Positions 1 to 28,650 of a DNA stretch of 28,650 bases are shown here, piece after piece (position 1 is the stretch's first letter; each line of letters opens with the position of its first letter). A model generated the notes under the pieces. That model was given only the letters and a program-made list of their open reading frames with translations. It was not told the origin of the DNA and ran no database searches. The stretch lies in IMG/VR virus record IMGVR_UViG_3300000956_000134, positions 1-28,650 of that record. One strand, written 5' to 3'. This DNA is from a virus. The position numbers were made by a program, and so were the translations under genes.

Positions 1-3000
1 CGGGCGCGACCGTGACCGATGCCGCTGGCGGGGCCTCCACGCTCAAGGCTGCCGCAGGCGGCTCCGGTACGTTCACCGTGACCCTCGGCGACGCGGTGAC
101 GTTCGGAGCCTGCCTTGCGACAACCACGGGCGCGAGAGCGGCAAGCGTGACTTCCGGTGCCGGGACGATGACCGGCGCGCTGGCCGGGACGATGACCGGG
201 GGCGTTGCGGTCGGGGTCTGAGGCGCGACCACGGGCGTTGGCGTGACCGTGGCGCTGGTTACATCTACCGCGACGTTCGGCTGCGCCACGCTCACATTCA
301 CGTTCGGCGCAGGCGGCACCGTCACGACCGGCGCGGGCACGCGCGCTGCGGCAACATTCACCTGTGCGCGCGGGATGGTCACTTCGGGCGACTCGATGTC
401 CACCGGGCGCACCACGGCAACCGTGCGTTCGATGATCTTCGTCTCGCTCTCGACGCGCTCCGTGAACTCGCGCGTGCTCTGCGACGGCTTCATCCCGCGC
501 AGCGCGCTCGACACAACACCGCCGAATGCGACCAGATCGACCGGCGATTCGGGCGCGGGCACGATCATGGGTGCAGGCGCAGCGACGACCGGCGCGGGCG
601 TGACAATCGACGTGGACGGCGCGACCGCCACCGAAGGCGCGGCCACCGACACGGTAGGCGCTGCGATGTTGAATGTGGGCTTGACGCTGACGGCGTTGTT
701 TACCTTGACCGGAGCGGACGAGGTGCTACCGCCACCGCCACCACTCGACGACGGCGTGGATGCGCCCATGACTTTCAGCGTTACGTCGAAAATTTGAGCG
801 CCGCCCGGGAATGCGCTCATCAATGCACGCAGGGCCAGCAGCGACAGCATCGTGGCAATGAACTTCGCAACGAACTGAGCGATGGCCTGACCGATGGCTA
901 GGAAGATGGTTTTGAACGCGCTGCCGAACGTCTGCCCCTTCTGGAACAGTCGCGAGAATACCGTGTTCAGCCCTTGCTCTAGCCCGTTGAACATCTCCCC
1001 GAGCGCAGAACCAACGACATTGGCAACGCTCATAACCTCTTTGGCAATCGCCTCAATCTTTCCTTTGACATCGGGCACATCAACGGGCTTGGGCTGCGTT
1101 TCTCCGTCAGGCGGTTGCGCATTGGGTCCGAGTTTGACCTTGCCGCCAAGGATTTCCATATCCCTGAGCGATTCAAAGTATTCGACCATCTTGCGCGCCT
1201 GTTCGAGCGGCACGGCGAGATGTATGGCAAGCGCTTTTGCATCCGCCTCGATCGCGGCGAACGGCTTCGAGCGGGCGAGCACGCCCAAAACTTCGGACGT
1301 ATCTTTGAGTTTGATCCACAGCGACTCGATCGTCTCGGCCCCACGCGCGAACGCACGAGCGAGGTCGTTGTAGAAGGAGATCGCGCGGTTTCCCTTCGCA
1401 ATCTCCTTGTTCACATCCTCGATGCCCTTCCTGATCTCGTCGGCTGCCCGCGCCGCTTCTTCGGCCTCCTTCTTCCGCGCCTCGGCCGCTTCACGCGACT
1501 TGAGCGTCAGCGCATCCATAGACTCGCTGACCGATCCGGTCGCGCGCAGGAGATCGGCGGTGGACTTTGTGCCAGCGTCAATGCCAGCGACCAACGCTTT
1601 CAGGTCGGGGGGATTCTTGAACCGCTCGAATGCGGCGTCCAGTTCCTTGAGGTCGTCGCGGAACTTCTCGACATCGCCCGCGTCGCTAATGCTCGGCGTG
1701 TCCGGCTTGTCGGGGCCGTGAATGAGCGTGGCCTGCGCCCCCTCAAGTCCCTTGGCGATGTCCTCGAACTTCGCACCGCGAATGGCCTGTTGCCACGAGC
1801 GGGCGAGCGAGCCGACAACAGTTTGGAAGTTGAACCCGGTCAGCGCCGAGACGATCCCCTTTAGCCACTTCTCGGCTTCCGCCTTGCCATCGGGAATCTG
1901 GAACTTCGTCACAAGGCGAACCGTGATCGTGCCAAACGACGCGAGCTTTTCGAAGCCTTTGATAAGGTCGGTGACGCCGGGCAAGACCTCCGAGCCGATG
2001 GTATTACGAAGGCCCATGAGCGTGTTGCGCAGATCATCGAACGCCTGATCAGCGCGCTCGGCCGAGCGCAACGTGCTATCGGACAGCGTGATACCGAGCC
2101 GATCCGCGCGCTCGATCATCGCTTCCATCGCGGCCGACCCGCTATTGAGGAACGGGATTAGCTGGTCGCCGCCGCGTCCGAGCAGACGAACCGCAGCGGC
2201 AACCTTGTTGCTGCCATCGGCGGTGCTCGCGAACACGTCTGCGAGTTGCATCATCGCTTCGCGCGGCGTGCGCGCCGTGACGCCAAGCTCCTTGAGTGCC
2301 CCGTCGTTGTCGGCGAGATTGCGATTGAAGAATCGCATGCCGGTGACCAGAGCTTCCTGCGAGATGCCAAGGTCGTCGAGCCCAAGCTGTAGGCCCTGCA
2401 AATCGCGGGTAGCAAGCCCGGTGCGCTGGCTAACCTTCGTCAGTTCCTCGCCGAGAGTCCCGATGCGACGCGCTTCGCCGACAGCGGCCCCAATCGCTGC
2501 GATAGCTATAACGCCGCTGATAAGTCCACCCGTCATCACAACGACGCCACGGCTCAACCTGTCGAACGACCCGACGAGTCCCTGAATCGGCGCAACCACG
2601 CTCGCGGCTGCTGGCGACACGAGCGCGAGGCCGCTCGTGAGCCGGTGCATGCGCGTGAACAGCGACGCAGCTTCGGCGTTGAGCGGGCGCATCGCGTTGC
2701 GCGCCTCGTGCATGGTCGAAACGGACATGCCGAGACTGCGCGCAAACTTCACGTCCTCGCGCGCTGCCATCGAAGCCGCACGCGCGTACTGCTGCAAGTC
2801 CGCGAATCCGGGCACCACGGGCGGGGCCGTCGCGCGCGGCCCGCTGAACGTCCCGCCGCCCGCGCCCCACATCGTCCCTTTGGTATTGAGAATTGGCGTT
2901 GTGGTAGAAGCCGGTGGCCGCTGAGACAATGGCAAATTGGTTGCCATGTGCCCGGCAGGAACAGGCCCGATGTTCCCTATCGGACGCACCTGCGCGTGGA

Positions 3001-5098
3001 TTCGCGCCATCGCGGCTGCCGCGATATTCGCCGTGGACGCAATCTGCTGATTCGACGCGGACACGACAGCGGCGGTCTGGCTACTGGCGGTCGCGACGTC
3101 GCGCTGGACACGAATGAAGCGCCCACCAGCGCCACGCGCGACTTCGGATGCAATCCCATTGCGATTGACCGCGCCGGTAAGTTTTTCGACCGAAGGCGCT
3201 GTCTGCGCTGTAACGGACGCGATCTCCCGGCTGACACTGACAAAGCGCCCGCCCGGTCCACGAGCAACCGTAGATGCCACTCCGTGCCGATTGACGGCAC
3301 CCGTGGTGCGCTCGATCGCCGCCGCCGCTGCGCTGTTGGGCGGCACAAGCGCGCTGGTAAGCGCGGCCGACTTGGCAAGCTCCGCGTTCGTCGCGACGAC
3401 CGCTTGCTTCTGCCGATCCATGTTCTCGGACAGGTCAATCCCGAATTCGGCGTCGGCCTGTTCGCGAGTGAGCAATCGGCCCCGGTTCGTCTTGAACATA
3501 TCCTCCGCAGTGCCTATGTCACTCTTGGGGCGGACGCGAACGTTGCCATTCTCGTCCTCCATCGAGAACATCCACTCGTCGTACGCCTCACCGTGGGTGC
3601 TACCAGTGAAAACGAGTCCGCTTTGCGTTCGTATCGCCGCCGCGATGATCCGTTCCTGTTGATCGTTGTAGCGCTTCGCCGCCGCCGTCGCTCGATCGGT
3701 GCTGGCGACGATATTCTGATTCACCTTGTCCACGGTAGCTGCGGTCTGCGCCGCCGTCGCAGCCACATCGCGATTGGCTTTGACGAAACGCCCCCCTGCC
3801 CCGCGTGCGACATCGGAGGCGCGCCCGTTACGATCGACGGCTCCCGTCAGGCGTTCGACATTCACGGATGTCTGGATCGCCGCAGCCGCCTTTTCGTTCA
3901 GCGCGCGAACGAAGCGACCGCCTGCGCCGCGCGACACTTCGGACGCAATGCCTTCGCGATTGACGGCACCAGTGAGGCGGTCGATGTTCGCCGTGGCTTG
4001 GGTAGCGGCAACCGATTTCTCGACCGTCGCGCGAGTGAACCTGCCGCCTGCGCCGCGCGCGACCGCAGATGCCACGCCTTCACGATTGACAGCGCCCGCA
4101 AGCCGCTCGACGTTCGATGCAGCCTGAATTGCGGCCGTAGCCTTCTCGCGCAGCACGCGCACGAATCGGCCACCCTCGCCGCGAGCAACTACGGACGCCT
4201 GCCCGGTCCGGTCAACCGCACCGCGAAGCGTCTCGAAGCTCGCTTGCATTGCGTTGTTCGCGGCGATAGTTGGGCCGGGGTCTGGCGGCACGACCCGCTG
4301 CGATACGACCTGCTGAACGACACGCGGCGGCAGGGGCTGCGCCACGAAGGATAGCGGTCTGGTGTTCGGCGGCGCGCCCGGCCCGGTCAGGTCGTTGACG
4401 CGTGCGCGCACGCGCTCCCCACGGCTCATGCCACGCAATGCGGCTGCGGTATTGGCCGCTTCCACCTGCGTGCGCCTCATCTCGGCCTGACCGCGCGCGA
4501 GTTCGGACACCATCGCCGCGACCGTCACGCGCTGAGCTTCGCCGCCCATCTCTTTGATGGCGCGCGCGGCCGTGGACGATCCCACCGCAGCCGCCTTTGT
4601 GGACCCCGGCAGGGCGCGCACCGCCCGGTCGAGATTAACCGTTGCGTCTGCGGTCGCTCGTTCCGTGGCACCAATGAACTTGATGTGCGAGTTCAATTCG
4701 GCTGCGGACGGCCCGGCCGCTTCCATCGCGAGCATCCACCTGCGCGTATCCTCGTCGTGGCGCAGGCGCGGCAGGGCATGCAACTCCCGCATGGTTTTTT
4801 CGAAGGAATCGCCAGCGGAAGCCATCTTCGGCGCGACGGATTGGAGGTTCGCGCCCATCCCTTTGATTGCCAGAGCGGATACGCGGGCTTCCGCTCCTGC
4901 ATGAGCCACGGATGCGGCAAGGCGTTCGCCGCCCCGCTCGACGCCACGCATGGCGCTGCTTGTCGCAGCGAGTTGAGGCGCGACAGCCTGAGCCGTCGCG
5001 CCTACGCTGCGAATCTGACGTTCAGCGGTGCGGACCCCCGCACCACTCTGATCCAGAGCGGTGATGACGAACTCGACTCCGTACTTCTTCTGAGCCAA
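1..5098 (-). CDS. Tail tape measure protein (3' end outside the window)
   Basis: This protein sets tail length and is packed in the tail tube until DNA ejection. The frame is open from 5098 to the window edge, at least 1,699 residues. It reads as a tape measure: long Ala/Arg/Glu-rich helical stretches, six 42-residue repeats (residues about 293-460 and 600-683), a hydrophobic segment near 845-870, a typical core near 970 with LGRGGDQLIPFLNSG, a second hydrophobic segment near 1408-1430, then a Val/Pro/Ala-rich low-complexity region from about 1447 to the edge. The start is probably TTG at 5098: a stop lies in frame two codons upstream and a GGAG sits 8 nt before it. It directly follows the chaperone frames, the standard siphovirus order. 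At about 1.5 angstrom per residue, the family rule of thumb, the tail would be at least about 255 nm. Confidence 0.93.
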   Translation of the reverse strand, partial: MAQKKYGVEFVITALDQSGAGVRTAERQIRSVGATAQAVAPQLAATSSAMRGVERGGERLAASVAHAGAEARVSALAIKGMGANLQSVAPKMASAGDSFEKTMRELHALPRLRHDEDTRRWMLAMEAAGPSAAELNSHIKFIGATERATADATVNLDRAVRALPGSTKAAAVGSSTAARAIKEMGGEAQRVTVAAMVSELARGQAEMRRTQVEAANTAAALRGMSRGERVRARVNDLTGPGAPPNTRPLSFVAQPLPPRVVQQVVSQRVVPPDPGPTIAANNAMQASFETLRGAVDRTGQASVVARGEGGRFVRVLREKATAAIQAASNVERLAGAVNREGVASAVARGAGGRFTRATVEKSVAATQATANIDRLTGAVNREGIASEVSRGAGGRFVRALNEKAAAAIQTSVNVERLTGAVDRNGRASDVARGAGGRFVKANRDVAATAAQTAATVDKVNQNIVASTDRATAAAKRYNDQQERIIAAAIRTQSGLVFTGSTHGEAYDEWMFSMEDENGNVRVRPKSDIGTAEDMFKTNRGRLLTREQADAEFGIDLSENMDRQKQAVVATNAELAKSAALTSALVPPNSAAAAAIERTTGAVNRHGVASTVARGPGGRFVSVSREIASVTAQTAPSVEKLTGAVNRNGIASEVARGAGGRFIRVQRDVATASSQTAAVVSASNQQIASTANIAAAAMARIHAQVRPIGNIGPVPAGHMATNLPLSQRPPASTTTPILNTKGTMWGAGGGTFSGPRATAPPVVPGFADLQQYARAASMAAREDVKFARSLGMSVSTMHEARNAMRPLNAEAASLFTRMHRLTSGLALVSPAAASVVAPIQGLVGSFDRLSRGVVVMTGGLISGVIAIAAIGAAVGEARRIGTLGEELTKVSQRTGLATRDLQGLQLGLDDLGISQEALVTGMRFFNRNLADNDGALKELGVTARTPREAMMQLADVFASTADGSNKVAAAVRLLGRGGDQLIPFLNSGSAAMEAMIERADRLGITLSDSTLRSAERADQAFDDLRNTLMGLRNTIGSEVLPGVTDLIKGFEKLASFGTITVRLVTKFQIPDGKAEAEKWLKGIVSALTGFNFQTVVGSLARSWQQAIRGAKFEDIAKGLEGAQATLIHGPDKPDTPSISDAGDVEKFRDDLKELDAAFERFKNPPDLKALVAGIDAGTKSTADLLRATGSVSESMDALTLKSREAAEARKKEAEEAARAADEIRKGIEDVNKEIAKGNRAISFYNDLARAFARGAETIESLWIKLKDTSEVLGVLARSKPFAAIEADAKALAIHLAVPLEQARKMVEYFESLRDMEILGGKVKLGPNAQPPDGETQPKPVDVPDVKGKIEAIAKEVMSVANVVGSALGEMFNGLEQGLNTVFSRLFQKGQTFGSAFKTIFLAIGQAIAQFVAKFIATMLSLLALRALMSAFPGGAQIFDVTLKVMGASTPSSSGGGGGSTSSAPVKVNNAVSVKPTFNIAAPTVSVAAPSVAVAPSTSIVTPAPVVAAPAPMIVPAPESPVDLVAFGGVVSSALRGMKPSQSTREFTERVESETKIIERTVAVVRPVDIESPEVTIPRAQVNVAAARVPAPVVTVPPAPNVNVSVAQPNVAVDVTSATVTPTPVVAPQTPTATPPVIVPASAPVIVPAPEVTLAALAPVVVARQAPNVTASPRVTVNVPEPPAAALSVEAPPAASVTVAP
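3050..3301 (-). repeat. Two further 42-residue repeats of the same family
   Basis: Copies five and six begin at 3301 and 3175 and share the GAVNRxGxAS and VARGxGGRF signatures with the upstream four. They are separated from copy four by 417 bp (139 codons). That insert codes for a non-repetitive segment with GEAYDEWMFSMEDENGNV and a helical stretch after it. The insert looks like a domain dropped into a once continuous six-unit array. Confidence 0.93.
3719..4222 (-). repeat. Four tandem 126-bp (42-residue) repeats in the tape measure gene
   Basis: Four head-to-tail units begin at 4222, 4096, 3970 and 3844 with no gap. Each codes for 42 residues with the pattern GAV(D/N)RxGxAS, then V(A/S)RGxGGRF, then an alanine-rich helix ending near (V/I)(E/D)(R/K)L. 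The spacing is exact in all copies, while third codon positions differ. This suggests old duplications kept by selection on the protein. Confidence 0.95.
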
Positions 5099-5101
5099 GG
5101 G

Positions 5102-5314
5102 TCACGCTCCGTCGATATAGATGCGCCTGAGTATTTCGATCATGATCGCGTACGGGTCTTTTACATCGATCAGCGATTCATCCAGCACCATCTTGCGATA
5201 CGCTCGCGCTGACTCGTATGCGTCACGATCAAGCGCCAGCGCCTGCGGCACTGGCAAGCGTCGGCCACTCACCAGCCTTTTCGACGGCGGGCTCGGGAGT
5301 CGCGCCAGCGCCAT
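5102..5314 (-). CDS. Tail assembly chaperone, downstream frame (T part of a G-T fusion)
   Basis: This short frame overlaps the 3' end of the upstream chaperone gene by 86 nt and stops three bases before the tape measure start. The frame has an ATG at 5314 but no Shine-Dalgarno before it. The residues after the overlap (LDRDAYESARAYRKMVLDES onward) form a helical stretch. Two overlapping small frames between tube and tape measure are the hallmark of the lambda G/GT system, where ribosomal frameshifting makes a minor G-T fusion that folds tail proteins around the tape measure. The frame lies +1 (equivalently -2) from the upstream one. A G-T fusion would be about 230 residues. Expression by frameshift is inferred from position and frame; independent initiation is the alternative. 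Confidence 0.75.
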   Translation of the reverse strand: MALARLPSPPSKRLVSGRRLPVPQALALDRDAYESARAYRKMVLDESLIDVKDPYAIMIEILRRIYIDGA

Positions 5315-5795
5315 CAGATGAAACGCCAGATGGCCCGCTTGCCTTCCGCCCTCCTTCGTTCGATCCCGCAGGAAATCGGCGCATGTCCGACGTTTCGTCG
5401 TCCTCGCTCGTCCACCCGCTCACGCGCAACGAAGCGTTGAACAGTTCGGCGATGTCACGAATCGTGAGCGCAGCGCCGTTTGCCTTGCCTTCCTCGGGCT
5501 CGCCGAAATAGAACTGCGGTTCGATGCAACTGAGCGCGATGAGCTTCGTGGCGGGCGTGTACCATTCGAGCAGGCGACGCGCCGAATTGCCGAGCGACGC
5601 CGCCTGTTCCGCCGCCTGTTCGCCCGCATCGACCGGCAGCCCTTCCATGATCGGTGCAAGCACAGGCACTTCGAGCTTCCCGACACGCACGCACGCGGGC
5701 GACCCGTCCCGCGCCTTTGCATCGGGAAGCTCTACGACAATCTCGGGGACAACGAAATCAGCGGCTGCGGTCGGGGTCCGATTCACCTTCGTCAT
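5229..5795 (-). CDS. Tail assembly chaperone (G-like)
   Basis: This is a 188-residue protein between the tail tube region and the tape measure, the invariant place of the tail assembly chaperone. It has a beta-rich N-terminal part (VVPEIVVELPDAKARDGSPA), a helical middle with LLEWYTPATKLIALSCIEPQ and DIAELFNASLRVSGW, and an acidic, Gly/Ser/Pro-rich C-terminal tail. The overlap with the zinc-ribbon gene is 38 nt. The last 86 nt overlap the next frame, where programmed frameshifting probably joins the two. Assignment rests on context and architecture, since chaperones of this class diverge strongly in sequence. Confidence 0.75.
   Translation of the reverse strand: MTKVNRTPTAAADFVVPEIVVELPDAKARDGSPACVRVGKLEVPVLAPIMEGLPVDAGEQAAEQAASLGNSARRLLEWYTPATKLIALSCIEPQFYFGEPEEGKANGAALTIRDIAELFNASLRVSGWTSEDDETSDMRRFPAGSNEGGRKASGPSGVSSDGAGATPEPAVEKAGEWPTLASAAGAGA
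5276..5285 (-). other. Candidate frameshift slip site in the chaperone overlap
   Basis: Reading GTC GAA AAG G on the coding strand, a lysine tRNA on AAG can slip back two bases to AAA and continue in the downstream frame. This is a -2 shift like the one known from phage Mu. A second candidate is ACT CCC GAG at 5291-5300, where a proline tRNA could move +1 from CCC to CCG. The sequence alone does not decide between them. Confidence 0.4.
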
Positions 5796-5997
5796 TGTGG
5801 ATGACCTTCACGTTCGCCGGGGCAACAGGTGCCGGGGGCGGCGAACTCGCCCCCGGCACAACGCGCTTCGGCTTCTCGGCCGAAGCCTTGATCGTGTATC
5901 CGCACTCGCACACCACATCGTGCAGGCCGTCACGCTGGTAGCTCGTGAGATTCCACCCGGCCTTGCATTCCGGGCAACGTTCCTGCGTCGGTGCCAT
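5758..5997 (-). CDS. Small zinc-ribbon protein
   Basis: This is a 79-residue protein with Cys8, Cys11, Cys30 and Cys32 in a CPEC ... CEC pattern, a compact zinc ribbon, followed by a Pro/Ala-rich linker and an acidic tail. The start is well supported by AAGGAGG six bases before the ATG. It sits between the tail tube and the chaperone and overlaps the chaperone start by 38 nt, so it is expressed with the tail genes. No specific function is recognised. It may be a minor structural or assembly factor. Confidence 0.8.
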   Translation of the reverse strand: MAPTQERCPECKAGWNLTSYQRDGLHDVVCECGYTIKASAEKPKRVVPGASSPPPAPVAPANVKVIHNDEGESDPDRSR

Positions 5998-6026
5998 GTC
6001 CAGCCTCCTTGGTTTCGATCAGCCGA

Positions 6027-7007
6027 TCAGTTGGCTGTGTCGAATGCCGCTTGCGAATTCGTGGTCGTGAGCATCAGCGAGGTCAGGTCGGACGAGTTGT
6101 ACCAAGCCTCCCACGTCGCCTGCGCGAGAATGATGCCGTAATTCTCGACCGGGTTGCTGTACTCGACGAGGTTCGCCGAATTGCTGACGATGTTGAGGAT
6201 GGCCGTCGCGCCCGTCGTGAACGTCAATTCGGGATCGCCGACCGTGAACGCAGCCGCCGCGTTGAACTGCGCGATGGTCTGGAACTCGGACGTGATCTTC
6301 CACTGGCACGCGACAAAATCCTCGCGCAGCGGCTGGTCGATGTTCGTCGCGCCGAGATAGAAACGATCCTCGGTGAACGGCGAGCGGTGCGAAATCTCGA
6401 ACGAGCGGACACGGATGTCGGACGACGTGTCGCCCGTTCCGTTGTCCACGACGGTCGCATGGTGGAACAGCACAGGCGCGAGCGCCGGGAAGTTCGTGAT
6501 CGTCGTCGGCGCGCTCGCCACGTTGAGCTTGTTCTTCGCGAGCACTTCGAACTCGACCTGTACCATGCCGTCGTCGCCCTGACCTGCCGTGCCACGAATC
6601 GTCATGCTCGTGATGATGGCACCGTCCACGCGCTGGTACTGCGTCGCCGGGATGTTGCCCTCGATCATCTGCAACGTGAGGCTCGGAAGGTCGGCCGACT
6701 CCTTGAACACATGCACATAGGGACCAACGCCCGTGGTCGCGACCGCGCCGAGCGCAGCCTTCCACAGCACTCCGAGCCCGCTGTAATTGCAGCGGATCAC
6801 GAAGTTGCCCTTGTACATGAGCCCGCCCTGATACAGAGCGCGCCGCGCGACCGCATCGTACAGCGACGGGTCGCGAATCACGCCGATGATCGGGTCAACC
6901 TTCATGCTGATGACTTCGACCTTGTGCGTTGCAGCCACCGCCGTGCCGTAGGTCGTTTCGACACCGAATTGCAGATAGCTCTTATGCCCGCGTCCGGGGG
7001 TGCCCAT
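6027..7007 (-). CDS. Major tail tube protein
   Basis: This is a 326-residue beta-rich protein that starts MGTPGRGHKSYLQFGVETTYG, the kind of opening (QFGxETTYGT) seen in siphovirus tail tube subunits. Later segments include MYKGNFVIRCNYSGLGVLWKA and alternating hydrophobic strands up to the C terminus. The place between the tail terminator-like gene and the chaperone/tape measure block fits the tube subunit. No sheath gene lies next to it, which argues for a non-contractile tail. An AGGAGGG lies about 11 nt before the ATG. Confidence 0.82.
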   Translation of the reverse strand: MGTPGRGHKSYLQFGVETTYGTAVAATHKVEVISMKVDPIIGVIRDPSLYDAVARRALYQGGLMYKGNFVIRCNYSGLGVLWKAALGAVATTGVGPYVHVFKESADLPSLTLQMIEGNIPATQYQRVDGAIITSMTIRGTAGQGDDGMVQVEFEVLAKNKLNVASAPTTITNFPALAPVLFHHATVVDNGTGDTSSDIRVRSFEISHRSPFTEDRFYLGATNIDQPLREDFVACQWKITSEFQTIAQFNAAAAFTVGDPELTFTTGATAILNIVSNSANLVEYSNPVENYGIILAQATWEAWYNSSDLTSLMLTTTNSQAAFDTAN

Positions 7008-7037
7008 GGCGTCCGTGCCCTCCTGTTCGCCGCATCC

Positions 7038-7502
7038 TTACGGCGAACCGTGGTCCCAAGTGAATTCAACTCGAACGTTCACACGTGCAACGCCGAATTG
7101 ATACCTCTCCATCGCATCGACATCGGGTGCGTAACCGACCGGCTGTGCTTCTACACCACCACCAAGGCCGAGCGTTTCATCGTCCGTGATCGCTCGGATC
7201 ACATCACTGACAAGCTCGTTGATCTCCGCTTCCGAATCACGCGCAGCGGCTTGCGTGAGGCACCACACGTAAACGATCAGCACACCCTTGTGCCGACTCG
7301 CCATGTCTGGCGTCTGCTCGTAATCGCCCGTCTCGATCCGTAGCAGCGGCTTCTTCGCTGCGATCACATCTTGGATCATGAAGCCGCGCGAGACAGATGG
7401 AACCGTGAACCACTTGCCTGCGTCCTGTACGCGGTCAATGCGCTTGAGCGCAATTTCGATCGCGTCACAAATTTTGTTCGGCCAACACTCCGCGCGGGCC
7501 AT
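7038..7502 (-). CDS. Tail terminator-like (tail completion) protein
   Basis: This is a 154-residue protein with the usual build of small tail completion proteins: an N-terminal helix (CDAIEIALKRIDRVQ), a strand with LLRIETGDYEQT, a core strand HKGVLIVYVW, a helix with EINELVSDVIRAI, and a C-terminal strand (FGVARVNVRVEF). It lies one base after the stop of the HK97 gp10-like gene and just before the tail tube gene, the common place for the terminator that stops tube polymerisation. Function is assigned by order and predicted fold type. Confidence 0.65.
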   Translation of the reverse strand: MARAECWPNKICDAIEIALKRIDRVQDAGKWFTVPSVSRGFMIQDVIAAKKPLLRIETGDYEQTPDMASRHKGVLIVYVWCLTQAAARDSEAEINELVSDVIRAITDDETLGLGGGVEAQPVGYAPDVDAMERYQFGVARVNVRVEFTWDHGSP

Positions 7503-7503
7503 T

Positions 7504-8124
7504 CTATGCCGCTCGCGCGTTCAGAATTTCATCGCGCATCACGCGCGCGACATCGTTGCGGGTCGCGGCCTCTGTGGCCTTGAACATCCCGCGAGGCCGA
7601 TGCGTGACCTTGCGCACCAGCATGAACACCGGGATCAATCCGCTCGCGCTCACCGCGCGCGATTTCTTCTCACCACGTACACGCAGCGTTCGTTGCCGCC
7701 TGCCCGCCTTCGCAAAGAAGAACAGATTGCCCTTCTTGCTGCGCTGGAAAAATCCGGGCGCATTCGCATAACGATCATGGAACACGGTCGGAATCTTGAG
7801 CCATGGCCGACCGCGAATTGTGCCGCCGTATTCGTGATGCGCCACGTAGGCGAGCGGGGAGCCGATCACGCCTACGAAGCGATTCGCCACCTTGAACGTG
7901 TGGGACTCGATGGACGAGCGCGCGCTGCTTGTCCCCACCGCCAGCGTGTTCCCGCGCCCGCCACGCCGGAACAGGCCAGCAGCCGGGCGCGAGCCGCGCA
8001 GCGTCACCGTTTTCAAGTGATGCTCGAACACGCGCAGGCCGCTGTCGATCCCGCGACCGATGGCCCGCGCCATCACATCGCGGCCGAGAACTCCCGCGCG
8101 CACGTTTGCCGTAATGGTGATCAT
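7504..8124 (-). CDS. HK97 gp10-like head-tail/tail component
   Basis: This is a 206-residue basic protein. The segment VGVIGSPLAYVAHHEYGG followed by RGRPWLKIP matches the core of HK97 gp10-like proteins, where a glycine-rich turn is followed by RPxLxP. The start is ATG at 8124, which overlaps the stop of the connector gene as ATGA. A frame extending further upstream would run deep into the connector gene and is not needed. The middle contains a Lys/Arg-rich insert (FAKAGRRQRTLRVRGEKKSR) unlike the usual acidic small members. Confidence 0.75.
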   Translation of the reverse strand: MITITANVRAGVLGRDVMARAIGRGIDSGLRVFEHHLKTVTLRGSRPAAGLFRRGGRGNTLAVGTSSARSSIESHTFKVANRFVGVIGSPLAYVAHHEYGGTIRGRPWLKIPTVFHDRYANAPGFFQRSKKGNLFFFAKAGRRQRTLRVRGEKKSRAVSASGLIPVFMLVRKVTHRPRGMFKATEAATRNDVARVMRDEILNARAA

Positions 8125-8717
8125 GACGACTTGTCCACGTACTTTCTGAGCAGCACCTTCACATCGTCCGGCACGCCAGCGCCTTCCTTGAATTGCGCCG
8201 AGGCGCTGCCCGCGCCAACCGAATCGACCGCTCCGGTTTGATTCGTGAATCCCTGCCACGCGCGCCGCAACCACAACTGACATGCCGTTTCGAGCAACAT
8301 GAGGTCGCGATCATGCGTTCCTGCGAGATAGCCAAACACGCCCGTGAGCGCGATGTTCTGGAAACCGCGATAGAAGCGATCGTTCGGGAGAAAAAGCCGC
8401 CCCGCGTCGTCGCAACGCCAGCCCGCAATATCGAGGGCTTCGGTGGTGGAGTAGTCGCCGGTCAGGTACGTCGCACTCGTCAGCGTCGTCACCGGCCAGC
8501 GCGTCGGATTGATGGTGTTCGTTCCCGTGCCGCTCAGGTACTGCACCTCGGCAATCGACTTGAGGCCCCGGCAGCAGTACGCCTCGATCGCCGTGGTGAT
8601 CCCGTTGATGAACACGATCAGCGTCGGGTCATGCTCGGCATCCTCGATCTTGAGGAAGTCGCGCGCGGCCTCGACGCTGGTCAGTGCCTCGGGAAGAATC
8701 GTGCGATCCAGCAGCAT
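8121..8717 (-). CDS. Head-tail connector protein (gp6-like adaptor)
   Basis: This is a 198-residue protein with the arrangement of the HK97 gp6 / SPP1 gp15 connector family: an N-terminal LTSVEAARDFLKI, a helix with LIVFINGITTAIEAYCCRGL, a middle beta region with TRWPVTTLTSA, and C-terminal helices with LETACQLWLRRAWQG and PDDVKVLLRKY. This ring docks below the portal. It follows the capsid region and is coupled by an ATGA overlap to the gp10-like gene. The family assignment is confident. The length is somewhat above minimal members because of an internal beta extension. Confidence 0.85.
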   Translation of the reverse strand: MLLDRTILPEALTSVEAARDFLKIEDAEHDPTLIVFINGITTAIEAYCCRGLKSIAEVQYLSGTGTNTINPTRWPVTTLTSATYLTGDYSTTEALDIAGWRCDDAGRLFLPNDRFYRGFQNIALTGVFGYLAGTHDRDLMLLETACQLWLRRAWQGFTNQTGAVDSVGAGSASAQFKEGAGVPDDVKVLLRKYVDKSS

Positions 8718-8732
8718 GAACGAACCTCGTTA

Positions 8733-8796
8733 GGCGTCGGGCCGGGTGCGCCGCATCGACGGCCCCATCGTCAACTGACGCGACCCGACCGACGCC
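8733..8796 (-). other. Intergenic stem-loop upstream of the connector gene
   Basis: In the 85-nt gap between the signal-peptide gene and the connector gene, GGCGTCGG pairs perfectly with CCGACGCC, followed inward by GGGT with ACCC. A small GACG/CGTC hairpin is possible inside. No T-run follows, so it is not a standard terminator. It could be an RNA-processing or attenuation element. Only base pairing supports it. Confidence 0.35.
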
Positions 8797-8802
8797 GGTT
8801 GT

Positions 8803-9357
8803 TTATCTCGGTGCGATGACCGTTGCGGTGCATGCCGGAAGGTCGCCGTCCGTGAGAATGCGAATTCGCACCCACGGCCAGAACACCCAACCGCCGACTC
8901 CTGCCGTTGCAGCGTCCGCGTCTCCCAATAGCGGGATGGCCACGGCCCGATCGGTCTGCGCCGCAAGCGCCGCGCCTTCCATTGACGTGTCGATGATCCA
9001 CGGCCCACCGCTCGACAGAGCCACGTCGAACGCGGCATAGGCAGAGTCGATCGCGGTGCCGCCATTCACGAGCCCGGTGGACAGGATGAGCTTGCCGATT
9101 CCCTGTGCCGTGGTATTGGCCGTGCCCAACGTGAGCTTGGTCTGGTCGAAAAACTGTCCCGGCTGGAATGGCGCGAGCGTATCCGGCACGCCACCGTCGA
9201 TTGCCTTTGTCGAAGAATCGCTTGGCCCCGCCACCGCCGCGAGCGAGTGCCGATGCTTGAGCGTGAACTGTGCGGGCGCATTCGCGGCCTGCGCGAGCCC
9301 CGCAAACCCGATCGCGGCAACGAGTGCAACGAGCAAACCACTGACGAATCGTTTCAT
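8803..9357 (-). CDS. Unknown protein with Sec signal peptide, in the head gene cluster
   Basis: This is a 184-residue protein whose first 24 residues form a textbook signal peptide: MKRF, a hydrophobic stretch, then LAQA before Ala-Asn-Ala. The rest is Gly/Ala/Thr-rich with alternating strands and few charges, the look of a secreted beta protein. GGGAG lies 9 nt before the ATG. It sits between the major capsid gene and the connector, where decoration or head-stabilising proteins are common, but a cleavable export signal is not expected there. The protein may be a virion component with a misleading N terminus, or a protein that acts in the periplasm of the infected cell. No family recognised. 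Confidence 0.8.
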   Translation of the reverse strand: MKRFVSGLLVALVAAIGFAGLAQAANAPAQFTLKHRHSLAAVAGPSDSSTKAIDGGVPDTLAPFQPGQFFDQTKLTLGTANTTAQGIGKLILSTGLVNGGTAIDSAYAAFDVALSSGGPWIIDTSMEGAALAAQTDRAVAIPLLGDADAATAGVGGWVFWPWVRIRILTDGDLPACTATVIAPR

Positions 9358-9424
9358 TGCTCTTGTCTCCCTTCGAACGAGGCGCGCGAAGCGGGAAGCT
9401 CCGCGCGCCCGTCGTGGTTCAGGT

Positions 9425-11032
9425 TTACGAGTTGATGTTGTGCAGCAGGCCGACGAGCGGTTCCACGGTGGAGTCGAACCACGAGTTCATATCGCCGCGC
9501 CACGTGCCGACGAATGCGATCTGGTCCGTCTCGGCGTACACTTCGTTGAGCCGCGTGATCGTTGCGGCCCGACGCGTACCACCGACGAACGACTCGGTGT
9601 TCGGCGTGAGGATGATGGTCCTGTTGTCGGTTGGTGCCGTGTTGACGCCCGTGGCGTCCAAGTCCTCACGAATGAACTCGGACAGGATGACCGGCACGCC
9701 CGCGACGCTTCCGACCTCGCCAGTACGGATGACTGCGCCGGGTCCGTACTTGTCGATCGTGAGCAGCACGTTGTTGCCGTTGTCGTCCTTGGCGAGCAGC
9801 AATTCCACCAACGACGAGAACCCGGTGATGTGCACCGCGCCCGCGCCCGGCAGTCCGTACTGCTTCATGCCCTTGCGCACCGCCATCAGGTGATCGCGGA
9901 TGGAGATGTCGGCCGCGCCAACATCCTTCACACACTGAGCCGGACCCGCGAGCGCCGTCTTGAGCAGGCCCTTCCACAGCTTGCGGCGATCGTCCGAGCC
10001 GGTCACGTCAGCGTGCATGTGCGTCGCCGTCACGTCACCGTTGATCCACGCATCGTCGATACCGCGCGCGAGCGCCTTGGCGATCTGCGCGATGATGCGC
10101 GGGATCACAGGCACGAGCGAGTCCTCGACGAACTCGGTGGACGTCAGGATGCGCGCTCCGAGCTTCTTCGCGCTGAGCGTCATCTTCTTGGTGATGAACG
10201 TGCGGCTCGTCACCTTCGCCGTGCCGGTTTCCTCCAACGCCTCGGCCATCTTGTACGCGATCATGTCCGCGCCAGCGACGGGCGAAACGTAGGTCGGTCC
10301 CGGCATCGGGATGTTGTCGAACAACGACGCGACGACGAGCTTGACCTGCACGAGTTCGTGAAGCTGAGACGAGAACATGGTCGGAATCCACTCCAAGCCC
10401 TGTTCGCTTGTCTGCGTGTCGAGCGCAGTGCCCGCCGCCGCCTTGAACTCCTGCACGAGCCGGTCGTACGCCTTCCAACCCTTGAGGGTCTTGAGGCGCT
10501 TCGTGCGCGACTCGCCGATCTCGGCATATTCGGTGCTGTTCGCTGCCATGAGCACGTCCGTGATGTACAGCGCGTCGCTCATGGCCTTGAACTCGGCGAG
10601 CTTCGCCTGCATCGAGTCGGACATGCCGCACTTTTCGAGCAGCTTGCGGCCACCGCCTGCCGACGCCACGCTCGCGGCGAACGACAGTTCGGCCGGACTC
10701 AGCGTGAGCAGATTGAAGTGTGCCTTGGACAGACCCTCGGGCGGAATCATCGCCATACGCAGCGCGGCGAAGCCATCGTCGCCGTGCGTGCTCAGACCGC
10801 GCGACAGGGTTTCCACCTGCGGCTTTACCGCACCGATGTCCGCCGCCAGCGCCTGCAACGCATCCTTCATCGGCTTGATGTCATCTTCCGAGATGGCAGT
10901 GCCAGCCGCTTCGGCGCGCTCGCTGAGCACGTTGAGACGATCGACGATGGGCGCAAGAAACGCCTTCAAGTCCTCTGCGGTCTTGAGGACGACGCCTTCG
11001 CCTTTTGGAGATGCGAGAGCTTCGAGCTTCAT
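9425..11032 (-). CDS. Major capsid protein (HK97 fold) with N-terminal scaffold-like region
   Basis: This is a 535-residue protein. Residues 1-200 are helical and charged, like a delta/scaffold domain. The rest has the HK97-type order: GLEWIPTMFSSQLHELVQVK (N-arm), LFDNIPMPGPTYVSPVAG, then TFITKKMTLSAKKLGARI and TSTEFVEDS (spine helix and P-domain), RGIDDAWINGD, LMAVRKGMKQYGLPGAGAVH (A-domain) and a C-terminal strand set with DQIAFVGTWRGDMN. The start at 11032 is chosen because GGGGGAGG lies 9 nt upstream; an ATG 21 nt earlier has no spaced Shine-Dalgarno. It follows the maturation protease gene, which probably removes the N-terminal region. Confidence 0.93.
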   Translation of the reverse strand: MKLEALASPKGEGVVLKTAEDLKAFLAPIVDRLNVLSERAEAAGTAISEDDIKPMKDALQALAADIGAVKPQVETLSRGLSTHGDDGFAALRMAMIPPEGLSKAHFNLLTLSPAELSFAASVASAGGGRKLLEKCGMSDSMQAKLAEFKAMSDALYITDVLMAANSTEYAEIGESRTKRLKTLKGWKAYDRLVQEFKAAAGTALDTQTSEQGLEWIPTMFSSQLHELVQVKLVVASLFDNIPMPGPTYVSPVAGADMIAYKMAEALEETGTAKVTSRTFITKKMTLSAKKLGARILTSTEFVEDSLVPVIPRIIAQIAKALARGIDDAWINGDVTATHMHADVTGSDDRRKLWKGLLKTALAGPAQCVKDVGAADISIRDHLMAVRKGMKQYGLPGAGAVHITGFSSLVELLLAKDDNGNNVLLTIDKYGPGAVIRTGEVGSVAGVPVILSEFIREDLDATGVNTAPTDNRTIILTPNTESFVGGTRRAATITRLNEVYAETDQIAFVGTWRGDMNSWFDSTVEPLVGLLHNINS

Positions 11033-11093
11033 CCTTGAATACCTCCCCCGCATCCTTGCGGGATTGAGTGGCGAACCGCGTCCGGGCGGTTTG

Positions 11094-12188
11094 CTAGCTC
11101 GCCAACAGTTGATCCAGAGAGGCTTGCGCCTCGCCCGAAGTCCTACGCGGCTTTACGATCACAGCACTGACGCCCGAAGCGACATGAATCCGTTTCACGT
11201 CGCCTGCGTCAGCGGTTGCAGCGAACTGCTGGAAGTGAAACCCATCTACGTCCTCGGTCACTGTGTCGGCCGTGAACGAGTGGTTGCGCGCCCAGCGCTT
11301 CGCATCACCAACGGTTTCGAAACGATCGCGCGAGCAGATCAGCGCCTGCACGAACGAACGCACCGGCTCGGGGTAGCGCGTGCGCGGCGCGGCCTCCATC
11401 AGCATCGCGTCGAGCGAATCACCGTGGGCCTGATCTTCGGCAGCCTTGAGCATGGCGGCTTTTTCCGAACCGACACGCGATGCGGCGATCCATAGCTGGC
11501 CCTCAGAGTCCTCGGACTGGCGACCGGGGCGCATGATGCGCTCGCCAGACGATGCCTTGAAGAAATGAGTGCCGCGCTCCGCGCCCGCATAGACCACCGA
11601 CCCCTCGGTGACCTCGACGATGCCCGCCATCATGAACACGGCGAGGCCCCCGTCCTCATACACTTCGCCGGGCTGGTGCATGCATGCGAGAGTGCGCACG
11701 TCATTCTTGCACGCCGAACACAGCGCAGAACGAAAGCTCCATGCCAGCGAAACCTCGGACCAGATCCCCGCCTCGATGCGACGCGCGATGGCATCGCCTT
11801 CGGGGTCGCCCTTGAGCACGTAGAACAGGGCTTCGACCCAATAGGATTCGTTGCGCGGGCTGGCCGAGTCGGCGATGTACACGCGGCGCGCTGCGAAGAA
11901 GCGGCCGATCGGAGCGCCGTCGTAGTTGTGACCGATCATCACTGGACGACCGGGCAGCATCTCGGCGATCTCGTTCAGCGCTTCGGGCGTGAACTGGCCG
12001 TAGAAGGTGGCGACCTTGGAGTTGACGATCCGCATGCCGAGGATATGGACATCATCCTCGCCAATGTCAGCGTTGGCGTACTTGCGAATCTCGGGCAGAT
12101 GCCGCTTGCGCGCCTTCGACTGTTCGTCGGCGCTCATCACGAGCAGTTGCGCGATGTGGTCCGTGAGGACCGGCCATGCGGTGTCCAT
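11094..12188 (-). CDS. Capsid maturation protease (prohead protease-like)
   Basis: This is a 364-residue protein between portal and capsid genes, the usual place for the head protease. Residues around His87 (VMIGHN) and Ser144/Ser147 (IWSEVSLAW) fit the His and Ser of the HK97-type serine protease fold. Between them lies the usual strand set with YWVEALFYVLKGDPEGD. An unusual insert after the serine contains Cys156, Cys159, Cys168 and His170, which could bind zinc. The last 120 residues are Ala/Glu/Asp-rich and may act as scaffold. AAGGGAG lies 8 nt before the ATG. The assignment depends mainly on position and the two motifs. Confidence 0.78.
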   Translation of the reverse strand: MDTAWPVLTDHIAQLLVMSADEQSKARKRHLPEIRKYANADIGEDDVHILGMRIVNSKVATFYGQFTPEALNEIAEMLPGRPVMIGHNYDGAPIGRFFAARRVYIADSASPRNESYWVEALFYVLKGDPEGDAIARRIEAGIWSEVSLAWSFRSALCSACKNDVRTLACMHQPGEVYEDGGLAVFMMAGIVEVTEGSVVYAGAERGTHFFKASSGERIMRPGRQSEDSEGQLWIAASRVGSEKAAMLKAAEDQAHGDSLDAMLMEAAPRTRYPEPVRSFVQALICSRDRFETVGDAKRWARNHSFTADTVTEDVDGFHFQQFAATADAGDVKRIHVASGVSAVIVKPRRTSGEAQASLDQLLAS

Positions 12189-12244
12189 TGGTGGAACTCC
12201 CTTTCCTACTCGAAGCCATCCTTGGCCTCGGTGCTGCTACGCAA

Positions 12245-14377
12245 TCATTGCGCGAGCAGTTCATCCAGAAGAAGCGTACCACGACGCGCTTCATTATTCG
12301 AGCCACGTTCTACAATCGGCGCAGCCGTGCAGCGGCAGTTGATCGTGTTCCCGCCCGAAGCGCCGTGCGTATGGTCGCCCGGCACGTCGAGCAGTTCGCC
12401 ATCGACGAGGAACAGGTCGTCGAGGTCCACCACCTGTCCATCGGCATCCACGTGACCGGGTCGGACCAACTCGTCGCCCGCCGTGACCCATTGCTTGCGT
12501 TGCACGACGCCGCTCTGCCGCCACGCCTCGCGCGCTCCCTTGTTGTAGGCGGAAACCGTCTCGGTGCGCACGATCTTGTTGGCCTGATTCGCGTAGTGCT
12601 CGCCGAACACCTCGCGAACGCGCGCGATCAATTCGGCCGATGTCTCGTGCGCCGACATGCCCTCGTTGATCGAGTCGCGAATGACCATGCTCAGGGAGTG
12701 CGTCGTCCCGGTGATGACCAGTTCGGCGCGGTCGTCGAGCCACTTCGCCGTCTCGCTGTGCTGCAAGTTAAACGTGATGCGCAGGCCAAGGTCCTGAATC
12801 TCCTGAATGGCAGCCCCGGCGAGCACGCGTCGCATAAACTTGCGGATGAGTGTTCGATCGCCGGTCGTCGCTTCTAGGAGATGGTCGGTGTCAATGGCCG
12901 CGCGCATCACGCTCGCGCTCGCATGTACATCGTGATCCGTCGCGGCTCGCCTGAGCTTTGCCACAACGCGTTTCATGCGGGCCTCGTACAGCTTGCGCAC
13001 GCCCGCACGCATCACCTTTTCCTGCGTGCTCACGCGCGCGTCTCGCGTGGCGCGAAGTTCCACGGTGACAGCGGCCGTGGTCTTGCTTGTGGGAGCGGGG
13101 CCTTCCGGCTTGGCGGTCATCGCCGCGCTGATTGCCTTCCGTGGCTTTGGAGAGTCCCCGGTCGGCCCCATCGGTTGCGCTACAGGCTTCTCATACAGTT
13201 CGTCGTGTTCCTCGCCGTCCAGCGGCTCACGTTCGAGAATGTCGCGCCCCTCATTCGGAGCGAGCACGGCCCGATCACACGCCTCTTTCACACCCTTCGC
13301 TTTCTCAAGGAACTCAGCGATTTGGGTGGGGTCGCGGTCGTAATCGAATGCGCACTTCCATCCGAATCCGAACTCGCCTTGGTGCAACCGATCGTCGAGC
13401 AGGCGCGCGTTGATGACGCTCGCGATCTTGGACCCAAGCGGCTTGCGACACAGGTGCAGGTAGAGCGACAGATCGACCTTCGCCCCGGCGTCCGAGAGCG
13501 AGCCGCCTTCCTTGATGCCCATGATCCACGGCGGAACCTTGTAGATCATGCAGATTTGGGCGTTCGTCCAGTTCGACGTTTCCAAGAATTGCATTTCTTC
13601 CTGCGTCAGCCCGGTGCGCTCGTACTTGATGTTGCGCGGCAGCACGACCGGCTTCCCGGCGCGCCGCTGCGCGAGCATCGTCTCCTGCACCTTCTCGCGC
13701 TCCGCTTGGGTCAGGCCGTCCTCGTTCGTGAAGTAGCCGCTGACCAGCCCGCCCGACGAGTAGAAGTTGTCGATCCAGCGGTCGGCGTTGCGCGACACGC
13801 GCGTGACGAGCATGGCGACCTGCAACGGCGAGAGGCCGAGCATGCCGTTGTCGGGCGCATACATGCGGAAGTGAAGAATCTGCCACGCCGGGATGACCCA
13901 TTCCTTCCCATCGGCGAGCGTGACCACGTAGCGATCGGGCACGAGGCCGTCGCTCGACTTCGGGAGCACGATGTTGCCCGGCAGGCAGCGCAACTCCTGC
14001 GGCACCTTCGTGCCCAAGTAGTCGAGGAACACGTAGCCGTTGCCGTTGATGAGCAACGAGCCGACGATCTGACCCATGAGGTCGTTGCCGGTGTCGAATG
14101 CGTTCCCATACGAAAAAAGCCACGCAGGGTTGCCCTTGCGTGGCTCGGCTTCCTTTTCGTTCTGAGAGAACAGCAGCGGCGTGCCCGCGATGGAGTCTTG
14201 AATGCGCGAGACGCATGAGTACACGGTGGGCACAAGCTCGAACGCGCGCGGCAAGCTGATGCGTTCATCGTCGAGCCGGTTGACCATGATGCTCGGAGTC
14301 GCGCCGAGGTACGGCGGCGGGCCGGACTCTCCTGCGGCTGCGCTCAGAGCAAAGTCCAACAAGTGACGCATGCCCAC
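12245..14377 (-). CDS. Portal protein fused to a Mu gpF-like head morphogenesis domain
   Basis: This is a 710-residue protein. The N-terminal 430 residues read as an HK97-type portal: ELVPTVYSCVSRIQDSI near the start, NGNGYVFLDYLG, IPAWQILHFRMYAPDNGMLG, the stem region with RNADRWIDNFYSSGGLVSGY, and PPWIMGIKEGGSLSDAGAK. After a Lys/Pro-rich linker, the last 270 residues read as the Mu gpF-like minor head domain, with IVRTETVSAYNKGAREAW, a Gly/Asp segment and the closing NTINCRC. The two are separate genes in many phages. The start is set at GTG 14377, with GGAGGG 10 nt upstream; a TTG 18 nt earlier lacks a ribosome site. The ring it forms is the DNA entry gate. Confidence 0.92.
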   Translation of the reverse strand: MGMRHLLDFALSAAAGESGPPPYLGATPSIMVNRLDDERISLPRAFELVPTVYSCVSRIQDSIAGTPLLFSQNEKEAEPRKGNPAWLFSYGNAFDTGNDLMGQIVGSLLINGNGYVFLDYLGTKVPQELRCLPGNIVLPKSSDGLVPDRYVVTLADGKEWVIPAWQILHFRMYAPDNGMLGLSPLQVAMLVTRVSRNADRWIDNFYSSGGLVSGYFTNEDGLTQAEREKVQETMLAQRRAGKPVVLPRNIKYERTGLTQEEMQFLETSNWTNAQICMIYKVPPWIMGIKEGGSLSDAGAKVDLSLYLHLCRKPLGSKIASVINARLLDDRLHQGEFGFGWKCAFDYDRDPTQIAEFLEKAKGVKEACDRAVLAPNEGRDILEREPLDGEEHDELYEKPVAQPMGPTGDSPKPRKAISAAMTAKPEGPAPTSKTTAAVTVELRATRDARVSTQEKVMRAGVRKLYEARMKRVVAKLRRAATDHDVHASASVMRAAIDTDHLLEATTGDRTLIRKFMRRVLAGAAIQEIQDLGLRITFNLQHSETAKWLDDRAELVITGTTHSLSMVIRDSINEGMSAHETSAELIARVREVFGEHYANQANKIVRTETVSAYNKGAREAWRQSGVVQRKQWVTAGDELVRPGHVDADGQVVDLDDLFLVDGELLDVPGDHTHGASGGNTINCRCTAAPIVERGSNNEARRGTLLLDELLAQ
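14113..14145 (-). terminator. Terminator-like hairpin inside the portal gene (sense strand)
   Basis: On the coding strand AGCCACGCA pairs with TGCGTGGCT around an AGGG-CAA-CCC core with one bulged base, and six T follow at once. This is the form of an intrinsic terminator, placed about 80 codons into the portal frame. The bases code for EPRKGNPAWLF, so the protein reads normally through it. Whether it terminates when ribosomes lag is not known. Confidence 0.5.
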
Positions 14378-14384
14378 GGCTGTA

Positions 14385-14495
14385 TCACCCTCCAAGATAG
14401 AGGCGAAGTCGATCGCTGAATCTACGACGCGAGCTTTGCGTTACGTCGCCGTCGATTCTTCGGTCGGGGCTTCGCCGTACGCGCAAGCCTTTCAC
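14385..14495 (-). CDS. Possible 36-residue basic peptide between terminase and portal
   Basis: GTG at 14495 follows the terminase stop by 10 nt, with CGAGGG a few bases upstream. It opens a 36-codon frame rich in Arg (MKGLRVRRSPDRR ... RRRFSDRLRLYLGG) that ends just before the portal start and overlaps its ribosome site. It fills an otherwise empty gap. Nothing is recognised, and the short length and high Arg content typical of GC-rich non-coding DNA make it doubtful. Confidence 0.4.
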   Translation of the reverse strand: MKGLRVRRSPDRRIDGDVTQSSRRRFSDRLRLYLGG

Positions 14496-14505
14496 AATGC
14501 CCTCG

Positions 14506-15993
14506 CTAAATCCAACCCGACCGCATCTTCGGGGTGTGCGTCCCGTAGCGCAGCGCGTCGCAGGCGTGGTTGTGCTGGTCCACCGGCTGATCCTTCGACG
14601 GCTTGTCCTTGTCGCCCGGCTGCTGCGGGAAGCGGTAGGCGAAAAGCTCTCCAACAAGGTCGGTGGGCATGTGGGCGTCGGCCCGCTCCACGTCCATTCC
14701 GACCAATGAATTCGCCACAATGTACAGCCGCGCGCGGCGAATCTTGTCCGAGCCGATCTGCGGTTGCAGGAGTTCATAGACGGTCTGGATGCCCGCGTCC
14801 ACTTCCTTGATGGCCCGCTCGACGAGGATTTCCCCGCCCGACTCCTGAGCGAGCGTCGCGCGCCCTTCGGCGTCGTGGTCCCCGAACGTCCCGGCGAACG
14901 GAAGCCAGCGCAACGGGTCGCGGCCCTTTTCCCACAGGCGCTTGTTGATCGTCGCCAGTTCGGTTTCTTCCAGCGCCATGATGTGCCGGGCGTGCTGCGA
15001 CACGAGCACGTCCGTCTTGTATATCTGCCGATAGACGAACAGCGTCCCGCGCGGCGAGCGCGCGAGCCACAGGCACACGAACGGATCAGGCTTGAAGCCG
15101 AAGTCGATGCAGCGGACGCGCTCCCAATCGGGCGGTGGGTATCCGCCCCACTCGTCCCACAGGCGCGGCGCGCGGACCACGTGCAGGTCGTGGTCGAAGC
15201 AGTCGTAGACCATGCCCTCGAACGAAACCCACTTGCCGAGCACCATGCGCTCGTAGTAGCGGCCGTGGTAGCGGCCGATGCGCGCGAGGTACTTCGGGTC
15301 GAGGTTTTCGTAGTTGTCGAGCGGCCCTGAGCAGATGCATTCGGCCGACATCGTTCCGGCCGGAATGATCTGCCCGTTGCGAAGCTCCTGCGCGTCGCGC
15401 GTCCATTCGATGTGCGAGCCGATGTTGGGGCGGAAGCGGTTGTAGAGGAAATGGGACGGCGAGCCGGGGTTGGTCGCACCGCCAATCTGCCAATACGCCA
15501 TGTTTCCATCTTCGTCATAGACCTTGCGACGAAGGCGTCCGGCTGCGGCGTCCCACATTTCTTCGGTGAGTTCGACACACTCGTCCACCATGATCATGTC
15601 CACTTCGGACGAAAGCAGGCGCTGCGGATTGTCGAACCCCACCATCCAAATCTCTGAGCCATTCGGATAAAACAGGGTCGAGCCGCCGTCGTTGGCGGGA
15701 CGCCAGCCCCATGCCCAATGCGCGGGAGATATGACTTTTTCGCGCAGCATGGCAAGCGTGGTCGAGCCGAGATGGTTGCGATACCTACGACCTACGACTG
15801 AGATGGATTTTTTGAAGGTGCGCGCTCGCCGATCGAGCTTCTCGCAGAGGGTGCGAGTCTTGGCGCTACCAAGGCTCCCCGAGTAGAGAAGGTCGGGAGC
15901 CTGCGATTCGATGAAGCGCTGTTGCGCCCATGAATTCGCTCGGAAGTACTGGCCCACCGGCAGCAGCGCCGGGTCCATGACTTCTACTGCCAT
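14506..15993 (-). CDS. terL: Terminase large subunit
   Basis: This is the DNA packaging motor and headful/cos nuclease, 495 residues. The N-terminal ATPase has a Walker A GSLGSAKT at about 39-46, a Walker B MIMVDE ending at about 138 and a coupling motif near GGATNPG. The C-terminal RNase H-like nuclease has its acidic residues in RCIDFGFKPDP (about 297), FGDHDAEGR (372 and 374) and HNHACDALRYG (480). The start is ATG 15993, with AAAGGG 8 nt upstream and a 10-nt overlap with the previous stop; a GTG 21 nt earlier has no ribosome site. A small subunit gene is not adjacent, which is unusual. Confidence 0.96.
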   Translation of the reverse strand: MAVEVMDPALLPVGQYFRANSWAQQRFIESQAPDLLYSGSLGSAKTRTLCEKLDRRARTFKKSISVVGRRYRNHLGSTTLAMLREKVISPAHWAWGWRPANDGGSTLFYPNGSEIWMVGFDNPQRLLSSEVDMIMVDECVELTEEMWDAAAGRLRRKVYDEDGNMAYWQIGGATNPGSPSHFLYNRFRPNIGSHIEWTRDAQELRNGQIIPAGTMSAECICSGPLDNYENLDPKYLARIGRYHGRYYERMVLGKWVSFEGMVYDCFDHDLHVVRAPRLWDEWGGYPPPDWERVRCIDFGFKPDPFVCLWLARSPRGTLFVYRQIYKTDVLVSQHARHIMALEETELATINKRLWEKGRDPLRWLPFAGTFGDHDAEGRATLAQESGGEILVERAIKEVDAGIQTVYELLQPQIGSDKIRRARLYIVANSLVGMDVERADAHMPTDLVGELFAYRFPQQPGDKDKPSKDQPVDQHNHACDALRYGTHTPKMRSGWI

Positions 15994-16187
15994 GTGTTCG
16001 GCCCTTTGCGCCACGCTTCACACTGGCCGCGCTCACCCCAATCGCCCTGCATGGGCACATGGAAGATCACCTTGCGTAACCAGTAGTAGGCGAGAACCGA
16101 GCACGCCCACGGTATCCCGATCGCGAGAACAGCCGCAGTCCTCGCGGTCGCAACAACGTATTCGCGCCATCCACACGACGCACGCAT
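15984..16187 (-). CDS. Small membrane protein upstream of terminase
   Basis: This is a 67-residue protein with one membrane segment (about residues 12-35, TAAVLAIGIPWACSVLAYYW) and a basic, Trp-containing C-terminal part. Its stop overlaps the terminase start by 10 nt, so the two are translationally linked. The place just before terminase is where a small terminase subunit usually lies, but this is not one. Function not recognised. A holin-type role cannot be excluded, but nothing supports it beyond the membrane segment. Confidence 0.6.
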   Translation of the reverse strand: MRASCGWREYVVATARTAAVLAIGIPWACSVLAYYWLRKVIFHVPMQGDWGERGQCEAWRKGPNTWQ

Positions 16188-16192
16188 GGCCG

Positions 16193-16378
16193 CTACCCGA
16201 TTTCGTAGTCGTGCTCGCCGACTTCGATCGTCTCGAAGGGCACGAGGCTGGTTGCCTCGATGCGCGACTCGGCCGCGTTCAATGCAGCCGCGAGCCAGTG
16301 CGGGTCGATGTTGCTCAGTAGATAGTTCGCATCGGTCGCTTCGTCAATGACGATCGACCCTCGCACGTGGAACGGCAT
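16193..16378 (-). CDS. Small acidic unknown protein
   Basis: This is a 61-residue acidic protein (MPFHVRGSIVIDEATDANYL to the end EVGEHDYEIG) with a helix around PHWLAAALNAAESRIEA flanked by strands. GGAGG stands five bases before the ATG and partly overlaps the stop of the beta-propeller gene, so it is a real coupled gene. The next gene starts 5 nt after its stop. No family recognised. Confidence 0.65.
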   Translation of the reverse strand: MPFHVRGSIVIDEATDANYLLSNIDPHWLAAALNAAESRIEATSLVPFETIEVGEHDYEIG

Positions 16379-16387
16379 CCTTGCCTC

Positions 16388-17851
16388 CTACGCGGCTTCG
16401 ATGATGTATGTCTTGGTGTCGTTGATCGCCTGCCCCGTGGTGAGCGAGTTGCGAAGCCAGTTCGATTTGAACGCAACCTGCGTCCCGTCCGGCGATGGAC
16501 ACGGCTGCGCTTCTCCGAAGTAGTCCGAGTCGTCCGTATGCGTTGTGCCGAAGCGCACGCATGCGCGCGTCGGATGTGTCAGGCTCGTGATGCGCCAGAA
16601 GATGATCTCATCCGTGTACCATCGTTCGTCGGCCGCGCCGTTGACCATCGCCTCGTGTGAGCAGAGATGCCAGCCGCGCCCCGGTTCCGTCAACGTGCCC
16701 GGCAGATACGCACGCCCGCTGCCATGCTGGAAGTCGCGTTCGATTCGGCCGCTTCCAAGCTGCGTCGTGCCGCACGACATGTGATGGTGACGCCCCGTGG
16801 CAAGGTCCACGCTCACCGTCTTGCCGTGCGCGGCGCAGTTCGCCGTGCTACAGAAGTTCGATAGCTCAGGTTTGCGCATGCCGCCGACGTAGAACTCCTG
16901 CCCGTTGAGCGCCACGTTTGTGTCGCCATGAGAAATCCACGGCAACCATCCGTAGATATCCGATCGGGTCGCATCGGTGCGCAGCCCGTAACTGCGCGAA
17001 TGAACCTGTGGCGTGCATACGTTGGTGGCCGCGCGCTTGAAGCATCGCGCGTATTCTTCCACCGCGCTGTCGCTGTACTTCACCACCACGTAGTTGCCGA
17101 GAGGCGAAATGGCCGCGAAGTCGATGTTGCCCTTGTCGCCCGTTGCGTAGGGCATGAGGAAGGCGTTGTACGGCCCGACCGTTTTCGCAACAAAATCGAT
17201 CACCACGAACGAGTCCGCCGTGGGCGGCACCGCAAGCTGCGGCGTGGCGTATGCCGTGCACAGCACGAGGTAGCGACCGTCGTCCGACATCGTGCCTTCA
17301 CTGAGCATGCCAAACTTCGCACCGGCCGGATTCGGCCCCGGCACCGGAACCGTTGCACTCCATATCTCGGTGTCGGTGGGCACGTCCCACAGAATGATCT
17401 TGTTGCCCGTGCCGTCCGATCTGTATTTGACCCACGTGATCGCTTGATTGGAGTAGCCGGGACGCCAGCGCCATTCCTCTGCGATGTCGAGATGACGACG
17501 GAAGCGCGGGTCGCTCGCCGTGAGCGGGCGGTTGCAGTAGATCGGCTTCCATGTCTCCGTATCGAGGATCAACTTCGAGGGTGACCCGCCGCGATTCTCC
17601 AACGCGAACATGGTCGGGCGTTCACCGCGAGGCGCGTGGTTCCACGGCTGGTCCTTCGAGTAGTGGTGCGTTGCGTAGGGCTGCCACACGCCCACGGGCG
17701 AGCCAGTCTTGAACACGATGGGCTGCCCGGTCACGCCGCCGATGCGCGTGATCTTCGACCCGTACTCGGGCACCTGAATCGTCGCGAGGTAATCGGGGCG
17801 CGCGACAGGCGCGAGCGTCGGGAATGCGGTCATGTCCGTGAGCAGAGCCAT
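16388..17851 (-). CDS. Beta-propeller-like protein (TolB/oligogalacturonate-lyase type fold, tentative)
   Basis: This is a 487-residue protein without signal peptide or membrane segments. It has repeated blade-like motifs: MSDDGRYLVLC, ISPLGNYVVVKYSD, VALNGQEFYVGG and CPSPDGTQVAFKSNW, typical of TolB/WD-type propellers. His clusters (GRHHHMSCG, HLCSHEA) and many aromatic residues give it a carbohydrate-enzyme look, as in oligogalacturonate lyases. It lies directly upstream of the terminase block. It could be a receptor-binding or depolymerase protein, or a decoration protein. AAGG lies 5 nt before the ATG. The fold call comes from motif shape only; the function is open. Confidence 0.6.
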   Translation of the reverse strand: MALLTDMTAFPTLAPVARPDYLATIQVPEYGSKITRIGGVTGQPIVFKTGSPVGVWQPYATHHYSKDQPWNHAPRGERPTMFALENRGGSPSKLILDTETWKPIYCNRPLTASDPRFRRHLDIAEEWRWRPGYSNQAITWVKYRSDGTGNKIILWDVPTDTEIWSATVPVPGPNPAGAKFGMLSEGTMSDDGRYLVLCTAYATPQLAVPPTADSFVVIDFVAKTVGPYNAFLMPYATGDKGNIDFAAISPLGNYVVVKYSDSAVEEYARCFKRAATNVCTPQVHSRSYGLRTDATRSDIYGWLPWISHGDTNVALNGQEFYVGGMRKPELSNFCSTANCAAHGKTVSVDLATGRHHHMSCGTTQLGSGRIERDFQHGSGRAYLPGTLTEPGRGWHLCSHEAMVNGAADERWYTDEIIFWRITSLTHPTRACVRFGTTHTDDSDYFGEAQPCPSPDGTQVAFKSNWLRNSLTTGQAINDTKTYIIEAA

Positions 17852-17868
17852 GGCGTCCTTGCCTTTCT

Positions 17869-18120
17869 CTACGGGTAGCGCGACATCTTGACGCGCAGGT
17901 TGTTCATCATTTCGGCGTTGACGGCGAGCGCCGGTCGCGCCGGGTCATCCCCCGGCCAGTCTGGCCACTGACCTTTCGTTATCTCCGTCACCGTGACCTC
18001 GCGACCGTTCGCGAGTGTGCTGGTTACCGTGCGCCTCCGCGTGCCCCACGAGGCCTCGATCTGCGCCTCGATCATCTCATGACCTGCATGGCCGAACAGC
18101 GTCGGCACCCATTCGCTCAA
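17869..18120 (-). CDS. Small unknown protein, paralogue of the next upstream gene
   Basis: This is an 83-residue protein read from a TTG start that overlaps the upstream stop (TTGA). An ATG at 18075 is the alternative. The middle RTVTSTLANGREVTVTE is nearly the same as a segment of the preceding protein, followed by a Trp/Asp/Pro-rich stretch (GQWPDWPGDDP). The shared strand-turn-strand with Asn-Gly suggests a small beta domain. It ends just before the propeller gene. Function unknown. Confidence 0.6.
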   Translation of the reverse strand: MSEWVPTLFGHAGHEMIEAQIEASWGTRRRTVTSTLANGREVTVTEITKGQWPDWPGDDPARPALAVNAEMMNNLRVKMSRYP

Positions 18121-18401
18121 TGAAGCGGATCGACTTCCTCCCACGGCGTACACTCCTGCTCCACCACCACGACCGCGCGCCCGTTGGCAAGTGTTGACGT
18201 GACGGACCGCTCGCTGCTGACCCACCGCGACATCACCTTGCGCTTGTACGTGCGAATGTCGAGTTCATGCTCATCGTCCACAAACAAGAGACTCGACGCG
18301 ACGGGGACGACCTTGTATTCGCGCCGCATTCCCCCCCCCGCTCGAAAAGCCCCGCCTCGCGCCGAGAGCCGGAATGTCCCCGCGCGGAACATTCCATTCA
18401 T
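18117..18401 (-). CDS. Small unknown protein with VTSTLANGR motif
   Basis: This 94-residue protein has a basic Gly-rich N terminus, then REYKVVPVASSLLFVDDEHE, and ends with RSVTSTLANGRAVVVVEQ, closely matching the neighbour at 17869. A run of nine G on the coding strand lies just before an internal ATG at 18329, so the first 24 codons are uncertain and a shorter product from 18329 is possible. A stable hairpin lies at its start. It lies in the same coupled chain as its neighbours. Function unknown. Confidence 0.55.
   Translation of the reverse strand: MNGMFRAGTFRLSARGGAFRAGGGMRREYKVVPVASSLLFVDDEHELDIRTYKRKVMSRWVSSERSVTSTLANGRAVVVVEQECTPWEEVDPLH
18331..18339. repeat. Nine-base C/G homopolymer
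   Basis: Nine consecutive C (plus strand) lie in the coding region of the 18117-18401 gene. Such runs can slip in replication or be miscounted in sequencing. A length change would break the first 24 codons from the rest of the frame. Confidence 0.9.
18371..18395 (-). other. Hairpin within the first codons of the 18117-18401 gene
   Basis: The coding-strand RNA can fold as GGAATGTTCC, a GCGCG loop, then GGGACATTCC: ten pairs, one of them G-U. The opposite strand would have a C-A mismatch at that place, so the structure favours the transcript of this gene. It starts two codons after the ATG and may slow initiation. Confidence 0.4.
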
Positions 18402-18424
18402 CTCGGCGCTCGACGGGGTTGCGC

Positions 18425-18754
18425 TTACTCGTTCTCGGGCGTGCCCGGCGTGAACGACGCCGTGCTCGGCGCGGAGTTCGTCACCGTGAGTTCGAGCACG
18501 GGCGTGAACACCTTCCCGTCCGCGAACGTGATCGTCGCCGTGATGTCGGCATCGCCAACATCATCGTGCAGCGTGGTCACCTTGCCCTTGAGCGGGTCGC
18601 TCGCGTCCGGCACCCACTGTGCGATCTGCGAGTTGGACTCCGTGTACACGACGGTCGCATCGGCGGGCAGGGCAGCGATGCGCTTGCCCTTCTCGTCGAA
18701 CACATCGACCGTGGCGGGAAGCGACTGACCATTGGTTACGGGAGTGCGTGGCAT
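18425..18754 (-). CDS. Ig-like domain protein, possible head decoration or fibre-tip protein
   Basis: This 109-residue protein is built almost wholly of strands: SLPATVDVFDEKGKRIAALP, VTTLHDDVGDADITATITF, ADGKVFTPVLELTV, ending in a Ser/Thr/Pro tail. This is the pattern of a bacterial Ig-like (Big_2 type) domain, often displayed on phage heads or tails. GGAGG lies 8 nt before the ATG. Its ADITATITFADGK stretch resembles the VTSTLANGR segments of the next two genes. The role as decoration is inference. Confidence 0.65.
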   Translation of the reverse strand: MPRTPVTNGQSLPATVDVFDEKGKRIAALPADATVVYTESNSQIAQWVPDASDPLKGKVTTLHDDVGDADITATITFADGKVFTPVLELTVTNSAPSTASFTPGTPENE

Positions 18755-18791
18755 ATTTCATTCCTCCGTGAAGGTGGGGGGTGCTGCGTGG

Positions 18792-19019
18792 TTACTCCGG
18801 TTCGGCGACTCCGACACGCCATGCGGCGCGCCGCTGATCACCGAGCCTGAGGTTGTCCAGCGCTTCGGTGTTCGCATCGACGGCCGCGCGAAGCTGAACC
18901 AGCGCGAGGATGAGGTCGCCGATCGCTCGGATCAACTGGAACACATACCGCCTCCTTTCCCTTTGGGCTGCGACAAACCAACCTAACGCCATGCATCCTA
19001 CCACGACGAGCAGGATCAC
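18792..19019 (-). CDS. Small membrane protein
   Basis: This 75-residue protein begins at GTG 19019, overlapping the upstream stop as GTGA. It has an N-terminal membrane segment (ILLVVVGCMALGWFVAA), a short basic patch, then an amphipathic helix (VFQLIRAIGDLILALVQLRA). A holin- or spanin-like role is possible on shape, but no lysis enzyme is seen near it. Function unknown. Confidence 0.6.
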   Translation of the reverse strand: MILLVVVGCMALGWFVAAQRERRRYVFQLIRAIGDLILALVQLRAAVDANTEALDNLRLGDQRRAAWRVGVAEPE

Positions 19020-19519
19020 CGCTCACGTTCCTCGCTGCGCGGCACGGAGCAGCGGCAGTTGATTATCTCCTTGGGCTCGAAGTAGGCGACCTCCTTCAAT
19101 GCTCGCGGCGAAAACGCGCCGTGGAATCGAGCGCGCTCGCGTTCCGCAAACCCGCGTAGCTCATTTTCCGTGAACACCGGCCGGTCCCACTCGTTCCATC
19201 GCATCAGGTTAAGCTTGCGCGCTCGCGCTTCGCTCAACGCGAGATGGTCCGACACCGCCATCTGAGTTTCTATGAGGCGCTGCATTGCCGGTGACATGCC
19301 ATGCACGTAAGGGACGACGCGGCCGGGTACTCGGGGTTTTGGTTGAACAGGTTTGCTTGCTCGGAGCCGTCGCGCAGCATTTCGGCACGCGCGCCACAGC
19401 AGCTTGATCGTTTGAACAATGCCGAAGCCGTATGAGCCGGTGGGGGCATACACCACGGGCTGCACACTGGCATCTTCCTGCTTGGATCGCACCAGCACAT
19501 CGCGCCTCTCCATTGGCAT
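19016..19519 (-). CDS. Unknown basic protein ending in a Mu gpF-like INCRC motif
   Basis: This is a 167-residue protein, basic in the middle (RRLRASKPVQPKPRVPGR), then largely helical with MQRLIETQMAVSDHLALSEA. It ends EIINCRCSVPRSEERER. The INCRC ending matches the close of the gpF-like domain on the portal protein (NTINCRC), and 15 bases are identical between the two genes (12329-12343 and 19049-19063). It may be a degenerate or separate minor head protein. The start overlaps the previous stop as TAATG, and its own stop overlaps the next start as GTGA. Confidence 0.6.
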   Translation of the reverse strand: MPMERRDVLVRSKQEDASVQPVVYAPTGSYGFGIVQTIKLLWRACRNAARRLRASKPVQPKPRVPGRVVPYVHGMSPAMQRLIETQMAVSDHLALSEARARKLNLMRWNEWDRPVFTENELRGFAERERARFHGAFSPRALKEVAYFEPKEIINCRCSVPRSEERER

Positions 19520-19698
19520 TACAGCCCCCGACCGCTCCGGTCAACAATGCGCCATCCCGACCACGCCACGAGCACTACAAACCCGATGGCGAGCGCGGCC
19601 CACCAGCAATAGACGACCAGCAGAATGAACGTCACCGCGCACGCCGCTAAGCACGTCGCGATCACCACGCGCGCGAGCGCATCGAGGAACCGCGTCAC
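19519..19698 (-). CDS. Small membrane protein with two hydrophobic segments
   Basis: This 59-residue protein is read from GTG 19698, overlapping the upstream stop as GTGA. After TRFLDALARV come two hydrophobic stretches (ATCLAACAVTFILLVVYC and ALAIGFVVLVAW) with a WW between them, ending basic (RIVDRSGRGL). This topology suits a small inner-membrane protein, and a holin is conceivable. No family recognised. Confidence 0.6.
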   Translation of the reverse strand: MTRFLDALARVVIATCLAACAVTFILLVVYCWWAALAIGFVVLVAWSGWRIVDRSGRGL

Positions 19699-19916
19699 TT
19701 CGCATTCTCGGTGCCGGGCGGGCCGGGCATCTGCCGCCACAATGGGCCGCAGGCACCGTACTCCATCGACCACAGCGTACCATCGTCACACAGCGCAACC
19801 ATGTCCATGAATCCAACGCCCTCGATCGCAACGACCTTCCGCACCGGCTGGCTCGCAATGTTGAGCGAGCCGACCGTGCTCGGATCAGCGGGCGTGTTCG
19901 GAATCCCGAGGCTCAT
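19695..19916 (-). CDS. Small protein with DGTLW / MPGPP motif (single propeller-blade type)
   Basis: This 73-residue protein starts at ATG 19916 (ATGA overlap with the upstream gene). The centre MVALCDDGTLWSMEYG and the end WRQMPGPP form a strand-DG-turn-strand-Trp motif like one RCC1 or propeller blade. The protein at 27336-27554 has the same pattern (VAVCEDGTLW ... WTRIPGPP), and the one at 23707-23931 has a more distant version. Likely a small family spread through this genome. Function unknown. Confidence 0.65.
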   Translation of the reverse strand: MSLGIPNTPADPSTVGSLNIASQPVRKVVAIEGVGFMDMVALCDDGTLWSMEYGACGPLWRQMPGPPGTENAK

Positions 19917-20107
19917 CGGTGTATCCCCCGGCAGTCTGGATCGTGGATCGCCACGGGGTAGCCAATACCCTTGACCACGAGATAGTGGTGGTCGCGCAAG
20001 TCGAATTCTTCCGCAACCTCCGGGCCGCGACCGGCCCCGCAGCCGAACGTGATGGCAATGGCGACCAGACATCCCCACATCACCCATGCGAACGTTCGCT
20101 TGCTCAT
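19913..20107 (-). CDS. Small putative lipoprotein or membrane-anchored protein
   Basis: This 64-residue protein starts at ATG 20107, with an ATGA overlap on both sides. The N terminus MSKRTFAWVMWGCLVAIAIT is a basic start plus hydrophobic stretch, followed by FGCGAG, a weak lipobox with Cys at about 23. The remainder (EFDLRDHHYLVVKGIGYPV) is short and would lie outside the membrane. An outer spanin is possible by shape, but no partner was found. Confidence 0.6.
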   Translation of the reverse strand: MSKRTFAWVMWGCLVAIAITFGCGAGRGPEVAEEFDLRDHHYLVVKGIGYPVAIHDPDCRGIHR

Positions 20108-20343
20108 CCGACGCCTCGCATGAACCCGCTCTGGCACTGGCGCACGACGCCTTCCCATGACGACGCCGCGCCGACGACCACGTACTGCGTCACCGGCACC
20201 CACGGCTTCGGCGGGCGCTTCGTGATGTACGCGACGCACTTCCCACCGATGTGCGCGCAATGGATGCGATGGCCCGCCCGCTCGCCCTTCGTGACGATGC
20301 CGTGATGCTGGCGAATGAGGTTCACGGCTTGCTTTCGTCTCAT
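20104..20343 (-). CDS. Small basic unknown protein
   Basis: This 79-residue protein starts at ATG 20343 (ATGA overlap). A longer frame would begin inside the previous gene without a ribosome site. It begins MRRKQAVNLIRQHHGIVTKG, contains a His/Cys cluster (HRIHCAHIGGKC) and a beta-like middle (WVPVTQYVVVGAAS). The His/Cys cluster could bind metal. It lies in the coupled small-gene chain. Function unknown. Confidence 0.6.
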   Translation of the reverse strand: MRRKQAVNLIRQHHGIVTKGERAGHRIHCAHIGGKCVAYITKRPPKPWVPVTQYVVVGAASSWEGVVRQCQSGFMRGVG

Positions 20344-20657
20344 GGTGTCTCCGGGGGAACGAAGTTGATTGGCTGGCAATTGTGGAATCGGTCGTATCGT
20401 TTGGCTCGCGCATCGAACTTCGCTTCTTGCAGTGCCGCAACCCGGTCGGCCTTATCGCGGTCAATCATGCCAGCACCGAACTCCATGCCGATCGGATCGT
20501 CTCGATAATCCCACACGCCGCCGAACTGTTCGGTGCCATCCTCGTTCTGCACGATCTCAAGAGCGAGGCCGCATGGATGAAGGAACAGGCGGTTCAACTC
20601 CTGTAGCAACCCAAGCTCGCGGAATTCTTTGATGGACATGTACTTGATTTCGGTCAC
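20340..20657 (-). CDS. Unknown acidic protein
   Basis: This 105-residue protein starts at GTG 20657, which overlaps the upstream stop as GTGA and has GGAGG 8 nt before it. Sequences: MSIKEFRELGLLQELNRLFL, a segment ALEIVQNEDGTEQFGGVWDY, then DKADRVAALQEAKFDARAKR. The LHPCGLALEI...GVWDYRDDP pattern looks like a compact beta unit followed by a helix. Phage proteins of this build are common and uncharacterised. No function assigned. Confidence 0.7.
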   Translation of the reverse strand: MTEIKYMSIKEFRELGLLQELNRLFLHPCGLALEIVQNEDGTEQFGGVWDYRDDPIGMEFGAGMIDRDKADRVAALQEAKFDARAKRYDRFHNCQPINFVPPETP

Positions 20658-20821
20658 GAGTACGGCCTCCATTCCAGCTTGATGCATGTGTGCCCAATGC
20701 GTTTCATCTGCCACATGGCCCACAGCGCGGCCAGCATGTTGTTGCCCGCGTATCGCTCTCGATACGCCCATGTCGATTGGGTGATCTGCATCCACACCGA
20801 TACGGTTAACGGATGGCCCAT
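20654..20821 (-). CDS. Short conserved-looking protein, first gene after the structured RNA
   Basis: ATG at 20821 with AGGAG five bases upstream opens a 55-codon frame that ends in a GTGA overlap with the next gene. It reads MGHPLTVSVWMQITQSTWAY, then YAGNNMLAALWAMWQMKRIG and IKLEWRP: Met/Trp-rich and amphipathic. The good ribosome site, the coupling and the non-random composition support a real gene. It is the first gene downstream of the candidate leader RNA, so would be its direct target. Confidence 0.65.
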   Translation of the reverse strand: MGHPLTVSVWMQITQSTWAYRERYAGNNMLAALWAMWQMKRIGHTCIKLEWRPYS

Positions 20822-20838
20822 CACATCTCCTTTTGAGG

Positions 20839-20958
20839 TCGGGGAGAGTTGTCAGCTTGGGCTCGCACGTTACACCGATAACGAGCTAGGCCAGTCCGCG
20901 CGGCAAGCCAATCGCATGGCTCCCGGCCCACCATTGGCTGTTATTTCTCTCTCCCCGA
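20839..20958 (-). ncRNA. Candidate structured leader RNA or riboswitch-like element
   Basis: The 141-nt gap between genes folds on the transcribed (minus) strand. TCGGGGAGAG at its 5' end pairs perfectly with CTCTCCCCGA at its 3' end (10 bp). Inside are two arms: AGCCAAT with ATTGGCT around a GC-rich loop, and CGTTA with TAACG around a TCGGTG loop, extended by GCT/AGC. This makes a three-way junction. The closing helix ends about 18 nt before the ATG of the next gene and 6 nt before its AAAAGGAG ribosome site, so folding could control translation. It matches no class I recognise; a tRNA is excluded by the arm lengths. Confidence 0.5.
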
Positions 20959-20962
20959 TTCA

Positions 20963-21292
20963 TTACCGCAACCGCCCGCGTGAGCGCACGTACTCGGCGA
21001 GGTCGTTTGCCTCATCCTGCGTGAGCGCCACGCTGCACATCCTGAGCTTGATGCCGTTGACGAATTCTTCGCGGCGCTTCTTTGCTTCCGACGCTGCACG
21101 TATTGCCTGACCGGCCTTGTAGTCCAGCATTTCCTGCCCGGTCAGGATCACGATGTCCATGTCGGTCATCAGCGCTACAAGGTCAGCGCCTAGGGGCACC
21201 GAGAGGCGCACCGAAATATCACGCAACTGCGCCTCGGGTGGCTGGCCGCGAAAGACCGAACATGTATGGGTGACGGTAGCTTCGACAATCAT
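20963..21292 (-). CDS. Unknown protein, strand-rich N terminus and C-terminal helix
   Basis: This 109-residue protein starts at ATG 21292 (ATGA overlap). Strands (MIVEATVTHTCSV, RDISVRLSVPLG, MDIVILTGQEML) lead into a helical part with KAGQAIRAASEAKKRREEF and a final LTQDEANDLAEYVRSRGR. The last helix resembles LTDEEAEYCLKRIRER of the next upstream protein, and both open with MI(V/H)E. The two may be distant paralogues. It is the last gene before the candidate leader RNA. Confidence 0.65.
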   Translation of the reverse strand: MIVEATVTHTCSVFRGQPPEAQLRDISVRLSVPLGADLVALMTDMDIVILTGQEMLDYKAGQAIRAASEAKKRREEFVNGIKLRMCSVALTQDEANDLAEYVRSRGRLR

Positions 21293-21525
21293 GGCCTATC
21301 CTTTCTCATCGTTTCGCGGATGTCACGTTCCATTCGCGTCGCCTCGGATATGCGCTCGCGTATTCGTTTCAGGCAATACTCGGCTTCCTCATCAGTGAGC
21401 AGGACGCATGGGCCTGAGAATGCCCGCGTGTCTCCAATCAAATCCATGGACACCGCCTTGATCGTAATGGCAGCGCGAGCCGAAAAGTCTATGCTGATCT
21501 CCGTGATACGAACCTCATGGATCAT
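21289..21525 (-). CDS. Small unknown protein
   Basis: This 78-residue protein starts at ATG 21525 (ATGA overlap with the upstream gene). Alternating strands (VRITEISIDFSARAAITIKA) are followed by LLTDEEAEYCLKRIRERISE, a charged helix. The order, strands then an LT(D/Q)(E/D)EA helix, is shared with the gene at 20963. No function recognised. Confidence 0.65.
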   Translation of the reverse strand: MIHEVRITEISIDFSARAAITIKAVSMDLIGDTRAFSGPCVLLTDEEAEYCLKRIRERISEATRMERDIRETMRKDRP

Positions 21526-21809
21526 CGCAGCGCTGGCCCCCGTGACTTATGAATCGGGTTACTGCAATCGCCAGCGTGGAGCAGCGTCGTCGCCGTACCA
21601 TAGTAGCGGTCACCCGGAATGCACGTTACGTACTCGCACTCCCGAATGCGGATCACGCCACAGTTGCTCGGGATGGCGACTGTGATAGCGAGCGTCGAAT
21701 CAATCGCACTGACGAACGGCGGCGGCGTTGTCCTCGCGCATGAGCAACACAGTACGACGACGAACACAGCGAACGCGATCATGCTGACCAACAGCGCGTC
21801 GGATTTCAT
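21522..21809 (-). CDS. Putative small lipoprotein
   Basis: This 95-residue protein starts at ATG 21809 (ATGA overlap with a small basic gene). MKSDALLVSMIAFAVFVVVL is a hydrophobic signal, followed by a Cys-rich border (CCSCAR), plausible as a lipoprotein cleavage site, then TTPPPFV and an exported-looking domain with paired cysteines (SNCGVIRIRECEYVTCIPGD). An outer-spanin-like role is possible given the Pro-rich start, but the domain is long for that. Function unknown. Confidence 0.6.
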   Translation of the reverse strand: MKSDALLVSMIAFAVFVVVLCCSCARTTPPPFVSAIDSTLAITVAIPSNCGVIRIRECEYVTCIPGDRYYGTATTLLHAGDCSNPIHKSRGPALR

Positions 21810-21952
21810 CTCCACACCATCCAGCACAGGGACGCGCCACGGCGAATGAATCCCTTGATGGCGGTCGCGGACACACGCGGCACCTTGCGAGCGGGCCGAT
21901 GCCCTTGGCTCGGATCACGGCGATCGTTACGACGGGACTTGCGCTTCTTCAT
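21806..21952 (-). CDS. 48-residue highly basic peptide
   Basis: ATG at 21952 has AAGGAGG seven bases upstream and opens a 48-codon frame that ends in an ATGA overlap with the lipoprotein gene. It begins MKKRKSRRNDRRDPSQGHRP and contains ARKVPRVSATAIKGFIRRG. The strong ribosome site and coupling make it a real gene. The charge suggests nucleic acid binding, but this is only inference. Confidence 0.65.
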   Translation of the reverse strand: MKKRKSRRNDRRDPSQGHRPARKVPRVSATAIKGFIRRGASLCWMVWR

Positions 21953-21976
21953 CTGCGACCCTCCTTTGAAGGACAT

Positions 21977-22108
21977 TTACCGCAGGGCTTCCTCGGCGAT
22001 CTGCCACGCGAGCGCGATGATCTCACGCGTGTACATGAACACGGGTGCCCACATCAGCAGCACCACATAGCACACGGCGATACTCGCAATCCATTCCAGC
22101 CGCTTCAT
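21977..22108 (-). CDS. 43-residue membrane peptide
   Basis: ATG at 22108 with AAAGGAGG six bases upstream opens a 43-codon frame: MKRLEWIASIAVCYVVLLMW, then APVFMYTREIIALAWQIAEE. It has one membrane segment with a basic N terminus, followed by an amphipathic helix. The upstream gene stops 16 nt before. Small phage membrane peptides include holins and superinfection factors; nothing here decides. Confidence 0.65.
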   Translation of the reverse strand: MKRLEWIASIAVCYVVLLMWAPVFMYTREIIALAWQIAEEALR

Positions 22109-22124
22109 GATGCGCCTCCTTTGC

Positions 22125-22646
22125 CTACGGGTCGATCTTGTTGAGGTTGTCGGCGTGTTCTTGAAGCATGCGAACCATCTCGGGGTTGCTCGCGCTGATG
22201 CCATACGCGTGCAGCCTGAGCCCGGTCTTTCGATCCCGCAACGATACGACGCCCGACCCGTCAGGAAGCCCAATCGTGACATGCCAGCGCAGCGGCGTCT
22301 TTGGCGGGAACACGCGGTCGATAGCAGCGAGCAAGCGTTGATCCACGATGGATGCATGTAGGCCCGCCGCGCGCCACTCGCGCGTCGCGTCAAGGAGAGC
22401 GGTCACCTGCTCTGCGGTTGCCGTAGGCGCGGCCTCATCCGCACGCGCTTCCTTCAACCGATTCAGCGCAAGCTTGAGATCGGTCTGGCTCGCTCGTGGT
22501 GTATTCGGGGAGCCGATCGCTCCGACGACCTCTTCACACAGCGTCAGGAATTCCCTTTCGGCCTTGCGTGTTGCATCCATGCGAGCGTGTGCGTCACGCA
22601 TCTCGACTAACCAGTTGTCATAGGCTTGGGTCGCGGTTTGGCTCAC
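22125..22646 (-). CDS. Unknown helical protein
   Basis: This 173-residue protein starts at GTG 22646 (GTGA overlap). The N-terminal two thirds are helical (LVEMRDAHARMDATRKAERE, DLKLALNRLKEARADEAAP); residues after about 120 turn to strands (LRWHVTIGLPDGSGVVSLRD). It is followed by a helix ending MLQEHADNLNKIDP. This is an uncharacterised phage protein type. Its neighbours are of similar accessory nature. Confidence 0.7.
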   Translation of the reverse strand: MSQTATQAYDNWLVEMRDAHARMDATRKAEREFLTLCEEVVGAIGSPNTPRASQTDLKLALNRLKEARADEAAPTATAEQVTALLDATREWRAAGLHASIVDQRLLAAIDRVFPPKTPLRWHVTIGLPDGSGVVSLRDRKTGLRLHAYGISASNPEMVRMLQEHADNLNKIDP

Positions 22647-23029
22647 GATGCCACCGCTTTCATCGCACTGATCAACGCGAGCACTTCGGCCTTGGCCTCG
22701 TCGTCCGGCGCATCCGTGGCCCGGCGATACGCATCCTCAATCTCTAGCAGCGTCATGCCTTCGGGCACGAGGTACTTTGTCAGTGCCACATACACCGCGC
22801 GCAGCTTGGCAACTTCGCTTTGCGCAACATCCTTAGCGAGCTTGACCGGCTCCATCAGGTCGGCGAGATCATTGATGCATTGCATGTACGGCGACTCGCC
22901 GCCGTCGCTCTGCACCGTACCCACCAAGTTACGGCTGTTGCGCAGACTGATCATGAACCGATCGAGCACTTCGCCTGCCCGACCGCGCGCCTTGAGCCAC
23001 GCAGGGTTCACTTCGGCATAGGTCGTCAT
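22643..23029 (-). CDS. Unknown helical protein
   Basis: This 128-residue, almost all-helical protein has an ATGA overlap with the upstream gene. Segments: NPAWLKARGRAGEVLDRFM, GGESPYMQCINDLADLMEPV, a charged coiled stretch with DVAQSEVAKLRAVYVALTKY and a final helix. The composition is balanced and non-repetitive. No family recognised; no catalytic motif seen. Confidence 0.7.
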   Translation of the reverse strand: MTTYAEVNPAWLKARGRAGEVLDRFMISLRNSRNLVGTVQSDGGESPYMQCINDLADLMEPVKLAKDVAQSEVAKLRAVYVALTKYLVPEGMTLLEIEDAYRRATDAPDDEAKAEVLALISAMKAVAS

Positions 23030-23415
23030 GGGGCTTCATCCTCCAACGGTGCCTCGGGCGGCGCTTCGTTCTCGATGACCTCGGCGCTGCTCGGTGGATT
23101 GGGATTGAACGTCGGCGGCGGTTGAAAATCTCTGATCTCAATGAGCTTCGGCGTCATCACTTCCTCGATGTTTGCGATGGCCGACAAGCGCGGCTGCCCA
23201 TAGCGATCGAGCAAGTCATTCGCAGCGGCCTTGCGATCCGCTGGCGAGTAGCGATCGTCCTCCACGAAGTGCACGAGCAGTTGCACGCATTTGTCGATGG
23301 CCCTGATACCACGTCTGCGCGCACGTTCTTTGAGTGCCGCGAGCCGCTTACTCCTGAGCCCCGCCGGAAGGGTCGAGGGCGTCGTCTGAATGTTGGTGTT
23401 TGGTTTTGTCGCCAT
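23026..23415 (-). CDS. Small terminase subunit-like protein (tentative)
   Basis: This 129-residue protein starts at ATG 23415, with AAGGA 8 nt upstream. An ATG 9 nt earlier sits too close to that site. The basic helix RSKRLAALKERARRRG is followed by CVQLLVHFVEDDRYSPADRK and AAANDLLDRYGQPRL. The pattern of an LV..V.D helix, R.AAA..LLDR, then YG.P is familiar from phage proteins annotated as terminase small subunits or related unknowns. The tail is Pro/Glu-rich (PPEAPLEDEAP). It overlaps the HTH gene by about 68 nt and lies 7 kb from terL, so this call is uncertain. Confidence 0.5.
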   Translation of the reverse strand: MATKPNTNIQTTPSTLPAGLRSKRLAALKERARRRGIRAIDKCVQLLVHFVEDDRYSPADRKAAANDLLDRYGQPRLSAIANIEEVMTPKLIEIRDFQPPPTFNPNPPSSAEVIENEAPPEAPLEDEAP

Positions 23416-23644
23416 CTTCGTCATCCTTGACGAGCGAGCGGAGTCGTTCGATTTGGTTGGTCAGAGCACGCTGCCTGTGGCTCGCGATGAACTCGTTCCA
23501 TGAGTCGCGCGGCACAAGCATACGCCCACCGATGCGGGTCACTGGAATCTCACCGTCGCGGATGAGGCCGTAGGCGCGGGAGGTGGAGATGCCGAGCAGC
23601 GAGGCGATGGCTCGTACGGTGAGGAAAGGGCTTGCATCGGTCAT
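23348..23644 (-). CDS. Excisionase-like / HTH_17 DNA-binding protein
   Basis: This 98-residue protein has a winged HTH of the excisionase/MerR-like type at about residues 6-55: FLTVRAIASLLGISTSRAYG, LIRDGEIPVTRIGGR and LVPRDSWNEFIASH. The C-terminal tail is acidic and His/Asp-rich. It is the first gene of the leftward small-gene chain, at the divergence point, so a control role on one or both promoters is plausible. The ATG has no Shine-Dalgarno, and a -10 candidate lies 9 nt upstream, which suggests a near-leaderless message. Its fold is sure; the role as Xis or repressor is not. Confidence 0.85.
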   Translation of the reverse strand: MTDASPFLTVRAIASLLGISTSRAYGLIRDGEIPVTRIGGRMLVPRDSWNEFIASHRQRALTNQIERLRSLVKDDEDGDKTKHQHSDDALDPSGGAQE

Positions 23645-23653
23645 GGTCGCGAT

Positions 23654-23661
23654 GATATACC
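23654..23661. promoter_or_regulatory. Back-to-back promoter core between divergent genes
   Basis: Both strands of the 62-bp gap carry an extended -10: TGGTATATC for the leftward gene (hexamer TATATC, with TTGCGT 17 bp upstream) and TGATATACC for the rightward gene (hexamer TATACC, with TTGCAT 18 bp upstream). The -35 elements are weak. The rightward leader would be about 38 nt with a GGAGG. The leftward one would be about 3 nt. One RNA polymerase could exclude the other. Confidence 0.45.
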
Positions 23662-23706
23662 ACTCGGCAGCACTTCACGCAACAACATTCAACCGGAGGT
23701 CATCGT

Positions 23707-23931
23707 ATGAGTGACGGCAAGAAAGACGATGTGGCGAACCCGAGCGCATTCCCGAACTCGATTCAGGCTCCCGGCACGGTGGACGCGGCGGCGCTCAAGT
23801 CGAGTGGCGAGGTCCACATGGTCAGCCTGACGAACGTGGGCGGGCAGTTGTACGGCGTGGATGCCGATGGGCGGTGCTGGAAGCGCGAGGGAGGTCGGGA
23901 GTGGAAGCGCATCAAGAATCCGGTCGTCTGA
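23707..23931 (+). CDS. Small protein of the DG/Trp single-blade family
   Basis: This 74-residue protein is the first rightward gene, with GGAGG 7 nt before the ATG. After a polar N terminus (SDGKKDDVANPSAFPNS) comes VHMVSLTNVGGQLYGVDADG and then RCWKREGGREWKRIKNP. The strand, G(Q/T)L(Y/W), DG and final W.(R/K)(I/M).(G/N)P recall the proteins at 19695 and 27336. It overlaps the next small gene. Function unknown. Confidence 0.7.
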   Translation: MSDGKKDDVANPSAFPNSIQAPGTVDAAALKSSGEVHMVSLTNVGGQLYGVDADGRCWKREGGREWKRIKNPVV

Positions 23932-24032
23932 TCGCTCAGCCTGTCTCGGCGCGTTCGTATGTTGCACGCATTGTGCGCGACCTTGTGTTTGTTGCGCTCG
24001 GCGTAGCAGCAGGTTACATCATCTGGCACTGA
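23901..24032 (+). CDS. 43-residue membrane peptide
   Basis: GTG at 23901 has GGGAGG six bases upstream and opens a 43-codon frame in a different frame from the preceding gene, which it overlaps by 31 nt. It reads MEAHQESGRLIAQPVSARSY, then VARIVRDLVFVALGVAAGY and ends IIWH: a single C-terminal membrane segment. The stop lies two bases before the parS-like site. The strong ribosome site supports it; function unknown. Confidence 0.55.
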   Translation: MEAHQESGRLIAQPVSARSYVARIVRDLVFVALGVAAGYIIWH

Positions 24033-24033
24033 A

Positions 24034-24049
24034 CGTTTCACGTGGAACA
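24034..24049 (+). promoter_or_regulatory. parS: parS-like ParB-binding site
   Basis: The bases CGTTTCACGTGGAACA match the bacterial chromosomal parS consensus TGTTTCACGTGGAACA at 15 of 16 positions. The inner 14-bp palindrome-like core GTTTCACGTGGAAC is complete. It lies in the 33-bp gap between two plus-strand genes, as centromere sites often do. No ParA or ParB gene is in the window, so the binding protein would be the host's or coded elsewhere on the element. Confidence 0.75.
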
Positions 24050-24065
24050 ATCGGAGGGTCGCCCC

Positions 24066-24632
24066 ATGGACGAACCAGCATTCAAGCCGTTCCCCAAAAC
24101 CGCGCGCCTCAACCGCGAGTGCATCATCTCGGAGAAAATCGACGGCACGAACGGATGCGTCGTGGTCACCGAGGATGGTCGTGTGTTCGCGCAGTCGCGC
24201 AATGGCATTCACATAGACACCGGCGATTCGTTCGGATTCGCCCTGTGGGTCGAGCGCAACAGGGATCGCCTGCGCGATACGCTTGGCCCCGGCTATCACT
24301 TTGGCGAGTGGTGGGGATCAGGCATCAATCGCGGATACGCACTCCCGACCAGCGGCCCAAACGGGCGTCCCAAGTGTTTCTCGTTGTTCAATACAACGCG
24401 ATGGGCCGATCTGCCTGAGTCGCCTGACCTGCGCACCGTGCCCGTGCTCTATCGCGGATTGTTCAGCACGGAGGCCGTCAGCACGGCGCTCGAACGTCTG
24501 CGCACGATGGGCAGCGTGGCCGCGCCCGGATACATGCGGCCGGAAGGCGTTATCATCTGGCACGACGCGGCGCAAGTTGCGTTCAAGGTCACGCTCGAAC
24601 GTGATGAAGAACGAAAGTCCAGCAGGACCTGA
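24066..24632 (+). CDS. RNA ligase, Rnl2-like (T4 RNA ligase 2 family)
   Basis: This 188-residue protein has the nucleotidyltransferase motifs of the ATP-dependent RNA ligase family in order: motif I EKIDGTNG with the AMP-accepting Lys24, SRNGIH (the motif Ia/II region), FGEWWGSGI (motif III/IIIa), EGVIIWH (motif IV) and AFKVTLE (motif V). Only the catalytic domain is present; the C-terminal domain of T4 Rnl2 is missing, giving a minimal ligase. It would seal nicks in RNA or RNA/DNA. The start ATG 24066 has GGAGGG 7 nt upstream; a GTG 24 nt earlier would read through that ribosome site. Motif V has a single Lys where KxK is typical, so full activity is not certain. Confidence 0.9.
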   Translation: MDEPAFKPFPKTARLNRECIISEKIDGTNGCVVVTEDGRVFAQSRNGIHIDTGDSFGFALWVERNRDRLRDTLGPGYHFGEWWGSGINRGYALPTSGPNGRPKCFSLFNTTRWADLPESPDLRTVPVLYRGLFSTEAVSTALERLRTMGSVAAPGYMRPEGVIIWHDAAQVAFKVTLERDEERKSSRT

Positions 24633-24996
24633 TTGCTATTTCTGCGACGCCCCGGCGACTGACGACGGCCTGTGCCGTGGTCATTCGATCGGGGCGAGCC
24701 GCGTCACTCATCTCGGAGGGGTCAAGCCGCCGTACTCGTGGTGCGAGCGCGACGACTGCAAGGGCGGGCTCCATCGGGGCTGTAAGCCGTGCCGAGCGGC
24801 GTACGACAGCAGGCTCCGACCCCGACTCGTTCGGGGCACACGCAAGAAGGTGGACGCATTCCGCTACGGGAATCGGCGGAAGTATGGGAAGCACGTCACG
24901 TGGTGCGGCACGCCGGATTGTCCCGGCCCCAAGCGGTGCGCCGCCTGCCATCGGGAATACTGGAAGGAATGGAAGGCGGTCGAGCAATGCCGTTGA
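24604..24996 (+). CDS. Cysteine-rich zinc-binding protein
   Basis: This 130-residue protein overlaps the RNA ligase by 29 nt. It has three Cys clusters: C11-x2-C14 ... C24-x2-H27; C47, C52, H57, C60, C63; and C101, C106, C112, C115, H116. The last two share the form WC....(D)C.G...C..C....Y, so they may be repeats of one zinc unit. The part between is basic (RLRPRLVRGTRKKVDAFRYG). Nucleic acid binding is likely but not shown. It ends with a 10-nt overlap with the HNH gene. Confidence 0.75.
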   Translation: MKNESPAGPDCYFCDAPATDDGLCRGHSIGASRVTHLGGVKPPYSWCERDDCKGGLHRGCKPCRAAYDSRLRPRLVRGTRKKVDAFRYGNRRKYGKHVTWCGTPDCPGPKRCAACHREYWKEWKAVEQCR

Positions 24997-25478
24997 GCCG
25001 CAAGACACCGCTGCGCCGCACCGCGTTCAAGCGCCGCCGTGGGCCGATCAAAGCATCGCCCAAGACCCTCGAAAAACGCATCCGCGAGAAGATGCTCGAC
25101 GACCTGTGCCGCGAGGTCACGTTCCTCCGCGATCGGCACACGTGCGTTCGCTGCGGGCGCGGGCTGCTCGACCTGAACAAGTTTGGCAAGCCCACCGTGC
25201 TCCATTGGGCGCACGTCATCACGCGGAGGATCAGGCGCACGCGCTGGCGGCTCGAAAACGTGATGACGCTCTGCGAAGGATGCCACTTCGGATTCTGGCA
25301 TCGCGCGAAGATCAGGATGCAGGACTGGCCCGATCAAAAAGCAATGGAGTGGTTCGAAATGAAATTCACCGACAGGTATGCGATGCTTCGATTGATGCAG
25401 AACGATCGCAGCCCGTTGCCCGATGCTACGCTGGTTCGCATGTATCTTGAGCACGAACGCAGGAGGTTAGCAGCGTGA
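24987..25478 (+). CDS. HNH endonuclease-like protein
   Basis: This 163-residue protein begins MPLSRKTPLRRTAFKRRRG, a basic tail often seen before phage HNH domains. The zinc/catalytic core has Cys53 and Cys56 (HTCVRCG), His73/His76 (VLHWAHVI), Asn91 (RLENVMTLC), Cys96, Cys99, His100 and His105 (CEGCHFGFWH). This is the HNH pattern of phage enzymes that resolve or nick DNA, such as NinG-type proteins. It lies next to an RNA ligase and a Cys-rich protein, a small nucleic-acid cassette. The stop overlaps the next GTG as GTGA. Confidence 0.85.
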   Translation: MPLSRKTPLRRTAFKRRRGPIKASPKTLEKRIREKMLDDLCREVTFLRDRHTCVRCGRGLLDLNKFGKPTVLHWAHVITRRIRRTRWRLENVMTLCEGCHFGFWHRAKIRMQDWPDQKAMEWFEMKFTDRYAMLRLMQNDRSPLPDATLVRMYLEHERRRLAA

Positions 25479-26041
25479 ATGGAATCACCTGTTTCATCGC
25501 CACGGATTCAGGCCGCGCTCGCGTGAGCCTGCGCCGCTACTCGCCGCGCCTCGCATGTCAGTCCTCGCCGCTCGGCTACCACAACATCAAGGTTCCGATC
25601 GACGTGGTTGCGAGCCCGTTCAATTCGGACCGACGCGAGTACTACCACGATCCCTACCCACGCCCCGAGAAGGACGACCCGCGCTGGCCGAGCCGGTGTA
25701 GATGCGGCTACGATTTCTCGCTCAGTGATGACGACCAGATTTTCCACGAGCAGTTGTACCGCTACGAGACTGGGAAGATGGTCCAGATCGGCACGCAGGA
25801 CGAACTCCCGGCCGGTGCCATGATTCAGGCGCTGTGGGTGCCGAACACATGGGTTGGCGAGGATGGGCGATCGTGGCTCGTGAGGCTGCCGGGCGGCGAG
25901 GAATGGCTCATCGACGCGCCCGCGAGCGACGGCGGGAGGTGGAAACGCACCGGCAACGCGCCGCAGTTCACGGTCGAGCCATCAATCCTCACGCCCAAGT
26001 ATCACGGATGGCTCAGGAATGGCGTACTGGTCCCTGCATGA
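25475..26041 (+). CDS. Conserved unknown phage protein with CxC motif
   Basis: This 188-residue protein is read from GTG 25475 (GTGA overlap). The middle has PSRCRCGYDFSLSDDDQIFH and QLYRYETGKMVQI; the second half is WVPNTWVGEDGRSWLVRLPG, GEEWLIDAPASDGGRWKRTG. The sequence reads as a well-kept protein with strong Trp and Asp usage, the type annotated as hypothetical in many phages. The CRCG motif may hold metal. It is the last gene before the terminator. Function unknown. Confidence 0.75.
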   Translation: MNGITCFIATDSGRARVSLRRYSPRLACQSSPLGYHNIKVPIDVVASPFNSDRREYYHDPYPRPEKDDPRWPSRCRCGYDFSLSDDDQIFHEQLYRYETGKMVQIGTQDELPAGAMIQALWVPNTWVGEDGRSWLVRLPGGEEWLIDAPASDGGRWKRTGNAPQFTVEPSILTPKYHGWLRNGVLVPA

Positions 26042-26072
26042 GCAAGCGCATGGGACGCTGAAACGCATTGAA

Positions 26073-26105
26073 CCCCGCGAGGTAAAGGAGAAAACCCTCG
26101 CGGGG
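26073..26105 (+). terminator. Strong hairpin terminator between convergent operons
   Basis: CCCCGCGAGG pairs perfectly with CCTCGCGGGG across a 13-nt A-rich loop, and CTCTTTGCTTTG follows on the plus strand. It lies 32 nt after the last rightward gene and 59 nt before the end of the leftward one. The T-run is interrupted, but the 10-bp GC helix is strong; it could serve both directions. Confidence 0.8.
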
Positions 26106-26163
26106 CTCTTTGCTTTGTTCGGGCTGGAACGGCGCGGATACTGCCGCATCTCGCCGCGCGCTG

Positions 26164-26499
26164 TCAACCCTTCTTCGATGCCTTCTTCGCGCGCCGCTTC
26201 GCCCAACGCTTCGCTGCGCCCTTGCGGCCAGCCGCGCGCCGCGCCGCCAGCAGCTTTGGGCTGATCGCCGACTTCGCCACGCGCTTCGCCTTCTTCTTGC
26301 GCGGCCCGGTGCGCAGCGTACGGCCATCGACGGCCTCGCGATACGTGCGGACTTCGAAGAATTGGCCGAGAACCCTGTCGTTCGCGAGGTCGGTCAACTC
26401 GGCCTTGTTCGTGGAGACGAGGTACTGACCGCTCTCCGTGACGAGAATTTCTCCTGACGACCGATACACGGCCGCGTGCAATAACTTTCCTGCCTTCAT
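26164..26499 (-). CDS. Unknown protein with lysine/alanine-rich histone-like tail
   Basis: This 111-residue protein starts at ATG 26499 (ATGA overlap, with AAGGAAG upstream). The first 60 residues are a compact domain (KLLHAAVYRSSGEILVTESG, FFEVRTYREAVDGRTL). From residue 66 on it is nearly all Lys, Arg and Ala (RKKKAKRVAKSA, GRKGAAKRWAKRRAKKASKK), like histone H1-type or DNA-coating tails. A role in binding or compacting DNA is inferred from the tail. It is the last gene of the right-hand chain. Confidence 0.7.
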   Translation of the reverse strand: MKAGKLLHAAVYRSSGEILVTESGQYLVSTNKAELTDLANDRVLGQFFEVRTYREAVDGRTLRTGPRKKKAKRVAKSAISPKLLAARRAAGRKGAAKRWAKRRAKKASKKG

Positions 26500-26672
26500 T
26501 GGGGCTTCCTTCCTTCGAGATAGGTAACGAGCCACACGAACGCGCACAGGCCGATCCAGAACGACACCGGCATCAGCGCGTACAGAACGGAATCCGGGCT
26601 CGATCGAATCCCGTAAGCGAACTCCATCGCGCACATCGCGACGGTCACAATCAGCGCCACAATCTTTCTCAT
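26496..26672 (-). CDS. 58-residue membrane protein
   Basis: The frame from ATG 26672 ends with an ATGA overlap and itself begins at an ATGA overlap. It codes for MRKIVALIVTVAMCAMEFAY, a linker, then YALMPVSFWIGLCAFVWLVT and a basic end (YLEGRKPQ). There are two hydrophobic segments with short loops, a holin-like topology, or a small inner-membrane protein. No lytic enzyme nearby supports the former. Confidence 0.65.
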   Translation of the reverse strand: MRKIVALIVTVAMCAMEFAYGIRSSPDSVLYALMPVSFWIGLCAFVWLVTYLEGRKPQ

Positions 26673-26905
26673 CGTGCCCTCGCATCGTAGGACGCGAGCT
26701 TCGCCCGTGCTCGCTCGATGGCTTGCTCATACGTCTTGCCACGAGCGAGCCGTTGCCATGACCTCGTGCCACGCCCCTTCTTCTTGCCGAGCTTGATTCC
26801 GATGGAGTAGCACCCGTTCTTGTTCGAATACCACGGATCGTATAATGCGAATGCTTTCGGATCAACCAGCTTTTGTGCGAGCGCCGTTGCCTCTGCCTTT
26901 GTCAT
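26669..26905 (-). CDS. Small basic unknown protein
   Basis: This 78-residue protein starts at ATG 26905, with GAGG upstream; an ATG three bases before is the alternative. It has TKAEATALAQKLVDPKAFAL, YSIGIKLGKKKGRGTR and YEQAIERARAKLASYDA. The order, an N-terminal helix, strand, basic turn and C-terminal helix, would suit a nucleic-acid-binding module. Its stop overlaps the next start. Function unknown. Confidence 0.65.
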   Translation of the reverse strand: MTKAEATALAQKLVDPKAFALYDPWYSNKNGCYSIGIKLGKKKGRGTRSWQRLARGKTYEQAIERARAKLASYDARAR

Positions 26906-26938
26906 CATCCCTCGTTGCGGGGCCGGTTGCTCGTTTCG

Positions 26939-27064
26939 CTACTTGCCCCAACCGCCCCTGATCCACCACAACAGATCTAGAGCATGCGCCGTCGATACAC
27001 TCAACACGAGCACTCCGACCACGAGCGCAGCAACCACGACTAGCATTGCGTCCAGCTTCTTCAT
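26939..27064 (-). CDS. 41-residue exported or membrane peptide
   Basis: ATG at 27064 overlaps the upstream stop as ATGA and opens a 41-codon frame. MKKLDAMLVVVAALVVGVLV then LSVSTAHA and LDLLWWIRGGWGK. The N terminus reads as a signal peptide ending AHA, with a short Trp-rich mature part, or as a membrane anchor. A cleaved peptide of about 13 residues would be unusual. Function unknown. Confidence 0.6.
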   Translation of the reverse strand: MKKLDAMLVVVAALVVGVLVLSVSTAHALDLLWWIRGGWGK

Positions 27065-27339
27065 CGTTCGTCCCTCCCGTCTGGTTCGATTACAACATTC
27101 CCGCTGCCGCCCGGCACCGGGAGGTTCTTGATCACGTCGGGTTTCATCGGCTCAGCGAAATACGACGCGCGCTCCATGCAGCTTCGTATGACATCCGGCG
27201 CGAACTCGGGATTGCTCCGCTGCGCGCTTTCGATCATCGCTTCGTAGTGCGCCTCGCAGAGCGGCACGTCATACTCTGGCGTCTCCGCAATTCGGAATGC
27301 GAGCGCATCGCATCCGGTCGGATACGCGCATCGGGTCAT
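27061..27339 (-). CDS. Small Cys/His unknown protein
   Basis: This 92-residue protein starts at ATG 27339 (ATGA overlap). A longer frame would lie in the upstream gene. MTRCAYPTGCDALAFRIAET and YDVPLCEAHYEAMIESAQ give a C-x5-C ... C-x2-H set that may bind zinc; then PDVIRSCMERASYFAEPMKP and an acidic end. The C.....C.....C..H layout is typical of short phage zinc proteins. Function unknown. Confidence 0.65.
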   Translation of the reverse strand: MTRCAYPTGCDALAFRIAETPEYDVPLCEAHYEAMIESAQRSNPEFAPDVIRSCMERASYFAEPMKPDVIKNLPVPGGSGNVVIEPDGRDER

Positions 27340-27554
27340 GTTTTCACCGGCGCTGGCACCGAAAACACGATGTCGGCGGGCGGATCGGCGGGCGGATCGG
27401 CGGGCGGTCCGGGAATGCGAGTCCATCGCGTTCCCTTTGACGATGACAGCAGGCACGTCCACAGCGTTCCGTCCTCGCAGACCGCAACGAAGTCGTCGTA
27501 CGCATCCGGGTCGCGGGGAAGCTGCGCCACACCGATGACCTTGCGTTCACTCAC
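27336..27554 (-). CDS. Small DGTLW / IPGPP protein (single-blade family)
   Basis: This 72-residue protein starts at GTG 27554 (GTGA overlap). It has FVAVCEDGTLWTC and RWTRIPGPP, the same as the protein at 19695 (VALCDDGTLW, WRQMPGPP). The end holds a PPAD peptide repeated three times, from a 12-bp tandem DNA repeat (about 27373-27408), then VPAPVKT. The repeated proline tail is likely a flexible linker. Function unknown. Confidence 0.65.
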   Translation of the reverse strand: MSERKVIGVAQLPRDPDAYDDFVAVCEDGTLWTCLLSSSKGTRWTRIPGPPADPPADPPADIVFSVPAPVKT

Positions 27555-28619
27555 GATCCCTCCGGCGCTGGCACCGCAGCGAGGTAATCGTCGCACGCCG
27601 CCCTGACTCGCAACGACGTGCTCGCAAGGTCCGGCGACAATGCATGCGCGCCCATAATCGTGTCGGCCTCCGTCCTCCATCGTGTGACGACGCCACGCTC
27701 CCAATACGGGAACTTCTCCACCGCTGGCACCGCAGGCGTGGGGTTGAGGGCGCAGTCTTGGTCGTGTGACACGTCCGCACCTAAGAACATTGCGCCGTGT
27801 CGCGACTTCCCTTGGCATAACCGGCATTCGAAGTAGTTCCCTAGTTCGACGTTCACGTGATAGGTAATTGCCGTCCGCGCCAGCGCATCCCGCAACCGCT
27901 TATTCTCGCCCTCCACCGTGGCCAGCGTGGCGCGGAGGGTTGCGAGTTCGGCGATGAGCGGTGCGTTCTGGCGCAGCTTCGTGACCGGCGTATTCGCGAT
28001 CTGACGCTCTAGCTTCACCGCCTTCGACTCGGCCTCTTGGCATCGCTTATTCAGCCGCTTGCTCGTGGCGCGGGCTTCGTCGCGCTCGGCGGTGAGGGTG
28101 GCTGCTTCGCGCGGCATCAATGCGCCGGACTCCACTGCTGATTCGAGTGCGCGCGTTGCCTCCGGGCTGCATCCGCAAAACGGGTAATCGCAGTCCTGTG
28201 GATCGTTAGCACCCACATTCGCCGTGCGCGCTGTGCATTTCCATCCCCGGGCTTCGTCGCGCTCGCGAGTGGCATCGACGAATGCGTTGATCAGGCCAAC
28301 GCGCTCATCCTCGCGCTGCTCGCCGAGGCGGCAGAGCTTCTCGAATCTGCCGAGTAGCTCGCCGAACTCGAACGCCTCCCGCGCCTTGCTCGGGGTGGTC
28401 ATGACTGGCACCGCAGGCGTGGGGGTGCCGCCTCGCCGCTCCCAATTCGCGATGAACTGTGCGAGGTACGGAACGGCGCGCTCGTCCTGCACTGTAATGC
28501 CCGCACGGTGAAGCGTTTCAAGCGCGAGGAACGCCGCCATGCGATGCTGTCCCTCAAATCCCGGCTCGTCGCCAGTAGGGAGCGTTTTCGCAGCCTCATC
28601 CTTCACCGCAGGCGTGGGG
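27346..28619. repeat. Dispersed 16-20 bp repeat family coding for PTPAVP / VPAP
   Basis: Copies of CACCGCAGGCGTGGGG (plus strand) lie at about 27728-27743, 28409-28424 and 28604-28619, the first two extended by CTGG. Two of the three also share a following (G/T)TGAGGGCG. Shorter relatives CCGGCGCTGGCACCG occur at 27347-27361 and 27562-27576, at the 3' ends of two successive genes. All read in frame as proline linkers or C-terminal VPAP. Confidence 0.75.
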
Positions 28620-28650
28620 GTGAGGGCGGCGTTCACGGCGTTCTCAAGCG
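27551..28650 (-). CDS. Coiled-coil protein with PTPAV linkers and zinc-knuckle-like motif (possibly 5' truncated)
   Basis: The frame is open to the window edge. The first visible start is GTG 28636 with no ribosome site, so the gene may begin outside. At least 361 residues: Pro/Ala linkers (TPTPAV) about residues 6, 72 and 305, a long charged helix (ATLTAERDEARATSKRLNKR, ENKRLRDALARTA) typical of a coiled coil, and a C-x2-C ... H-x3-C unit (FECRLCQ ... SHDQDC). The end reads VPAPEGS. The linkers come from a short DNA repeat. No enzyme motif is seen; it may be a scaffold or structural protein. Confidence 0.65.
   Translation of the reverse strand, partial: LENAVNAALTPTPAVKDEAAKTLPTGDEPGFEGQHRMAAFLALETLHRAGITVQDERAVPYLAQFIANWERRGGTPTPAVPVMTTPSKAREAFEFGELLGRFEKLCRLGEQREDERVGLINAFVDATRERDEARGWKCTARTANVGANDPQDCDYPFCGCSPEATRALESAVESGALMPREAATLTAERDEARATSKRLNKRCQEAESKAVKLERQIANTPVTKLRQNAPLIAELATLRATLATVEGENKRLRDALARTAITYHVNVELGNYFECRLCQGKSRHGAMFLGADVSHDQDCALNPTPAVPAVEKFPYWERGVVTRWRTEADTIMGAHALSPDLASTSLRVRAACDDYLAAVPAPEGS

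Follow-up and report, generated by a model that had tools for sequence, protein, structure and literature searches.

A candidate cis-acting mRNA structure in an intercistronic gap of a tailed phage

Results

Gene context of the gap

The window, by which we mean the whole stretch of DNA analysed (a 28,650-base IMG/VR record), comes from an uncultured tailed phage whose terminase, portal/head-morphogenesis fusion and major head protein are encoded on the minus strand. The portal and MuF-like head-morphogenesis domains appear to be fused in one 716-aa frame (window 12245-14395, minus strand). The region considered here is a 141-nt non-coding gap on the minus strand (20822-20962), which runs from the TAA stop codon (20963-20965) of P0001, a 109-aa gene that belongs to no family (20963-21292), to the ATG at 20821 of a 55-aa gene (20654-20821) assigned to phrog_10015 (function unknown, E = 1e-11). 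As both flanking genes lie on the minus strand, the minus-strand transcript is the relevant one. The 55-aa gene is the first of six minus-strand genes (19519-20821); it is followed, with a 4-nt overlap, by a phrog_3954 gene (20340-20657) and by four further small genes (20104-20325, 19913-20107, 19695-19916, and 19519-19698). Overlaps of 4 nt occur at four of the five junctions, so that the chain as called, and the description of it in an earlier note on this DNA as a coupled small-gene chain, is plausible.

The gap is conspicuous amid these 4-nt overlaps. In the mapped part of the window no other clear gap between well-supported genes is as long (the rest are about 122-134 nt), and the non-coding character of this one agrees with what the earlier note had proposed; that it is also the largest in the window is only probable, because the simple gene model resolves 0.8-5 kb, 19.3-19.5 kb, and 21.3-22 kb poorly. 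No sigma-70-like site was found in a promoter and terminator scan of 17.8-28.6 kb, and no minus-strand intrinsic terminator (a short hairpin with a U-run) was found within the gap. An excisionase-type HTH gene (23348-23644, minus strand) stands first in the minus-strand chain and is separated by 62 nt from a divergent plus-strand gene (23707-23931); this interval is probably where the operon is regulated.

The gap contains a 37-codon open reading frame (20821-20934, minus strand) that could encode a 37-aa protein coupled to the next gene, since its end forms a TGATG overlap with the start of the 55-aa gene and a purine-rich GGGGAG lies upstream of it. Its codon score, however, is -0.27 per codon, close to the median of non-coding frames (-0.31) and below the fifth percentile of coding segments (+0.06), and its GC3 of 0.57 falls short of the 0.68-0.85 of the training genes. 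Searches of PHROG, NCBIfam, and phage sequences (tblastn) returned no match to it. Because its codon usage falls in the non-coding range, we rejected the reading of the gap as a small gene, which we regard as improbable; the gap at 20822-20962 is probably non-coding.

The inverted repeat and its predicted fold

The gap holds a perfect inverted repeat, TCGGGGAGAG / CTCTCCCCGA (20839-20848 / 20949-20958), which matches at 10 of 10 positions across a 100-nt spacer, so that the perfect 10-bp closing helix noticed earlier is indeed present. In the minus-strand transcript, the 5′ arm of this helix, P1, is UCGGGGAGAG (20949-20958), which itself resembles a Shine-Dalgarno sequence, and the 3′ arm is CUCUCCCCGA (20839-20848), which contains UCUCC (20843-20847). 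The Shine-Dalgarno sequence of the phrog_10015 gene is AAAAGGAG (20827-20834), which together with A20826 (20826-20834) includes a GGAGA that is complementary to UCUCC and able to pair with the 3′ arm. Four nucleotides separate the upstream stop codon from the 5′ arm, and another four separate the 3′ arm from AAAAGGAG; the element thus lies just ahead of a ribosome site and of the ATG at 20821, as had been described.

P1 is predicted to pair with a probability of 0.84-1.0 in the isolated element RNA, and averages about 0.98-0.99 in all flanking contexts and temperatures modeled, which supports the view that the gap transcript would form P1. Two further helices had been drawn inside P1. One is well predicted, as the hairpin GCUCGU...GCGAGC (20861-20886, minus strand), whose GCUCG/CGAGC pairing has a probability of about 0.89. 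The other, AGCCAAU/AUUGGCU (20933-20939 / 20906-20912), is a real complementarity with a pairing probability of only about 0.065, and enforcing it to give the junction that had been drawn costs 2.7 kcal/mol relative to the optimal fold, so that the three-way junction is not supported in that form.

The fold of 20839-20958 (minus strand) is more stable than that of shuffled sequences (z = -3.45, with lower values in just two of 238 non-overlapping tiles), where the end points of the tile were picked by the helix; a slightly larger frame around the element gives z = -2.0. When P1 was fixed and the interior shuffled, the real interior was average (z = -0.32, 36% of shuffles equally stable), so that P1 accounts for the whole excess of stability. 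The lowest fold z in the window (-3.64, minus strand) belongs to the tile of another hairpin, CCCCGCGAGG...CCTCGCGGGG (window 26042-26163), between convergent genes that end at 26041 (plus strand) and 26164 (minus strand); it is followed on the plus strand by a T-rich stretch and is probably a terminator.

Perfect repeats of at least 10 bp with a spacer of at most 150 nt are common in this DNA: the window contains 13, or 17 when unmerged, vs. 12.9 expected from dinucleotide shuffles. Within this particular gap, a perfect 10-bp repeat is rare by the same kind of shuffling applied to the gap itself (P = 0.0048).

Predicted accessibility of the Shine-Dalgarno sequence

The GGAG of the ribosome site is predicted to be unpaired with a probability of 0.72 when the 5′ arm of P1 is present and of 0.01 when it is absent; upon removal of the 5′ arm, UCUCC pairs with GGAGA at about 0.9. 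The two pairings are mutually exclusive in the computed folds; the prediction thus includes a second pairing by which the ribosome site is hidden, as expected of an mRNA element that controls a Shine-Dalgarno sequence. A comparable loss of the site was seen in 0.4% of gap shuffles, and in 0.9% when a change of 0.7 or more was counted, figures that come from a switch test devised after the sequence had been seen and from a threshold set just under the observed 0.72. The alternative pairing is, moreover, partly compositional, because the 5′ arm of P1 is purine-rich like any Shine-Dalgarno sequence.

A terminating ribosome covers about 9 nt after the stop codon. When the 9 nt past the upstream stop codon were treated as covered, the predicted unpaired probability of the site fell from 0.48 to 0.004. 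With more flanking RNA in the model, formation of P1 left the site only 0.21-0.48 unpaired, and the accessibility of the start region of the phrog_10015 gene is ordinary among the genes of this phage.

Search for homologues and known RNA classes

The Rfam search suggested in the earlier note was carried out and yielded nothing at gathering thresholds; the best hits at E ≤ 10 lay far under the gathering scores, so that no credible family match emerged even at that cutoff. A homologous gap was sought in phages, IMG/VR, plasmids, and genomes by DNA, by flanking proteins, by a terminase profile, and by the helix pattern; neither such a gap nor a close relative was found, among records from which those very near the window may be missing. 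The gap DNA showed no similarity to phages or plasmids; searches of IMG/VR by the flanking proteins and the terminase returned nothing, or just terminases about 30% identical; and the closing-helix pattern matched once in IMG/VR, at a REP-like palindrome pair, which is about the number expected by chance. A tblastx comparison of the window with the compared loci gave noise owing to sum statistics and was discarded. No phrog_10015 match was found in about 700 bacterial genomes, where the controls gave none either, making that search uninformative.

Homologues of the phrog_10015 protein, about 31-43% identical, occur in Klebsiella, Gordonia, Arthrobacter, and Rhodococcus phages and in IMG/VR contigs. 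In the upstream sequences that were read from Klebsiella, Proteus, Arthrobacter, and Rhodococcus phages and from the IMG/VR contigs, the gene before the homologue runs right up to it or overlaps it. The one gap among the homologues whose upstream sequence was read is in the Cozz-group Gordonia phages, where 77 nt with a strong hairpin (GAGGCGGGG...CCCCGCCTC) precede the gene; other Emalynvirus members carry a small gene at that position. As these homologues are without an equivalent leader, the leader does not regularly accompany the phrog_10015 family.

Discussion

Translational control or a chance helix

Our best explanation, a tentative one, sees the gap as an ordinary intercistronic structure that would act in cis in the minus-strand mRNA and control translation. 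P1, a G+C-rich 10-bp helix, would form once its 3′ arm is transcribed and would hold the anti-Shine-Dalgarno strand UCUCC off the site at which ribosomes bind ahead of the phrog_10015 gene. A spacing of about 20 nt is reported to almost abolish re-initiation (PMC10666635); the gap is too long for it, so that the downstream chain would need its own start site and would start independently, without re-initiation across the gap. If the 5′ arm were occupied, for example by a ribosome that terminates at the stop codon of the upstream gene, 4 nt distant, the 3′ arm could pair with GGAGA and close the site. The near-complete predicted pairing of P1, the loss of the open site (0.72 to 0.01) in the absence of its 5′ arm, the small fraction of shuffles (0.4-0.9%) that behave alike, and the codon usage and conspicuousness of the gap all point in this direction. 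Against it stand the lack of any homologue in our searches, and with it of any sign of selection, the homologues of the downstream gene that have no leader, the post hoc nature of the switch test, the compositional share of the pairing, the partial opening (0.21-0.48) with flanks, and the ordinary accessibility of the start. The non-coding gap, P1, and the mutually exclusive pairing come from computation, whereas it is inferred that the pairing occurs in the cell, that it would affect translation, and that selection would keep the structure.

By our best guess, this structure and a helix that arose by chance in a spacer are roughly equally likely. The latter reading takes the gap as an ordinary intergenic spacer, such as the remnant left by the loss of a small gene, in which the Shine-Dalgarno sequence is a standard one and the RNA has no function. 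It is consistent with the number of unmerged repeats in the window (17 vs. 12.9), P1 being one of roughly 13 that would arise from composition alone, with an interior no stabler than its shuffles, and with the failure to find homologues. In Gordonia Emalynvirus, a 77-nt gap stands at the corresponding junction in some phages and a small gene in others, which indicates that such gaps come and go. What speaks against chance is the rarity of such a repeat in this gap (P about 0.005), a fold that only two of 238 tiles exceed in stability, and the presence of a gap at all within a tightly overlapping gene chain. As matters stand, this single instance mainly illustrates how often composition yields long perfect helices in a G+C-rich phage. 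If the structure is real, it would be a compact case of translational control by RNA structure within a densely packed phage operon, possibly of unusual sign, with upstream translation repressing the next gene.

Less probable readings

That unusual sign would follow from negative translational coupling, in which a ribosome terminating upstream melts P1 and the freed strand hides the next Shine-Dalgarno sequence; as a specific form of the cis-acting control, it is unlikely.

The gap might also act as DNA, as two inverted operator-like sites or as a small mobile or REP-like element, but we consider this doubtful. The arms are inverted 10-mers, and TCGGGGAGAG occurs in REP-like doublets of Dyella, Sphingomonas, and Hymenobacter. 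Only two exact copies exist in the phage, however, and one-mismatch copies match expectation; the arms are without the self-complementary partner found in REP-like units, no sign of a target-site duplication can be seen, and searches of phages and plasmids turned up no other copy. Inner palindrome partners and further copies, sought as marks of a REP-like doublet or MITE, were not found, and the mobile-element reading was rejected for want of a duplication and of copies. In genome contigs, the TCGGGGAGAG...CTCTCCCCGA pattern matched 70 stretches, where the estimated chance number is under ten; most among the matches listed are REP-like doublets, CCCTCTCCCC-TCGGGGAGAGGG and the inverse, in Hymenobacter, Dyella, Sphingomonas, and others, with a layout that differs from that of the gap.

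Slightly less credible still is a bridge, in which P1 would fold out the spacer so that the stop codon of the upstream gene comes to lie close to the next Shine-Dalgarno sequence, for a handover of ribosomes. P1 starts 4 nt past the stop codon and ends 4 nt short of AAAAGGAG, which favors a bridge; a ribosome terminating there, however, would sit on the base of P1, in which case the model predicts a closed site and not an open one. In a screen as cited by a review (PMC12548453), predicted structure right after the stop codon was negatively correlated with coupling.

Least likely of all is the riboswitch-like, ligand-sensing leader of the earlier note, with a new aptamer between the arms of P1: a P1-closed domain that precedes a Shine-Dalgarno sequence and competes with it through an anti-Shine-Dalgarno strand is the general layout of translational riboswitches, but the interior has no excess stability, no Rfam similarity, conservation, or homologous gap was found, the homologues of the downstream gene have no such leader, and no recognizable metabolic gene lies downstream, so that the proposal is not supported.

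Comparison with known systems

With the cis-acting reading, the element may be regarded as a single modest candidate for tuning the translation of the next genes, and it can be set beside three systems. The Cozz-group gap is likewise a structured gap directly before a gene of the phrog_10015 family, but its sequence is unrelated and its hairpin is compact, strong, and missing from other Emalynvirus members. As in translational riboswitches, one strand is predicted to pair exclusively either in the closing helix or with the Shine-Dalgarno sequence; here, however, no conserved aptamer, ligand, or set of homologues is recognized, and the element sits between phage genes of unknown function. The RNA-unfolding model of coupling, exemplified by MS2 coat-lysis and E. 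coli rpmI-rplT (reviewed in PMC12548453), resembles our element in that a structure lies between two genes, close to where ribosomes bind for the second, and could be opened by a ribosome arriving from upstream. In the present case, opening is predicted to hide the downstream ribosome site and not to expose it, and this sign, opposite to that of the usual RNA-unfolding coupling, would be the sole unusual aspect of the gap element.
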